From Nesterenkonia aurantiaca (GTDB taxonomy: Bacteria; Actinomycetota; Actinomycetes; Actinomycetales; Micrococcaceae), in NCBI RefSeq assembly GCF_004364585.1, contig NZ_SOAN01000004.1:1-64000 (forward strand): DNA of 64,000 bases, read 5' to 3'. Position 1 is the first letter of the stretch, and every line of letters begins with the position of its first letter. The translations under genes were made by a program, and so were the position numbers. Of this stretch, positions 1 through 64,000 are shown piece by piece. The notes below the pieces were generated by a model. It did not search any database, was not told the origin of the DNA, and saw only the letters and a list, made by a program, of their open reading frames with translations.

Positions 1-75
1 GGTGTTCGTCATGATCTGACCAGTCTTCCCGCCCGAGGACTCGGGCAACAAGACGACTCTCACAACGACTGGATC

Positions 76-380
76 TAAAAAACGGGGTCAGCCCAACATG
101 ACCTGGTCGGATCGATGGGCAGAGTCGGGGCCGCGGGAGACAATGCGGCGATGGAGAGCTTCTTCTCGCTGCTTCAAAAGAACGTCCTGGATCGCCGCTC
201 ATGGCAGACCCGCGATCAGCTGCGGATCGCGATCGTGACATGGATCGAGCGGACCTATCACCGCCGCCGAAGGCAGAAACGACTCTCGGGATTGACCCCA
301 GTGGAGTACGAAGCAATCATGAACACCGGCGTCGCTCTCGCGGCGTGACTACACCTGTCACCTATCGGTGCGGCAGACCC
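76..380 (+). mobile_element. IS3-family element remnant, right end
   Basis: This is the 3' tail of an IS3-family insertion sequence: the last ~90 codons of the orfB transposase plus about 30 bp beyond its stop, ending in a tract (gtcacctatcggtgcggcag) that looks like a terminal region. No matching left end, orfA or rest of orfB is visible upstream, because the frame is closed by a TAA at 76-78. The element was therefore truncated before or at this point. The exact outer boundary is inferred, since no target-site duplication can be identified with only one end present. Confidence 0.6.
79..348 (+). pseudogene. IS3-family transposase OrfB, C-terminal fragment
   Basis: The open frame after the TAA at 76-78 encodes the end of an IS3-type DDE integrase core. 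It contains SMGRVGAAGDNAAMESFFSL, which carries the last catalytic glutamate (the E of MESFF), then the typical basic tail ending RLSGLTPVEYEA. The first two aspartates of the DDE triad and the N-terminal HTH are absent, so the product cannot be an active transposase. A GTG or ATG internal start (for example 115) would only give a short peptide. IS3 family membership is clear from the motif; the exact IS is not determined. Confidence 0.8.
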
Positions 381-1075
381 ATCTTCTTCGGCTGACCTTG
401 GCATCCGTCGAAATTGTAGCTACTCGGCGGGAAGCTCTGGACAGCGTTGCCGAAGTTGAAGGACTCCCTCCGACACTGGCGACATATCGCCACTCCGTTT
501 ATGAAACCAGCGTTGTTTACGAGTTCTCGCAATTGGCGCGCCAGGATTTTGAAGCACACGACAATACACCTGTATGGGAACGTCCTATCGCGTGGCAAGT
601 GCCTGACGGCAAGTACTGGCGTGCCGGACACATCGACATGTCTCTCTTCTCCGCGAAGCGGAATGTGGAGACCCGGATTGAGTTTGGCAAGGCCAACCCA
701 AGACTGAACTCGAGACCGAGCCCGCGGGATCTGAAGTTAGAAGACGACGCCCGGAAACTGTTCGAGACCCGGCAGGAACACCGGGCCTCCAAGAACGACA
801 CACACGACAGTACCGTTAAGAAACGTAGCATCGAGAGCTTCGTTGTGATCTGGGAAGAGCGTGATTCGCGAATCCAGAAAAGTACCGCCAAATTGACCCT
901 GAAGCGTGGGCAGGAGTGGCTCCAGCGTTGTCGTCACCATGCCACGTCGGCCACAACCAAGACGGGCTGCAACGTCGTCCTCGAGGCGGTGGCGGCGTCG
1001 ACATTGGTGAGCTTCGATTCTTCCGTGCACCGCAGCGCGTATGCGGCAATCTACTCTATAGCCTTGACGGATTGA
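368..1075 (+). CDS. Hypothetical protein, possible nuclease-like fold, frame begins inside IS end
   Basis: This 235-residue frame is not recognised as a named family. The only plausible in-frame start is a GTG at 368, which lies in the terminal DNA of the IS remnant, so the native N-terminus was probably removed by the insertion. The product is charged and less GC-biased than the core genes. The middle contains HIDMSLF, then ETRIEFGKANP and KLEDDARKLFE. An acidic residue, a ~15-residue gap, an E-x-G-K element and a following acidic/basic helix resemble some PD-(D/E)xK nuclease cores, but this is weak inference. The stop codon lies inside an 8-bp tandem array. Expression in the present form is uncertain. 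Confidence 0.45.
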   Translation: MRQTHLLRLTLASVEIVATRREALDSVAEVEGLPPTLATYRHSVYETSVVYEFSQLARQDFEAHDNTPVWERPIAWQVPDGKYWRAGHIDMSLFSAKRNVETRIEFGKANPRLNSRPSPRDLKLEDDARKLFETRQEHRASKNDTHDSTVKKRSIESFVVIWEERDSRIQKSTAKLTLKRGQEWLQRCRHHATSATTKTGCNVVLEAVAASTLVSFDSSVHRSAYAAIYSIALTD

Positions 1076-1126
1076 CGGGCTGACGAGCTGACGAGCTGAC
1101 GAGCTGACGAGCTGACGAGTTGACGA
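1063..1126. repeat. 8-bp tandem array (gctgacga) spanning a stop codon
   Basis: About eight contiguous copies of an 8-bp unit. The first copies are degenerate (cttgacgg, attgacgg), five are exact gctgacga (1079-1118), and the last is gttgacga. The TGA stop of the upstream 235-residue frame (1073-1075) is part of the array. Confidence 0.9.
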
Positions 1127-1407
1127 GCCATTGGAGCTTAACTGCTGATGCAGGGTCAATTTTCACATTGAACGAATGCTCGTCCCTACCCGCGGTGTGC
1201 AATCCAACCGGACGGTCACGGCGGTGAAAGCCAGGCTCTTTCGGTCGCGTTTTGGGGAATCGCGGCAACAAGTTCGGCAGAAAGAGGTTCGAGGATTCCT
1301 CTGGCTAGATGGGAAAATTGGGCTGATACGAGCCGATCGAGCTGGTGCCGCGGTTGGCGAGCTGCATTGCTCCGGACACCCGAACTCTCTTCGCACGATA
1401 TTCGCGC
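1127..1407. other. Intergenic, no supported gene
   Basis: Between the tandem array and the end of the convergent deoxyribosyltransferase-like gene. Short frames exist on both strands, but none has a recognisable product, a good ribosome-binding site or family-like composition. I see no RNA gene or clear promoter. Confidence 0.5.
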
Positions 1408-2304
1408 TCAGGAAGCGGAAGCCGCGGTGAGCGTCTGCAGTCGCCTGTCGATGCCTTCAGCTAGCGCTTGCCTTCCTTCTCCGTTGTTGTGGTATGGCAA
1501 AGTGCGGATCGGGCGAAGGTCGAATGGGACGTCATCAAGGGTCTGCGTCACGAGGATCACGTCCCTACCGAGAGTGTGAGCGATGCCAGTCTCATAGAAG
1601 ACATTCGGGTTCTTACCGCTGAGGTCGGCCACTACGACCCGGGCCCGCCAAATCAGGCTTAGCACGTCGTCCATGATGTGGTCGCGCTCCCAGATGTCGT
1701 CCGCGCGGATGCATCGCATGCCGGAGGCCTCCACTCCTTGCCGGATCGCCTCGTAGACGGGCTGGAAGCCGGCGCCGAAGGGCATCATGACGGCGACCAA
1801 GTCTGGCTCGATGAACTCGCGCGTCGGGAAGTTCAGCACCTTCGGGCGACGCCGAGCTCCAGACACGTGCTCATCGAGGACGCGGTAAAGATCAACGTCC
1901 TTCACTGCCCAATGGGTCCGATGAAATTCCCAGGCCGAGATGTCCAGCGCGTTACCGGCCGCCTCAATCCGTGGACTTGGAATTGGGTCGATTGCTGGGT
2001 TCGGGATGAAGGTGTACCGGTAGTTTCGGCCGGAGTGGACGATCTCACTAATCCGACCAATCCGAGCGATCTGCGGCTCCCCGTCGTACCCAGTCTCCGG
2101 CATGACGAGCGACGGGAGGTTGAGTAGTCGCTCGGTCCGAATTGGGCCGCGGGTACTGCCGCCATCGGTCGAAGGCGCGACGTACTGACGCACTACGTCG
2201 CTGGTGTGCTCCAGCATTCGGTTGGTGTCGGCCTCGCCACCGGTGTAACCCATGAGCAGGTTGTACAAAGGACCGTCCCCCATTGCTCGCGCCAGTCCGT
2301 CCAA
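1408..2304 (-). CDS. Nucleoside 2-deoxyribosyltransferase/TIR-like domain protein
   Basis: The protein has 298 residues from a TTG at 2304, or 291 from the ATG at 2283. The first ~165 residues are an unrecognised domain. Residues ~168-292 form a Rossmann-like domain: VAVMMPFGAGFQPVY, then RADDIWERDHIMDDV, then VVVADLSGKNPNVFYETGIA, then ILVTQTLDDVPFDLR. This pattern is shared by the nucleoside 2-deoxyribosyltransferase-like and TIR-related (STIR) superfamily; the glutamate of FYETGIAH (about E238) is in the place of the catalytic Glu. Such domains cleave N-glycosidic bonds in nucleosides or NAD and often sit in immune or signalling proteins. The gene stands alone in an accessory region next to an IS remnant. 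Domain assignment is fairly secure; substrate and biological role are not known. Confidence 0.7.
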   Translation of the reverse strand: MDGLARAMGDGPLYNLLMGYTGGEADTNRMLEHTSDVVRQYVAPSTDGGSTRGPIRTERLLNLPSLVMPETGYDGEPQIARIGRISEIVHSGRNYRYTFIPNPAIDPIPSPRIEAAGNALDISAWEFHRTHWAVKDVDLYRVLDEHVSGARRRPKVLNFPTREFIEPDLVAVMMPFGAGFQPVYEAIRQGVEASGMRCIRADDIWERDHIMDDVLSLIWRARVVVADLSGKNPNVFYETGIAHTLGRDVILVTQTLDDVPFDLRPIRTLPYHNNGEGRQALAEGIDRRLQTLTAASAS

Positions 2305-3042
2305 GAGGAACGAAAGGCGACGTGATCGTTTCCAAAATCAACGCTTAGGCTTTAGACCTTGTAAAACGTCCGTACGCAACGCAACCCGCGCTGACCCTCA
2401 GGCTCGTCACCGCCATGATACAGCGACGGGTGGGTGGAGCCGATGCACCGAGTAGGCTGACTACTCCGAATCCGGGTTCGAGCAAACTGCTCGCTTATAC
2501 CGAAGTCTGACCGCTGCAGCCACACAGAACGCTGTGGCTAAGCAGATGTCTACCCCGGCCCAAAGTCCCCATCAAACTCCACCCCGGGCGGTCAGCTCTC
2601 GAGCACAGTATTCCTATGGAGAGTCGTGTTAGCGATAGCTCGCTTGGGGAGTGTCCGAGAAAAGTTCGACGGGTTCTGGCCCGTCGTGGTCAATGACCGA
2701 CTTCTCACCTCCTCATCCCGACGGCTTGTTATGCGTGGGAGGTCACGAGGGACGCTGCATCCTGCTACCCGGGGCTCTGCGACCTCAGTTGGACGAATCA
2801 CGAACATGTTGTCTGGGCATTGGACTGCACTCGGACGCGGAACGTTGGGAGTGGCTTGCCCCACATCCTGCCGTTGCACTTGCTTGATGGTCAAAACTGT
2901 CCACAGGAGTCCGGCAGAGGCGAACCGAGTTCTCGTTCAGGTCTCTGTCACCGTGAGACTTACGCTGTGGCGTGTTGGTCCCGAACCATCCAATCGTCTG
3001 TGACGCTCGTTTCAGACTGGACTTTAACCGGGACTAAAGCGT
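2305..3042. other. Long intergenic accessory DNA without a convincing gene
   Basis: About 740 bp with lower and uneven GC. Frames of 70-125 codons occur on both strands but their products look random in composition and none has a clear start signal. The only obvious structure is a perfect hairpin at 2667-2686 (CGACGGG, six-base loop, CCCGTCG), followed by the short palindrome ggtcaatgacc. A T-arm-like string near 2475 lacks the rest of a tRNA. The stretch may be decayed mobile DNA at the junction with the core genome. Confidence 0.5.
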
Positions 3043-3495
3043 TCAGGCCACCGGGCGGATCCGACTGCGGCTCGGATCCCAGGCGCTCCCGGCGGCGCAG
3101 GCGTCCATGGCCTCGTTGCTGAGCGCGTCGGCGTCGCCGTTGTCCTTGCGCGGGATCCAGGTGTAGCGAACCTGCATCGGCGGCAGGATAGTGGCGGCCT
3201 CAGCGGCCAGGCGCTTCATGTCCTCGTGCTTGATCTTCCAGCGCCCGCTCATCTGCTCCACCACGAGCTTTGAGTCCAGCTTGACCTCCACGGAGGCCTG
3301 CGGGTCCAGGTCACGGGCCAGCCGCAGACCCTCGATGAGCCCGGTGTACTCGGCGACGTTGTTGCTCGCCTTGCCCAGCGGGGTGGCCTTGGTGGCGAGA
3401 ATCTGACCCGCCTCGTTGCGGACCAGGGCGCCGGAGCCGGCGATTCCAGGATTGCCGCGGCTTCCGCCGTCGGCCTCGACGAACAGAGTGGTCAT
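3043..3495 (-). CDS. rnhA: Ribonuclease HI family protein
   Basis: A 150-residue RNase H fold protein expected to cut the RNA strand of RNA/DNA hybrids in the cytoplasm. The acidic active-site residues are all present: D9 (EADGGSRGNPG), E49 (NNVAEYTGLIEGL), D74 (VKLDSKLVVEQM) and D123 (NGDADALSNEAM). In many actinobacteria the homologous protein is bifunctional, with a C-terminal histidine-phosphatase domain; here the frame stops soon after the RNase H core with a short basic tail. It lies 62 bp downstream of the Nif3-like gene on the same strand. In related genomes a zinc-ribbon gene commonly sits between the two, and it is absent here. Confidence 0.9.
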   Translation of the reverse strand: MTTLFVEADGGSRGNPGIAGSGALVRNEAGQILATKATPLGKASNNVAEYTGLIEGLRLARDLDPQASVEVKLDSKLVVEQMSGRWKIKHEDMKRLAAEAATILPPMQVRYTWIPRKDNGDADALSNEAMDACAAGSAWDPSRSRIRPVA

Positions 3496-3557
3496 GGCTC
3501 ACGCACCTTCAGGTCAGTACAGGTCTTGAAACAGGGACGTCGGGGCCACGGGCCGGC

Positions 3558-4445
3558 TCAGTGGCCGGGTGTGAGCACGAAGACCCAGGGGTCGGTGTTG
3601 ATGCCGCTCACGGCAACTTCCACATCGTAGCCGCGATCGGTCAGCGCCCGGTGGAGCGCCTGGGCCGCGGTGGGCAGCCAGAGCCATTCCGAGGCGAAGT
3701 GTGAGACATCGATCAGACCCGGGCGTCCCCCCACGGCCGCCTCCCGGGCCTCTGAGGCCGGATGATGCCGCAGATCCGCGGTGAGGAAGACATCGGCCCC
3801 TGCCTCGGCAGCCGCGGACAGCATGGAGTCCCCCGCCCCGCCGCACAGCGCCACGCGCTGGACAAGGCCGTCCCGGTCACCGGCAACCCGCACGCCGCCC
3901 GCCACGGCAGGCAGCACGGAGAACACCCGTGCGGCGAAGTCCCCGAGCGTCATAGGCTCGGTGAGCATGCCGATCCGGCCGAGGCCCTCCTGAACCAGTC
4001 CTTCTGCGGCAGGAGCCAGCGGCGCGGTGTCCTCGAGCCCCAGCGCACCGGCGAGGACATCATTGACCCCGCCGATCGCGGAATCCCCATTGGTATGAGC
4101 AGTCAGCAAGGCGCATCCCGACTCGATCAGCCGGTGCACCATCTCGCCCTTGAACTGTCCCGCCTCCACCGAGGTGACCCCGCGCAGCAGCAGCGGGTGA
4201 TGGGTGATCAGCAGATCTGTCCCGGAGCTCGCCGCCTCCTCGATGACCGCGCGGACCGGGTCCACGGCGAAGTGGATCCGGCGCACCGGTGCCTCGCGCC
4301 GCCCGGTGACCAGCCCGACGGCGTCCCAGGACTCGGCCAGGGAGCGCGGCCAGAGCTCCTCGGCGGCATCGAGCACCTCATCGAGGGTCGGGACCTGGGA
4401 ATCGGTGGTGGTCTCATTCGGACGCGGAGCGGGGCTGGGCGACAT
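3558..4445 (-). CDS. Nif3-like dinuclear metal centre protein
   Basis: A 295-residue member of the Nif3/YbgI family, which forms hexameric rings with a two-metal site; the physiological reaction is unresolved. Family signatures are visible: LLITHHPLLLRGV near residue 100 (metal-binding histidines), LLTAHTNGD with the next ligand, and DVSHFASEW near the C-terminus carrying the final histidine and glutamate. The length fits the shorter bacterial form without the large middle insertion. The likely start is the ATG at 4445. It is followed on the same strand by RNase HI and is probably co-transcribed with it. Confidence 0.88.
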   Translation of the reverse strand: MSPSPAPRPNETTTDSQVPTLDEVLDAAEELWPRSLAESWDAVGLVTGRREAPVRRIHFAVDPVRAVIEEAASSGTDLLITHHPLLLRGVTSVEAGQFKGEMVHRLIESGCALLTAHTNGDSAIGGVNDVLAGALGLEDTAPLAPAAEGLVQEGLGRIGMLTEPMTLGDFAARVFSVLPAVAGGVRVAGDRDGLVQRVALCGGAGDSMLSAAAEAGADVFLTADLRHHPASEAREAAVGGRPGLIDVSHFASEWLWLPTAAQALHRALTDRGYDVEVAVSGINTDPWVFVLTPGH

Positions 4446-4507
4446 ATCTCTTTTCTACAGGCCACAGATCAGGAATACAGTCCGGGACACGGACGGTTGT
4501 GTTGGGC

Positions 4508-5062
4508 ATGGACAATTCTCTCAAGACCGTGGTGCTCGCGGCCGGCTGCTTCTGGTGCCTGGATTCCCTCGCACGCCGACTCCGCGGAGTGCATCACGTG
4601 CGCAGCGTCTACACCGGCGGCTCCGGTCCCGCCATCTATGAAGCCGTGGCCTCCGGCGGCACCGGACACGCAGAAGCCGTTGAGATCGGTTACGACCCCA
4701 ACGTGCTCCCGGACCAGGTGCTCTACAACGTGTTCTTCTCCAGCCACGACCCGACCACCCTGAACCGGCAGGGCTACGACGTCGGCACCCAGTACCGCTC
4801 GTCCATGTTCTACACCGATGAGGCACAGCACGATGAGTTCGCCGCCGCGATCGCCCACGCGCAGAACTCCTTCAACCGGCCCATCGTCACCACCCTGGAA
4901 CCGCTGGGACGGGTCTTCGAGGCCGAGGAGGTCCATCAGGACTTCCACTCGCGCCGTCCCGATGTCGGATACTGTCAGGTCATCATCGATCCCAAGGTCG
5001 CAAAGCTCCGCAGAGACTATGCTTCATGGTTGAAACCCGAGGAAGAAAGGTCCACACACTGA
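4508..5062 (+). CDS. msrA: Peptide-methionine (S)-S-oxide reductase MsrA
   Basis: MsrA reduces the S epimer of methionine sulfoxide in proteins using thioredoxin. The N-terminal AAGCFWC motif carries the catalytic cysteine, and VYTGGSGPAIYEAV and GTGHAEAVEIGYDP are standard family segments; the protein ends near DYASWLKPEEE. The family range is about 155-215 residues; this one is 184 from the ATG at 4508, or 187 from a GTG at 4499. The ATG gives the usual short leader before the GCFWC motif. It lies 1 bp before cysK on the same strand, which suggests co-transcription and joins methionine repair to cysteine synthesis. Confidence 0.93.
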   Translation: MDNSLKTVVLAAGCFWCLDSLARRLRGVHHVRSVYTGGSGPAIYEAVASGGTGHAEAVEIGYDPNVLPDQVLYNVFFSSHDPTTLNRQGYDVGTQYRSSMFYTDEAQHDEFAAAIAHAQNSFNRPIVTTLEPLGRVFEAEEVHQDFHSRRPDVGYCQVIIDPKVAKLRRDYASWLKPEEERSTH

Positions 5063-5063
5063 C

Positions 5064-5999
5064 ATGGCCAAGATTCTTGACAACATCACCCAGGCAGTCG
5101 GCAACACCCCCCTGGTCCGGCTGAACCGGCTGGGTGCGGACCTTCCGGGCAACATCGCGATGAAGCTGGAGTTCTACTCCCCCGCCGGCTCGATCAAGGA
5201 CCGCATCGGCGCCGCCATCGTCGACGCCGCGGAAGAGTCCGGAATGCTCAAGCCCGGCGGGACCATCGTGGAGGGCACCTCGGGCAACACCGGGATCGCG
5301 CTGGCCATGGTGGGTGCCGCCCGCGGCTACCGCGTGGTCCTGACCATGCCGGAGACCATGTCCACCGAGCGTCGCGTGATGCTGCGCGCCTACGGCGCCG
5401 AGATCGTGCTGACCCCCGGAGCTGAGGGCATGCGCGGCGCGGTGGAGCGCGCCAAGGCCATCGTGGCCGAGACCGAGAACTCCATCTGGGCCCGGCAGTT
5501 CGCCAACGAGGCCAACCCCGCCACGCACTACCGGACCACCGGTGAAGAGGTCTGGCGCGACACCGACGGCGAGGTCGACATCTTCATCGCCGGCATCGGC
5601 ACCGGCGGCACCATCACCGGTGCCGGGCGCCGACTCAAGGAATACAAGCCCAGCATCCACCTGGTCGCTGTGGAACCCGAAGACTCCCCGATCCTCTCCG
5701 GCGGCACCGCCGGTCCGCACAAGATCCAGGGCATCGGGCCGAACTTCATTCCCGACATCCTGGACCAGGAGATCTACGACGAGGTCTACCAGGCCAACCT
5801 CGAGAAGGCCGTGAGCTGCGCCCGCGACCTCGGCACCCAGGAGGGCATCCTCGGCGGCATCTCCACCGGAGCCAACGTCGCCGCCGCACTGGAACTGGCC
5901 TCCCGCGAGGAGAACCGCGACAAGCTCATCGTGACCTTCGCCTGTGACTTCGGAGAGCGCTACATCTCCACCCTGCTCTACGAAGACATCCGCGGCTGA
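5064..5999 (+). CDS. cysK: Cysteine synthase A (O-acetylserine sulfhydrylase)
   Basis: This PLP enzyme converts O-acetyl-L-serine and sulfide to L-cysteine. The 311-residue length is typical. K45 in AGSIKDR is the Schiff-base lysine, TSGNTG at about 72-77 is the substrate loop, GIGTGGTITG near 180 binds the PLP phosphate, and GGISTGAN near 270 is present. The start ATG at 5064 follows a purine-rich gaagaaagg. The gene sits between msrA and cysE, so serine acetylation and sulfhydrylation are encoded side by side, as expected for the cysteine synthase pathway. Confidence 0.95.
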   Translation: MAKILDNITQAVGNTPLVRLNRLGADLPGNIAMKLEFYSPAGSIKDRIGAAIVDAAEESGMLKPGGTIVEGTSGNTGIALAMVGAARGYRVVLTMPETMSTERRVMLRAYGAEIVLTPGAEGMRGAVERAKAIVAETENSIWARQFANEANPATHYRTTGEEVWRDTDGEVDIFIAGIGTGGTITGAGRRLKEYKPSIHLVAVEPEDSPILSGGTAGPHKIQGIGPNFIPDILDQEIYDEVYQANLEKAVSCARDLGTQEGILGGISTGANVAAALELASREENRDKLIVTFACDFGERYISTLLYEDIRG

Positions 6000-6048
6000 T
6001 CCGCCCACCAGCCGTGAAGTTCGATCCCTGTGAAAGGTTGGTTCCCCC

Positions 6049-6636
6049 TTGGGACCTCTGAAGCGTCTGCGCGAGGACATCAAGGCCGCGCGTGAACATG
6101 ATCCGGCCTCGCGCAGCACCGCAGAGGTGGTGCTCGTCTACTCCGGCCTGCACGCGGTCTGGTCCTACCGGGTCGCCCACAAGATGTGGCAACGGCGACC
6201 GCTGAAGACCCCGGCCCGCGCGCTGTCCCAGCTGACCCGCGGCCTCACCGGGATCGAGATCCACCCGGGAGCCCAGATCGGGCGTCGTTTCTTCATCGAC
6301 CACGGCATGGGCGTGGTCATCGGCGAGACCGCCGAGATCGGTGACGACTGCATGCTCTATCAGGGCGTCACCCTCGGTGGACGATCCCTGGAACAGACCA
6401 AGCGCCACCCGACCCTGCGCGACGGAGTCGTCGTGGGTGCCGGCGCGAAGGTGATCGGCCCCGTGGAGATCGGCGCCGGCTCAGCCGTGGGCGCCAACGC
6501 CGTGGTGGTGAAGTCCTCACCGCCCAACTCGATCCTCACCGGCGTTCCGGCCAAGGCGCGTCAGCGCGGAGTCGCCGAGCGGAAGCCCCACGTCGACCCG
6601 GCGGAGTACGCGCTGGACCCGGCCATCTTCATCTAG
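6049..6636 (+). CDS. cysE: Serine O-acetyltransferase
   Basis: CysE acetylates L-serine with acetyl-CoA, making the substrate of the CysK enzyme encoded just upstream. The 195-residue product is the shorter type found in many Gram-positives. The left-handed beta-helix region is plain: [40 protein letters not shown], then [19 protein letters not shown] and NAVVVKS. H in FIDHGMG and the DH pair are in the catalytic position. Start is a TTG at 6049, supported by gaaagg 11-12 bp upstream; no better ATG or GTG keeps the N-terminal helices. Confidence 0.94.
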
Positions 6637-6699
6637 AGGCTGTGTGCGCTAGCTAGAGCCCGTCCATCGGGAGCCGGTCCTTGCTAGGAGGACGTCCGC

Positions 6700-7806
6700 T
6701 CAGATCCGGTGGCCGCCCGCGAAGCAGCGCATGACCTCGCCGGCCGGGTCCGAACGTGCTGCGGCGAACCCTGTTCCGGCCCAGAGGTTCAACCCGTGCG
6801 GGTCTGAGGCGGCACCCGCTGCTCGGCGCAGTCCCGCGCTGAGCTGATGCAGTGCCGGGAACCCCGACGGCGCAGATGCGGTCAGCGCCTCGGTGAGGCT
6901 GTTGCGCAGCGCCCGCGCCGGCCGACCTGAGAACGCGGTGGTCATGATGGTCTCTGACACTCCCGGAGGAGCGGCCAGAGCCTGCTGATGTACCGGATGT
7001 GTCCCGCTCTCGGGGCAGCGCAGCAGCGCGGTGCCCAGCACCGCGCCCTCCGCACCTGCATGCAGTACGGAGCTGACCCCTTCGGCGTCGGCGATGCCGC
7101 CCGCCGCCCAGAGCGGCAGTTCGGTGCGGCCGGAGACAGCCTGAAGCAGCTCGAGGAGATCTATCTCCGCGGGTGGATCCCGCGGAGTCCAGGTCCCGGA
7201 GTGGCCCCCAGCTGATGAGGCCTGGACGATCAGCCCGTCGACCCCGGCGCCGGTTGCGCTCACAGCCTCCGCGACAGAGGTCACGGTCTGCAGCACCTTC
7301 GCCCCGGTGGCCCGCATCCGTGCGATGTCCAGGGCTGACGGCAGACCGAAGGTCAGGCTGATCAGCGGCACCGGGTTCGCCTCGAGCACCTCGAGCTTCT
7401 GCTCCCAGAAGTCCTCCCAGACCTCGCCGGGCGCTGAAGTGACTCCCGCGAGGCTGCTGATCTCCGGCAGCTCCACCTCCGCCGCCCACCCTGCCCCAGC
7501 GCGGGCATGGTCGCCCAGCCACTGCTGCAGCTCAGCGCGGTGCCGATCGAGCTCCTCAAGCCCGATCGGGACCGGGTTCGGCACGAAGAGGTTCACCCCG
7601 AAGCGCGGCGTGGACTGCTGCACCTGCTGGATCTGCGCCGCCAGGTCCTCGGGCCTCTTGTACCCGGCCGCGAGGAAGCCGACTCCCCCGGCTGCGGCGG
7701 CGGCCACGACCAGCTCGGGACGGCTCGGCCCACCGGCCATCGGGGCGGCCACCACGGGAATGGTGGCGCCCACCGAGGCCAGCAGGCCGGTCCTCCTGCT
7801 GCTCAT
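6700..7806 (-). CDS. Nitronate monooxygenase (2-nitropropane dioxygenase family)
   Basis: An FMN-dependent TIM-barrel enzyme of the nitronate monooxygenase family, which oxidises alkyl nitronates; the true substrate is unknown. The 368-residue length is normal. Motifs include IPVVAAPMAGGPSRPELV at the N-terminus, GLIVQASSAGGHSGT near the middle (flavin phosphate region with catalytic His) and LWAAGGIADAEGV followed by GAEGAVLGTALL. The start ATG (7804-7806) lies in a duplicated 34-bp unit and overlaps the stop of a six-codon upstream ORF; the only good Shine-Dalgarno (ggag) is in front of the first mini-ORF, so translation may be coupled. Neighbours do not indicate a pathway. Confidence 0.88.
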   Translation of the reverse strand: MSSRRTGLLASVGATIPVVAAPMAGGPSRPELVVAAAAAGGVGFLAAGYKRPEDLAAQIQQVQQSTPRFGVNLFVPNPVPIGLEELDRHRAELQQWLGDHARAGAGWAAEVELPEISSLAGVTSAPGEVWEDFWEQKLEVLEANPVPLISLTFGLPSALDIARMRATGAKVLQTVTSVAEAVSATGAGVDGLIVQASSAGGHSGTWTPRDPPAEIDLLELLQAVSGRTELPLWAAGGIADAEGVSSVLHAGAEGAVLGTALLRCPESGTHPVHQQALAAPPGVSETIMTTAFSGRPARALRNSLTEALTASAPSGFPALHQLSAGLRRAAGAASDPHGLNLWAGTGFAAARSDPAGEVMRCFAGGHRI

Positions 7807-7823
7807 CTGCTCAGCCTGCTCAT
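7803..7823 (-). CDS. Six-codon upstream ORF 2 (MSRLSR)
   Basis: ATG at 7821-7823, stop TGA at 7803-7805, overlapping the ATG of the nitronate monooxygenase gene (7804-7806) in an ATGA. It is a near copy of the first mini-ORF (MSRLNE), produced by the duplication at 7801-7848. Translation is inferred only. Confidence 0.3.
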   Translation of the reverse strand: MSRLSR

Positions 7824-7840
7824 TCGTTCAGCCTGCTCAT
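7820..7840 (-). CDS. Six-codon upstream ORF 1 (MSRLNE)
   Basis: ATG at 7838-7840, stop TGA at 7820-7822. A ggag lies eight bases upstream, so this is the best-placed start for a ribosome. Its stop overlaps the ATG of the next mini-ORF in an ATGA. Whether it is translated is not known; it is listed because its position could decide translation of the gene downstream. Confidence 0.3.
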   Translation of the reverse strand: MSRLNE

Positions 7841-7886
7841 CTGCTCAGCTCCGTCGCTTCGGAGTCAGTCCGTGGATCCGATCAGG

Positions 7887-9347
7887 TCAGGCGTCGATCT
7901 CGCTGCGGTCCCCGGACCACAGGGTGTGGAAGGTGCCTTCCTTGTCCACGCGCTGATAGGTGTGCGCACCGAAGTAGTCGCGCAGTCCCTGGGTCAGCGC
8001 CGCCGGGAGCCGTTCCCGGCGCAGGCTGTCGTAGTAGGACAGCGAGGAGGAGAACACCGGTGCGGGCACGCCGTAGGTCGCGGCGGCCGCGACCACACGG
8101 CGCCAGGCCGGGAGGCATTCGTTGATGGCCTCGTTGAACTCTGGTGCCAGCAGCAGATTCTTGGGCTGCTGGTCCCGGGGGGCGTCGTAGGCCTTCATGA
8201 TGGTGTCCAGCAGGTCGGCCCGGATGATGCAGCCGGCGCGCCAGAGCGAGGCGATGGCCTTGAGGTGCAGCTCCCAGCCGTACTCCTCGCCAGCGGCGAC
8301 GAGCATGTCCAGGCCCTGGGCGTAGGCGACGAGCTTGGAGGCGTAGAGCGCCTTGCGCACGTCCTCGACGAAGTCCTGACGGTCTTCGGGGCTGCCGTAC
8401 TTCTCGGTGGCGGAGAGGGTCTCGTCGATGCCGGCATGGAAGGTGGCGTTGGTGACGGCGCGCAGCTCACGCTGCGAGGAGATCGAGCGGGCGAAGACCG
8501 ACTCGGCGATCGCGGTGACCGGTGAGCCGACCTCCAGGCCGGAGATCGCGGTCCAGCGACCGGTGCCCTTCTGGCCGGCGGAGTCCACGACCACGTCCAC
8601 CAGCGGACGGCCCGTGGTCTCATCCTCCTGCTCGAGCACCTCGGAGGTGATCTCGATCAGGTAGGAGGCCAGGTCTGTGGTGTTCCATTCGCGGAACACC
8701 CCGGCCTGGTCGCGGGGTTCGATGCCTGCCAGTGAGCGCATCAGGTCGAAGGCCTCGCCGATGACCTGCATATCGGCGTATTCGATGCCGTTGTGGACCA
8801 TCTTGACGTAGTGCCCGGCGCCGTCGGTGCCGACCCAGGCGCAGCAGGGCTCGCCGTTGTACTTCGCGGAGATCTTCTCCAGCATCGGGCCCAGCGAGTC
8901 ATAGGACTCCTTGGAGCCGCCGGGCATGATCGAGGGGCCGTTGAGCGCGCCCTCTTCGCCGCCGGAGACGCCGACCCCGACGAAGTGCAGGTTCTGCGCG
9001 CGCAGGCTCTCTTCCCGGCGTCGGGTCTCTTCGTAGAAGGAGTTGCCGCCGTCGATGATGATGTCGCCCTCGTCCAGCAGCGGGACCAGGTCCGCGATCA
9101 CGGAGTCCACCGGGGCTCCGGCCTGGACCATGATCAGCACGCGACGGGGGCGCTCCAGAGATTCCACGAGCTCAGCCAGAGTCTCGGTGCGCACGAAGTC
9201 GCCGTCGCCTCCGTGGGCCGCCAGAAGGGCGTCCGTGCGGGCGACCGAGCGGTTGTGCAGCGCGACCGTGTAGCCGTTGCGCGCCAGGTTGCGAGCCAGA
9301 TTGGCTCCCATGACGGCCAGGCCGGTCACTCCGATATGGGCACTCAT
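7887..9347 (-). CDS. gnd: 6-phosphogluconate dehydrogenase, decarboxylating
   Basis: The enzyme oxidatively decarboxylates 6-phosphogluconate to ribulose 5-phosphate with reduction of NADP+, the third step of the oxidative pentose phosphate pathway. The 486-residue length is the long (homodimeric) form. The N-terminal Rossmann motif is GLAVMGANLARNLA, with NRS after the second strand, the usual NADP-type signature. GVGVSGGEEGALNGPSIMPG near 128-147 and HYVKMVHNGIEYADMQ (catalytic Lys, substrate-binding HNGIEY) follow. The start is the ATG at 9347 with ggag nearby. It is monocistronic as far as can be seen. Confidence 0.96.
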   Translation of the reverse strand: MSAHIGVTGLAVMGANLARNLARNGYTVALHNRSVARTDALLAAHGGDGDFVRTETLAELVESLERPRRVLIMVQAGAPVDSVIADLVPLLDEGDIIIDGGNSFYEETRRREESLRAQNLHFVGVGVSGGEEGALNGPSIMPGGSKESYDSLGPMLEKISAKYNGEPCCAWVGTDGAGHYVKMVHNGIEYADMQVIGEAFDLMRSLAGIEPRDQAGVFREWNTTDLASYLIEITSEVLEQEDETTGRPLVDVVVDSAGQKGTGRWTAISGLEVGSPVTAIAESVFARSISSQRELRAVTNATFHAGIDETLSATEKYGSPEDRQDFVEDVRKALYASKLVAYAQGLDMLVAAGEEYGWELHLKAIASLWRAGCIIRADLLDTIMKAYDAPRDQQPKNLLLAPEFNEAINECLPAWRRVVAAAATYGVPAPVFSSSLSYYDSLRRERLPAALTQGLRDYFGAHTYQRVDKEGTFHTLWSGDRSEIDA

Positions 9348-9585
9348 GCATTCTCCTTCGTCGAGGTCAGTCAGACATTCTCACAGCACAGCATCTTCCC
9401 CGTCTGCACTCGCGGACCGCGGTGACGCGGGCCCGGATCACCGTGCACACAGCAGCCGTCCTGGAGGTCGGACATGGGATCCCCGCCGTCGTGAACCTCG
9501 GTGTCCCCGGGGCGAGCACTGCAACTCTACCGCTTCGCCTTGCGCACCGGCCCAGGTCAACCCTGAGTCCGCGTGGCCGGCCCGG

Positions 9586-9666
9586 GCTCAGACGCCCACG
9601 CCGACGGTCAGGCGCCCACGCTGACGGGCAGTCGCCCGCAGCGGCGGTCAGTCACCCACGGCGTCG
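9586..9666. repeat. ~20-bp imperfect tandem array spanning the ppk2 stop codon
   Basis: Four diverged copies of a 20-21 bp unit at 9586-9606, 9607-9626, 9627-9646 and 9647-9666. Each has a (g/c)(t/g)ca start and a cgcccacg-like core. The last copy encodes the final codons and the stop (9648-9650) of the PPK2 gene, and the other copies lie downstream of the stop. The remaining intergenic DNA up to the gnd start (9348-9585) has no visible gene. Confidence 0.7.
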
Positions 9667-10571
9667 CGGCCGCGCTGCACGATCAGCGGATCGGGCTCCC
9701 CGACGATCTCATGGTCCTTGCCCTCGTATTCGAACTGGGCCAGGAAGCACTTGATCGCGTTGAGCCGGGCTCGCTTCTTATCGTTGGACTTGATCGTCAT
9801 CCACGGCGCATGGTCGGTGTCGGTGCGCAGGAACATCTCTTCCTTGGCCTCGGTATAGGCCTCCCAGCGGTCCAGGGACTCCAGGTCCATCGGTGAGAGC
9901 TTCCACTGCCGGACCGGGTCGATCTGGCGGATCGCGAACCGGGTGCGCTGCTCCTGCTGGGTCACCGAGAACCAGAACTTGGTCACGTGGATCCCGGCGT
10001 CGACCAGCATCTGCTCGAACTGCGGGGCCTGGCGCATGAAGAGCTCATACTCCTGCTCGGAGGAGAACCCCATCACCCGCTCGACCCCGGCCCGGTTGTA
10101 CCAGGAACGGTCGAAGAGCACCATCTCCCCTGCGGTGGGCAGATGGTCCACATAGCGCTGGAAGTACCACTGGCCCAGCTCACGGTCTGAGGGCCGGTTC
10201 AGCGCGACGACCCGCGCGGTGCGTGGGTTCAGGTGTTCAGTGAACCGCTTGATGGTGCCGCCCTTGCCGGCGGCGTCCCGGCCCTCGAAGACGATCACGT
10301 GCTTGAGCCCGTAGTCCTCGGCCCAGTACTGGAACTTCAGCAGCTCCACCTGCAGGTGGTACTTCTCGATCTCGTAGACGTCTCGGGAGAGCCGATTCTC
10401 ATACGGGTAGTTCTCGTGCCAGGTCTCCACGGCACGGCCCTGCGGGTCGATCAGGTCCGGGTCAGGGGTGTGACCGTCCAAGACCGTGTATCCGCCCTCG
10501 CGGAGCTCGTCGATGAACTCACGGAGGTTCTTGCGGGCGGTGCCGTCGACCTGGAAGATCGGGTCATTCAT
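9648..10571 (-). CDS. ppk2: Polyphosphate kinase 2 family protein
   Basis: PPK2 enzymes transfer phosphate between polyphosphate and nucleotides. The 307-residue protein is a one-domain PPK2. VIFEGRDAAGKGGTIKRF near 95-112 is the Walker A loop, VVALNRPSDRE follows, and LFDRSWYNRAGVERVMGF is the Walker B/lid region. The C-terminal part (WKLSPMDLESLDRWEAY) is also family-typical. Whether it prefers GDP/ADP phosphorylation or AMP cannot be read from sequence alone. The ATG start is at 10571 with a purine-rich leader. The last codons and stop belong to a tandem array. Confidence 0.92.
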   Translation of the reverse strand: MNDPIFQVDGTARKNLREFIDELREGGYTVLDGHTPDPDLIDPQGRAVETWHENYPYENRLSRDVYEIEKYHLQVELLKFQYWAEDYGLKHVIVFEGRDAAGKGGTIKRFTEHLNPRTARVVALNRPSDRELGQWYFQRYVDHLPTAGEMVLFDRSWYNRAGVERVMGFSSEQEYELFMRQAPQFEQMLVDAGIHVTKFWFSVTQQEQRTRFAIRQIDPVRQWKLSPMDLESLDRWEAYTEAKEEMFLRTDTDHAPWMTIKSNDKKRARLNAIKCFLAQFEYEGKDHEIVGEPDPLIVQRGRDAVGD

Positions 10572-10681
10572 CAGATCAGCCTTTCTCTGGTTGCGGCTGC
10601 TGCCAGCTCATCGGATGTCCATGGACACATTGTCGACCGTATCGGCCCGATCTGGAAGCACCGCGGCCTGTTACAGCTGGT

Positions 10682-11737
10682 TCAGAGCGCGACCTCACCC
10701 ATCTGGCCGGCGCGGGCGAGCGCGGTGAGCCGGGAGACTGTGCGATGGTATTTCTTCATATAGCCGCCAGACATCATCTCTTCGGTGAACAGCTGATCGA
10801 AGGGCTTCCCGGAGGCGACGATCTTGATGTCCTGATCGTAGAGCCGGTCGGCGAGCACCACGAAGCGCAGCGCCAGCGCCTGGGCCTCGATGGTCTCGAC
10901 ATCCTTGAGCACCAGCACATCCATATCTGTGACCAGCTGCCGGTAGCGGCTGGGATGGACCCCGGTGATGTGCTTGGAGAGTGCGTCGAAGTCGTCCACG
11001 GCGATCCGCGCCTCGGGGTACTGCTTGGCTGCGAAGTCTTCGATCTCCTCGGAGCCCAGCGGCGCGGGCGCCTCGGGCAGGCCGCGGTGACGGTAGTCCT
11101 CGCCGTCGACCTTGACCACGGCGAACTGGTCCGAGAGCACCTGGATCTCGCGCTGGAAGTCGGCCGCGGCGAAGCGGCCCTCGCCCAGCGAGCCGGGCAG
11201 CGTGTTCGAGGTCGCGGCGAGCTTGACCCCGGCGTCGGCCAGCTCGCGCATCAACCGGGACATCAGCACGGTGTCCCCCGGGTCGTCGAGCTCGAACTCG
11301 TCGATGCAGACCAGCGCGTAGTCGCTGAGCACGTCCACGGTGCGACGGAAGGACAGCGCCCCGACGAGGTTGGTGTACTCCACGAAGGTGCCGAACGCCC
11401 GCTGGCCTTCGACCGAGTGGTAGAGCGAGGCCAGCAGGTGGGTCTTGCCCACCCCGAATCCGCCGTCGAGGTAGATCCCGGCGGGCGCCTTGGGGCGGGC
11501 CGGTGCCCGTCCGAAGAGCTTGCCGAGGAAGCCGCCGCCGGTCTGGGTTGCGCCCACCGTGGCGGAGAACTCGCGCAGCGCGGTGACCGCCTTCTCCTGC
11601 GAGGGATGCGCGGGGTCCGGGATGTAGGTGTCGAAGGAGACCTCCGCGAAGCGGAAGGACGGCCGCAGGCCCTCCAAGAGCTGACCGACTCCGAGCTGAG
11701 GGGTCCGCTGGCTCAGCGGAGTGGCGTTTGACGGCAT
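10682..11737 (-). CDS. zapE: Cell division protein ZapE (AFG1-like ATPase)
   Basis: A P-loop ATPase of the ZapE/AFG1 family, associated in other bacteria with the Z-ring. GIYLDGGFGVGKTHLLASL is Walker A, LVCIDEFELDDPGDTVLMSR is Walker B and downstream, LAATSNTLPGSLGEGRF is the sensor region, and the C-terminal FVVLADRLYDQDIKIVASG is family-typical. The usual start is the ATG at 11737 (MPSNATPLSQ), giving 351 residues; an upstream in-frame start at 11770 would add 11 residues. It is divergent from the sulfurtransferase gene, with about 90 bp shared upstream DNA. Confidence 0.9.
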   Translation of the reverse strand: MPSNATPLSQRTPQLGVGQLLEGLRPSFRFAEVSFDTYIPDPAHPSQEKAVTALREFSATVGATQTGGGFLGKLFGRAPARPKAPAGIYLDGGFGVGKTHLLASLYHSVEGQRAFGTFVEYTNLVGALSFRRTVDVLSDYALVCIDEFELDDPGDTVLMSRLMRELADAGVKLAATSNTLPGSLGEGRFAAADFQREIQVLSDQFAVVKVDGEDYRHRGLPEAPAPLGSEEIEDFAAKQYPEARIAVDDFDALSKHITGVHPSRYRQLVTDMDVLVLKDVETIEAQALALRFVVLADRLYDQDIKIVASGKPFDQLFTEEMMSGGYMKKYHRTVSRLTALARAGQMGEVAL

Positions 11738-11826
11738 GTGACCCACTCTACCCACGACTGCGTGTTTCACCGGCTGATTCCCTATCCTGGAAGGTGACCC
11801 AGTGACGACGGAAGGTTCTGAGCATC

Positions 11827-12717
11827 ATGACCGAAGAAAAAGACTTCTCCCAGTACGCCCACCCCGACGCCCTGGTCTCCACCGACTGGGTGGCCCAGCA
11901 CCAGGACGACCCGTCCGTGGTGCTGTTGGAATCGAACGAAGATGTGCTGCTCTACGAGACCGGCCACATCCCCGGTGCCCAGAAGATCGACTGGCACACC
12001 GATCTCAACGACCCGGTCACCCGCGACTTCCTGGGCCCGGAGCAGTTCGCCGCGTTCGCCTCCGCCAAGGGGATCACCCCTGAGACCACCGTGGTCTTCT
12101 ACGGGGACAAGTCGAACTGGTGGGCCGCCTACGCCCTCTGGGTCTTCACGCTCTTCGGCCACGAGGACCTGCGCCTGATGGACGGTGGCCGGCAGAAGTG
12201 GGCCGCCGAGGGCCGCGAGCTGGTCACCGAGGTGCAGGCCCCGGCCGCGGCGGAATACCCCGCGCCGGCGCAGCGCGATGACTCCACCTTCCGCGCGTTC
12301 CGCGAGGATGTCCTCGCCCACTTCGGCAAGCCGATGATCGATGTGCGTTCACCCCTGGAGTACTCCGGTGAGCGCACCCACATGGAGGGCTACGAGCAGG
12401 AGGGCGCGCTGCGCGGAGGCCACATCCCCTCGGCCGCCTCGGTCCCGTGGGCCAAGGCCGCCAACGAGGACGGGACCTTCCGCTCCCGCGCCGAGCTGGA
12501 GGCGATCTACACCGAACAGGCTGGCCTCGGGGCCGCCGAGGAGGTCATCGCCTACTGCCGGATCGGGGAGCGCTCCTCGCACACCTGGTTCGTGCTGCAG
12601 CACCTGCTCGGCTACGACAACGTCCGCAACTACGACGGCTCCTGGACCGAGTGGGGCAACGCGGTCCGGCTGCCGATCGCCACCGGCGATCAGCCCGGTG
12701 CGGTGCCCGGCGCATGA
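11827..12717 (+). CDS. sseA: Thiosulfate/3-mercaptopyruvate sulfurtransferase
   Basis: A two-domain rhodanese of 296 residues. The inactive N-terminal rhodanese domain covers about residues 10-150 ([20 protein letters not shown]) and the catalytic one about 160-290 ([24 protein letters not shown]). The active-site cysteine lies in [18 protein letters not shown]; the CRIGERSSH loop is the type common in actinobacterial thiosulfate sulfurtransferases. The ATG at 11827 follows cggaagg. Its stop overlaps the ATG of sufE in an ATGA, so sulfur transfer to the Fe-S machinery is a likely joint role. Confidence 0.93.
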
Positions 12718-13187
12718 GCCAGACCCCGAACTCGACGCTGCCCGCGCAGCTGACCGAGGTCATCGAGGAGTTCGCCGAGCTGGAAGATCGGCAGAAGCTG
12801 GAACTGCTGCTTGAGTTCTCCCGCGAGCTGCCGGAGCTGCCCGAGCGCTACCTCAACAGCTACGACCAGATGGAGGAGGTGGTGGAGTGTCAGTCCCCGC
12901 TGTTTCTGACTCTGGAGTACGACGACGCCGCCGGGACCGCCGCGATCTTCTTCGCCGCTCCCCCGGAGGCGCCCACCACACGGGGCTTCGCGGCGATCCT
13001 GCATGAGGGGCTGAGCGGTCTGCGCTTCGAGGAGATCCTCGCGGTGCCCGAAGACCTCTCGGAGCGTCTGGGCCTGTCCAAGGCGATCACACCGCTGCGG
13101 CTGCGCGGGATGACCGCGATGCTGGGCCGGATCAAGCGGAATATCCGGGCTCACCAGGCCGGGTCTGCCCCGGGGCAGCCCGGCTGA
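12714..13187 (+). CDS. sufE: SufE family sulfur-acceptor protein
   Basis: SufE accepts persulfide sulfur from a cysteine desulfurase for Fe-S cluster assembly. The 157-residue protein has the conserved cysteine at C59 in [10 protein letters not shown] and the family segment near SYDQMEEVV. The start is the ATG at 12714, inside the ATGA overlap with the sulfurtransferase; longer readings on this frame lie in the upstream gene. The last 56 bp overlap the 3' end of the convergent hydrolase gene. No desulfurase is seen in the window. Confidence 0.9.
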
Positions 13188-14526
13188 ACAGGTCGGTGAC
13201 CCAGTCGATGACCGTGGCGTCCCAGCGCTGCGGATCGTGGTTCCATTCCTTGACGTGGCGGGCCTGGGCGAAGGAGACATAGGTGACCTTCGGGTTCTTC
13301 CGGGCGAGATCCCGGGAGGGCCCGTAGGGCACGATGTTGTCATCGACGCTGTGCATGATCAGCACGTGGTCGCGCAGCTGCTCGGCCCGGTCGATCCAGT
13401 TCATCGCCTGCAGGTCCACCGGAGCGGCGAGCCCGGTGACCCTGCGGCCGCCCGGGTTGGAGATGAACCACTGGCCCAGTCGGCCCACCGCGTCGGGGAT
13501 CCGGTTGGCCTTGGCCTGGTGGGCGAGCACGTCCATCCAATCGATCACCGGGCCGGTGAGCACCAGGCCCCGGATATAGGCGGCGTAGCGTGACCGGTCG
13601 GCGGTCTGCAGGCTGATCGCCCCGCCCATGGACCAGCCGAAGAGCAGGATGTCCTGCGCCCCGCGCTCCAGGGCGAACTCGATGCCGGCCTCGACGTCCT
13701 CCCATTCGGTGACCCCCAGGCCGTAGCGGCCGTCGGCGGCGGCCGGGGCCTCGCCGTCGTTGCGGTAGGAGATCAGCAGCGTCTCGGCGCCCAGCGCCGA
13801 GGTGGCCGCCAGCGCCCGGATGCCCTCGGTGCGGTTGCTGCCTCGGCCGTGGACCCCGATGGCCCAGACGTTGCGCCCGGTCAGCGGGCCCTGATGATCT
13901 GCGGGCAGGCCCGCGGCCACCGGCTGCGGCGCCACGTGCCAGGCCGGTGAGGGTCCGCCCGGAAGCGTGATGACCACCTCCTCGCTCTCGAAGCCGGCAT
14001 CGGCCGGGTTCAGGTAGACCACCGAGGTCCACCAGCCGCGCACCGCGGTGCGCAGGTCCCCGCCGTAGACCTTCTGCACCGGACGGGTCACCGTTCCACC
14101 CTTGGGCTCCAGCGCGATGATCGGCCCGATCCGCGCCAGGGAGCGGCCGCCGTGGAAGAACAATCCGTAGGTGCCCTCCACCACGGTCTCCGCGGTGATC
14201 GGCAGGATCACCTCGTCGCCCTCGGGACCGCGGGTCACCGCGAGGATCTGGAGGTCCTCGGCCCGCTCGCGCACCGGGGTGACCACGGCGCGGGCAAAAT
14301 AGCCGGCGAGCCCGGAGGCCGCGGCAGCCAGGGTCATCCCGGCTGCGAGCCCGGTGCCCACTCCCAGGGTCGTGGCGCGGATCCATGGGGTGTGCCCCGC
14401 GGTGTGCCTCGGGGTGTGCCCCGCCGCTCCGCGCCGAAGCCGTCTGGTCCAGGTGTGTGCCACCCGTGGGACCAGCGCCTTCGCCTGAGTCGCTGCAGCA
14501 CCGGGTTCATTCAACCGTGACGTCAT
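13132..14526 (-). CDS. Membrane-anchored alpha/beta hydrolase
   Basis: A 464-residue protein with a basic N-terminus, one hydrophobic segment (about residues 50-85, GTGLAAGMTLAAAASGLAGY), then an alpha/beta hydrolase domain. The nucleophile elbow is LFGWSMGGAIS; the acid is likely in SVDDNIVPYGPS and the histidine in QARHVKEWNHDP. The substrate is unknown; the arrangement resembles the family of exported or membrane-tethered serine hydrolases common in actinobacteria. The start is the ATG at 14526, close to the divergent msrB gene; the open frame extends further upstream, but that part is antisense to msrB and the next gene. Its 3' end overlaps sufE by 56 bp, tail to tail. Confidence 0.83.
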   Translation of the reverse strand: MTSRLNEPGAAATQAKALVPRVAHTWTRRLRRGAAGHTPRHTAGHTPWIRATTLGVGTGLAAGMTLAAAASGLAGYFARAVVTPVRERAEDLQILAVTRGPEGDEVILPITAETVVEGTYGLFFHGGRSLARIGPIIALEPKGGTVTRPVQKVYGGDLRTAVRGWWTSVVYLNPADAGFESEEVVITLPGGPSPAWHVAPQPVAAGLPADHQGPLTGRNVWAIGVHGRGSNRTEGIRALAATSALGAETLLISYRNDGEAPAAADGRYGLGVTEWEDVEAGIEFALERGAQDILLFGWSMGGAISLQTADRSRYAAYIRGLVLTGPVIDWMDVLAHQAKANRIPDAVGRLGQWFISNPGGRRVTGLAAPVDLQAMNWIDRAEQLRDHVLIMHSVDDNIVPYGPSRDLARKNPKVTYVSFAQARHVKEWNHDPQRWDATVIDWVTDLFSRAAPGQTRPGEPGYSA

Positions 14527-14571
14527 GCGGCTCAGCTTACGCGGGCGCGCGGAACGTGATGAGATGGGGAC

Positions 14572-14988
14572 ATGAGTGAGAACCAGAACACCGGAACCAG
14601 CGCCGATGAGTGGCGCGAGAAGCTCACCCCGCAGGAGTTTCAGGTGCTGCGTCAGGGCGGCACCGAACGTGCCTATACCGGGGAGTACTGGGACAACAAG
14701 GCGGCGGGAACCTACTCCTGCCGGGCCTGCGGTGCGGCGCTGTTCACCTCCACCGAGAAGTTCGACTCGCGCTGCGGCTGGCCCAGCTTCTTCGAGCCCG
14801 CCGGCGACGCGAACATCCGGTATCTCAGTGACACGTCGATGGGTATGGAGCGCACCGAAGTGCGCTGCGGCTCCTGCGACTCCCACCTCGGACACCTCTT
14901 CACCGGTGAGGGCTTCGACACCCCCACCGACCAGCGCTATTGCATCAACTCCATCTCCATGGACTTCACCGAAGCCGCTGAGAGCTGA
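14572..14988 (+). CDS. msrB: Peptide-methionine (R)-S-oxide reductase MsrB
   Basis: MsrB reduces the R epimer of methionine sulfoxide. The 138-residue protein has two zinc-binding CxxC pairs (SCRACG and RCGSCDSH), the FDSRCGWPSFF segment and the catalytic cysteine in RYCINSISM. Start ATG at 14572. It is split from msrA by about 10 kb, so the window encodes the complete repair pair in two loci. It is followed after 3 bp by the threonine aldolase gene and is probably co-transcribed with it. Confidence 0.95.
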   Translation: MSENQNTGTSADEWREKLTPQEFQVLRQGGTERAYTGEYWDNKAAGTYSCRACGAALFTSTEKFDSRCGWPSFFEPAGDANIRYLSDTSMGMERTEVRCGSCDSHLGHLFTGEGFDTPTDQRYCINSISMDFTEAAES

Positions 14989-14991
14989 GCG

Positions 14992-16050
14992 GTGCAAGAC
15001 ACCGAGACTCAGCCCCGGCTGCTGGATGCCTCCTTCGCCTCTGACAACGTCGCCGGGGTCTCCCCCGAGATCCTGCAGGCGCTGAGCCGGGTCAACGCCG
15101 ACGCGGCGCTGCCCTACGGCGCCGATCCGGTGAGCGCCCAGCTGCGCGAGGTGATCAAGGAGACCTTCGGCGCTCGCGCGGAGATCCTGCCGGTCTTCAA
15201 CGGCACCGGCGCCAATGTGGTGGCGCTGCAGGCGTTGCTGCCGCGCTGGGGTGCCGCGATCTGCTCCGCCCAGGCCCACGTGAACAACGACGAGGGCGCC
15301 GCACCGGAGCGCCTGGGCGCGGTCAAGCTGCTGCCCCGCCCGACCGCGGCCGGGAAGCTCACACCGGCAGACATCTACGCAGAGTCCAAGGCGTTGGGCT
15401 TCGTCCACGCCGCGCAGCCGCTGGCCGTCACCCTGACCCAGTCCACCGAGCTCGGCACGGTCTACACCGCGCAGGAGATCGCCGAGGTCGCCGAGGCGGC
15501 CCACGCCCAGGGCCTCGGGGTGCACCTGGACGGGGCCCGGATCTCCAATGCGGCCGCCGCTCTGGGATGCTCGCTGGCCGAGATCACCACCGCGGCCGGG
15601 GTGGATGTGCTCAGCCTCGGCGGGACCAAGAATGGCGCGATGGCGGCCGAGGCCGTGGTGGTGATCGACCCCGACCGGGTGGCGGGCACCGATTTCATCC
15701 AGAAGTTCTCGATGCAGCTGGCCAGCAAGCAGCGCTTCGTCTCGGCGCAGCTGCTGGAGCTCTTCGGCACTGACCTCTGGCGGCGCAACGCGACCCACGC
15801 CAATGCACAGGCCGCGAAGCTCGGGGAGGCGCTGGCCCAGGTGCCGGGGGTCACGCTCTCGCGGCCCACCGAGGTCAACGCCACATTCCCGGAGGTGCCG
15901 GTCCGGGTGGCCGAAGCGCTCCGCGACCGATACCTGATCCACGTCTGGGACACTGCGGCCAGCGGCGACCCGGTGCTGCGGATCATGTGCTCCTTCCAGA
16001 CCACCGACGCGCAGATCGAGGCGCTGGTGGAGTGCGCGCGGCGCGCCTAG
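14992..16050 (+). CDS. ltaE: Threonine aldolase family PLP enzyme (low specificity)
   Basis: A fold-type I PLP enzyme related to low-specificity L-threonine aldolase, which splits threonine or allo-threonine to glycine and acetaldehyde. The 352-residue length fits. SFASDNVAGVSPEIL is the N-terminal family signature, VFNGTGANVVAL binds cofactor phosphate, GVHLDGARISNAAAALG carries the conserved aspartate, and the Schiff-base lysine is in SLGGTKNGAM. The start is a GTG at 14992, 3 bp after msrB. The close relatives include beta-eliminating lyases, so exact substrate is inferred. Confidence 0.85.
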   Translation: MQDTETQPRLLDASFASDNVAGVSPEILQALSRVNADAALPYGADPVSAQLREVIKETFGARAEILPVFNGTGANVVALQALLPRWGAAICSAQAHVNNDEGAAPERLGAVKLLPRPTAAGKLTPADIYAESKALGFVHAAQPLAVTLTQSTELGTVYTAQEIAEVAEAAHAQGLGVHLDGARISNAAAALGCSLAEITTAAGVDVLSLGGTKNGAMAAEAVVVIDPDRVAGTDFIQKFSMQLASKQRFVSAQLLELFGTDLWRRNATHANAQAAKLGEALAQVPGVTLSRPTEVNATFPEVPVRVAEALRDRYLIHVWDTAASGDPVLRIMCSFQTTDAQIEALVECARRA

Positions 16051-16085
16051 CACGGCAGGCTGATCGTTGTTCCTAATCTGGGGGC

Positions 16086-16787
16086 GTGACAGCTTTCGGT
16101 CCTATAGGAGGACCCGACCAGCAGAGCGCAGCCGGTGGCTCCTCCCAGCCGCCCCATGGTGCCACCGGCATCGAGGGTCTGCCCGAGGCGTTCCTGTGGG
16201 CACTGGGCAGTCTGCGCCACGCCTCCCCGCGACCAGAGGCGCTGGTCCAAGAGGTGCCGGCCCCGTCCAGGCTGGCGCCCTTCGCCGTAGCGCTGCGCGC
16301 CGAGGTGCATTCCGACGGCGGCCTCGCCCTGGGCTCCCACCCGGTCACCCGGCTGCACCCGCAGCCCGAGGACACCGAGGTGCTGGCCACCGGTCGCTTC
16401 ATCCTGCTCCATGACCCGGCAGGCCAGCAGGCCTGGGGCGGGACCTTCCGGGTGGTGATCTATATCCGCGCCGAGCTCGACGCCGAGATGGGCAATGATC
16501 CGTTGCTGGCCTCCGTGGCCTGGACCTGGCTCTGTGATTCCCTGGCCCAGCACGGGGTGGAGTACAGTCATGCGGGCGGCACGGCCACCCGGATCCTCTC
16601 GGAGAGCTTCGGAAGCATGGAGAACCGGCTGCCGAGCAACGATGTTGAGCTCCGCGCCTCGTGGAGCCCCACCGGACACGGGTTCGGGTCCCACCTGCAG
16701 GCGTGGGCCGATATGGTCTGTTCCTTCGCGGGACTTCCGCCGCTGCCCGATGGAGTGATCGCCCTGCCACATATCAGGAGGAGCTGA
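16086..16787 (+). CDS. DUF3000 domain protein
   Basis: A 233-residue actinobacterial protein of unknown function. The core motifs are VAWTWLCDSLAQHGVEY, GGTATRILSESFGSMENR and LRASWSP, typical of DUF3000. It lies 4 bp upstream of the RNase D gene, a gene order kept in many actinobacteria, which suggests a link to RNA processing, but no enzymatic motif is visible. The start is a GTG at 16086. Confidence 0.85.
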   Translation: MTAFGPIGGPDQQSAAGGSSQPPHGATGIEGLPEAFLWALGSLRHASPRPEALVQEVPAPSRLAPFAVALRAEVHSDGGLALGSHPVTRLHPQPEDTEVLATGRFILLHDPAGQQAWGGTFRVVIYIRAELDAEMGNDPLLASVAWTWLCDSLAQHGVEYSHAGGTATRILSESFGSMENRLPSNDVELRASWSPTGHGFGSHLQAWADMVCSFAGLPPLPDGVIALPHIRRS

Positions 16788-16791
16788 CGCA

Positions 16792-18036
16792 GTGCCGGAG
16801 ACCTCGATGGACTCCCCCGACCAGGGGCCGCCGCCGCTGCTGACCGAGCCCGAGGACGGGGTCCCCTTCGTCATCGACACCGACCGGGGCCTGCAGCGCT
16901 GCGCCGATGCGCTGGCCGCCGGCACCGGCCCGGTCGCGGTGGACGCCGAACGTGCCTCGGGCTTCCGCTACGGACAGCGCGCCTTCCTGGTCCAGCTCAA
17001 ACGCGAAGGCTCCGGGCTCTGGCTGATCGACCCGGAACCGTTCACCACCCTGGCCCCGGTGCAGGAGGCCCTCGACGGCGTCGAGTGGATCCTGCACGCC
17101 GCCAGCCAGGACCTGCCCTGCCTCGCCGAGCTGGGCATGCACCCGCACAGCCTCTTCGACACCGAGCTCGCCGCCCGACTGGGCGGGCTCCCCAGGGTCA
17201 GCCTCGGCGCCGTGGTGGAATCCCTGCTCGGGGTCCGCCTGGCCAAGGAACACTCGGCGGCGGACTGGTCGCGGCGTCCGCTGCCGCAGGACTGGCTGCG
17301 CTACGCGGCCCTCGACGTGGAGCTGCTGATCCCGCTGCGCGCGAGCCTCACCGAGCTGCTGGACGAGCAGGACAAGCTGGGCTGGGCCGAGCAGGAGTTC
17401 GAACACCTGCGCACCCACCGCCCGGTCACGGTCCCGCGCAGCGAACGCTGGCGCAAGGCCACCGGGGTGAACCGGCTGAAGTCCCCGCGCAAGCTCTCGG
17501 TGCTGCGCGAGCTCTGGGCCGCCCGGGAGAACATGGCCGAGTCCAAGGACATCGCCCCCGGACATATCCTGCCCGACTCCGCACTGGTCGCCGCGGCCGA
17601 CGCGGTGCCGCGCACCGTGCCCCAGCTGCTCTCGATCAAGGGCTTCTACGGCAGGGCCGCCAAGCGCGAGGCGCCCAAATGGCTGCGCGCGATCGAATCC
17701 GGGACCAAGAGCCCCGAGGCACCGGAGTCCAAGCGCCGTGCCGCCGGCCCGCCACCGCCGCGGACCTGGAAGGACCGCAACCCGCTGGCCTTCCGCCGCT
17801 ACCGCACCGCCCGGGACTGGTTGAACCACCGCGCCGAGGAGCTCGACCTCATGCCCGAGACCCTGCTGACCCCGGCGGTGCTCAAACAGCTCTGCTGGAC
17901 CCCGCCGAAGGTCCTGGACCTCGACGGCGTCAGTGCGGCGCTGGCCGAGCTCGGCGCCAGGCCCTGGCAGATCGAGCAGTGCGCCGCCATCGTCACGGTG
18001 GCCCTGCTGGACCCGGAGCCGTTGGAGAGCTTCTGA
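16792..18036 (+). CDS. rnd: Ribonuclease D family protein (HRDC)
   Basis: A 3'-5' exoribonuclease of the DEDDy family, 414 residues, expected to trim structured RNA. The exonuclease domain (about 25-200) shows VAVDAERASGFRYGQRAFLV (DE pair), ILHAASQDLPCLAELG (second D) and YAALDVELLIPL (Y and D). An HRDC domain covers about 220-300 (LKSPRKLSVLRELWAAREN, LLSIKGFYG). A further ~110-residue C-terminal region follows, as in actinobacterial RNase D. The start is a GTG at 16792. It is probably in an operon with DUF3000. Confidence 0.91.
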   Translation: MPETSMDSPDQGPPPLLTEPEDGVPFVIDTDRGLQRCADALAAGTGPVAVDAERASGFRYGQRAFLVQLKREGSGLWLIDPEPFTTLAPVQEALDGVEWILHAASQDLPCLAELGMHPHSLFDTELAARLGGLPRVSLGAVVESLLGVRLAKEHSAADWSRRPLPQDWLRYAALDVELLIPLRASLTELLDEQDKLGWAEQEFEHLRTHRPVTVPRSERWRKATGVNRLKSPRKLSVLRELWAARENMAESKDIAPGHILPDSALVAAADAVPRTVPQLLSIKGFYGRAAKREAPKWLRAIESGTKSPEAPESKRRAAGPPPPRTWKDRNPLAFRRYRTARDWLNHRAEELDLMPETLLTPAVLKQLCWTPPKVLDLDGVSAALAELGARPWQIEQCAAIVTVALLDPEPLESF

Positions 18037-18074
18037 ACGCCGAGGCGTGGGTTTCGCCGTTGGTTACTCATGGG

Positions 18075-18096
18075 TAGGATGTGAGCTGAGACTCAC
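18075..18096 (+). promoter_or_regulatory. Candidate promoter -10 with adjacent inverted repeat before the fadB-like gene
   Basis: TAGGAT at 18075-18080 resembles a -10 box and is followed directly by GTGAG-ctgaga-CTCAC (18081-18096), a perfect 5-bp inverted repeat at the place where a repressor would block the transcription start. No good -35 is seen. The start codon is 46 bp downstream. Confidence 0.3.
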
Positions 18097-18142
18097 CCCA
18101 GGCGCGGTTGCCCCGCGCCGACCCACGTCACGGAGGCAGCAC

Positions 18143-20314
18143 ATGACATCAGCGCACCCACCCGAGGTCCCGGCCGAGATCCCCGCAGCGGCCCTGGACT
18201 TCTCCCGCTTCGCAGACCTCGCGGAGGCCTTCAGCGATGAGGTCATCACCCACTCCCGCGCCGAGGACGTCGTCCTGCCCGAGGGCGCCGGAACGCTGGT
18301 GCTGATCCGCCTGGACAATGACCACCCCAAACGCCCCTCCACCCTGGGCCCGAGCAGCCTGATCCAGTTCGGTGAGGTCCTCGCCGCCGCGCTGCCGCGA
18401 GCCCAGGCCGGAGAGATCGCCGGCATCGCGGTGATCGGCAAGCCCGGGGTGCTCGCCGCCGGAGCCGACCTCGGCGCCGCCGAACGCGTGGAGTCTCGGG
18501 ACCACTCCACCGCGATGGCTGATCTGGGCCATCACGCCTATCGGCTCCTGGAGGACTTCCCGGTGCCCAGCTTCGCGTTCATCAACGGCACCGCGCTGGG
18601 CGGCGGACTCGAGATCGCGCTGGCCGCGCAGCATCGCACGGTCTCCACCGCTGCCAAGGGCATCGGTCTGCCCGAGGCGTTCCTGGGCCTGGTTCCAGGC
18701 TGGGGCGGGATCTACCGCCTCCCCCGGCTGATCGGCCCCGAGGCCGCCGCAGAGGTCATCTTCAACAACGCGCTGAACAACAACCGCACGCTCACCGGGA
18801 ACAAGGTCCACGCTCTGGGCATCGCCGATGCGCTCTTCGAGGCGGAGGACTTCGAGGCCGAGAGCCTCGGCTATGCCGCGCGGATCATCAGCGGCGACCC
18901 CGCCACCGCGCAGCAGCTCACCGCGCACCGCAGCCACGACTTCTCCGCCGAAGCCTGGGCCCGCGCCGTCGAAGCCGCCGAGCGCACCGTGGCCACCAAG
19001 CTCGGCCCCTCGGCGCCGGCTCCGCGCCGCGCGCTGGACCTTTTCACCCAGGTGCCCGAGCGCACCCGGGAGCAGAGCCGGGCCGCCGAGTGCGAGGCGC
19101 TGGGCGATCTGATGCTCACCGATGAGTTCCGCAACACCGTCTACGCCTTCCTGAACCTGCTGCAGAAGCGCGCCAAGCGTCCAGCCGGGGTCCCCGCCGT
19201 CGAGCCGCGCAGCATCACCAAGGTCGGCGTCGTGGGGGCCGGACTCATGGCCTCGCAGCTGGCCATGGTCTTCGCGGCCCAGCTGCAGGTCCCGGTGGTG
19301 CTCACCGACATCGACCAGGCCCGGGTGGACAAGGGGCTGGCCCACATCGCGGCCCAGCTCGAGAAGCAGGCGAGCCGGGGCCGGCTCACCCAGGAGCAGG
19401 CCGCAGGACTGCGCGGACTGATCACGGGCTCCACCGACAAGTCCGTCTACGCCGACGCCGACTTCGTCATCGAGGCGGTGTTCGAGGAGATCAACGTGAA
19501 GAAGCAGGTCTTCGCCGAGCTGGAGGCGATCGTGCCGGCCGAGACCATCCTGGCGACCAACACCTCCTCGCTCTCGGTCACCGAGATGGCCGCTGACCTG
19601 CAGCACCCGGAACGGGTGATCGGCTTCCACTTCTTCAACCCGGTGGCCGCCATGCCGCTGATCGAGATCGCCCGGGCCCCGCAGACCGCCGATGAGCCGA
19701 TCGCCACGGCCTTCGCCCTCGCCGCGGGGCTGCGCAAGACCCCGGTGCTGACCAGCGACTCCACCGCGTTCGTGGTCAATCGGGTGCTGCTGCGTCTGAT
19801 GAGTGAGGTGCAGCGGGCCTTCGACGAGGGCACCGATGCCGCCACGGCGGACGCCGCGCTGAAGCCGATCGGGCTCCCGATGAGCCCGTTCACCCTGCTG
19901 GCGATGGTGGGCATCCCGGTGGCCCAGCACGTCACCGAATCGCTGCACACCAGCTTCGGGGATCGCTTCCACGTCTCGGCCAACCTGCAGCGTCTCATCG
20001 ACGCGGGGGTCACCGAGATCTGGAGCACCGACGACGCCGGCCGGCCCTTCATCAAGGACAGCACCCTCGCGCTGATGAGCTTCGGCAGCTCCCCGCGCAC
20101 CTCCGAGCAGCTGCTGCGCACCGTCGAAGACGCACTGGCCGAGGAGATCGGGATGATGCTCGAGGAGGGCGTCATCGCCTCCCGCCAGGACGTGGATCTA
20201 TGCATGATCCTGGGCGCCGGCTGGCCGCTGCACCGCGGCGGGATCACTCCCTACCTGGACCAGGTGGGCGCCAGCGAACGGATCAACGGCCGGGCGTTCA
20301 ACACCCGGGACTGA
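18143..20314 (+). CDS. fadB: FadB-type 3-hydroxyacyl-CoA dehydrogenase/enoyl-CoA hydratase
   Basis: The bifunctional alpha subunit of beta-oxidation hydrates enoyl-CoA and oxidises 3-hydroxyacyl-CoA. The 723-residue length is typical. An N-terminal crotonase domain (about 30-300) has the oxyanion-hole segments GVLAAGADLGAAE and NGTALGGGLEIALA and catalytic Glu in IGLPEAFLGLVPGWGG. The Rossmann domain follows with KVGVVGAGLMASQLA and VLTDID, then NTSSLSVTEMA and HFFNPVAAMPLIEI, and a C-terminal dehydrogenase domain to the end. The start ATG at 18143 has ggagg 7 bp upstream; the frame extends further but overlaps rnd. In many actinobacteria a thiolase (fadA) lies directly upstream; it is absent here. 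Confidence 0.92.
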   Translation: MTSAHPPEVPAEIPAAALDFSRFADLAEAFSDEVITHSRAEDVVLPEGAGTLVLIRLDNDHPKRPSTLGPSSLIQFGEVLAAALPRAQAGEIAGIAVIGKPGVLAAGADLGAAERVESRDHSTAMADLGHHAYRLLEDFPVPSFAFINGTALGGGLEIALAAQHRTVSTAAKGIGLPEAFLGLVPGWGGIYRLPRLIGPEAAAEVIFNNALNNNRTLTGNKVHALGIADALFEAEDFEAESLGYAARIISGDPATAQQLTAHRSHDFSAEAWARAVEAAERTVATKLGPSAPAPRRALDLFTQVPERTREQSRAAECEALGDLMLTDEFRNTVYAFLNLLQKRAKRPAGVPAVEPRSITKVGVVGAGLMASQLAMVFAAQLQVPVVLTDIDQARVDKGLAHIAAQLEKQASRGRLTQEQAAGLRGLITGSTDKSVYADADFVIEAVFEEINVKKQVFAELEAIVPAETILATNTSSLSVTEMAADLQHPERVIGFHFFNPVAAMPLIEIARAPQTADEPIATAFALAAGLRKTPVLTSDSTAFVVNRVLLRLMSEVQRAFDEGTDAATADAALKPIGLPMSPFTLLAMVGIPVAQHVTESLHTSFGDRFHVSANLQRLIDAGVTEIWSTDDAGRPFIKDSTLALMSFGSSPRTSEQLLRTVEDALAEEIGMMLEEGVIASRQDVDLCMILGAGWPLHRGGITPYLDQVGASERINGRAFNTRD

Positions 20315-20331
20315 TCCCCCCGTCGGCTTTT

Positions 20332-20386
20332 GGGCCCAGGCCCTGGTTCAGTTCCCGCACAGCGGGCTGACCCAGGGCCTGGGCCC
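20332..20386. terminator. Long compound hairpin after the fadB-like gene
   Basis: A 20-bp arm at 20332-20351 pairs with 20367-20386 with one mismatch (core GGGCCCAGGCCCTGG/CCAGGGCCTGGGCCC). Inside the loop, CCCGC-aca-GCGGG forms another 5-bp stem. No T-run follows, so a rho-independent terminator is only one reading. Confidence 0.55.
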
Positions 20387-20413
20387 GGTCCGATTCCTCG
20401 TAGACTGGGCACC

Positions 20414-20845
20414 ATGACTTCGCCCTGCTGTGATCGCCGCAGATTCCTGCGCGCCTCGGCCCTGACCGCGGGCTCCGCGGCGCTGCTGAGCGCCTGTGGC
20501 GCCGATGAGGCGCCAGATCCTGCCGCGCCGAGTGTCGCCGAGGGCGGCACCTGGACCGAGGTCATGGCGCTTGCCGAGCTTCAGGTGGGGGCGAGCAGCA
20601 CCGCGGAGGTCGGAGAGACCCAGCTGCTGCTGCACCGCAGCGCCGAGACCACGGTCCATGCGTTCTCGGCGGTCTGCACCCATGAGGGCTGCGCGGTGGG
20701 CACCGAGCCGGAACGCTTCGCCTGCCCCTGTCACGGCTCGATCTTCAACCTGGAGACCGGCGCCGCCGAGGGCGGACCGGCGCGCGAGCCGCTGACCCGC
20801 TACCCCGCGGAGATCGACGGAGACTCCATCCGGGTCCGGGCCTGA
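20414..20845 (+). CDS. Rieske [2Fe-2S] lipoprotein, Tat-type signal
   Basis: A 143-residue exported iron-sulfur protein. The N-terminus carries a twin-arginine stretch RRRFLRAS, a hydrophobic core and the lipobox LLSAC (C28), so it is probably exported by Tat as a lipoprotein. The Rieske cluster motif is CTHEGC, and the second ligand pair is CPCHGS. Its partner is unknown; isolated Rieske lipoproteins of this kind are common in actinobacteria. The start ATG is 20414. A very long hairpin lies in the gap to the preceding gene, so its own promoter probably lies within the last ~30 bp before the ATG or overlaps the hairpin. Confidence 0.88.
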   Translation: MTSPCCDRRRFLRASALTAGSAALLSACGADEAPDPAAPSVAEGGTWTEVMALAELQVGASSTAEVGETQLLLHRSAETTVHAFSAVCTHEGCAVGTEPERFACPCHGSIFNLETGAAEGGPAREPLTRYPAEIDGDSIRVRA

Positions 20846-20852
20846 GGAAGGC

Positions 20853-21344
20853 TCAGCCGACGCGCAGCTCGATCTTCGAGGCCGGCACATCTCCGGCGCG
20901 GACCGCGGCCTTCACCGCCTCACGGGCCTTGCCCTGGTGCAGCGTCTGGATCCGCATCACCGAGGCATGGCCGCCTCTGTGCGGTTCGATCACCGGGTCG
21001 CTGAGCAGGCCCAGGCCGCGCCAGGCGAGGGTGGCGAGCACCTCTCGGTGCACCGCCCCGACGTTGCGCTGCTCCGAGGCGCTGGGGTGCTCACCCTTGA
21101 GCGGGTAGAGCAGCCGCAGTTCGATCTGGTCATCAGGGGCAGGTTCGGCGAAGCCATCTTCCCGGCACTGGGCGGTGAAGCTCTCGAGCAGCTGCTCGGC
21201 CTCCGGTGCGCTGACCTTCTCGGAGGTGAGCTTGCCGTTGGCGCCCAGCGCACCGTGGTGGATCACGAACTCTCCGGTCGCTTCGTCGTACCAGGCTTCG
21301 CGGTAGATCCAGGCCTGCTCGTCGCGGCGGTAGAGAGTGATCAA
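20853..21344 (-). CDS. Hypothetical protein with WGR-like N-terminus
   Basis: 163 residues; not assigned to a function. The first ~75 residues (AWIYREAWYDEATGEFVIHH, GALGANGKLTSEKV, then LLESFTAQCREDGFAE) resemble the WGR fold in which a strand pair is followed by a tail that scans for a helix. The C-terminal half is an alpha/beta segment with VMRIQTLHQGKAREAVKAA. It lies 2 bp downstream of dxs on the same strand, so it is co-transcribed with it. No catalytic motif is seen. Confidence 0.6.
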   Translation of the reverse strand: MITLYRRDEQAWIYREAWYDEATGEFVIHHGALGANGKLTSEKVSAPEAEQLLESFTAQCREDGFAEPAPDDQIELRLLYPLKGEHPSASEQRNVGAVHREVLATLAWRGLGLLSDPVIEPHRGGHASVMRIQTLHQGKAREAVKAAVRAGDVPASKIELRVG

Positions 21345-21346
21345 TG

Positions 21347-23374
21347 TCAGACCTTTCGGGTACGGAGACTGGGGATCTGGCCGGTGGGGACCGGTTCACC
21401 GGGCAGCGGACGGGCGTAGGGCACCTTGGTGCCGAGTACCTGTCCGACGGCGTCCTGGGTGATCTTCTGGGCGGTGAGGCCCACTCGTTCGAGAACCTCG
21501 CCACGGGTGCCGTGGGCGAGGAACTCCACCGGGAGTCCCACCTCGTTGAGGCCGGTGTCCACGCCGGCCTCGCGCATGCTCTGACGGATGCGTGAGCCGA
21601 CGCCGCCGGCCTTGACGCCGTCCTCGATGCAGATGACGGTGCGATGCCGCGCGGCCAGGGAGATCACCGAGTCCGGCACCGGGAGCACCCAGCGCGGGTC
21701 TACCACGGTGGCGCTGATCCCTTGATCCGCGAGCCGCTGCGCGACGTCGAGGGAGAGCTCGGCCATGGTGCCCACGGAGACGATGAGCACGTCGTGGGCG
21801 TAGGGCTTCTGCGCCTCGGAGGTCGCTGCGGAGCTCGCCTCAGAGGTCGCCGCGGAGCTCCACAGCACGTCCACGCCGTCCTCGAGGCGTTCGAGCGCGT
21901 CGATCTCACCGTTGACCGAGCCCTTGGAGAAGCGCAGCACGGTCGGGGCGTCGTCCACGGCCACGGCCTCGCGCAGCTCCTCGCGCAGCCGGGTGGAGTC
22001 TCGTGGGGCCGCGATCCGCAGCCCCGGGACGATCTGCAGCAGCGAGAGGTCCCACATGCCGTGGTGGCTGGGGCCGTCAGGTCCGGTGACGCCAGCGCGG
22101 TCCAGGACCACGGTGACCCCGGCGCGGTGCAGCGCGACATCCATCAGCAGCTGGTCGAAGGCCCGGTTGAGGAAGGTCGCGTAGATCGCGACCACCGGGT
22201 GCAGTCCGCCGAAGGCGAGCCCGGCGGCGGAGGTCAGCGCGTGCTGTTCGGCGATGCCGACGTCGAAGACCCGCTCCGGGTGCTTCTGCGCGAAGCTGCG
22301 CAGCCCCACCGGGATCATCATGGCCCCGGTGAGCGCGACGATGTCCTCCCGCTCATCGGCGATGGCAGTGATCTCCTCTTCGAACACCGAGGTCCAGGAG
22401 CGGGCGCCGCCGCGGTGCACCGGCTCCCCGGTCTCCGGGTCGATGACGCCCACGGCGTGGAACTGGTCGTTCTCATCGGCGCGGGCCGGGGCGTATCCCT
22501 TGCCCTTCTCGGTCAGCGCATGCACGATCACCGGTCCGCCGTAGTTCTTGGCGTCGGTGAGCGCCTCCTCCATGGCACGCTGGTCGTGGCCGTCCACCGG
22601 CCCGATGTACTTCATGCCGAGGTCCTCGAAGAGTCCCTGGGGCGCCCAGAAGTCCTTGGCGCCCTTCTTTGCCGCGTGCAGGCTGCGGTAGACCATCTGG
22701 CCCATCGGTCCGCCGTTCTGCAGCTTCTGCTTGGTGCCGTCCATGATGTTCTCGTAGGTGCGGTGGGTACGGACCTTGTCCAGGAAGTTCCGCCGCAGCC
22801 GCCCGAGCTGCTCGGCCAGCCCCCCGACGGTGGGCGCGTAGGAGCGGCCGTTGTCGTTGACCACGATGATCACGCGGCGGTCCTTGTCGGCGGCGATGTT
22901 GTTCAGCGCCTCCCAGGCCATGCCGCCGGTGAGCGCGCCGTCGCCGATCACCGGGATCACACAGCGATCGGATTCCCCGGCGAGCACGCGGGCCTTGGAG
23001 ATGCCGTCCGCCCAGGAAAGCGAGGAGGAGGCGTGGGAGGACTCCACGATGTCATGCACCGATTCGGCCCGATCCGGGTAGCCGGCGATGCCGCCGGTCT
23101 GGCGCAGCGTGGAGAAGTCCTGACGCCCGGTGACCAGCTTGTGCACATAGGACTGGTGGCCGGTGTCGAAGATGATGGAGTCGCGCGGGGAGTCGAAGAC
23201 CCGGTGGATCGCCAGGGTCAGTTCGACCACCCCGAGGTTGGGCCCCATGTGTCCGCCGGTCTTGGAGACATTGGCGATGAGGAACTGCCGGATCTCCGCC
23301 GACAGCCGCTCCATCTGCTCGTCGCTGAGCTTGGACAGCTCCTGCGGAGACGTGATTGTCTGCAGAATACTCAT
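21347..23374 (-). CDS. dxs: 1-deoxy-D-xylulose-5-phosphate synthase
   Basis: Dxs condenses pyruvate and glyceraldehyde 3-phosphate to 1-deoxy-D-xylulose 5-phosphate, the first step of the non-mevalonate isoprenoid pathway, with thiamine diphosphate. The 675-residue length is normal. [20 protein letters not shown] carries the N-terminal His/Gly signature, [18 protein letters not shown] near 150 is the ThDP/Mg motif, and [17 protein letters not shown] carries the catalytic Glu. A short Ala/Ser repeat ([17 protein letters not shown]) sits in a C-terminal linker. The start is the ATG at 23374. The product feeds quinone, undecaprenyl and carotenoid synthesis. Confidence 0.96.
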
Positions 23375-23456
23375 TGCAGGAGTCTACCTCTCACGGCCTG
23401 CACGGGCGGACTTTGACGGGGCCCTGACACGTTTGACGACATGTTCCGCAGACCGA

Positions 23457-23495
23457 AGGAGGGGCGCCCGATCCGAAGATCGAAGCGCCCCTCCT
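23457..23495 (-). terminator. Hairpin between aconitase and dxs
   Basis: An 11-bp perfect arm (aggaggggcgc, 23457-23467) pairs with gcgcccctcct (23485-23495); inside it, CGATC-cgaa-GATCG forms an additional stem. It lies just downstream of the acnA stop on the minus strand and upstream of dxs, fitting an acnA terminator, although no strong T-run is present. Confidence 0.6.
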
Positions 23496-23540
23496 CTTAT
23501 TCACCGACCGCAGCCGCTCAGCGGCTTGGGCTCAGGCTGT

Positions 23541-26360
<2,820 letters not shown>

Positions 26361-26487
26361 TCGGGACTCCTTGTTAGTTGCCAGTCGTGCCAGCCCGCGC
26401 AGATGAAAAGCCGGGCCGATGGATCGATGTTCAGTCTACTCTTTCAGATTTCTTGAGACGCCCGTCATGGGGCTTCTGGCGCGCCGT

Positions 26488-28020
26488 TCACCTGCGACGC
26501 GGTGCGCGGAACAACGCCACTGATTCCATATGGTGGGTGTTGGGATAGAGATCGAAGACCTTCAGGTCCGCCAGCTCCCAGCCCCGGCCCAGCAGCGACT
26601 TGGCGTCCCGGGCGAAGGAGGAGGGCTCGCAGGAGACGTAGAGGACCTCGCGCGCCCCGGCGGCGTCGATCCCGGCGATCACGCGCTCCCCGGCTCCGGT
26701 GCGCGGGGGATCCAGCAGGATCAGCTCGCGCTGGGTGAGCCGCTTGAGGACCGCTTCCACCGGCGCCTGGAGCACCTCCACCTGGGGGGTCTGCGCGAAG
26801 AGCTGTGCCGCGCTGGCGCTGGAGCCGGGCGCGCCCTCGACGCTGAGCACCGATCCCTCGGTGCCCGCGAGCTGGGCGGCCCAGGCGGTGAAGAGTCCCG
26901 CACCGGCATAGAGGTCTGCCACGGAGGCGCCCTGCGGCACCTGGGTCATCGTGTTCACCGCCTCGATGAGGCAGGACGGGGCATTGCGGTGGATCTGCCA
27001 GAAGTCCTCGGGCTGGATCTCCACCGTGGTGAGCCTCGGCGGAGCCGCGTCGGTGCCTGCCGCGGTGAGCGCCGGCAGCGGCAGCGGGAGCGGTTCGGTG
27101 ATGGTGCGGGAGCCGGCGAGCACGGTGTAGCTGATCCGCTCCGGGCGCGGCGCGGACTGGTTCGCGGCGCGCGAGCCCGGACCGGAGCGCTGGGTGCGGC
27201 CTTGGCGTGCGGCGCTACGGGCGCCGCCGCGACCACGACTCGGTGCCGGTTCCGGCTGCGAGGTGGCCAAGACGATATTGGCGACCTCGGGCGCACGCTG
27301 GTGCAGCTGCAGCAGCCGCTCGGTGAGCGCCTCCTGCTCGGGCGCAGGCAGCCCGGCCCGGGTGTGCACCACGAGCGTGACCTGCGCGCCGGCGCCGGCG
27401 GCCACCGCGTCAACGCGTTCGGCGCCCTTGAAGCTGTAGCCGAAGATCCCGCTCTCGTGGATCGAGGAGACCGCGAGCGGCATCCCGCGCAGTTCGATGA
27501 GCTCGTTGCTGCGGTGCGGCTTCATGCTCAAAACACCCTCGGCCCCGACGGCGAAGCTCGCCCGGGTCCGCCAGTGCAGCCCGTGATACGGCCCGTCGGA
27601 GAGCACATCGTGGACGTGGACCTCCCCGTCCCCGGAGGCCAGCGGCAGTCGCTGATCGTGGATCGAGAATCCGCCGATCCGCTGCATGGTGTCGCGGAAG
27701 ACCTGACCCTTGAGTCGACGCTGGTGCTGGTCGGTGATGTGACCGAACTCCGCGCCGCCCACCGGAAGCCGGTCGTTCTCATGGGCGCGCAGCGAATCGG
27801 CAAGCTTCCAGATGTGTCGGCGCCGGTAGTCGGAGGCGTTGAGCACCTCGACGACGTCGGCCCGCCAGTATTTCGCACCGGGCTCTCCCTCGGTGACCCG
27901 GGCCCGCACGGTCTCCCCGGGGATGGCGTGGCGCACGAAGACGACACGACCCTCGTGGCGGGCCACGCAGTGGCCACCGTGGGCCATCGGGCCGATGTCC
28001 AGCGTCAGGGTCTGCGTCAT
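26488..28020 (-). CDS. TRAM-domain RNA (uracil-5-)-methyltransferase
   Basis: A class I SAM methyltransferase of the TrmA/RlmD type, 510 residues. The N-terminal TRAM domain covers about 1-60 (LDIGPMAHGGHCVARHEGRV). The SAM motif is VADLYAGAGLFTAWAAQLAG, the catalytic region is LILLDPPRTGAGERVI, and the nucleophilic cysteine lies in YVSCEPSSFARD. The C-terminus has the usual DLYPNTHHMESVALF. The target (a uracil in tRNA or 23S rRNA) is not decidable here. A 30-residue basic, Arg/Ala/Pro-rich stretch (about 265-295) looks like a linker. It lies 7 bp downstream of the DUF3159 gene. Confidence 0.9.
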   Translation of the reverse strand: MTQTLTLDIGPMAHGGHCVARHEGRVVFVRHAIPGETVRARVTEGEPGAKYWRADVVEVLNASDYRRRHIWKLADSLRAHENDRLPVGGAEFGHITDQHQRRLKGQVFRDTMQRIGGFSIHDQRLPLASGDGEVHVHDVLSDGPYHGLHWRTRASFAVGAEGVLSMKPHRSNELIELRGMPLAVSSIHESGIFGYSFKGAERVDAVAAGAGAQVTLVVHTRAGLPAPEQEALTERLLQLHQRAPEVANIVLATSQPEPAPSRGRGGARSAARQGRTQRSGPGSRAANQSAPRPERISYTVLAGSRTITEPLPLPLPALTAAGTDAAPPRLTTVEIQPEDFWQIHRNAPSCLIEAVNTMTQVPQGASVADLYAGAGLFTAWAAQLAGTEGSVLSVEGAPGSSASAAQLFAQTPQVEVLQAPVEAVLKRLTQRELILLDPPRTGAGERVIAGIDAAGAREVLYVSCEPSSFARDAKSLLGRGWELADLKVFDLYPNTHHMESVALFRAPRRR

Positions 28021-28027
28021 CGCAGAA

Positions 28028-28822
28028 TCACCCTCTCTCGTCTTGGTCGGGCGCTGCGGCGGGCTTCTCGGCTGAGAGCTCGAGCGGGCTCTGCGCGGGT
28101 CGTGAGATCAACCAGCCCACCCACAGGGCCAGAGCGTAGAGCGGGATGCCCATGACCAGGCGGGCGGTGCCGAGCCCGGCCACGTCGTCGGCCAGGTAGA
28201 GCGGCACCTGGATGATCAGGCGCAGCGCCGGCACGGCGAGCAGCAGCCAGGTGGCCAGGGAATATCGACGGCGGCGCACCGGATCCCTGCGCCAGTCCAG
28301 ACCTTCCCCGCGCACGATGCCGAAGAGCAGGCCGAGGAACGGCCACTTGACCAGGATCGAGACCAGGAACGCCAGCAGATAGCCGGCGTTGATCAGAAAG
28401 CCCCAGGCATAGAAGTCGCGAGCGTCCCCGGTCCGGTAGGCGACCAGGGCGCAGATCAGGATGCCGGCGAGTCCCGCCAGGGACTGCACCAGGGAGCCCT
28501 TCTGCACCAGCCGCAGCACCGCGAATCCGACGCCGATCGCCACCGAGATGATCAGCGCGGTCATCAGGTCCTCGGTGACCAGGAACGCGATCAGGAACGC
28601 GGCGGCGGGCAGCGAGGACTCCACGAGTCCGCGCACCCCTCCCACCGAGGCCAGCACATCGATCGAGCCGTCCTCGCCCGTGCGCACCCGCGACCCGGCC
28701 GCGGTGGAGAACTGCGCCGCGGCATGGGGACCGGAGTCCGGCCGCGGGTCCTGCACCGGGTCTTGAACGGAGTCCTGCTTCGGGTCCTGCTCTGGGCGTG
28801 GCTGGGCTGGGTCAGCGGACAT
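28028..28822 (-). CDS. DUF3159 membrane protein
   Basis: 264 residues with a polar, Gln/Asp/Pro-rich N-terminal ~45 residues and about six hydrophobic segments (for example FLIAFLVTEDLMTALIISVA, LAGILICALVAY, WGFLINAGYLLAFLVSIL). The pattern fits DUF3159, an actinobacterial integral membrane protein of unknown role. The start ATG at 28822 overlaps the end of the DUF3710 gene by 11 bp, so both are translated from one message. The order DUF3710-DUF3159-RNA methyltransferase is kept in other actinobacteria with more genes in between. Confidence 0.85.
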   Translation of the reverse strand: MSADPAQPRPEQDPKQDSVQDPVQDPRPDSGPHAAAQFSTAAGSRVRTGEDGSIDVLASVGGVRGLVESSLPAAAFLIAFLVTEDLMTALIISVAIGVGFAVLRLVQKGSLVQSLAGLAGILICALVAYRTGDARDFYAWGFLINAGYLLAFLVSILVKWPFLGLLFGIVRGEGLDWRRDPVRRRRYSLATWLLLAVPALRLIIQVPLYLADDVAGLGTARLVMGIPLYALALWVGWLISRPAQSPLELSAEKPAAAPDQDERG

Positions 28823-29738
28823 CGCTCACCGGAGCCGCGGCGGGGTTGGGGCCGGGGGAATCATCGCGGCGCTGCGCTCGATTGCGCGGGACCACCACCC
28901 GCTTCGCCCCCTCGGGAGGCTGCAGCCGCAGCAGCTCGCGCGGAGGCAGCGGGTCGTCACCGCGGACCACGACGATCTTGGCGAACAGGTCCTCGACCGC
29001 ACGGGCCGCCGATGCGTCGATGGCGCCGCGGCCACCGACCACCCCGCGCAGGAACCAGCGGGGACCCTCGAAGCCGATGAAGCGGGCCACGCGCCAGCCC
29101 TTGCGGCCGTCCTGCAGCACGGTGGGCACGCGTGCCGCGAGCTCCTTGCCGAAACGACCGTCGACCCGCTTGACCTTGCCGCTCTGCTTCATCACCGACT
29201 CTTCGATCTGATCCAGCACCTCACCCCAGGTCCCCCCGGACTTCGGGGCGGAGAAGGGCTGGACCTGAATGCTCGCCTGGTCGACCATGATGGTCAGCGC
29301 GACCACGCGCTTGGTCTTCTGGTCGATGTCCAGCCGGACCTGCTGGTTCTTCGCGGCCGGGACCAGCAGCGCACCGAAGTCCAGGTAGCCCTTCTTGGAC
29401 TCCAGCTCACGGGAGTCCCGCGGCACTGCCAGCGGGGTGGCCTCGGTGACCGGCTGCGCCACGGGGGTGACCGGGGCCGCGGCGGCTGCGGGGTCGGAGT
29501 CCGTGGCTGCGGTGTCGGTGGGTGCGGTGTCGGTGGGTGCGGCATCCGTGGTCTCGGCGTCGGAAGCCTGAGCCTCGGACGGTTCCGTCGAGGCTGGTTC
29601 CGTCTGGGCAGGTTTCGCTGCTGGCGCCTCTGCTGATGGTGTCTGGGCCGGTGGTGTCTGGGCCGGTGGTGTCTCTGCCGGGGCAGCGTCTGTCTCCGGT
29701 GCCTGCGTCGCTGGGGTCTTCTTCTTGCCGAAGAGCAT
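28812..29738 (-). CDS. DUF3710 domain protein
   Basis: 308 residues. The first ~90 residues are low complexity, rich in Pro, Ala, Thr and Glu (PPAQTPPAQTPSAEAPAAKP and DAAPTDTAPTDTAATD). The DUF3710 domain follows (KGYLDFGALLVPA, QVRLDIDQKTKRVVALTIMV, GWRVARFIGFEGPRWFLRGV). Start ATG 29738 after aggagg, which decides against longer readings. A basic C-terminal tail (VVVPRNRAQRRDD) is present. Function unknown; it stands between dut and DUF3159. Confidence 0.85.
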   Translation of the reverse strand: MLFGKKKTPATQAPETDAAPAETPPAQTPPAQTPSAEAPAAKPAQTEPASTEPSEAQASDAETTDAAPTDTAPTDTAATDSDPAAAAAPVTPVAQPVTEATPLAVPRDSRELESKKGYLDFGALLVPAAKNQQVRLDIDQKTKRVVALTIMVDQASIQVQPFSAPKSGGTWGEVLDQIEESVMKQSGKVKRVDGRFGKELAARVPTVLQDGRKGWRVARFIGFEGPRWFLRGVVGGRGAIDASAARAVEDLFAKIVVVRGDDPLPPRELLRLQPPEGAKRVVVPRNRAQRRDDSPGPNPAAAPVSDVR

Positions 29739-29769
29739 GCCTGTCCTCCTGGTCGGTTCTGCGCTGTTG

Positions 29770-30210
29770 CTATCGCCCGGTGGAGCCGAAGCCGCCCGCA
29801 CCGCGATCGCTGGTCTCGAGATCGTCCACCAGGGTGAAATCGGCCTGCTCCACCTTCTGCAGAAGCAGCTGAGCGATCCGATCCCCACGGGCGAAGTGGA
29901 CGGTCTCACGGCGGTCCGTGTTGAGCAGGCACACCTTGATCTCCCCACGATACCCAGCGTCTACGGTCCCTGGGGCATTGACCACTGTGATTCCGTGGCG
30001 CACGGCCAGCCCGCTGCGCGGATGCACCAGGCCGACCCAGCCCTGGGGCAGCGCCAGCGCGACCCCGGTGGGGACCAGTCGGCGCTCCCCCGGTTCCAGG
30101 CTGAAGTCTTCGGAGGTCAGCAGATCCGCTCCGGCGTCACCGGGATGGGCATAGCGCGGGAGGTCGAGGCCCGGGTCAAGCTGCTTGAGTGGTACTGAGA
30201 TGCGATTCAC
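29770..30210 (-). CDS. dut: Deoxyuridine 5'-triphosphate nucleotidohydrolase
   Basis: dUTPase hydrolyses dUTP to dUMP and PPi, which keeps uracil out of DNA and provides dUMP. The 146-residue length and the five trimeric dUTPase motifs are present: PGDAGADL, HPRSGLAVRHG, NAPGTVDAGYRGE, RGDRIAQLLLQ and the C-terminal GGFGSTGR. The start is a GTG at 30210 (VNRISVPLKQL). It is divergent from the DUF3093 gene, with 61 bp between them. Confidence 0.95.
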   Translation of the reverse strand: MNRISVPLKQLDPGLDLPRYAHPGDAGADLLTSEDFSLEPGERRLVPTGVALALPQGWVGLVHPRSGLAVRHGITVVNAPGTVDAGYRGEIKVCLLNTDRRETVHFARGDRIAQLLLQKVEQADFTLVDDLETSDRGAGGFGSTGR

Positions 30211-30271
30211 AGCCTTGAGTGTACCGTCGCGGTCCCGACGATTCCCCAGCCGGACATGCGACGATAGTGCC

Positions 30272-30799
30272 ATGAGTGACGAGAGTTCCAAGAGCGGCGA
30301 AGCTTCCTCCACCCGCGCGGACGTGGAGGCCGCCCCGATCTATACCGAGAAGCTGTGGCCGGCCTGGTGGCTTTGGGTCGCCGGGGTCATGCTGGGCGCG
30401 TCGATCTCGCTGATCTTCTTCCCGATCAGCGTCACCTTCGGGGTGCTGACCGTGTTCATCGGCATCGGCCTGGTGATCTTCGGGCTGATCGTCACCACCC
30501 CGACCCTGGAGGTCACTCCGGGGTGGCTGCGGGTGGGCCGGGCTCGGATCCAGACGGTGCATCTGGGCCGGATCGTGGCGCACACCGGAGATGCCGCGCG
30601 GGAGCAGCTCGGACCGGGCTTTGATGCGAGCTCCTATCAGTGCATCCGGGGCTGGATCGATCCGGTCATCACCGCGCAGATCATCGATCCCAAGGACGCC
30701 ACCCCGTATTGGATCTTCTCCACCAGAAAGCCGAACGCCGTGCTCTCCGCGTTGGGCTCCGCAGAGCCCGTGCAGGAGCACGGCGTCAGTTTCGAGTGA
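30272..30799 (+). CDS. DUF3093 membrane protein
   Basis: 175 residues with a charged N-terminus, two closely spaced hydrophobic segments (WLWVAGVMLGASISLIFF and VTFGVLTVFIGIGLVIFGL) and a C-terminal domain with LEVTPGWLRVGRARI and WIDPVITAQIIDPKDATPYW. This fits DUF3093, a small conserved actinobacterial membrane protein next to dut. Start ATG 30272. Function unknown. Confidence 0.85.
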   Translation: MSDESSKSGEASSTRADVEAAPIYTEKLWPAWWLWVAGVMLGASISLIFFPISVTFGVLTVFIGIGLVIFGLIVTTPTLEVTPGWLRVGRARIQTVHLGRIVAHTGDAAREQLGPGFDASSYQCIRGWIDPVITAQIIDPKDATPYWIFSTRKPNAVLSALGSAEPVQEHGVSFE

Positions 30800-30824
30800 C
30801 CGGTGATTCTAGAGGACTCGGATG

Positions 30825-30849
30825 CCCTCAGTCCGTCGGCGGCTGAGGG
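30825..30849. terminator. Hairpin between convergent DUF3093 and DUF4193 genes
   Basis: CCCTCAG at 30825-30831 pairs with CTGAGGG at 30843-30849 across an 11-base loop, between the two convergent stop codons. No T-run is seen. Confidence 0.4.
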
Positions 30850-30877
30850 TCACCAGGTCCGCCTCGCTGCGGAGCGC

Positions 30878-31177
30878 TCAGCCCTCGCAGTCCTTGCAGA
30901 AGAACATGCCGTTCTCCTCGCGAGCCACCTGGGAGCGGTGACGCACCAGGAAGCAGGATGAGCAGGTGAACTCATCCGACTGGGCGGGCAGCACGCGGAC
31001 CTGCAGCTCCTCATCGGAGAGATCAGCGCCTGGGAGCTCGAACCCTTCAGCGGCCTCGGTCTCGTCCTCGTCCACCACTGAAGACTGCCGCGAGGTGTTC
31101 CGGTTCTTCAGCTCCTCGATGGAATCTTCGCTGGTTTCGTCGTCGTTCTTCCGCGGGGCGTCGTAATCGGTTGCCAT
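30878..31177 (-). CDS. DUF4193 zinc-ribbon-like protein
   Basis: 99 residues. The N-terminal two thirds are acidic and poorly ordered in appearance (DDETSEDSIEELKNR, VVDEDETEAAEG). The C-terminus has two CxxC pairs, FTCSSCFLVRH and FFCKDCEG, probably binding one zinc. This is DUF4193, present next to dut/sepH in most actinobacteria and of unknown function. Start ATG 31177. A possible promoter about 160 bp upstream (TTGGTC, 17-bp gap, CACAAT on the minus strand, 31334-31362) would give a long leader. Confidence 0.85.
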   Translation of the reverse strand: MATDYDAPRKNDDETSEDSIEELKNRNTSRQSSVVDEDETEAAEGFELPGADLSDEELQVRVLPAQSDEFTCSSCFLVRHRSQVAREENGMFFCKDCEG

Positions 31178-31565
31178 GAGAGGTGCTCCACACTCCGAAT
31201 TCTTGAGATCGAAGCGCTCGTTGACCGGCTTCGGGTTGAAGCTGATTGAGCGCGATTTCCCTGTGGCGTGGCCCCCTGCCGGACCAGGCTGTTGCCCGGC
31301 CCGCAGAACACGTGGGAAATTCTGGTCGGACAGATTGTGTCCCATCCGGATCACAGGACCAAATCCTGATCAACCGTTGAGCCCTGGGCTGACACGGAGG
31401 GGCTCGGAACACAGCTGGCAGGTGCGGATGAGGACCAAAGAATGTCACGGGCCGACCGATTGAGCAATCCTTCCAGGAGTGGTTGAGCACCTCGAGAGTT
31501 TTTTGAACCGCCCCGCGATACAGTGGCCGCAATAGCCACCAGCTCGTTCTTCGGAGGAAGCCCAA
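31178..31565. other. Divergent intergenic region, DUF4193/sepH
   Basis: 388 bp between two divergent genes. On the minus strand TTGGTC (31357-31362) and CACAAT (31334-31339) with a 17-bp gap form a reasonable sigma-70-type promoter candidate. On the plus strand the sepH start is preceded by ggagga at 31555-31560, but no convincing -10/-35 pair was found. No gene or RNA structure is supported. Confidence 0.35.
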
Positions 31566-33143
31566 ATGCAGCACCTGCGCATCGTCGGGGTCAATGACGA
31601 GGAGAACATGGCGCAGCTCATCCTCTCCGACGACTCAGGGCAGGAGTTCTCGCTGCCGATCGATGAGGCCCTGCGCCACGCCGCGACCCGGCCCCCCGTC
31701 CGGCCCTCCCAGGCCAGACCCGCCACAAGTCCGCTGACTCCTCGTGAGATCCAGGCGCGGCTGCGCGCCGGGGCCACCGTGGACCAGGTCGTGGCCGCCT
31801 CGGGACTGACCACCGCGCATGTGGACCGCTATGCCGGACCGGTCCACGCCGAACGCTCGTACATCGCCCAACGAGCCCGCACGACCCAGGTTGCACCTGC
31901 CTCGGCCGCCGAGGCGCATCGCCTGGCCTTCGGCGATGAACCCGCCAATCTCGAGGACATGGTGAACGTCCGGCTGCGCGCTATGGACGTGGATCTCACC
32001 ACTCTGAGCTGGGACTCCTGGCGCCGGGAAGACGGTCTTTGGCAGATCACCTGTGTCTTCGACGTCGACTCCTCGGCCACTCACGGTGCCGGCATCGGCC
32101 TCAAGCCCCCCGCGGAGTGGAGCTTCCAGCCGGTCACGCGCCAGCTGCGAGCGGTCAACCGGTGGGCTGAGTCGCTCAGCGAGCTCTCCGCGACGGTGCC
32201 GACCCCGCGGAGATCCGAGTCGGAGCCCCAGGGCGCCACCTCGGGCACCGGGAGACGGCTGAGCGCCGTGGACGCCGTGTTCAACGTAGAGGAGGCCGCC
32301 GATCCACGCGGACTCGGCGCGACCTCCGGCACAGCCGGTCCGGCCGCTGGACGCCCGCAGACAGAGGCAGGCCCCCGAGGCGCGCGTGCCTCCGTGCCGA
32401 GTGCTGGCGCCGGGTCCCGTGGCGAGGCCGCGCAGCGGGGTGACGCAGGAGCTCGCGGCGACGCCGCCCGTCGCGGTGGCTCCGGAGCTCGTGGTGGTGC
32501 CGGGGCTCGCGGTGAAGGCCACGAGCATGAGGACCTGCTCGACGTCCTGCGCGCCCGGCGCGGCCAGCGCCTGGGCGCCGACGCCGAGGCCGATGATCGG
32601 CTCGCTCTGATGCTCAACAAACAAGACCCACAGGACCGTGACAGCGCGGCTACGCCTGCGGTTCCGGGCAGCACGCCGACAGGGCCAGAGGACGAGGAGC
32701 ACTCCACGGTTCCGATCCCACGGCTGCGCCCGGTGCAGCACCCCGCGGCCGATGACGCCGAGACCACAGGCACCGACGTTGATGCGACCGAGACGCGTGG
32801 CGACGAGACCGCCGAAGGGTCCGAGGAGTCCGCTGGGGACGCCCCGGCGGCGGCCGCACCGCAGGGCACCAACGCCTCCGACACCGGTGCCAACGACGGC
32901 CGGCTCGACGCCTGGGGCTTCGCCTACGAGGGTGAGCCTGAGGACCGCAGCGCCGACACCGGTGAGGCTTCGGCAGGTGAGTCTGCTGCAGGTGAAGCGC
33001 CAGCGCCCGCCGATCAGGCCGCCGAGCCGACCGAGCCGACCGAGCCAGAGGATCCTGCGGAGAAGCCGCGGAAACGCACACCCCCTCGGCGGGCGAGCAT
33101 GCCGAAATGGGACGACATCCTCTTCGGCTCCAAGAACGACTGA
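31566..33143 (+). CDS. sepH: Septation protein SepH (DUF3071)
   Basis: SepH is a cell-division protein that interacts with FtsZ in actinobacteria. The 525-residue protein has the conserved N-terminal DUF3071 region (residues ~1-200: LRIVGVNDEENMAQLILSDD, LTPREIQARLRAGATVDQVV with its HTH-like helix, WDSWRREDGLWQITCVFDV). The rest is long low complexity: a Gly/Arg/Ala repeat region (GARGDAARRGGSGARGGAG), then acidic and Pro/Glu-rich tracts, and a conserved end RRASMPKWDDILFGSK. Start ATG 31566 with ggagga upstream. Length is at the high end because of the linker. Confidence 0.93.
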   Translation: MQHLRIVGVNDEENMAQLILSDDSGQEFSLPIDEALRHAATRPPVRPSQARPATSPLTPREIQARLRAGATVDQVVAASGLTTAHVDRYAGPVHAERSYIAQRARTTQVAPASAAEAHRLAFGDEPANLEDMVNVRLRAMDVDLTTLSWDSWRREDGLWQITCVFDVDSSATHGAGIGLKPPAEWSFQPVTRQLRAVNRWAESLSELSATVPTPRRSESEPQGATSGTGRRLSAVDAVFNVEEAADPRGLGATSGTAGPAAGRPQTEAGPRGARASVPSAGAGSRGEAAQRGDAGARGDAARRGGSGARGGAGARGEGHEHEDLLDVLRARRGQRLGADAEADDRLALMLNKQDPQDRDSAATPAVPGSTPTGPEDEEHSTVPIPRLRPVQHPAADDAETTGTDVDATETRGDETAEGSEESAGDAPAAAAPQGTNASDTGANDGRLDAWGFAYEGEPEDRSADTGEASAGESAAGEAPAPADQAAEPTEPTEPEDPAEKPRKRTPPRRASMPKWDDILFGSKND

Positions 33144-33328
33144 GCGCCGGCTGGCTCGTCCCGCCCGGGCGGCCTCCCAGCTGCGCGCCGGACTCGAGGT
33201 CTCGTCCCGGTGACCTCCCCCGGGCTCTGATCTCGGCTCACTGGAGCGCCTTGGTGAAGCCGACCCGGCACGTGAGCCTGATGGGTCGGGGGGATCCGAC
33301 GCTGCCAACGTCGGGCAGCAAGGAGGCC

Positions 33329-34525
33329 TCAGGCCCCCAGACGCAGCAGCGGCACCCGACGTTCGGCCTCGGTGAGCGAGCCGTGCTGACCCACCATGTC
33401 CATCGGCGCCTGGCCCACCCGGTCACAGTGGTAGAGCGCGATATCGCTGTGCGCGGCCACCAGCACGTCGCCGATGCGCCCCGAGACCCGGTCCTCCACC
33501 TCTCCGAACCAGCCCGCAGCGACGGCCTGCGCGCGGGTCAGGACCCAGGCGCGGTCGCCATACTCGCTGTCCCAGGCTGCGGCGATGGTCTCGGGCGCGG
33601 TGCCGGGTTCGGCATAGAGCTGCACCAGTCGCGGCTCGCCGCCGGTATGGCGCACCCCGTCCAGCAGCGCCGTCTGCCCGGAGAAGTCGAGCCGGTTCTC
33701 GGCCGCGATGTCGATCATCCCGTGGTCTGCGGTCAGCACCACCGAGACCTGGTCGCCGTAGCGGCGGCGCAGTCCGGCGGTGAAGCGCTCCGCCTCGGCG
33801 TCGAGCGTCTCCAGCATCTGCAGCCACTGCGCGGAGTCCACGCCGTAGCGGTGACCGGTCTTATCAAGCTCATCGACGTAGAGGTACACCAGCTGACGGG
33901 GGGCGGGTCCCTGCCGCACACCGCTGCTGGTGCGCTGCTGCTGGATCCACTCCGCAGTGAGGCTGAAGCGGGCGTCCATCCGGGCGGCGCCGCGGAACTC
34001 GCCGCCGCGCAGCACCGCCTGGGTGAGTCCGGAGTCCACGAACTTCGGCCGTGAGGCGGTCAGCACGGCAGCCCCGGCCGCGTGGGCCCGGAGCAGCACC
34101 GAGGGGTGCCGCTGCCACTGCACCGGGTCGATCTCAGCGTCCCAGCCTCCGAGCATGTTGACCGTGCGATCCAGCTCCGGCGCGAGGACGTCGTAGCCGA
34201 CCAGCCCGTGCTGCCCCGGCGTGGTGCCGGTCCCCAGGGAGGCCAGGGAGGCCGCCGTCGTCGTGGGCACCCCGACGTCGAGGATCTCCGCGCTGGAGCT
34301 GCGCCAGGCGGCGGCGAGGAAGCGGGCGTGCCCGGAATAGCGGGCGAGCAGCGCGTCGCCGAGACCATCGACCATCAGCACCACCGTGGCTGAGGCCTCG
34401 GGCAGGCCCAGCCGGTTCTGGAATCCCGAGAGGCCCAACGAGGCGGCGGCTGAGGTCATCACATGGCGCAGGTGTGCGCCGTCGTAGTCCGGGGCGTCCG
34501 GCAGCGGGCGAGGCTTCGAGGTCAT
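33329..34525 (-). CDS. Alkaline phosphatase/nucleotide pyrophosphatase family protein
   Basis: 398 residues of the alkaline-phosphatase superfamily (type I phosphodiesterase/nucleotide pyrophosphatase). ATVVLMVDGLGDALLA carries the first metal aspartate, VPTTTAASLASLGTGTTPG the nucleophile Thr/Ser region, YLYVDELDKTGHRYGVDS the Asp/His pair, and VVLTADHGMIDI the last metal-binding Asp-His. No signal peptide is seen, so it is probably cytoplasmic. It starts at the ATG at 34525 (MTSKPRPLPD); an upstream reading would add 29 residues of low confidence. It lies 13 bp downstream of the DUF5998 gene on the same strand. Confidence 0.87.
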   Translation of the reverse strand: MTSKPRPLPDAPDYDGAHLRHVMTSAAASLGLSGFQNRLGLPEASATVVLMVDGLGDALLARYSGHARFLAAAWRSSSAEILDVGVPTTTAASLASLGTGTTPGQHGLVGYDVLAPELDRTVNMLGGWDAEIDPVQWQRHPSVLLRAHAAGAAVLTASRPKFVDSGLTQAVLRGGEFRGAARMDARFSLTAEWIQQQRTSSGVRQGPAPRQLVYLYVDELDKTGHRYGVDSAQWLQMLETLDAEAERFTAGLRRRYGDQVSVVLTADHGMIDIAAENRLDFSGQTALLDGVRHTGGEPRLVQLYAEPGTAPETIAAAWDSEYGDRAWVLTRAQAVAAGWFGEVEDRVSGRIGDVLVAAHSDIALYHCDRVGQAPMDMVGQHGSLTEAERRVPLLRLGA

Positions 34526-34538
34526 CGCGGAGGGCGCC

Positions 34539-35207
34539 TCAGCGGGCGTGCGTGATGCAGGCTCGGCGCAGCGCCCGGACGAACCCGCGGGCCTCGTCCA
34601 CGGCGGTGTCACCCTCCGCGGTGGCCGCGATCCGCAGCGCGATGTCCTCGGGCACCCAGTTTCCGGTGTCCCCGTGGTCGGCCACGCACTCCGGGTTTCC
34701 GCACTCGGCCGGATAGGTGTCGAACCGGGCTCCCCCGGTCCAGGTCAGGTTCAGCGAGACCTCGGCGAGCGACCGATCCGGGGTGAAGTTCTCCGGGCTG
34801 CGGTGGACCTCGGAGAGAATCAGCGAGCGGACCCGGCTGACCGGGACCACCTCGGTGGAGATCCGGGCCACAGTGTCAGCTCGTCGCGGATGAGGCGAGT
34901 CGCCGTGGCCGAAGGCGGGGCCGTCGTCGGCCTCCAGATCATGGTCATCGAGGTGCGCGACGACGATGATGTCCTCGGCCAGCGCCAGCACCGTGATGTG
35001 ACGATGGACCTCCTCCATGTCGAAATGGGTGTCCACATGCACGATCTGATGGCTGGCTTCACGCTCGTCGAGCGCCTCGCTGAGCGTGTGCAGCACCAGA
35101 GATGGATAAAAGCCTCCCCGCTCGACTGCTTCCTTGAGACTGGAGGTGGAGGCGGCGCTTCGGTGGTGCTCCCCGGACCCGTGCTGGCTGAACGTCATGG
35201 AACTCAT
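34539..35207 (-). CDS. DUF5998 protein
   Basis: 222 residues, conserved in actinobacteria next to the phosphodiesterase-like gene. Recognisable parts are LKEAVERGGFYPSLVLHTL, HQIVHVDTHFDMEEVHRH and FDTYPAECGNPECVADHGDT with two cysteines. The function is unknown. The start is the ATG at 35207, divergent from oleA with a 53-bp gap. Confidence 0.82.
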   Translation of the reverse strand: MSSMTFSQHGSGEHHRSAASTSSLKEAVERGGFYPSLVLHTLSEALDEREASHQIVHVDTHFDMEEVHRHITVLALAEDIIVVAHLDDHDLEADDGPAFGHGDSPHPRRADTVARISTEVVPVSRVRSLILSEVHRSPENFTPDRSLAEVSLNLTWTGGARFDTYPAECGNPECVADHGDTGNWVPEDIALRIAATAEGDTAVDEARGFVRALRRACITHAR

Positions 35208-35248
35208 GCTATCCGGTAGCGGGATTCGCCGGTGCGCGTCACATACGG

Positions 35249-35260
35249 GATACTAGACCG
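35249..35260 (+). promoter_or_regulatory. Candidate -10 of oleA, leaderless start
   Basis: GATACT at 35249-35254 is followed by six bases and then the GTG of oleA at 35261. No Shine-Dalgarno lies in between. This spacing places transcription initiation on or next to the GTG, a common leaderless arrangement in actinobacteria. The -35 is not clear. Confidence 0.45.
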
Positions 35261-36289
35261 GTGCCAGGAAACGCTACCTTTCATCACCGCAACGCCGCCC
35301 TCCTCTCCGTGAAGGAGGTACAGGCCCCGGAGGTCCTCACATCGAAGGACCTTGACCGGCGTCTGGCGGATGCGCTCAAACGACTCAAGCTGCCCACCGG
35401 GCTGCTCCAACGGGTCGCGGGGGTCAAGACTCGCCGCCACTGGTCAGGGCCAGGTGACGTTCGTGCCGGGACCGCGGAGGCCGGTCGCCGGGCGCTGGCC
35501 GCAGCCGGGATCGCGCCGGAGGACGTCTCGATGATGATCAACACCTCGGTGTCCCGTGAGCACCTGGAGCCCTCGGTGGCGGTGGGGATCCACCATGACC
35601 TCGGACTGCCCACCTCGGCGATGAACTTCGACATCACCAACGCCTGCCTGGGCTTCGTGAACGCGATCACGCTCGCGAGCTCCATGATCGACGCCGGTCA
35701 GGCCAAGTACGTCCTGATCGTCAACGGTGAGGACACGCGGAAGGTCCAGGAAGCCACCATCAACCGGATCAACTCGCTTGAGAAGATGGCCTCCCGGGAG
35801 GAGTTCATGGCGGAGTTCGCCTCGCTCACCCTGGGCTGCGGCGCCGCCGCGGCGGTGATCGGACCGGCGGACCTGCACCCCGAGGGCCACCGGATCATCG
35901 GCGGCGTCACCCGGGCCGCGACCCAGCACCACGGACTCTGCGTGGGCGACCACAACGGCATGTACACCGATGCCCGCGGTCTGCTCGACGGTGGCATCGA
36001 ACTGGTCATGAACGCCCTTGAAGATGCCCGCGAGCACTTCGACTGGGACTCGATGGACACCTACGTGACCCACCAGGTGTCCCAGCTGCACACCTCCTCG
36101 ATCGTGAAGGCCGCCAAGCTGGACAAGAAGCGCGTCCCGGTCACCTTCCCGGAGCTGGGCAACGTCGGACCCGCCTCGCTGCCGATCACCCTCTCGAGGG
36201 AGGCCGATCGGCTGCAGCCCGGCGACCGGGTGCTGTGCATAGGCGTCGGCTCCGGGCTCAACACCGCGATGCTGGAGATCGAATGGTGA
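35261..36289 (+). CDS. oleA: OleA, long-chain acyl-CoA head-to-head condensing enzyme
   Basis: OleA is a thiolase-fold enzyme that joins two fatty acyl-CoAs to a 2-alkyl-3-ketoacid, the first step of long-chain olefin synthesis. The 342-residue protein resembles 3-oxoacyl-ACP synthase III. C129 in FDITNACLGFVNAI is the nucleophile, His lies in YVTHQVSQLHTSSI and Asn in ELGNVGPASLP. The glutamate-bearing SVSREHLEPSVAVG helix matches the region that distinguishes OleA from FabH. The GTG start is probably leaderless. It overlaps the oleBC start by 7 bp. The neighbouring oleBC and oleD genes make the assignment secure. Confidence 0.94.
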   Translation: MPGNATFHHRNAALLSVKEVQAPEVLTSKDLDRRLADALKRLKLPTGLLQRVAGVKTRRHWSGPGDVRAGTAEAGRRALAAAGIAPEDVSMMINTSVSREHLEPSVAVGIHHDLGLPTSAMNFDITNACLGFVNAITLASSMIDAGQAKYVLIVNGEDTRKVQEATINRINSLEKMASREEFMAEFASLTLGCGAAAAVIGPADLHPEGHRIIGGVTRAATQHHGLCVGDHNGMYTDARGLLDGGIELVMNALEDAREHFDWDSMDTYVTHQVSQLHTSSIVKAAKLDKKRVPVTFPELGNVGPASLPITLSREADRLQPGDRVLCIGVGSGLNTAMLEIEW

Positions 36290-39069
36290 GCCTGAGAGAC
36301 CTTTCCGGGCGCTTCACGGCGATCCCGGCTGCCGGCGCGCGGCTGCCCGCCGACCACGCCCCCGGCACCAGCTTCCCCGGCCTGGACCCGGCCTGGTCCC
36401 GGCTGGTCACGGCCAAGACCGAAGACGGCGCGCGGAGCTTCCACGTGCTGGACACCGGACCGGTGCTCGAGGCCCGCGGGATCACCCCCACCGGCACGAT
36501 CCTGGCGGTCCACGGCAACCCCACCTGGTCCTACCTGTGGCGCCACGTGATCGCAGGATCGCTGGAACGCGCCCGCAGCGGCGACGCCTGGCGGGTGATC
36601 GCCCCGGACCAGCTGGACATGGGCTTCTCGGACCGGCTGGCCCATCCGGTGCCGCCCGCCGCCGAGGCGCCCAGCTACCGACGGCTCCCGCAGCGCCTGG
36701 GCGATCTCGACGCGCTCATGGACGCCCTGGATGTGGACACCGGCTCCCGGCTGGTCACCCTGGGCCACGACTGGGGCGGGATCATCTCGCTGGGCTGGGC
36801 GGTGCGCCACGCCGGCCGGGTCGATGCGGCGATCTCGCTGAACACCGCGGTGGACCACCCGACGCAGGACCAGGTCCCCGCCGCGCTGCGCGCCGCGATG
36901 GCCCCGGCCGTGCTGCCCGCCGCGACCATCGCCAGCGAGGCCTTCCTGAAGGTGACGCTGGGCCTCACCGAGGATCCGCTGCCCGAGGCGGTCCGCGAGG
37001 CCTATCGGGCGCCCTACACCTCACGGCTGGGACGAGGCGGGATCGGCGGGTTCGTCGCCGACATCCCGGCCGAGGCCACCCACGTCTCCCGTGCCGCGCT
37101 GACCGAGGTCTCCTCGGGCCTGTGCTCCTGGGACAAGCCGCTGCTGCTGCTCTGGGGACCCAAGGACCCGGTCTTCCAGGACCGCTACCTGGCGGATCTG
37201 CAGTCCCGGGTGCCGCACGCGGATCTGCACCGATTCGAAGGTGCCGGACACATGCTCGCCGAAGACCGAGACCTCAGTGCCCCGATCTTCACCTGGCTCG
37301 ATGACCACTTCGGCGCCGGCGCCTCGCGGGCGGCGTTGGAATCCCCCGCCCCGGCGGGCAGGGTGCTCGGCATGCATGAGCAGCTGAGCACACTCGCCGG
37401 CTCGGAGCGGCGGGCCAGCCCCGCCGTCGTCGACATGACCGCCGAGCCCGAGGCCTGGAGCAACGCCGAGGACGCCGGCACCGGAGACCGGGCGCTGAGC
37501 TGGGAAGAGCTCTCCGCCCAGGTCGACGCGCTGGCCGTGGGTCTGACCTACACCGGGGTCCGCCCCGGTGACCGGGTCTCGCTGCTGGTCCAGCCGGGCG
37601 CCTCGCTGACCGTGATTCTCTACGCCTGCCTGCGCCTGGGTGCGGTGGCCGTGGTCGCCGACGCCGGGCTGGGGGTGCGCGGGATGACCCGCGCCGTGCG
37701 CGCCGCCCGGCCCGACTGGGTCATCGGTGCCCTGCCCGGGCTCACCCTGGCGCGCAGCCTCGGCTGGCCCGGCAGACGGATCAGCGCCCAGGCGCTCTCG
37801 GCGCGCCAGGCCCGGCTGCTGGGCACCGTCGCCTCGGTGGAATCGCTGCTGAGCCGCCACGAGGGTGCCTCTCCGGACCAGGTGGCGACACCCGGCGCGG
37901 AGGACCCCGCGGCGATCCTGTTCACCTCCGGCTCCACCGGACCGGCCAAGGGCGTCATGTACACCCACGGACGGCTCGGCGCCCTGGTGGCGCTGCTGGT
38001 GGAGCACCTCGAGATTCGCCCCGGCGCCTCGCTGATCGCCGGCTTCGCGCCCTTCGCGCTGCTGGGACCGGCCATCGGCGCCACCTCGGTGACCCCTGAC
38101 ATGTCGGTGACCCGTCCGGCCACGCTCACCGCCGCGGCCGTGGCCGATGCCGCGCTGGCTGGCAGCGCCACCATGTTCTTCGGCTCCCCGGCCGCGCTGC
38201 GCAATGTCGTGGCCACCACGGGCGAGCTGAGCGAGCTGCAGCGCCGGGGACTCTCCGAGATCACGCTGGTGCTCTCCGCCGGAGCCCCGGTGCACCCGGA
38301 CCTGCTGGACGCGGTCCAGGAGATCTTCCCGGGTGCGCAGATCCACACCCCCTATGGCATGACCGAGGGCCTGCTGCAGGCCGACATCGAGCGCCGCCAG
38401 GTGATCGAGGCGGTCGCCACCGGCCAGTCCGGGGTCTGCGTGGGCACCGCGGTCGCGGGCGTCCGCTTCGCACTGGCCCCGCTGGACGGGCTGGGACGGC
38501 CCGCAGAGGAGCTGCGCGAACCCGCCGAGGCGGTCGGTGTGCTGGGCGAGATCGTGGTCTCCGCGGCGCACCTGAAGGCCGGATATGACCGGCTCTGGCA
38601 GACCGAGCGGACCTCCCGCCGGGACACCCTTGACGGGCTGATCTGGCACCGGACCAATGACATCGGACACTTCGACGCCGAGAACCGGCTCTGGATCGAG
38701 GGTCGGCTGCAGCATGTGCTGAGCACACCCGCCGGGCCGATGGGCCCGGGCGCCGTGGAGACACCGGTGGATGCGCTCGAAGAGGTGGCCCGCAGCGCCG
38801 CGGTGCCGGTGGGGCCCCAGGGCACCCAGGCCGTGGTGGTGATCGTGGAACCGGCCCCGGATCGCAGCCTGCGCACCGGGCGCTCCCCGGTGGCCGAGAC
38901 CAGCTTCGCCTCCCGGGTCCGTGAGGCCGCCGGCGAGGTCCCGGTCTCTGCTGTGCTGGTGCTCGAGGAGCTGCCCACCGACGTGCGGCACAACTCCAAG
39001 ATCGACCGCACCCGACTGGCCGCCTGGGCCGAGAAGGTGCTCTCCGGCGAGAAGGTGGGCGCCCCATGA
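36283..39069 (+). CDS. oleBC: OleBC fusion: beta-lactone decarboxylase plus beta-lactone synthetase
   Basis: A 928-residue fusion. Residues ~1-355 form OleB, a haloalkane-dehalogenase-like alpha/beta hydrolase (VHGNPTWSYLWRHV; nucleophile D163 in LGHDWGGIISLGW; His in FEGAGHMLAEDRD) that releases CO2 from a beta-lactone to give the cis-olefin. After a short linker, residues ~385-928 form OleC, an AMP-ligase-fold enzyme making the beta-lactone (ILFTSGSTGPAKGVMYTHGR near 543, PYGMTEGLL, TNDIGHFDAENRLWIEGR, and the C-terminal HNSKIDRTRL). The fusion is the arrangement described in Micrococcus and other actinobacteria. It starts at the ATG at 36283 and ends in an ATGA overlap with oleD. Confidence 0.94.
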   Translation: MVSLRDLSGRFTAIPAAGARLPADHAPGTSFPGLDPAWSRLVTAKTEDGARSFHVLDTGPVLEARGITPTGTILAVHGNPTWSYLWRHVIAGSLERARSGDAWRVIAPDQLDMGFSDRLAHPVPPAAEAPSYRRLPQRLGDLDALMDALDVDTGSRLVTLGHDWGGIISLGWAVRHAGRVDAAISLNTAVDHPTQDQVPAALRAAMAPAVLPAATIASEAFLKVTLGLTEDPLPEAVREAYRAPYTSRLGRGGIGGFVADIPAEATHVSRAALTEVSSGLCSWDKPLLLLWGPKDPVFQDRYLADLQSRVPHADLHRFEGAGHMLAEDRDLSAPIFTWLDDHFGAGASRAALESPAPAGRVLGMHEQLSTLAGSERRASPAVVDMTAEPEAWSNAEDAGTGDRALSWEELSAQVDALAVGLTYTGVRPGDRVSLLVQPGASLTVILYACLRLGAVAVVADAGLGVRGMTRAVRAARPDWVIGALPGLTLARSLGWPGRRISAQALSARQARLLGTVASVESLLSRHEGASPDQVATPGAEDPAAILFTSGSTGPAKGVMYTHGRLGALVALLVEHLEIRPGASLIAGFAPFALLGPAIGATSVTPDMSVTRPATLTAAAVADAALAGSATMFFGSPAALRNVVATTGELSELQRRGLSEITLVLSAGAPVHPDLLDAVQEIFPGAQIHTPYGMTEGLLQADIERRQVIEAVATGQSGVCVGTAVAGVRFALAPLDGLGRPAEELREPAEAVGVLGEIVVSAAHLKAGYDRLWQTERTSRRDTLDGLIWHRTNDIGHFDAENRLWIEGRLQHVLSTPAGPMGPGAVETPVDALEEVARSAAVPVGPQGTQAVVVIVEPAPDRSLRTGRSPVAETSFASRVREAAGEVPVSAVLVLEELPTDVRHNSKIDRTRLAAWAEKVLSGEKVGAP

Positions 39070-40088
39070 GCCGGTTGATCGAACCCGGCGCCCGGGTGCT
39101 GGTCACCGGCGCCTCCGGGCTGCTGGGCGGCAGCGTCGCACAACGGCTGGCGGAGCAGGGCTACCAGGTCACGGTGCTCCAGCGCGGCGCCTCCGGGCTG
39201 CAGGGCGTGCACGAGGTGCGCGGCTCGCTCAGCGACCCCGCAGCGCTGGCCCGGGCGGTGAAGGACCAGGACGCGGTGATCCATATGGCCGCGAAGGTCT
39301 CGGTCTCGGGCCGGCATGAGGACTTCCTGGAGGTCAATGTGCGCGGCACCCAGCGGCTGCTCGACGCCGCAGCGGCGGCGGGTGTGACCGATTTCCTCCA
39401 CGTCTCCTCCCCCTCGGTGGCCCACGCCGGGGCCTCGCTCATCGGCGTCGGCGCCGGGACGGCAGATCCGCAGCACGCCGTCGGCAGCTACGCCAAGACC
39501 AAGGCCGAGGCCGAGCTCCTCGTCGAGGCCCGCGGAGCGGCGGATCTCAACGTGCTGATCCTGCGTCCGCACCTGGTCTGGGGCCCCGGGGACGGGCAGC
39601 TCACCAGCCGGATCATCGACCGCGCCCGCTCCGGACGGATGCCGATCCTGGGCTCCGGCGCCGCGCTGGTGGATACGCTCTACATCGACAACGCCGTGGA
39701 CGCCTTCGTCGCCGGGCTGCGCCGGCTTCCGCAGATCGCCGGGAGGCGCCTGGTGCTCACCAATGGCGAACCCCGCCCGATCGGTGAGCTGATCACCGGG
39801 ATCGCCGCCGCCGGCGGGGCCCCCGCGCCCCGGCTGCGACTGTCCCCCGGGCTCGCCAAGGGCCTCGGCGCCGTCGTCGAACGCGTCTGGGCGCTCAGCG
39901 AGAAGCTCGCCGGCCCGCGCGCCGACGAGCCCCCGATGACGAAGTTCCTCGCCGAGCAGCTCTCCACCGCGCATTGGTTCGACCAGCGCAAGACCCAGCG
40001 TGCCCTGGACTGGACCCCGCGGGTGAGCCTGGACCAGGGTCTGGCGCTGCTGCGCGAGCATATCCAAGCCACCGGAAGCGTCCGCTGA
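39066..40088 (+). CDS. oleD: OleD, 2-alkyl-3-ketoacid reductase
   Basis: OleD reduces the OleA product to a 2-alkyl-3-hydroxyacid with NADPH. The 340-residue protein is an extended short-chain dehydrogenase: the Rossmann motif is VTGASGLLGGSVAQRLA, and the active-site YxxxK is in GSYAKTKAEAELLVE (Y about 142), with SPSVAHAG carrying the serine. Similar to 3-beta-hydroxysteroid dehydrogenase relatives, but the operon fixes the role. It starts in an ATGA overlap and stops at 40086-40088, where a hairpin begins. Confidence 0.93.
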   Translation: MSRLIEPGARVLVTGASGLLGGSVAQRLAEQGYQVTVLQRGASGLQGVHEVRGSLSDPAALARAVKDQDAVIHMAAKVSVSGRHEDFLEVNVRGTQRLLDAAAAAGVTDFLHVSSPSVAHAGASLIGVGAGTADPQHAVGSYAKTKAEAELLVEARGAADLNVLILRPHLVWGPGDGQLTSRIIDRARSGRMPILGSGAALVDTLYIDNAVDAFVAGLRRLPQIAGRRLVLTNGEPRPIGELITGIAAAGGAPAPRLRLSPGLAKGLGAVVERVWALSEKLAGPRADEPPMTKFLAEQLSTAHWFDQRKTQRALDWTPRVSLDQGLALLREHIQATGSVR

Positions 40089-40120
40089 CCCGCCCCTCCT
40101 GGGCACAGCAGGAGCGGGTC
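40087..40120. terminator. Hairpin between convergent oleD and acyltransferase genes
   Basis: GACCCG (40087-40092) and CTCCTG pair with CAGGAG (40109-40114) and CGGGTC (40115-40120) around a short loop, with a three-base bulge in the left arm. It runs from the oleD stop to the stop of the convergent gene, so it could end transcription from both sides. Confidence 0.5.
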
Positions 40121-42854
40121 AGTAGCGACTGATCGCCCGGCGGGCCGAGTCGGTGCGCTGTTCCGGGTTGGCGATCTCGATCGCGGCGTGCAACACCTGC
40201 ACACCCTCCGGGGAGGCCAGCACCGGGGTCAGCTCCAGGGAGGCCACCTGCGGGTGGTTGTCCTTCAGCGTCGCCACCCGCTGCAGCGTGTCCTCCAGTG
40301 CCGCGATGTCCACCGCGGGCACGCCCTTATAGCCGAAGAGCCGCTTCGCCGCGCGGGGCCGGCGCAGCAGCCCGCGCACGTCCTGGTCGGTCAGCGGCGG
40401 CACCGCATGCGCCCAGTCGTCGAGCAGCTCCACCGCGTCCCCGGAGAGCCCGAAGGAGACCACCGGACCCATCAGCGGGTCTTCGATCGCGCGGATCACG
40501 CAGCCCTGCCCGGTCGGCGCCATGGACTGCAGCTCCAGACCCGCCGGCTCATAGTCGGCCAGCGCCCGGCGCATCTCGCCGATCGCCCGGCGCAGCGCCT
40601 CGGGATCCTCGATGTTCAGCTGCACCCCGCCGAGGTCCAGGCGGTGGCGCAGATAGGTGTTCGTGGACTTCACCGCCACCGGATAGCCCAGCGTCTGTGC
40701 GGCGGCCAGCGCCTCGTCCTCGGTGGAGAAGGCCACCGAGCGCAGCATCGAGAGCCCGTAGACCTCCAGCAGCTCGGCGCAGCGCTCGGGCTCGAGCTGG
40801 CGCAGCGTCGCACCCTCGAGGCCCTGGAGCCAGCCGTCGAGCAGCTCGTCGCCGCGCCGGGAGACCGTGGTGCCCTCCAGGCCGGCCGGGACATAGGGCT
40901 CCCCGATGCCCTGCGAGCGCCATCGCTGATAGCGCACGATCTTCGCCAGCGCGGTCAGTGAGCGCTCCGGGGAGGAGAACACCGGGAACCCCTGCTGCAG
41001 CGACCCCTTCTCGATCACCGGCGCCGCGTTGCCGATGTGGTTCAGCGGCACGCTGGTGTCGAGCACCCCGATCCAGGAGGCGACCATCGGCTTGGTGTGC
41101 TGGCGCGCGGTCTGCGAGATCAGCCGGCTGTGGTCATAGTGCTCCCCGGTGACCGCCGGCTGCAGGCACAGTGCCACGGCGTCGACGTCCTCGGCGGTGA
41201 ACAGCTCCTGCAGCGCTCCGGCCAGCGCGGCGTCGGCCTCGGCGCGCGGAAGATCGAGGTCCAGATCCCCGACGACGTGGGTCGCGGTGAGGTCCAGGGT
41301 GCCGGCGGTGTCCGCCAGGATCCGGCTCATCGAGGGCGAGTTCGAGAGGATCCCGACCCGCCCGCCGCCGGGCAGCGGCTGGGTGGCGAGCACCTGCAGC
41401 ACGTCCATGAGCGAATCGTGGTTGCCCACCTGGATCACCCCGGAGTGCTCCAACATCGAGTCCACCGCGCCCATCGGCGCCCGGGTGGTGCGGACCTCAT
41501 GGCCGGGGGGCAGACTGCGCCCCATCACGTCGGACTTCGCCACGACCACCGGCTTGGTGCGCGAGAGCCGGCGCGCGATCCGGGAGAACTTGCGCGGGTT
41601 GCCGAAGCTCTCCAGATAGACCCCGACGGCGCGGGTCGAGTCGTCGTCCTCGAAGTACTGCATCGCGTCATTGCCGGAGAGGTCTGCGCGGTTGCCCGCG
41701 GAGATCACCGAGGACAGTCCCAGCTCGCGCCGGTTGGCCTGGGCGAAGAGCGAGACCCCGATCGAGGCGGACTGGCTGAACAGTCCCACCCCGCCGCGAA
41801 GCGGCATGGTCGGCGAGAGGGAGGCGTTCAACGAGACGTCCGGGTCGGTGTTGAGCAGCCCGACCGAGGCCGGACCGATCACCCGCATCCCCCAGCGCCG
41901 GGCCAGGCGGACCAGCTCCCGCTGATCCAGCCGCTGGTGGTCCGCCGCCTCGGAGTCCCGGCCCAGATCAGGAGCGGTGATCACCAGGATCCCCTTGACC
42001 CCGTTGCGTCCGCAGTCCGCCACCACCTCGCTGAGGCGCTCGGGCGGCACCGCGACGACGGCGAGGTCCACCACCTGCTTGATGTGTGCCAGCGAGGCAT
42101 AGGCCTCCACCCCGCCGACCTCGAAGGCCTCCGGATTCACCGAGTGCACTCCCCCGGTGAAGTGGCCCTCGATCAGGTTCTGCACCAGGTGGTAGCCCAC
42201 CGAGCCGTATTCGCGCGAGGCCCCGATCACTGCGACCTGTTCCGGCGCGAGCAGCTCGGCGATGCTGCGGGACTCGGCGCGGTGCTCGCGAGCCTCCATC
42301 ACCGCCCGGGAGCGCTCGGTGGGGTCGATGGGGAACTCCACCATCACCACGCCGTCCTCGAAGCTGCGCTGGGTCTCGTAGCCGGCCTCGGAGAAGACCC
42401 CGAGCATCTTGCGGTTCTCCGGCAGCACCTCGGCGGAGAACCGCTCGAGTCCGCGCTCGCGTCCGGCTGCGGCCAGATGCTCCAGCAGGATCGAGCCGAG
42501 TCCGCGGCCCTGGTGGCGGTCGGAGATGTTGAACGAGACCTCGGCCTCCCCGGTGCCATCGATCCGGTCATAGCCGCCCACCCCGATGATCTCATCGTCG
42601 AGCAGGATCACCATCGCCACCCGGTCGACGTGGTCCACGCGGGTGAACCGGGCGAGCTCCTTCTCGGTCAGCGCAGACTTGAACGTGAAATATCGCAGGT
42701 AGATCGAGGACTCTGACTGGGAGGAATGCAGGCGCTGCAGCCGCTCCGCGTCCTCCGGGTTGATCGGGCGCAGATGGGCTGCGGCCCCATCGCGCAGCAC
42801 GACATCAGCTTCCCAGTGGGCCGGATATCCGCCGGTTCGGGGTGTCTCACCCAT
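40119..42854 (-). CDS. GNAT acetyltransferase fused to NDP-forming acyl-CoA synthetase-like domains
   Basis: A 911-residue multidomain protein related to the protein-lysine acetyltransferases with a CoA-binding/ATP-grasp part. An N-terminal GNAT domain (about 1-170) has NISDRHQGRGLGSILLEHLA (acetyl-CoA loop). A CoA-binding domain follows (ELLAPEQVAVIGASREYGSV), then the succinyl-CoA ligase-like domains (GILVITAPDLGRDSEA, GGRVGILSNSPSMS) and a C-terminal ATP-grasp region (LEVYGLSMLRSVAFSTEDEA, PVAVKSTNTYLRHRLDLGGV). The domain order is GNAT first, as in several actinobacterial proteins. It starts at the ATG at 42854 (MGETPRTGGY). Whether it acetylates proteins or makes acyl-CoA is not decidable here. 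Confidence 0.88.
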   Translation of the reverse strand: MGETPRTGGYPAHWEADVVLRDGAAAHLRPINPEDAERLQRLHSSQSESSIYLRYFTFKSALTEKELARFTRVDHVDRVAMVILLDDEIIGVGGYDRIDGTGEAEVSFNISDRHQGRGLGSILLEHLAAAGRERGLERFSAEVLPENRKMLGVFSEAGYETQRSFEDGVVMVEFPIDPTERSRAVMEAREHRAESRSIAELLAPEQVAVIGASREYGSVGYHLVQNLIEGHFTGGVHSVNPEAFEVGGVEAYASLAHIKQVVDLAVVAVPPERLSEVVADCGRNGVKGILVITAPDLGRDSEAADHQRLDQRELVRLARRWGMRVIGPASVGLLNTDPDVSLNASLSPTMPLRGGVGLFSQSASIGVSLFAQANRRELGLSSVISAGNRADLSGNDAMQYFEDDDSTRAVGVYLESFGNPRKFSRIARRLSRTKPVVVAKSDVMGRSLPPGHEVRTTRAPMGAVDSMLEHSGVIQVGNHDSLMDVLQVLATQPLPGGGRVGILSNSPSMSRILADTAGTLDLTATHVVGDLDLDLPRAEADAALAGALQELFTAEDVDAVALCLQPAVTGEHYDHSRLISQTARQHTKPMVASWIGVLDTSVPLNHIGNAAPVIEKGSLQQGFPVFSSPERSLTALAKIVRYQRWRSQGIGEPYVPAGLEGTTVSRRGDELLDGWLQGLEGATLRQLEPERCAELLEVYGLSMLRSVAFSTEDEALAAAQTLGYPVAVKSTNTYLRHRLDLGGVQLNIEDPEALRRAIGEMRRALADYEPAGLELQSMAPTGQGCVIRAIEDPLMGPVVSFGLSGDAVELLDDWAHAVPPLTDQDVRGLLRRPRAAKRLFGYKGVPAVDIAALEDTLQRVATLKDNHPQVASLELTPVLASPEGVQVLHAAIEIANPEQRTDSARRAISRY

Positions 42855-42946
42855 AGGATCAAGACTAACCACCCTCGCCCGGAGATGGATACCCACCCTC
42901 CGAGCTGCACCTGATCACCGAGAGATACAGGACCAGCACCCTCGCT

Positions 42947-45487
42947 ATGGCCCGCCGTTCCAAGAGCGCCGAGAACCCCCCGGTCACCCCGGAGCAGAAC
43001 ATCATCGACATCGACGTCTCCGCGGAGATGGAGACCTCCTTCCTGGAGTACGCGTATTCGGTGATCTATTCGCGCGCCCTGCCGGACGCCCGGGACGGTC
43101 TGAAGCCGGTGCAGCGCCGGATCCTCTACATGATGTCCGATATGGGCCTGCGCCCGGAGAAGGGCCATGTGAAGTCGGCGCGGGTGGTCGGCGAGGTGAT
43201 GGGCAAGCTGCACCCGCACGGCGACGCCGCGATCTATGACGCGCTGGTGCGCATGGCCCAGCCCTTCGCGCTGCGTCTGCCGCTGGTGGACGGGCACGGC
43301 AACTTCGGCTCGCTCGACGACGGGCCCGCCGCCCCGCGCTACACCGAGGCCCGGATGACCGCCCCGGCGCTGTCGATGACCGCGGACCTCGACGAGGACG
43401 TCGTGGACTTCGAGCCCAACTACGACAACCAGCTCACCCAGCCCGGCGTGCTGCCCAGCGCCTTCCCCAACCTGTTGGTCAACGGGGCCTCCGGCATCGC
43501 GGTGGGCATGGCCACGAACATGCCGCCGCACAACATGCGCGAGGTGATCAATGGGGCCAAGCACCTGATCCTGCACCCGGAGTCCACCCTCGAGGACCTG
43601 ATCCATCACATCCCCGGCCCCGACCTGCCCTCCGGCGGGCGGATCGTGGGACTCGAGGGGATCAGGGATGCCTACCGCACCGGCCGCGGCACCTTCAAGA
43701 CCCGGGCGAAGGTCTCCATCGAGCAGGTCTCGGCCCGCAAGACCGGGATCGTGGTGACCCAGCTGCCCTATATGGTCGGCCCGGAGAAGGTCATCGAGAA
43801 GATCAAGGACGCGGTTCAGGCCAAGAAGCTCACCGGCATCTCTGACGTCCTGGATCTCACCGACCGCAAGCACGGGCTGCGGATGATCATCGAGCTCAAG
43901 GCGGGCTTCAACCCGCAGGCGGTGCTCGGCCAGCTCTACCGGTACACCCCGCTGGAGGACTCCTTCGGGATCAACAATGTCGCGCTGGTCAACGGGCAGC
44001 CGCGCACCTTGGGCCTGCTGGAGATGCTGCAGGTCTATGTCGACCACCGGCTCGACGTGGTGCGCCGGCGCAGCGCCTACCGGCTGCGCAAGCGCCAGGC
44101 CCGGCTGCACCTGGTCGAGGGGCTGCTCATCGCGATCCTCGACATCGACGAGGTGATCCAGATCATCCGCGCCGCCGAGGACACCGCGGCTGCCCGGGCC
44201 CGACTGATGACGATCTTCGACCTGAGCCAGGCCCAGGCCGATCACATCCTCGAGCTGCGCCTGCGCCAGCTCACCCGCTACTCCGCCCTGGAGCTGGAGC
44301 AGGAGAAGGAGCGCCTGGAGGCGGAGATCGCCGAGCTCGAGGCGATCCTCGGCTCGGAAGACCGGCTGCGCGGCCTGGTCGCCGCGGAGCTCGATGAGGT
44401 GGCCGCGAAGTACGGCGATGACCGGCGCACCGAGCTGCTCGACGCCGAGGCCGCACCGGCGGTGGCCGTGCAGCCAGACCCCGCCGCACCCGCCGCCGGG
44501 TCCAGCCTGCAGATCCCCGACGCGCCCTGCTGGGCGGTGCTCTCCAGCTCGGGTCAGCTGGCTCGGACCACCAACCGCTCCAGCGTGGTCCACCCCACCC
44601 GGCGCGCCCGCCATGATGCGCTGACCTCCGTGGTGCCCACCAGCGCTCGCGGCGAGATCGGCGCGGTCACCACGGCCGGGCGGATGATCCGGGTCCCCGT
44701 GGTGGACATGCCCGCCGTGGAGATGTCCTCCGGGATGGTCAATCTCAACCAGGGCGTGAAGGCCAAGGAGTTCCTGCACCTGGAGAAGGCCGAGGAGCTC
44801 CTGGCGTTCGTGCCCCTGGATGCGGTGATCGCCCTGGGCACCGCGCAGGGCCGGGTCAAACGGGTGAACCCGGACTATCCGTTGAACCGCGACGACTGGG
44901 AGGTGATCTCGCTCAAGGGTGAGGGCCGCGCCCAGGACCGGGTCATCGGGGCCGCCGTGGCCGCCGACGACGCCGACCAGCTCTGCTTCATCACCGCCGG
45001 CGCGCAGCTGCTGCGCTTCGAGGCCGCGCTGGTCCGGGCCCAGGGGCGCACCGCGTCCGGGATGCTCGGGATCAAGCTGGCTCCTGAGGACACTGTGATC
45101 GGCTTCTCGGTGGTCCCCGCCGCTGGAGCACCGGAGGACGCCGAGGGAAGCACCTCGGCGCTGGTGGTGACCCTCGCCGCCGGGGACACCCCGCTGGAGG
45201 GCTTCGAGGCCGGCAGCATCAAGCTCACCGACTTCGCCGAGTTCCCCGCCAAGGGTCGCGGCACCGCCGGGGTGCGGGCTCACCGGTTCATGCGCGGAGA
45301 AGACCATCTGAAGCTGGGCTGGGCCGGGTTCGGGCCGGCCCTGGGGGCCGCGCGCAACGGCGTCGCACGGAATCTTCCCTCCGAGATGGTGCGCCGCGAC
45401 GGGTCTGGGATCCCACTGGAACGCGGAGTGGACGCGGTCGCGCCCAGCCCCGAGGCTCTTGCCGCCGCGGCGGTCGCGGCCACATGA
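42947..45487 (+). CDS. parC: DNA topoisomerase IV subunit A / GyrA-like protein
   Basis: The A subunit of a type IIA topoisomerase, 846 residues. The winged-helix/tower region begins SALPDAR-like [20 protein letters not shown]; catalytic Y132 is in APRYTEARM. The C-terminal domain has beta-pinwheel repeats ([60 protein letters not shown]). The quinolone region is [13 protein letters not shown]: alanine (A94) stands where many enzymes have serine. The name ParC is preferred over GyrA by the pinwheel details and because this is not at a dnaA-gyrB locus, but a second copy outside the window is needed for certainty. Start ATG 42947, divergent from the GNAT fusion gene. Confidence 0.88.
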
Positions 45488-45497
45488 CACACCATTA

Positions 45498-45510
45498 CTA
45501 CAGCGTGTAG
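45498..45510. promoter_or_regulatory. CTACA-gcg-TGTAG dyad upstream of the blaI-like gene
   Basis: A perfect 5-bp inverted repeat with a 3-bp spacer, ending 112 bp upstream of the blaI-like start. TACA/TGTA half-sites are known from BlaI/MecI/CopY-type operators. A possible -10 TATCCT lies at 45531-45536. Autoregulation is inferred. Confidence 0.45.
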
Positions 45511-45622
45511 AAATCGACGGTCCGCAGGAGTATCCTGTTGACATCACCTGACTGAGAAGACGCTTTGGTTCCCGCTCTCACCAGGATTGTCGACGTGTCA
45601 CCGCGATAAGGAGCACCTGCAG

Positions 45623-45964
45623 ATGGCCACTCTCGGAGGACTCGAGCGCTCAGTCATGAGCCTGCTCTGGGACGGCGGCGAGTCGCTCAGCGCCAATGAT
45701 GTGCGCGACCGGCTCGGCGAGGACCTGGCCGTGACCACGGTGCTGACCGTGCTCTCCCGCCTGGAGCGCAAGGACATGGTCCGGCGTGAACGCTCCACCC
45801 GCCCGCACCGCTACACGGCCGTGGCCTCCCGTGAGGAGCACACCGTGGAGATGCTCAACGAGGTGCTGGGCACTGCGGGAGACCGCGAGGCAGTGCTCGC
45901 CCGGTTCATCGGGGGCATCCCCGACTCCGAGGCCGCGGCGCTGCGCCGGCTGCTGCAGAAATAG
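45623..45964 (+). CDS. BlaI/MecI/CopY-type transcriptional repressor
   Basis: A 113-residue winged-helix regulator: LGGLERSVMSLLWDGGESLS is helix 1-2, ANDVRDRLGEDLAVTTVLTV the recognition part, and RRERSTRPHRYTAVASREEH the wing. The C-terminal part (LARFIGGIPDSEAAALRRLL) forms the dimer and cleavage region. The start ATG at 45623 has aaggagc about 9 bp upstream. It is followed after 79 bp by an M56-family peptidase, the usual partner of such repressors. Ligand unknown; it need not concern beta-lactams. Confidence 0.92.
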   Translation: MATLGGLERSVMSLLWDGGESLSANDVRDRLGEDLAVTTVLTVLSRLERKDMVRRERSTRPHRYTAVASREEHTVEMLNEVLGTAGDREAVLARFIGGIPDSEAAALRRLLQK

Positions 45965-46043
45965 CCGCGACGGCGGAGGATCCCCGCGCCCGATGCGCAT
46001 GCACCGTCCGAAGGCCCGACGCCTCGCAGACTAAACTGAGCCG

Positions 46044-47069
46044 GTGACCTTTCTCGCCGTCTGCCTCGCCGCGCTGGCCCTCGCCCTGGCGGTCCCGGTG
46101 CCCCGGGTGCTCAGCCAGGCGAAGTTCCGCGCCCGCTCCCCCTGGGCGGCGATGCTGCTGTGGCAGGCCATCGCCCTGGCCGGCGGGCTCTCCATGGTGG
46201 GCGCCCCGATCGTCTACGGCCTGGGCCCCTTCGGAGAGTCGGTGCCGGGCGCGGCCTTGCACGTGCTGCGCCTCTCGGCCGCGGCCGACTTCGCCGCGCT
46301 GACCGAGCTCGACGTGCACGCCGGTCATATCTTCGCGCTGTGCCTGGGAGTGCTGCTGGGATGCCACCTGCTGGCCACGCTGCTGCTGACCTACGTGCGG
46401 GTCCTGGGCCAGCGCCGGCGGCACCGCGATGTGGTCCGGCTGCTCTCGACTCCGGTCCAGGGCGACCAGGCGGCCACCCTGGGACGGCACCTGAACCTCT
46501 CTCCGGAGCTGCTCCACGCCCACGTCCTGGAACATGACGCGCCGCTGGCCTACTGCCTGCCCGGCCGGACCAACTCCGGCTCGGTCACGGTGCTCTCCCG
46601 GGGCCTGCTGGATCAGCTCTCCGAGGGCGAGCTCGCCGCCGTCGTCGCGCACGAGCAGACGCATCTGCAGCAGCGACATCACTTCCTGACCATGGCGTTC
46701 GAGGCCTGGTACCGCGCGCTGCCCTGGCTGCCGACCACTCGGCACGGGCGTGCCGCGGTCACCGAGCTCACCGAGATGCTGGCCGACGACGGCGCCCTGC
46801 GCGCCCATCGACGTGAGGACCTGGTGCGCGCCCTGGCCCTGAGCTCCTCCGGACTGGAACACCGCGACGTGCGCCGCGAGGCGACGGTCGATGAGACGTT
46901 CACCGGGGATCCCGCCGTGCAGGAACAGTCCGAGCTGATCACCACGGCGCGGCTGCGCAGGCTGCTGGTCCCGCCCGAGCCGCTGGGCCGGGCCGCGCTG
47001 GGCGGCATCGTGGGAATCGTGGCGGCACTGATCCTGGTGCCCACCGCCGCGCTGCTGCTGGGGCCGTGA
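46044..47069 (+). CDS. M56 family membrane metallopeptidase
   Basis: 341 residues, with several hydrophobic segments at the N-terminus (LAVCLAALALALAVPVP, AAMLLWQAIALAGGLSMVG, FALCLGVLLGCHLLATLLLT) and at the end (GRAALGGIVGIVAALILVPT). The zinc motif is AVVAHEQTHLQQRHH, with HEQTH near residue 203-207. This fits the BlaR1/MecR1-like and HtpX-like M56 family; no extracytoplasmic penicillin-binding domain is present, so it is a short form. With the BlaI-type gene upstream it may form a two-gene signalling pair. The start is a GTG at 46044. Confidence 0.85.
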   Translation: MTFLAVCLAALALALAVPVPRVLSQAKFRARSPWAAMLLWQAIALAGGLSMVGAPIVYGLGPFGESVPGAALHVLRLSAAADFAALTELDVHAGHIFALCLGVLLGCHLLATLLLTYVRVLGQRRRHRDVVRLLSTPVQGDQAATLGRHLNLSPELLHAHVLEHDAPLAYCLPGRTNSGSVTVLSRGLLDQLSEGELAAVVAHEQTHLQQRHHFLTMAFEAWYRALPWLPTTRHGRAAVTELTEMLADDGALRAHRREDLVRALALSSSGLEHRDVRREATVDETFTGDPAVQEQSELITTARLRRLLVPPEPLGRAALGGIVGIVAALILVPTAALLLGP

Positions 47070-47105
47070 CCGCTCGTCGCCCGGGCCGTTCAGCCCGCGC
47101 AGTGT

Positions 47106-47867
47106 TCAGCCGTTGGCCGCCAGGAAGTCCTCCGCACCGCCGACCAGTTCGGTGTGCCCCTGCGCGAGGTCCTTGCGCCCGATGAGCGCCGCGATCTCCA
47201 CCGCGAACTCCTCCACGCTGTAGAGCCGTCCGGCGGCCTCGCGGCGGGTTTCCAGGGCGCCGGGCTCGGCACGCTCGAGCAGGGTCGCGGTGATGGTGCC
47301 CTCGATCATGTCTCCGGAGACGATGCTCAGCGTGATGTCCTTGGCGTCGAGCTCAGGGATCAGCTCCAGCAGCGCGTCCTCTCCCGCCCGCTTGGAACGC
47401 GCCACCGGCTCATAGGCGTCCATCGTGGCGGTCTGCTTGATGAAATGCGCCTGGTGGCTGGTCACGAAGACGATCTGGGAGCCTGCCGGCATCACCTCGA
47501 TCGCGGTGCGCACCATCTGCACCTGAGCGTCGCGGTTGAGCTTCAGCGCGTAGTCCTCACCTCGGCCGGATTCCATGCCGCCGGAGGCGTTGAGCACCAG
47601 CAGGTTCAGTGCACCGAAGTTCTCCACCGCCGCGTCCACCAGCGCCTGGGCCCCGGCGGCCTCGGTAAGGTCGGCGCCCACGGCCACCGCGCGTCCACCG
47701 GATTCCTCGATCCCCGCGACGACCTTCTTGGCGCGGGGGGCCTTCTGCCGGTAGTTGACCACGACGCCGGCGCCGCGAGCCCCGACCAGGGCCGCGGTGG
47801 CGGCACCGATGCCGCGCGATGAACCGGTGATGATGGCGCCGATGCCGGCGAGATCCTGCTCTGTCAT
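47106..47867 (-). CDS. SDR family oxidoreductase
   Basis: 253-residue classical short-chain dehydrogenase. IITGSSRGIGAATAALVGA is the nucleotide-binding motif, LLVLNASGG matches NNAG, and YEPVARSKRAGED carries the YxxxK. The serine element is VTSHQAHF. It lies downstream of fabG on the same strand with 75 bp between them, so a role in fatty acid or polyketide-like metabolism is suggested; the substrate is unknown. Start ATG 47867. Confidence 0.82.
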   Translation of the reverse strand: MTEQDLAGIGAIITGSSRGIGAATAALVGARGAGVVVNYRQKAPRAKKVVAGIEESGGRAVAVGADLTEAAGAQALVDAAVENFGALNLLVLNASGGMESGRGEDYALKLNRDAQVQMVRTAIEVMPAGSQIVFVTSHQAHFIKQTATMDAYEPVARSKRAGEDALLELIPELDAKDITLSIVSGDMIEGTITATLLERAEPGALETRREAAGRLYSVEEFAVEIAALIGRKDLAQGHTELVGGAEDFLAANG

Positions 47868-47942
47868 GACTGTGTCCTCAGTTCTGCTGGTACGTGATGT
47901 TTGCTGGGGTGCGCGCCGCGACGGCCCGCGCGATGGTCGGGC

Positions 47943-48650
47943 TCAGTGGCCCATGCCCAGGCCGCCGTCGACCGGGATGACGGCGCCGGAGATGTAGCCG
48001 GCCTCTGCGGAGGCGAGCCAGCGCACCACCGAGGCCACCTCGGTGGGCTCTGCGAAGCGTCCTGCGGGGATGTTCTGCAGGTATTTGGCCTGGGTGGCGT
48101 CATCCAGCTCGTCGGTCATATCGGAGCGTACGAACCCCGGGGCGACGACATTGGCGGTGATCCCGCGGCTGCCGAGCTCTCGGGTCAGTGAGCGGGCCAT
48201 GCCGATCAGACCAGACTTCGAGGAGGCATAGTTGATCTGTCCCGGAGAGCCGTAGAGCCCGACCACCGAGGAGATCAGCACGACCCGGCCCTTCTTCATC
48301 CGGATCATGCCCTTGGAGGCGCGCTTGAGCACCCGGAAGGCTCCGGTGAGGTTGGTGTCGAGCACATCGGTGAAGTCCTCCTCGCTCATCCGCATCAGCA
48401 GGGTGTCGCGGGTGATCCCGGCGTTGGCGACCAGGATCTCCACCGGCCCGTGGGCCTGCTCGACCTCGGTGAAGGCGGCGTCCACCGAGGCCGCGTCGGT
48501 GACGTCGGCGGCGACGCCGAGCGCACCTTCAGGGGCGTCTCCGTTGCGCGTGGTGACGGCGACCTTGTCCCCGTTGGCGATGAACGCCTCGGCGATGGCG
48601 CGGCCGATGCCGCGATTTCCACCGGTGATCAGTACGCTGCGTGCGGTCAT
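47943..48650 (-). CDS. fabG: 3-oxoacyl-ACP reductase
   Basis: A 235-residue SDR enzyme for NADPH reduction of 3-oxoacyl-ACP in fatty acid synthesis. VLITGGNRGIGRAIAEAF binds cofactor, LVANAGITRDTLLMRM is the classic FabG N-A-G-I-T element, SSVVGLYGSPGQINYASSKS has Ser, Tyr and Lys, and APGFVRSDMT and GAVIPVDGGLGMGH end the fold. It starts at the ATG at 48650, with aaggag upstream; longer readings extend into the intergenic region. Very close to mycobacterial FabG1 in layout. Confidence 0.9.
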   Translation of the reverse strand: MTARSVLITGGNRGIGRAIAEAFIANGDKVAVTTRNGDAPEGALGVAADVTDAASVDAAFTEVEQAHGPVEILVANAGITRDTLLMRMSEEDFTDVLDTNLTGAFRVLKRASKGMIRMKKGRVVLISSVVGLYGSPGQINYASSKSGLIGMARSLTRELGSRGITANVVAPGFVRSDMTDELDDATQAKYLQNIPAGRFAEPTEVASVVRWLASAEAGYISGAVIPVDGGLGMGH

Positions 48651-48807
48651 GAGTCTCCTTGTTACGTCTCTGCGGCCGATCCGGCGCACCCTCGTGAGGT
48701 CCCGCCCACGGCCCGGTAGGGCTTCTCGGCCCAGCCTATGCCAGCGGCTATGTGACCGTCGCGTCACATCGCCGTCGGGCACCAGGTTGGCACCCTAGAA
48801 TGGACCG

Positions 48808-49317
48808 GTGAGCGACCAGGTCCACTCGATCACTGATGCTCCTCAGAAGCACAGTGACGAGCAGCACTCAAGGATGGTGCGCTATGCGGTGTCTATGGGC
48901 ATCCGTATGGTGTGTTTCATCCTTGCGGTGATCCTGCAGAACTGGATGACCTGGGTGCTGCTGGCCGCCGCGGTGATCCTGCCCTATGTCGCAGTCACCA
49001 CCGCCAATGTCGGTGCCGACCGCTACATGGGGCGTCGGGAGTCCGAGGACCTGGACACCCCCGCGATGCTGGCCACCGCCCATGAACAGGGCGAGCCAGA
49101 CGCTGACCAGCAGTGGTGGGAGGAGGAAGAGGAAGAATCTGACTCCGAGAATGGCTTCTCCAACGGGGTCTCCGAGTCCGAGGTGATCCCCGGCGAGCTG
49201 GTAGGTCCCGAGGACCCGACCGATGCGGATCCGGCGACCAGCGACGACGCCCAGCCGCAGCCGCAGCCGCAGGACGGATCGAACCAGCCCCTCGATGATC
49301 AGGACATGCACCGCTGA
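48808..49317 (+). CDS. DUF3099 membrane protein
   Basis: 169 residues. The N-terminal region (SITDAPQKHSDEQHSRMVRY, SMGIRMVCFILAVILQNWMT, WVLLAAAVILPYVAVTTAN) is the DUF3099 core with two membrane helices, and the rest is an acidic tail (EEEEEESDSENG, PQPQPQDG). The function is unknown. The stop overlaps the next start (ATG at 49317). It is divergent from fabG. Start GTG 48808. Confidence 0.85.
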   Translation: MSDQVHSITDAPQKHSDEQHSRMVRYAVSMGIRMVCFILAVILQNWMTWVLLAAAVILPYVAVTTANVGADRYMGRRESEDLDTPAMLATAHEQGEPDADQQWWEEEEEESDSENGFSNGVSESEVIPGELVGPEDPTDADPATSDDAQPQPQPQDGSNQPLDDQDMHR

Positions 49318-49604
49318 TGGACCTCTTGAACACTCTGGGCGGCGCCGGCGCGCAGCCCGGACCGCAGACTCCACAGTGCTCGCGCAAGGACTGTCGGCTC
49401 GACGCGACCTGGCAGGTGCTGTGGAACAACCCGAAGGTCCATACGCCCGAACGGCGCAAGATCTGGCTGGCCTGCGAGGAGCACCGGCCCTGGCTGGAGA
49501 ACTACCTGACTCAGCGGCTGTTCTGGCGCAGCACCGAACCGCTCGACGCCGGCCCTTCCGGCCCCGGCGGCACCTCCGATGAGCCGCAGCAGGCGGACCC
49601 GTGA
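49317..49604 (+). CDS. Small conserved cysteine-containing protein
   Basis: 95 residues; not tied to a known function. CSRKDC and a later LACEEHRPWLENYL suggest a zinc-binding C-x4-C ... C-x2-H arrangement, and ATWQVLWNNPKVHTPERR is the strongly conserved centre of this small actinobacterial family. It lies between DUF3099 and the SURF1 gene with overlaps on both sides, so the three genes form an operon. Some databases call such proteins acetone carboxylase, which I regard as unsupported. Confidence 0.72.
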   Translation: MDLLNTLGGAGAQPGPQTPQCSRKDCRLDATWQVLWNNPKVHTPERRKIWLACEEHRPWLENYLTQRLFWRSTEPLDAGPSGPGGTSDEPQQADP

Positions 49605-50533
49605 GGCGCTACCGGTTCCTGCTGACCCCCACCTGGCTGGGCTGGCTGGGCATCTGCGTGCTCTTCGCGGTGGCCTGCGTGTTCCTGGGTCAGTGGCAGA
49701 TCGACCGCCGCGAGGTCGCGCTGGAGGAGATCAACCGGATCGTGGAGAACTACGACCAGGACCCGATCCCCTACGCCGAGGCCCGGGAGCTCTTCGAGGC
49801 CGCCGATGAGCAGGATGAGTGGACCGTCGTGGAGCTCAGCGGCGAGTACCTGACCCAGGATTCCCGGCTGGTCCGCAACCGTGGACACAGCGGCTCGGTG
49901 GGCTACGAGTCGGTGGTCCCCTTCGCGGTGACAGGCACCGAGGACGTGGTGGTCATCGACCGCGGCTGGCTTCCCACCGACAGCACCGACGGATCCCAGC
50001 CCGCGCTGAACCCGGCTCCGCCCGAGGGCGAGGTGGACCTGGTGGCCCGGATCCGGCCCGCCGAGCCGGAGATCAACCGCGGCGCACCCGAGGGTCAGCT
50101 GGCCTCGATCGACCTCATCGAGTACCAGGACCAGCTCGGCTACGACCTGCTGACCGGTGGCTATGGGCTCATGGCCGAGGAATCTCCGGCGCCGGAGATC
50201 GCGCCCCGGCAGCTCATCCGGCCCTCCCAGGATGAGGGCCCACACCTGTCGTACTCGATGCAGTGGATCACCTTCGGGCTGCTCGGCTTCATCGGCTGGG
50301 GCTACGCGGCCCGGATCCATGCCCGCAACCGGGACTACGAGCAGGCCGAGGCGCTGATCTCGGGAGAGCCACACCATGCCGCAGGCCAAGACGGGGCTCC
50401 GGTGCACGCGGCCTCCTCGGCCCCTGCCCAGGACAGGATCCGCGAGGCCAAGCGCCGAGCGCGGATCAAGACCGGCAAGCTCTCCGATGAGGACCTCGAA
50501 GACGCCTGGGTGGACCAGCGGCTGCACCGCTGA
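49601..50533 (+). CDS. SURF1 family protein
   Basis: 310 residues. SURF1 proteins help assemble the haem-copper centre of cytochrome oxidase. The N-terminal helix (LGWLGICVLFAVACVFLGQW) ends in the family LGQWQ motif, and the second helix is QWITFGLLGFIGWGYAARI near residue 220. The domain between them (VVELSGEYLTQDSRLVRNRG, VVIDRGWLPTD) is extracytoplasmic. A polar 60-residue C-terminal extension follows, typical for actinobacteria. It starts at a GTG at 49601 that overlaps the preceding stop. Confidence 0.9.
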   Translation: MRRYRFLLTPTWLGWLGICVLFAVACVFLGQWQIDRREVALEEINRIVENYDQDPIPYAEARELFEAADEQDEWTVVELSGEYLTQDSRLVRNRGHSGSVGYESVVPFAVTGTEDVVVIDRGWLPTDSTDGSQPALNPAPPEGEVDLVARIRPAEPEINRGAPEGQLASIDLIEYQDQLGYDLLTGGYGLMAEESPAPEIAPRQLIRPSQDEGPHLSYSMQWITFGLLGFIGWGYAARIHARNRDYEQAEALISGEPHHAAGQDGAPVHAASSAPAQDRIREAKRRARIKTGKLSDEDLEDAWVDQRLHR

Positions 50534-50890
50534 GCATCACCCTGCGGGTGGGCACTCGTCCTGGGCACAGGACTCAACCTGCCGCCAGAGGCCGTCCCCG
50601 GCCCCGCCCCGAGGACTTCCAGCGCGCACATGAGCCAGCTACGGTGCTCTCCGCCCGGTTCGAGTCTCCCCGCTGCCTGATGAACCACCGCGGAGAGGCG
50701 TAAGCTCCCCGATTCGAGACTCCACTCCGAGGCCAGCGTGGACTCCAGCAGCAGACGACGACCGCGCGGGCCGCCCAGCAGCGAGTCAGGTGTCAGGGCG
50801 ATCCGGCGAGCCTCGCCTCAGCACCGGCCCGCCCTGCACGAGTCCCGGTCGGTCCTGAGAGGCTCCTGTTCACACCGTGGAAGCCGCAGC
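50534..50890. other. Intergenic, convergent SURF1/ABC-F
   Basis: 357 bp between convergent stop codons. The only visible structure is a small hairpin GTCCTG-ggca-CAGGAC (50558-50573), a possible weak terminator for the SURF1 operon. Two T-arm-like strings (ggttcgagtc near 50660 and attcgagact near 50712) have no matching tRNA arms. No gene is supported. Confidence 0.45.
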
Positions 50891-52489
<1,599 letters not shown>

Positions 52490-52554
52490 CGGTGCAGCTT
52501 CCCTTCGGGCCGAACACGGTTCGCCGGCCTGACAATTTCAGATGGGTGGGTTTG

Positions 52555-53244
52555 GTGGACAACCTCTCTAGTGTAACGACGACGCTCGATGCCGTCGCAT
52601 TCGACGTCGACACCGCTCAAGGCGGCAGGCGCCGAATCCTGCACCCGCTGACCCTGACCCTGGACCAGCACCGGATCGCGGTGATCGGCGCCAACGGCTC
52701 GGGAAAGTCCACGCTGCTGCGCCTGATCGCGGGCCTGGTGGCTCCCTCAGAGGGATCACTCCAGCTCAGTCCCGCGGGTGTGCGGCCCGGATTCATCTTC
52801 GCGAATCCACAGGCTCAGCTGATCATGCCGGTGGTCGGTGAGGACATCGCATTCTCGCTGCGTCGCAGCATCGGCTCGGCCGCCGGGCGGCGGGAGCGCA
52901 GTCGTGAGATCTTGGACACCATGGGTCTCGGGGACCGTGAGGACTCGAGCATCTACGAGCTGTCCTCCGGGGAGCGGCAGAAGGTCGCGCTCGCCGGGGT
53001 CCTGGCCGCGGAGCCGGGTCTGGTCCTGGCCGACGAGCCCACCACGCTGCTGGATCTGCGCAGCACCGTGGAGTTCACCGAGCTGCTGATGGGGCTTCAG
53101 GCCCCGATGATCGTGGCCACCCATGACCTTCAGCTCGCCGCGCGCGCCGAGCGGGTGCTGGTGTTCGAGCAGGGTCGGCTCATCGCCGACGACGCTCCGG
53201 GCCCGGCGATCGCCTGCTACCGCGAGATCGCCGGCGCAGCCTGA
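52555..53244 (+). CDS. ABC transporter ATPase, energy-coupling-factor type
   Basis: 229 residues: GANGSGKSTLLRLIAGLV (Walker A), FIFANPQAQLIMPVVGEDIA (Q-loop with the pattern of CbiO/BioM ATPases), YELSSGERQKVALAGVL (signature; SSGERQ instead of SGGQ) and LVLADEPTTLLD (Walker B), THDL switch. The start GTG at 52555 was chosen because readings from 52492 would fill the whole divergent promoter region shared with the ABC-F gene. Transmembrane EcfT and the substrate component, usually adjacent (as in bioMNY), are not in the window, so the protein is an orphan here. Confidence 0.82.
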   Translation: MDNLSSVTTTLDAVAFDVDTAQGGRRRILHPLTLTLDQHRIAVIGANGSGKSTLLRLIAGLVAPSEGSLQLSPAGVRPGFIFANPQAQLIMPVVGEDIAFSLRRSIGSAAGRRERSREILDTMGLGDREDSSIYELSSGERQKVALAGVLAAEPGLVLADEPTTLLDLRSTVEFTELLMGLQAPMIVATHDLQLAARAERVLVFEQGRLIADDAPGPAIACYREIAGAA

Positions 53245-53280
53245 CCGAGGTCCCGAGGCGACCGACAGCAGAGTCGGACC

Positions 53281-53312
53281 AGGTCAGGTCAGGTCAGGTC
53301 AGGTCAGGTCAG
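53281..53312. repeat. Pentanucleotide array (aggtc)6 spanning a stop codon
   Basis: Six exact copies of aggtc at 53281-53310 plus two further bases. The stop codon of the sugar transferase gene (53309-53311 on the minus strand) lies in the last copy. Confidence 0.95.
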
Positions 53313-54769
53313 TAGGCCCCGGCCCCGCCGAAGACCGCCCGCGCGGTGCGCAGCACGATCTGGATGTCGCCCAACAGCGTCCAGTTCTCCACGTAGTAGA
53401 GGTCCAGCCGGACGCTCTCCTCCCAGGAGAGGTCAGAACGCCCGGTCACCTGCCACAGCCCGGTGATCCCGGGCTTCACGAGCAGCCGCCGATGAGCGTG
53501 CTCGTCATAGGTCTCCACTTCCACGGGCAGCGGCGGACGCGGCCCCACCACGGACATCTCGCCGCGCAGCACGTTGTAGAACTGCGGGAGCTCATCCAGG
53601 CTCAGCCGGCGCAGCACCGCCCCGATCCGGGTCACCCGCGGGTCCTGGTGCATCTTGAACAACACGCCGTTGCCCTCGGACCGGGCTTGGAGCAGCGAGA
53701 GATACTCCTCCGCGTTGACCACCATGGACCGAAACTTCAGCATCGAGAAGCGCGAGTGATGAATCCCCACGCGCTCTTGGCGAAACAGCACCGGCCCGGG
53801 GCTGTCCAGACGCACCCAGAGGGCGATGCTGATCAGCAGCGGCCCCAGCATCAGCAGCGCCAGGGCGGAGAAGACGAGGTCGAAGGTGCGCTTGGTCAGC
53901 CGGGCGATCCCGGTGAGCCGGGGGTAGGCCACGTGCAGCAGCGGCACTCCGGCGATCATATGCGAGCTGATCCGCGACCCGGAGGTCTCGGTGAGCGAGG
54001 GCACCACCACCAGGTTCACATCCAGCGCATCCAGCGCCCAGCCCAGCTCCCGCACTCCCTGCGCCGAGAGTGAATCCGTCTCGGTGAGCAGCACCAGGTC
54101 AGCCGCGCTGCGCGTGACGACGTCCAGGATCTGGACGACCGCGCGCTCGCGGGTCTCTGCGTCGTCGCCGGTGCGCTCGCCTGCCACCAGGTGGGTGGCG
54201 GTCACGATCGTGCCGGTCACGGTCTTGGATCCCTGCACCGCGGAGACCACGTGACGCACCTTCCCCGGGTGCCCCACCACCACGGCGCGGTGGGTCCAGA
54301 GGCCCCGACGCCACTGGGCATGCAGTCGGCGGCGCCAGAGGAGTCGACCCAGCATCAGCCCTAGGGCCCCGACCGGCAGTGACCAGATCAGGTGCTCTCG
54401 CGCAATGGCGATCTCCAGGGCCACCAGCACCGCGAAGAACAGTCCGAAGCTCGCAGCGGTGGCGACCAGCACCCTTCGGTACTCGGTGACCCCGGCACCG
54501 ATGTGCCGCCAATCCCGAGACCTGGTCACCCCCAGCGTCGTGATCCACAGCGCAGCCAACAGCCCGGTGCTCACCGCGTCCATTCCTGGCAGGCCCAGCT
54601 GATGACCCAAGGCCAGCGAGCCGACGATGACGGCGAGGTCCGTGACGACCAGCCGCCTGGCATAGCCGGTCTGCCAGCGTCGGGCCGAGGCCGGGCCCGC
54701 CGGGGTGCTCATCCAGTCGAGCTGCCGCTGGGCACTGGTGACGCCCACCGGGCTGGCTTGGGTGCTCAT
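53309..54769 (-). CDS. Initiating polyprenyl-phosphate sugar-1-phosphate transferase
   Basis: A 486-residue integral membrane phosphoglycosyltransferase of the WcaJ/WbaP type, transferring a sugar-1-phosphate to undecaprenyl phosphate and thereby starting repeat-unit synthesis. Four or five N-terminal membrane helices (VVTDLAVIVGSLALGHQLGL, FGLFFAVLVALEIAI) precede a cytosolic region. The C-terminal catalytic domain starts at about residue 290: LTKRTFDLVFSALALLMLGP, SPGPVLFRQERVG, FSMLKFRSMV, RRLSLDELPQFYNVLRGEMS, and VKPGITGLWQVTGRS. It ends with the stop in a tandem array. ATGA overlap with the ATP-grasp gene above it. Confidence 0.93.
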   Translation of the reverse strand: MSTQASPVGVTSAQRQLDWMSTPAGPASARRWQTGYARRLVVTDLAVIVGSLALGHQLGLPGMDAVSTGLLAALWITTLGVTRSRDWRHIGAGVTEYRRVLVATAASFGLFFAVLVALEIAIAREHLIWSLPVGALGLMLGRLLWRRRLHAQWRRGLWTHRAVVVGHPGKVRHVVSAVQGSKTVTGTIVTATHLVAGERTGDDAETRERAVVQILDVVTRSAADLVLLTETDSLSAQGVRELGWALDALDVNLVVVPSLTETSGSRISSHMIAGVPLLHVAYPRLTGIARLTKRTFDLVFSALALLMLGPLLISIALWVRLDSPGPVLFRQERVGIHHSRFSMLKFRSMVVNAEEYLSLLQARSEGNGVLFKMHQDPRVTRIGAVLRRLSLDELPQFYNVLRGEMSVVGPRPPLPVEVETYDEHAHRRLLVKPGITGLWQVTGRSDLSWEESVRLDLYYVENWTLLGDIQIVLRTARAVFGGAGAY

Positions 54770-55734
54770 GGCAGAGCCCGTTCGCGCTGGGTGCGGACCG
54801 GACTGCGATCCTGATCCGCGGCGGATTCGGCATCGAGGGACTGCTCAGCTGAGATCACCCGGGGCAGTCCGACCGGGTAGTCCTTCACGGTGTCGAACCC
54901 CGCCCACCAGGCCCCCAGCTGGAGGTCCACCGCATCGGGGGTGAAGGGCTCCATCCCGCCGGAGGGATAGGGGGTCAGCTCGCCGAACCACAGCTCACCG
55001 TGGAGGTTGTACAGATCCACCCGCATGAAGTCATAGCCGGCTCCCAGCGTTCCCGCGGCGCGGACCATATCCTGGAAGTTCTCCGGTCGCGGAGCGGCAA
55101 CCCCTTGGGGCACCTCATTCGTGATGTTCAGCGGCTCCCAGTCACGGTCGTAGAACACCTCCTGGAAGTCGTCGGTGAAGCGACCGAGGTCGGTGTGCAG
55201 GATATGGGCCCGGCCGTGGAAGACGAAGATCTTGAAGTCGGTCAACGGGACCCCGGAGCCGATCCGGGCCTCGATGATGAGCTCGCGCCGGGCCTGCGTG
55301 TAGGCCCACTCCCCCACGGCGATCCGGTCATAGGGACGAAGCCAGCCCTTGGTCACGCTGCGCAGCTCGTCCAAGGTCGTGCCGCGGTCCCCGAAGTGGA
55401 CCGCTTTGCTGCGGTGGTTCGGCTTGATGATCCAGTGGTCCGGCAGGCTTGCAAGGTCCAGCTGGTCCAGATCGGTGCCGTGCCACAGCGTCTCCGGCAC
55501 CTGGATCCATGGTGCGTGCTCCGCGGCGTAGTCCTTCATCGCCCGCTTGTCACAGGTCCAGGCGATTTCCGGGCTGCGGTCCTGCAGCATCCTTTGGGTC
55601 AGGAACTCGGTGAAGCGGGCCGGCTTCCTGAAGTCGCCCCAGCGTCCGAAACGACGCCGATACATGACATGGCGCAGCAGCGGATCGGGTATCGGAGTCA
55701 GCAGTCGACGGAATGACGGGTGCATGGTGGTCAC
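54766..55734 (-). CDS. TupA-like ATP-grasp protein, copy 1
   Basis: 322 residues of the TupA-like ATP-grasp family, named after a teichuronopeptide synthesis protein. FRKPARFTEFLTQRMLQDR and WTCDKRAMKDYAAEHAPW are the N-terminal lobe, WIIKPNHRSK (K104) is the nucleotide-binding lysine region, and MRVDLYNLHGELWFGELTPYP carries the Asp/Glu metal site. Such enzymes ligate an amino acid to a carboxyl or amine of a sugar or amino acid with ATP. R108 and K110 stand where the paralogue has G and N (NHGSN). It is followed by the sugar transferase (4-bp overlap). Confidence 0.85.
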   Translation of the reverse strand: MTTMHPSFRRLLTPIPDPLLRHVMYRRRFGRWGDFRKPARFTEFLTQRMLQDRSPEIAWTCDKRAMKDYAAEHAPWIQVPETLWHGTDLDQLDLASLPDHWIIKPNHRSKAVHFGDRGTTLDELRSVTKGWLRPYDRIAVGEWAYTQARRELIIEARIGSGVPLTDFKIFVFHGRAHILHTDLGRFTDDFQEVFYDRDWEPLNITNEVPQGVAAPRPENFQDMVRAAGTLGAGYDFMRVDLYNLHGELWFGELTPYPSGGMEPFTPDAVDLQLGAWWAGFDTVKDYPVGLPRVISAEQSLDAESAADQDRSPVRTQRERALP

Positions 55735-55879
55735 CTTTCAAGGGGAACGGCCTGTGGAGCAGGCGTCGGTGCGGGTGCAAGATCTGAGGGGTCAACGTCA
55801 GAGCAAGAAGTCGGCACCTCCGGCGAGTCCGGGGTCGAGCCAGGAGCCGCCTCAGACGCGGCTGCTGCGATCGGGGCGG
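55731..55879 (-). pseudogene. Remnant of a flippase C-terminus between the two ATP-grasp genes
   Basis: The 145-bp gap between the two ATP-grasp genes encodes, in the minus strand, a Pro/Ala/Ser-rich tail that ends in APAPTPAPQAVPLER and a stop at 55731-55733. The flippase gene ends in the same fashion: ISAPAGAQQPVTLER and stop. Both ends are directly followed by the same start context (cttgaaaggt, then ATG). The simplest explanation is that this tail is a leftover of the flippase 3' end copied together with the ATP-grasp gene. Confidence 0.6.
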
Positions 55880-56815
55880 TCACTTCTGTGACCCTTCGTG
55901 GCCGAGGACGGGCCGTCGATCCGACTCCTCGGGGTCTGCGAGGAGCAGTCGCGGAAGACCCTCCGGGAGTTCCTCGATGGCCCCGACCCCGGCCCACCAG
56001 GCGCCCAACTGGTGGTCCACCGACTCAGGCGTGAACGGGTCCAGTCCGCCGCCGTGATAAGGGGTCAGTTCACTGAACCAGAGGTCGCCGTCGAGGTTAT
56101 AGAAGTCGACTCGCATGGAGGCATAGCCCGCCCCGAGCGTCTCAGCCGCGCGGACCATCTCCTCGAAGTTCTGGGGTCTCGGCGAGACCGTCCCCCGGGG
56201 CGCCCCATTCCTGATATCGAGCGGCTCCCACTCCCGGTTGTAGAAGACCGCGCGGAGACCATCGGTGAATCGCCCCTGATAGGTGAGCACGAGCTTCAGC
56301 TCTCCATGGAAGACAAACATCTTGAAGTCAGCCAGCGGCCGCCCGGAACCGATACGAGGTTCTACGATCAGTTCTCGTCTGGCGGCGGTGTAGGCCCACT
56401 CCCCTACGGCTATCCGGTCGAACGGACGCAGCCACCCTCGCGTGACCTCTCGCAGCTCCCCCAAGGTGGTGCTGGGGTCGCCGAAGTGCACGGCATTGCT
56501 GCCGTGATTCGGCTTGATGACCCAACTCTCCGGCAGGCTCGAGAGGTCGAGCTGGCTCAGGTCAGTGCCCCGCCAGAGGGTCTCCGGTACCTTGATCCAG
56601 GGGGTGTGCGCAGCGGCGTATTCCTTCATGGCGCGCTTGTCGCAGGTCCACGCGATCTCTGGACTGCGGTCTTGGAGCATCCGCTGGGTCAGGAATTCGC
56701 TGAACCGGGTGGGGTCCTTGAAGTCACCCCGGCGCCGGTAGCACCGCAGGTACATGATCTGCCGCAGGAAGGTGTCCGGCAGGGGGATCAGCAGGCGGCG
56801 AAGTGATGGGCGCAT
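55880..56815 (-). CDS. TupA-like ATP-grasp protein, copy 2
   Basis: 311 residues, clearly paralogous to copy 1 along its whole length; well over half of the aligned residues are identical by eye. FKDPTRFSEFLTQRMLQDR, WTCDKRAMKEYAAAHTPW, then WVIKPNHGSNAVHFG (K101; normal glycine loop) and MRVDFYNLDGDLWFSELTPY. The motif set looks complete, so this is the likely active ATP-grasp ligase. The start ATG at 56815 is 5 bp after the flippase stop. Confidence 0.88.
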   Translation of the reverse strand: MRPSLRRLLIPLPDTFLRQIMYLRCYRRRGDFKDPTRFSEFLTQRMLQDRSPEIAWTCDKRAMKEYAAAHTPWIKVPETLWRGTDLSQLDLSSLPESWVIKPNHGSNAVHFGDPSTTLGELREVTRGWLRPFDRIAVGEWAYTAARRELIVEPRIGSGRPLADFKMFVFHGELKLVLTYQGRFTDGLRAVFYNREWEPLDIRNGAPRGTVSPRPQNFEEMVRAAETLGAGYASMRVDFYNLDGDLWFSELTPYHGGGLDPFTPESVDHQLGAWWAGVGAIEELPEGLPRLLLADPEESDRRPVLGHEGSQK

Positions 56816-56820
56816 CGTGA

Positions 56821-58392
56821 TTACCTTTCAAGGGTGACAGGCTGCTGAGCACCTGCAGGTGCTGAGATGAGGTCGAAGGAGTCGGAATCAGGTCCGGAGG
56901 CGGCTGCGCCGTGTCCGGAGGGGGCTGCGCCGTGTCCGGAGGGGGGCGGCGAGCTCGATGGGGTGCCGGGCTCGCGGAGGATGCGGGAGGCCATGACCAG
57001 GCCGGGAATCACCTGGGCGATCACCACGCCCACGGCCATCGAGAGGCCCGGGGCGGCTGCTCCGAGTCCCAGCCGGATGCCCAGCAGGGTTCCTGGCACC
57101 ACGAACGCGAGCAGGCACAGCGACATCGCGGCCTGCCGCCAGAATCCGCTGCGGTCGGTGAACAGATTCACCTGGGTCAGGTGTGCGGCCTGTGCCGCCA
57201 GCGCTGCTCCGAGTCCGAGCACCACGCCCCAGGAGGGCACCAGACTGCCGCCGGTCACGAGACCTGCCACGGGGCGGGCGAAGACGATGTAGCCCACGGC
57301 TGCCCCCACGCCCAGCCCGGTGAGCATCAGGTTGGCTCGGAGCCACAGCTCCGGTCCGGGATCGACCGCGAACCGTGGCCACAGCACCGTGGCGGCCATA
57401 TAGAAGACCGAGTAGATCGGCATGTACAGCTGCAGAGCGATGGCATACTGACTCAGCTCCAGCGGGGACCCGGCGGCGGCGAGGACGAGTCGGCCGTGCT
57501 GCTCGGAGAGCACCATGCCGGCCGTGGCCAGCAGCACCGGGAGCCCGCCGAAGAGGATGAGTCTGATGGAGGTGCTCTCGGTGAGCTCTCTGCGGCGCCG
57601 ACGAGACTCCTCCGGCTCGGAGCGCTCATGGAGCTCGGAGGGTGTGGGGTTCTCCGGCTGGTGGGCGGGGGCAGGGATCCCGCGGATCCCGATGCGAGGG
57701 TGCAGGAAGGCCAGATAGCCGCAGAGACCGAGGAAGCTCAGCGTGCTCAGCGGCAGACCAAGCGCCAGCCAGGCCACGGGCACCCCCAGCTGGCCGAGCG
57801 TGAAGACCGCCAACAGGTTTCCCACCGAGGGCAGCAGGCCCAGCAGCACGAGCACATCCGAGCGGTCCCGGCCCACCAGCACCCGCTCGGCGAGGCCCAG
57901 CGGGAGGCTCAGGAAGAACACGCCGAGCACCAGGCTCATGACCAGATCCACGTCGGGGGCCAGCGCCTCGGGGACGTCGAAGACTCTGGACCAGAACCCA
58001 TAGATCCCACTCAGCGCCGCGACCGTGGCACCGAGGAGTCCCACTGCGAGCAGCACCAGGGCGGTGCGCCGAATCAGGGCTCGAAGTCCCTGCAGCGCCC
58101 GGGTCGAACCATCGGCCCGGGCCGCCGCGCGGGCGACGGCCGCGCCCATGCCGAGGTCTGCGAACGGGAGCGCGAGCTGGAGCTGCGCGACCAGGGTGAT
58201 GAACCCGAAGGCGAGCACCCCCGCATAGTGCACGGTGAGACCCGCCGTGGTCAGGGCGCAGAGTGCGCTGATCGGCAGCACCGCGACGCGCAGACCGGCG
58301 GTGCGCACGAACATCGCGGTCCAGCTCCGCTGCGGCCCCGGGTGCGGCACCGCTGAACCCCGGGATGCTCGGGCAGCCCTGTCTTCAGCCAT
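56821..58392 (-). CDS. Wzx-type polysaccharide flippase (MOP superfamily)
   Basis: A 523-residue membrane protein with about 12-14 hydrophobic segments, for example VAVLPISALCALTTAGLTVH, GFITLVAQLQLALPFADLG, TALVLLAVGLLGATVAAL and GVVLGLGAALAAQAAHL. A polar charged loop (residues ~250-275, SEPEESRRRRRELTEST) divides the halves. It flips lipid-linked repeat units across the membrane. The C-terminus is a cytosolic Ser/Gly/Ala tail ending in QQPVTLER. The start ATG at 58392 overlaps the glycosyltransferase stop by 8 bp. Confidence 0.86.
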   Translation of the reverse strand: MAEDRAARASRGSAVPHPGPQRSWTAMFVRTAGLRVAVLPISALCALTTAGLTVHYAGVLAFGFITLVAQLQLALPFADLGMGAAVARAAARADGSTRALQGLRALIRRTALVLLAVGLLGATVAALSGIYGFWSRVFDVPEALAPDVDLVMSLVLGVFFLSLPLGLAERVLVGRDRSDVLVLLGLLPSVGNLLAVFTLGQLGVPVAWLALGLPLSTLSFLGLCGYLAFLHPRIGIRGIPAPAHQPENPTPSELHERSEPEESRRRRRELTESTSIRLILFGGLPVLLATAGMVLSEQHGRLVLAAAGSPLELSQYAIALQLYMPIYSVFYMAATVLWPRFAVDPGPELWLRANLMLTGLGVGAAVGYIVFARPVAGLVTGGSLVPSWGVVLGLGAALAAQAAHLTQVNLFTDRSGFWRQAAMSLCLLAFVVPGTLLGIRLGLGAAAPGLSMAVGVVIAQVIPGLVMASRILREPGTPSSSPPPSGHGAAPSGHGAAASGPDSDSFDLISAPAGAQQPVTLER

Positions 58393-59341
58393 GTCCGCGG
58401 ACCTGCAGCATCCCGGACATGGCGACCACGACGGCGGCCGCGTGTGGGCGAGCGCGCAGGCATTTCACCAGCTGACGCACTCCTTGGTTCCAGGCCCCGG
58501 AGGCGAACGCGTCCCGCGCGACCACCGAGGCTCGGAAGTCCGCACCGGAGCGTTCGGAGACGGTGGTGCCGATCGAGTCGATCCAGCGCGAGCTGGCCTT
58601 CCAGTCGGCGCTGCGCGAGATCGAGCCCACGCTGCCCTGATGCACCCGGACCAGGACTTCGGGCAGCATCGTCAGGGACTTGCCGGCTGCGTCCAGCCGA
58701 GCCAGCCAGTCCCAGTCCTGGTGCCTGCTCAGCTCCTCGTCCCAGGGGATCTGCAGTGCGGTCGCCCGGCTGCACAGCAGCGAGGAGGTCTGCATGAAGG
58801 TGCGGCGGAGTCGCAGCGTGGAGCGGTCGAGGATGTAGTCCACCACTGCCTCCGCGTCCTGTCCCTGGCCCTGATAGAGCCGCTCCGGGACCACCCGGCT
58901 CGAGGTCCCGACGAGCAGCGCACGGGAGGTGACCACGGTGTTCTCGTCGACCATCGCCATCTGCAGGGCTGCCTTCTCGGAGACCCACTCATCGTCGTCG
59001 TCGAGGAAGGCCACATGCGTGGTGCCGGCGCTGCGCACCCCGAGGTTGCGCGCACCGGCGGCCCCGAGCCCTCCTGGGGTGGGGACCAGGATGTGCGGCA
59101 GGCCCTTGAGCAGCGTCTCGACGCGCCCGGCGTCCTCGGGCCGGTCCAGGACCACCAGAGCCGTGGTGTCGAAGGACTGACGCAGCACCGAGGCGACGGC
59201 GCGCTTGAGGGAACGTCGTCCCACGGTGGGAATGACGGCGGTCAGGGACGGGGCGTGCGCAGGGGCCGGGCCTGCTGCCAGCTCGGCGTCGAAGCTCGCG
59301 ACCTTCCCGGCCTGAACCCTGGAGGGGGTGTCGATGCTCAT
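58385..59341 (-). CDS. Glycosyltransferase family 2
   Basis: A 318-residue GT-A enzyme, likely adding one sugar to the lipid-linked unit. SLTAVIPTVGRRSLKRAVAS is the N-terminal Rossmann segment, GGLGAAGARNLGVRSAGTTH follows, and VAFLDDDDEWVSEKAA is the DxD-type metal motif. DWDWLARLD carries the ED-like catalytic acid region. The start ATG at 59341 overlaps the preceding stop by 1 bp. Donor and acceptor are unknown. Confidence 0.9.
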   Translation of the reverse strand: MSIDTPSRVQAGKVASFDAELAAGPAPAHAPSLTAVIPTVGRRSLKRAVASVLRQSFDTTALVVLDRPEDAGRVETLLKGLPHILVPTPGGLGAAGARNLGVRSAGTTHVAFLDDDDEWVSEKAALQMAMVDENTVVTSRALLVGTSSRVVPERLYQGQGQDAEAVVDYILDRSTLRLRRTFMQTSSLLCSRATALQIPWDEELSRHQDWDWLARLDAAGKSLTMLPEVLVRVHQGSVGSISRSADWKASSRWIDSIGTTVSERSGADFRASVVARDAFASGAWNQGVRQLVKCLRARPHAAAVVVAMSGMLQVRGHG

Positions 59342-60084
59342 CAGGCCCTCCACATCAGCAGCGCGGCGAGCTTCATGGGCTCCAACAGATAGCGTCCGGC
59401 GAGCCTCCGCGGGTCTGTGGCCAGGCGCCACGCCCACTCCAGCCCCATCGCGCCGAGCCGGCGAGGGGCGAGGGACTGCGTGCCGCCCAGCTGGTCCAGC
59501 GCGCCGCCCACCGTGGCGATCACCGGGACGTCCACGCGTGAGGCGAGCTCGTCGGCGATCCGCTCCTGCAACGGCATGCCCATGCCGATCAGCAGCACCT
59601 GCGGGTCGTGCTCCCGGATGCTGGCCGCGACCTCTTCGAGGTTCTCCGCGCGCCAGGGGTCACCGGGGATGGCCTGCCAGTCGACCGCGCCGTCCAGGGA
59701 GCGCAGATGCTTGCGCACCGCTGCGCTCGCGGCCGGCGTTCCCCCGAGCAGAGAGACGCGTTGGATCCCCTCAAGCTCCGCCAGGCCCTCCACCCAGTCG
59801 GTGGAGCCGATCCGGTGCTCGGTGCGCAGCGGCACCCGGAGCCCGATCCGCATCAGGGCCAGCAGCGGCATGCCGTCGACGACGACGGCGCCGGCCCGGT
59901 CGTAGAAGTCGCGGAACTCCGGCAGGTTGTGCCAGAGGTAGACGGAGTGCAGGTTGTGCCCGGCGACGAGCATCCGACGGTGCTCGCGGGCGGCGTCGCG
60001 GATATGGGCCAGCAGCTCCTCCCTGCGCAACGGAGTGACGTCGACGTTGAGCAGCGGAACGTTCAAGGACGGGATGACAGTCAT
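59341..60084 (-). CDS. WecG/TagA/CpsF family glycosyltransferase
   Basis: 247 residues of the GT26 type, in other systems N-acetylmannosaminyl or similar transferases. LVAGHNLHSVYLWHNLPEF and AVVVDGMPLLALMRIGLRVP (conserved DGMP) are the N-terminal signatures, RVSLLGGTPAASAAV the nucleotide region, and PQVLLIGMGMPLQERIADEL and VIATVGGALDQLGG the C-terminal ones. The start ATG is at 60084. It lies 148 bp downstream of the Wzz/BY-kinase gene. Confidence 0.9.
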   Translation of the reverse strand: MTVIPSLNVPLLNVDVTPLRREELLAHIRDAAREHRRMLVAGHNLHSVYLWHNLPEFRDFYDRAGAVVVDGMPLLALMRIGLRVPLRTEHRIGSTDWVEGLAELEGIQRVSLLGGTPAASAAVRKHLRSLDGAVDWQAIPGDPWRAENLEEVAASIREHDPQVLLIGMGMPLQERIADELASRVDVPVIATVGGALDQLGGTQSLAPRRLGAMGLEWAWRLATDPRRLAGRYLLEPMKLAALLMWRA

Positions 60085-60232
60085 CTCAGGTCTCCTCAGG
60101 AATGGATCGATGGTGCAGGGGGCGAGGCCGGTGGAGCCGTGCTGGATCACCTGACCGGGGGTGCAGCAGTCGGGATCGGCCGCCTTCGAAGGCAGCGGCG
60201 GGGCCCGGAGTCGGAGCAGCCATGAAGACAGA

Positions 60233-61807
60233 TCACGTCCTGTCCTGAGGCAGCGAGAAGATGTGCGCGCTGCGCGGGGCAGCCTCGGAGAGCGCCAGGG
60301 TGCCGTCAGGGAGCCGACGTCGTCGCGCCCAGGAGAGTCCGGAGGCGCGGGCGCTCAAGTTCCGCCCGGGCTCGTGGGGACCTGCATCGGGTCCGGGTCC
60401 GGCATCACGACGTCGCCGGCGTGAGCGCGAAGACCGAGGGTCTCTCAGGCTGTCAGGTCCGCGCAGCGGAACCCCGGTGAAGACCACCCCGACGAGTCGA
60501 GCGCGGGCGCGGGTCAGCAGCTCAAGTCCGGTGCCCAACTGTGCCCGCGTGACCTCGCCGTAGCGCGCCACCAAGATCACACCGGTCGTGATCTGAGCCA
60601 GCAGCGCCGCATCGGATTCGTTCAGCAGCGCTGGCGTGTCGATCACGGTGACGTCGTAGGTCTCGGCGCAGCCCTCGAGCAGTGCCGCCATGGCGTCGAG
60701 GTTGGCGGGTTCCAGGCCCTGGACCGTCCCCCGTCCACCCGGGAGGATGTCGAGACCCGGTTCGGCCTCGGTGATGACCACATCTTCGAGGTACGCCCGT
60801 CCAGCAAGTACTTCGCTCAACCCTGCCGGGGTCAGATCGGTCAGCTGGCCTGCCCCCGGGGTCGTGGCCCGAAACCAGGACACCAGGTCCGGGTTCGTGA
60901 AGTCCGCCCCGATCAGCAGGGTGCGGCGATCCGCGTCCACCAGGGCTCGAGCCAGATTCACGGCCACGCTGGTGCGACCCTCCTGCTCCACGGCGCTGGT
61001 GATCACATAGGAGCTCGGGGTGCCTGGTGGCTTGCCGAACATCAGGCGTCGGCGCATCTCCCGGAAGGGTCCCGTGGCGTCAACGGACCTGGGATCCCGG
61101 CGCCGCTTCTCCCAGCGCCCCGCAGGTGCGCGCCGGATGACACCGATCAGCGGCGCTGCGGTGAGGTCCTTGAGATCCTGCGGAGTCCTGACGGAGGTGT
61201 CGCGGGCTTCCCGCAGGAATGCCAGGGCAAGGCCCAGGAGAAGACCGAGTGCCAGGCCCGTGCCCAGCGTGATCTCCGGCCGCGGGCTCTGCGGACGCAC
61301 CGGTGCTTCGGCTTCCTGAACCACTGCCAGTTCGACGCGGGCCTCGCCCTCGGAGGCTGGGCCATCGCCTGGACTCTCGATCTCGGTGACCAGGGCTCGA
61401 AGACTGGTGACCGTCGCGCCGGCGAGGTCCGCGGCCGCCTGGGCCTCCCCGGCAGATGCGGTGATCCTCACCAGCGAGGTGCCGCTGGGAACCGTGGCCT
61501 CGATGTCCTCGGCGAGCTCGGCACTGGAGGTTGGCAGCCGCAGTGCCTCGATGACAGGGCCCAGCACGGCCGGTGTTGTGACCAGGTCCGCATAGGTCTG
61601 GGTCCGCTGTGCAGCAAGGGCGCTGCCCTGGGGAAGCTCCTGCGAATTCTCCCCCGTGGCGGCCGAGACATAGATCGTGGTGGTGGCCTCGTAGACGGTC
61701 GGCTGCCAGGCGTAGACGCCGACCGCCACGGCGGCGGCGAGGAGCAGCGTGAGCAGGATGGAAGCCCATCGACGGCGGGCGATCCGCACAGAGTCATGCA
61801 TGGTCAT
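60233..61807 (-). CDS. Wzz/BY-kinase-like chain-length protein with altered P-loop
   Basis: A 524-residue fusion of a chain-length determinant and a CpsD/CapB-like ATPase. Membrane helices are at about 15-33 (WASILLTLLLAAAVAVGVYA) and 181-198 (GTGLALGLLLGLALAFL), with an outer domain in between. The cytosolic half has VEQEGRTSVAVNLARALV in the Walker A position, TLLIGADFTNPDL in the A' position and DVTVIDTPALL as Walker B. Canonical proteins have GK(S/T) and DAD; here R278 and G300 stand in those places. No C-terminal tyrosine cluster is seen; the tail is Arg/Ser-rich. Start is taken as the ATG at 61807, with alternatives at 61816 (TTG) and 61801. Confidence 0.85.
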   Translation of the reverse strand: MTMHDSVRIARRRWASILLTLLLAAAVAVGVYAWQPTVYEATTTIYVSAATGENSQELPQGSALAAQRTQTYADLVTTPAVLGPVIEALRLPTSSAELAEDIEATVPSGTSLVRITASAGEAQAAADLAGATVTSLRALVTEIESPGDGPASEGEARVELAVVQEAEAPVRPQSPRPEITLGTGLALGLLLGLALAFLREARDTSVRTPQDLKDLTAAPLIGVIRRAPAGRWEKRRRDPRSVDATGPFREMRRRLMFGKPPGTPSSYVITSAVEQEGRTSVAVNLARALVDADRRTLLIGADFTNPDLVSWFRATTPGAGQLTDLTPAGLSEVLAGRAYLEDVVITEAEPGLDILPGGRGTVQGLEPANLDAMAALLEGCAETYDVTVIDTPALLNESDAALLAQITTGVILVARYGEVTRAQLGTGLELLTRARARLVGVVFTGVPLRGPDSLRDPRSSRSRRRRRDAGPGPDAGPHEPGRNLSARASGLSWARRRRLPDGTLALSEAAPRSAHIFSLPQDRT

Positions 61808-62155
61808 GAGGGACAACTTCCCGGTGCAAGGTCAGTGGTCACCGGGCAGACGCCCCTGGAACGGAGGGGCGCCTGTCACGGTGCACTGCTCACGCTAGGC
61901 CGGGAGGTGGGTCCCGCATCACAGTGGTGGGCGAACCCCCGCAGGGACTACGTGGGAACCCCCGTGATTCCCCGTGGTGGGATTCGCGTCCAGGTCAGCC
62001 AGGGCACGGCACAGCAATCCAGCGCTGCGGCGGAGCCAGCCCAGGCGCTGTCGCGGAGCCAGCCCGGCCGCTGCGGCGGAGCCAGCCCAGGCGCTGTCGC
62101 GGAGCCAGCCCGGCCGCTGCGGCGGAGCCAGCCCAGGCGCTGTCGCGGAGCCAGC
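61808..62155. other. Upstream region of the polymer operon
   Basis: About 350 bp between the LuxR-type gene and the Wzz/BY-kinase gene. 61900-61990 holds a run of ggt/ccc-rich imperfect repeats (ccccgtg at 61961 and 61970 region, with gtggg on the other side) that could be protein-binding sites. From 62024 the stretch is filled by the 23-bp array. No gene is supported. Confidence 0.4.
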
Positions 62156-62161
62156 TCAGGC
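62024..62161. repeat. 23-bp tandem array (6 copies) reaching into the stop of the LuxR-type gene
   Basis: Six contiguous 23-bp units at 62024, 62047, 62070, 62093, 62116 and 62139, in two alternating forms that begin gctgcggcgg and gctgtcgcgg, so the larger period is 46 bp. All share ggagccagcc. The stop codon of the LuxR-type gene (62156-62158) lies in the last unit. Confidence 0.95.
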
Positions 62162-64000
62162 GCTGCGCAGACCGTCCTCGGCCTCGTCCTGGAGCATCCG
62201 ACGCAGCGCATGACGCGAGTCCAGCGCGAGCTTTCCCAGCGCGTTCGCCACGTGGTACTCCACGGTGCGCACCGAGAGGACGAGCTCCTCGGCCACGTCC
62301 TTATTGGACAGACCGTGCCCGACCATCAGCGCGATCTCCCGCTCGCGGGCGGTGAGCGCGGCCAGCGCGAAGCGCGCCTTGGAGCTGAGTCCTGCGGGCA
62401 GGTCGATCATCCTCACGCGTCCCACGGCACCTGGGAGTGCGCCCCCCTTGCGCAGCGTCCGGAAGACCTCATCGGCCTGATGGAAGAGCCCCTCCGCCCC
62501 GCACCCCTGGAACATGGACCCGGCCCAGAGCACCCATTCAGAGCTCTGCTCGACCTTCTCCTGCAGTGAGTCCATGCCGAGCACCACGCACTGCGCCAGG
62601 TCCAGTGCGAGGAGTCCGCGGTAGATGCTCAGCGCTCCGCCGTCACCGGAGACCTGGCTGGATTTCAGCGCCGGGATCCCGGAGACCGTGGTCATCGCCG
62701 CGCTGAGGTGTTCATAGGCTGTGACGTGTTTTCCGGCCCCCATGGCGGCCAGTCCGCGCAGGTGACGCAGCACGTAGTCGCGCTGTGCGGCGGAGGAGTG
62801 CTCATCAGCACGAACCTTGGTGATCAGTGCCGGCAGCGCCTGGGCCCGGCCGCTGTGGAACAGCGAGCGGCCGAGCAGCACTGCAGGGGTGATCGCGCGG
62901 GACCAGATGTTGAGCTCGGCCTGCAGCCCGAGGACGCTGCTGATCACGCGCTCATGGTCCTGGGCGCACGTGGCCCCCCAGGCCTCGACGAATCCTCGGC
63001 CCGCGCGCCCGAGACTGGTGTCGGTCATGCGATGGATGTGTGCGCGCAGGTCGAAGGGCCAGTTCTGCCCCTCCCGCTCCCCGCGCGCCGCGGGCACCAG
63101 GTGGGCAGCGTTGAACGCCACCGGTGCCAGGTTGTCTTCGCTGATGTCCAGCACCTCCGCGGCGGCCGACTCGGCGAACCCCTGGGCCTCGCTCCACATC
63201 CCGGCCTCGAAGAGCAGGTAGGTGAGATGGATCTCGGCGTGCGCCAGTGCGCGACGATTTCGTCCGGGCCAGTTCTCGACGGCGGAGATCAGGTCCGAGT
63301 AGGCCTCGGAGAGGTGACCGGTGGTACGCAGCAGTGCGCCGCGCGCAACCAGCAGCACCAGCTGCGCAGACTCCGTGCCGGGAATCTGGCGAACCTCGTC
63401 GAGGAGCACCTCGACCTCCTGGGAGAACAGCTCGGGCTCAGCGGCATCCATGCCCTCCAGCAGTCGCCAGAGCTGCAGGCTGACCCGCAGTCCACGTGTC
63501 TCCGCCAGCAGCTGCTCGGGCGTAGCCATCCGGATGCGCAGGGTCGGATCCCCGGCTTGGAGGCGTTCTTCGAGCAGCTGCAGCACCTCGACGGTTCGTT
63601 CAGCGATCTTGAAGAGCTGCCAGTAGGATCCGCGGAGACCTGTGGTGCGCGAAGCGCTCAAGACCGTGTCGGCATAGCACAACAGTGCCTTCGGCGAGGC
63701 CTCCTCCAGACCGGCGCCGCCGGCCAGAAAGCCCAGTGTGCTCTGCAGATCTCCGCGCATCAGACTCTCGCGGGCCAGGATTCCGCGGCGCAGCACCGGA
63801 TGCACGTTCTCGTGGCTCTGCGCCCAGCTGGTCGTCGAGTCGATGGCGAACCGGGTGCCGGCGCGCATCGCGGCAAAGGTCAGGGCCTCCAGGGTGTCCC
63901 CTGATCGGTCCACCTCGAAGGCGAGCCGGCTCAGCTCGAGGGTCTCGGCATGATCGCTGGTCCGGCTCGCGGTGCGCGCTGCGTCCGTGAGCGCTGCAAC
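62156..64000 (-). CDS. LuxR-family transcriptional regulator, 5' end outside the window
   Basis: The frame stays open to the window edge, so the start lies beyond position 64000; at least 614 residues are present. The C-terminal ~65 residues are a LuxR-type HTH (LTAREREIALMVGHGLSNKD, VAEELVLSVRTVEYHVANAL). The rest is helical with TPR/MalT-like character (for example FKIAERTVEVLQLLEERLQA, YSDLISAVENWPG). It is on the same strand as and upstream of the polymer operon, which makes it a candidate regulator. No upstream ATPase motif is seen in the visible part. Confidence 0.85.
   Translation of the reverse strand, partial: VAALTDAARTASRTSDHAETLELSRLAFEVDRSGDTLEALTFAAMRAGTRFAIDSTTSWAQSHENVHPVLRRGILARESLMRGDLQSTLGFLAGGAGLEEASPKALLCYADTVLSASRTTGLRGSYWQLFKIAERTVEVLQLLEERLQAGDPTLRIRMATPEQLLAETRGLRVSLQLWRLLEGMDAAEPELFSQEVEVLLDEVRQIPGTESAQLVLLVARGALLRTTGHLSEAYSDLISAVENWPGRNRRALAHAEIHLTYLLFEAGMWSEAQGFAESAAAEVLDISEDNLAPVAFNAAHLVPAARGEREGQNWPFDLRAHIHRMTDTSLGRAGRGFVEAWGATCAQDHERVISSVLGLQAELNIWSRAITPAVLLGRSLFHSGRAQALPALITKVRADEHSSAAQRDYVLRHLRGLAAMGAGKHVTAYEHLSAAMTTVSGIPALKSSQVSGDGGALSIYRGLLALDLAQCVVLGMDSLQEKVEQSSEWVLWAGSMFQGCGAEGLFHQADEVFRTLRKGGALPGAVGRVRMIDLPAGLSSKARFALAALTAREREIALMVGHGLSNKDVAEELVLSVRTVEYHVANALGKLALDSRHALRRMLQDEAEDGLRSA

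Follow-up and report, generated by a model that had tools for sequence, protein, structure and literature searches.

Organization of the polysaccharide locus

The window, by which we mean the whole 64,000-nucleotide stretch that was analyzed, lies within contig C4 of the 2.95-Mb genome of Nesterenkonia aurantiaca. A profile search and the reading frames revealed seven genes in the same direction on the minus strand of the window, from 61816 to 53309. Their order is wzz/autokinase-like, wecG-like GT26, GT2, flippase, tupA1, tupA2, and initiating glycosylphosphotransferase. These genes and their upstream neighbor are listed below.

62156 to 63913, minus strand: LuxR-type regulator, the upstream neighbor (PF00196, 53 bits)
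60233 to 61816, minus strand: Wzz chain-length protein with a fused ATPase domain that is autokinase-like but degenerate (Pfam Wzz, 34.6 bits, plus an AAA domain)
59341 to 60150, minus strand: WecG/TagA/CpsF (GT26) glycosyltransferase (PF03808, 110.6 bits)
58385 to 59341, minus strand: GT2 glycosyltransferase (PF00535, 40 bits)
56821 to 58392, minus strand: putative MOP-superfamily flippase, Wzx-like (orthologues match PF01943; predicted fold)
55880 to 56815, minus strand: TupA1, divergent TupA-like ATP-grasp ligase, the flippase-proximal copy (PF14305, 88.9 bits)
54766 to 55734, minus strand: TupA2, conserved TupA-like ATP-grasp ligase (PF14305, 104.9 bits)
53309 to 54769, minus strand: polyprenyl glycosylphosphotransferase, which would start the repeat unit (PF02397, Bac_transf, 229 bits)

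An earlier note on this DNA had listed an initiating transferase, two glycosyltransferases, a flippase, a chain-length protein, and two TupA-like ligases, and all of them were recovered by profiles or fold at 53309 to 61816 on the minus strand. The span that it gave, 53309 to 61807, stands with wzz starting at the ATG at 61807, but the TTG at 61816 is a second possible start. The open frame of the GT2 gene extends back to 59437, and its start is likely the ATG at 59341, which overlaps the wecG stop. The wecG/GT2 junction is a TGATG overlap, the GT2 and flippase genes overlap by 8 bp, tupA2 and the initiating transferase gene overlap by 4 bp, and only 5 bp separate the flippase gene from tupA1. 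These overlaps and the 5-bp gap argue for one transcript; the spacing from tupA1 to tupA2 is 145 bp. The order of the operon was kept in related genomes, and the dN/dS values of its genes (0.07 to 0.33) indicated purifying selection. Therefore, the cluster is far beyond chance. Wzy and epimerase genes, which the earlier note had proposed to seek upstream, did not turn up: the neighbor there is the LuxR-type regulator, and the cluster holds no Wzy. The regulator and the operon were syntenic in close relatives, and the regulator may control the operon. No consensus sigma-70 promoter was found, and terminators were at chance level. Between the end of the LuxR gene and the operon start, a 46-bp tandem repeat was present at 62022 to 62167 (3.2 copies at 96%); by exact search, it was absent from the fetched loci except the window genome's own (L005).

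The initiating transferase scored 406 bits against NCBIfam TIGR03025 (cutoff, 296). It shares one cluster with glycosyltransferases, a flippase, and Wzz, the combination that marks a Wzx/Wzy pathway. The flippase itself matched no Pfam family and nothing in PHROGs. Two of its orthologues matched Polysacc_synt (37 and 26 bits; cutoff, 28), and the fold of its model (pLDDT 69.6) matched those of MATE transporters, MurJ, and WzxE (TMt 0.75), from which it is predicted to belong to the MOP superfamily. The WecG-family enzyme may add the second sugar; as for its donor, every donor-specific NCBIfam model scored below its cutoff. In the Wzz protein, EGRTS replaces the GK[ST] of the Walker A motif, and the last 40 residues contain no tyrosine. 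In two relatives, a HEPN_Apea-like protein with a subthreshold match is encoded between the initiating transferase gene and wzz (L039, 11703 to 13085, in G003, and L040).

Copy number and divergence of the TupA-like ligases

The gene order recurs in relatives, where the earlier note had suggested looking for it: the core operon occupies the same locus in 14 of 30 genus genomes. Each of these 14 operons has 0, 1, 2, or 3 TupA genes. The rest of the operon was kept with no TupA gene in G011, G015, G022, and G027; G020, G028, G003, G009, and G006 have one copy, and G023 has a broken single copy. Two copies are found in G000 (the window genome), G017, and G021, and three are found in G018. In an operon tree built from four shared proteins, the zero-TupA state formed one clade and the two-or-more state formed another. 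Judging by gene content, the ligase is an optional decoration, dispensable to the pathway, because four relatives keep the operon without it. In G023, a metagenome-assembled genome, the operon looks decayed, with tupA, the flippase gene, and the initiating transferase gene broken into frames (L042, 7786 to 12943).

This dispensability weakens a strict analogy with the teichuronopeptide of alkaliphilic Bacillus, on which the earlier note had based its proposal of a peptidyl or amino-acyl polysaccharide. PF14305, a family built around TupA, is common to both systems. However, the Bacillus polymer combines polyglucuronate with a polyamino acid, whereas in Nesterenkonia TupA can be absent and the cluster lacks a uronate pathway. 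The proposal of a surface polysaccharide operon with TupA-like ligases was borne out by families, fold, synteny, and selection, but that of a polyamino acid conjugate was not, given the relatives without TupA, the lack of a gene for a peptide polymer, and the joining of a small amino alcohol phosphate, rather than an amino acid, to a uronic acid by the characterized ligase Cj1438C (see below). By analogy, a peptidyl or amino-acyl polysaccharide is plausible in general terms. A teichuronopeptide-like polymer in particular, with ligases that assemble a chain of amino acids or attach one, would suit the name of the family and the tandem pair of ligases, as linked ATP-grasp ligases often catalyze successive ligations (PMC4431377). 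We nevertheless consider it quite improbable, since several relatives have a single copy besides the four that have none, and since no uronate-making gene accompanies the ligases. It is safer to assume a single amino acid or amine attached to each unit by an amide bond.

Both window copies exceed the PF14305 gathering cutoff of 25 bits. A sequence search found no solved TupA relative with a meaningful E-value. The TupA2 model (pLDDT 76.5) has a predicted ATP-grasp fold and most resembled D-Ala ligases and LysX (Foldseek E of ~1e-6; VIA Z of ~12, rmsd of ~3.4, ~190 to 220 residues). Residues K104, D166, K168, R238, D240, and E252 (TupA2 numbering) are kept in both copies, as are the catalytic-type motifs, namely, the IKP lysine, the D-x-K lysine, R-x-D, and E-L-T; we presume the roles of the six residues by motif analogy to D-Ala ligase. 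The two copies have diverged unequally. Together with its nearest relative, the window TupA2 differs at 1 of 92 sites that are invariant in all other copies, and TupA1 differs at 8 of 96. Three of the eight changes in TupA1 (G251S, P257H, and S258G) adjoin the catalytic-type glutamate, and in G018 and G021 the flippase-proximal copy has lost the conserved D-x-K lysine (K168N). Between the window genome and G017, dN/dS was 0.14 for TupA2 and 0.20 for TupA1, both indicating purifying selection. From these differences in invariant sites and dN/dS, one copy appears to be held while the other drifts or specializes. The duplications are confined to a single Nesterenkonia clade, inside which the branching of the copies is partly unresolved. 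The window TupA1 (55734 to 55882 region) is 54 residues shorter than its G017 orthologue, and the missing tail is of low complexity.

Tandem TupA genes were also found in Geodermatophilaceae, outside polysaccharide operons. In Blastococcus, tandem TupA-like genes (L121, L122, L127, and L135) lie outside any polysaccharide operon and adjoin apparent glycogen/trehalose genes, recognized by eye from the translations. Tandem TupA was therefore rejected as a mark of surface polymers.

Local and unlinked polymerase genes

A hidden Wzy in the window cluster was rejected because tblastn gave no match there and the gap of ~82 bp between wzz and wecG leaves no room for one. In 8 of the 14 operon genomes, a Wzy-like gene lies inside the cluster. 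It is 1.2 kb long, encodes a polytopic protein, and separates wzz from wecG except in G003 and G009, where it lies downstream of the operon; its products match Wzy_C (15 to 25 bits; cutoff, 31.7) or Wzy only weakly. The local gene is missing at the locus from G000, G017, G018, G021, G028, and G023, which on the four-protein tree corresponds to loss on at least two lineages (about two independent losses). A genome-wide search of G000, G017, and G018 found no orthologue of the relatives' local Wzy.

The lack of wzy in the cluster, and of such orthologues in these three genomes, could mean that no long polymer is made and that, after the loss of wzy, a single decorated oligosaccharide is moved to protein, lipid, or wall. 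We regard this as rather improbable because the operon's Wzz gene is kept in four of the six genomes without a local wzy and because another polymerase is present. An unlinked orthologous Wzy_C protein is encoded in all six of these genomes and in G011, which carries both the local and the unlinked genes; the rest of the 58 genomes searched lack it. The unlinked gene thus accompanied 6 of 6 operons without a local wzy versus 1 of 8 that have one (Fisher P = 0.005), and none of the 16 genus genomes that lack the operon carried it (P = 0.002). These P values overstate the case because the genomes are related and the local gene was lost only about twice. We infer that the operon polymer is joined in trans by the unlinked Wzy.

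In the window genome, this Wzy (G000:C1:428667-429959; Wzy_C, 61 bits, against the same cutoff) belongs to a LuxR-Wzz-low-molecular-weight phosphatase-Wzy module without glycosyltransferases. The other unlinked modules retain the Wzz-Wzy pair, and the phosphatase was detected in all but that of G011. Walker A is canonical in the unlinked Wzz/kinase and degenerate in that of the operon. The tail tyrosine missing from the local Wzz is present in the unlinked copy. G028 offers the simplest background: it has no initiating transferase besides that of the operon and no strong Wzy_C protein besides the unlinked one. Trans use is less clear-cut in the window genome, which encodes a second initiating transferase (C14) and a further Wzy_C protein (C13).

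On one branch of the tree, the tandem TupA duplication and the loss of the local wzy coincide. The duplicated ligases might have taken over part of the polymer joining, with units amide-linked rather than connected by Wzy-made glycosidic bonds, but we give this idea very little credence.

Proposed pathway and its precedents

With slightly better than even confidence, we propose that the operon makes a Wzx/Wzy-type polysaccharide, with amidation of a uronate on the lipid-linked unit before export and polymerization in trans. The initiating transferase would load a sugar phosphate onto undecaprenyl phosphate, and the WecG-family and GT2 enzymes would extend the chain. One sugar would be a uronic acid, with ManNAcA as the leading candidate. 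The TupA-like enzymes would spend ATP to join the carboxylate of the uronate in amide linkage to a small amine, with an amino acid as the likeliest candidate; this step probably precedes export of the lipid-linked unit by the flippase. TupA2 would keep the ancestral activity, and TupA1, as the diverged duplicate, would use another amine or acceptor. Polymerization would be carried out in trans by the Wzy of the Wzz-low-molecular-weight phosphatase-Wzy module, this distant Wzy replacing the local gene lost in the window lineage.

Among the assigned genes at 53.3 to 63.9 kb, there was no sugar-nucleotide-making gene, epimerase, sugar dehydrogenase, or other gene for uronate supply. A UDP-ManNAc dehydrogenase (NCBIfam equivalog, 501 bits; cutoff, 459) is encoded at C4:99837-101069, 36 kb past the window end, and UDP-ManNAcA is therefore probably available in the cell. 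This dehydrogenase was rejected as an operon-specific partner, because it is common across the genus irrespective of the operon. Micrococcus luteus belongs to the same bacterial family as Nesterenkonia. According to the abstract of PMC3005890, which mentions no amidation, its teichuronic acid contains ManNAcA; compared by product alone, a ManNAcA-containing polymer is the likely product type of the Nesterenkonia operon. No relevant paper on Nesterenkonia wall polymers was found in the open-access literature searched.

The amidation step resembles one in the capsule (surface polysaccharide) pathway of Campylobacter jejuni HS:2 and HS:19, a likeness that rests on the published description of the Cj1438C domain as TupA-like. 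Cj1438C and HS19.11C are characterized TupA-like ATP-grasp ligases that amidate a glycosidic glucuronate, already in the chain, with serinol-phosphate or ethanolamine-phosphate (PMC11800397, PMC11800379, PMC13276843). UDP-GlcA is no substrate for Cj1438C (PMC11800397), and by analogy we placed amidation on the lipid-linked unit. The two systems differ in that the Campylobacter ligase is fused to a GT2 enzyme, whereas the Nesterenkonia ligases are free-standing and duplicated, and export in Campylobacter is thought to depend on an ABC transporter, as against a Wzx/Wzy-type system in Nesterenkonia. The Campylobacter substrates also suggest an ethanolamine- or serinol-like amine as an alternative to an amino acid. 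This is possible though unlikely in our view: amine-making genes lie in the Campylobacter cluster, but the seven operon genes, all otherwise assigned, include no serinol-phosphate or ethanolamine-phosphate companion (transaminase, decarboxylase, or phosphatase), and an amino acid or another amine supplied by general metabolism requires no additional gene. For the preferred amino acid, the Vibrio alginolyticus exopolysaccharide, which bears Ala and Ser amide-linked to uronic acids (PMC4663550), is a chemical precedent for two ligases, compared by structure alone.

The pathway type is already known; what is new is the series of zero to three copies, the unequal divergence of the duplicated ligases, and a polymerase that appears to have been relocated. 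With zero to three copies at one locus in one genus, the operon provides a clean natural series for the effect of a TupA-like ligase on a polymer. It is also a polysaccharide operon in which relocation of the polymerase to a distinct chain-length/polymerization module can be tested. The window genome also has a further TupA-like protein with a coiled-coil-like N terminus (L007, 4361 to 5797; G000:C4:104361-105797). Its gene adjoins large GT2 genes, the UDP-ManNAc dehydrogenase gene, and a predicted acyltransferase gene, which form a second, different surface-polymer region.
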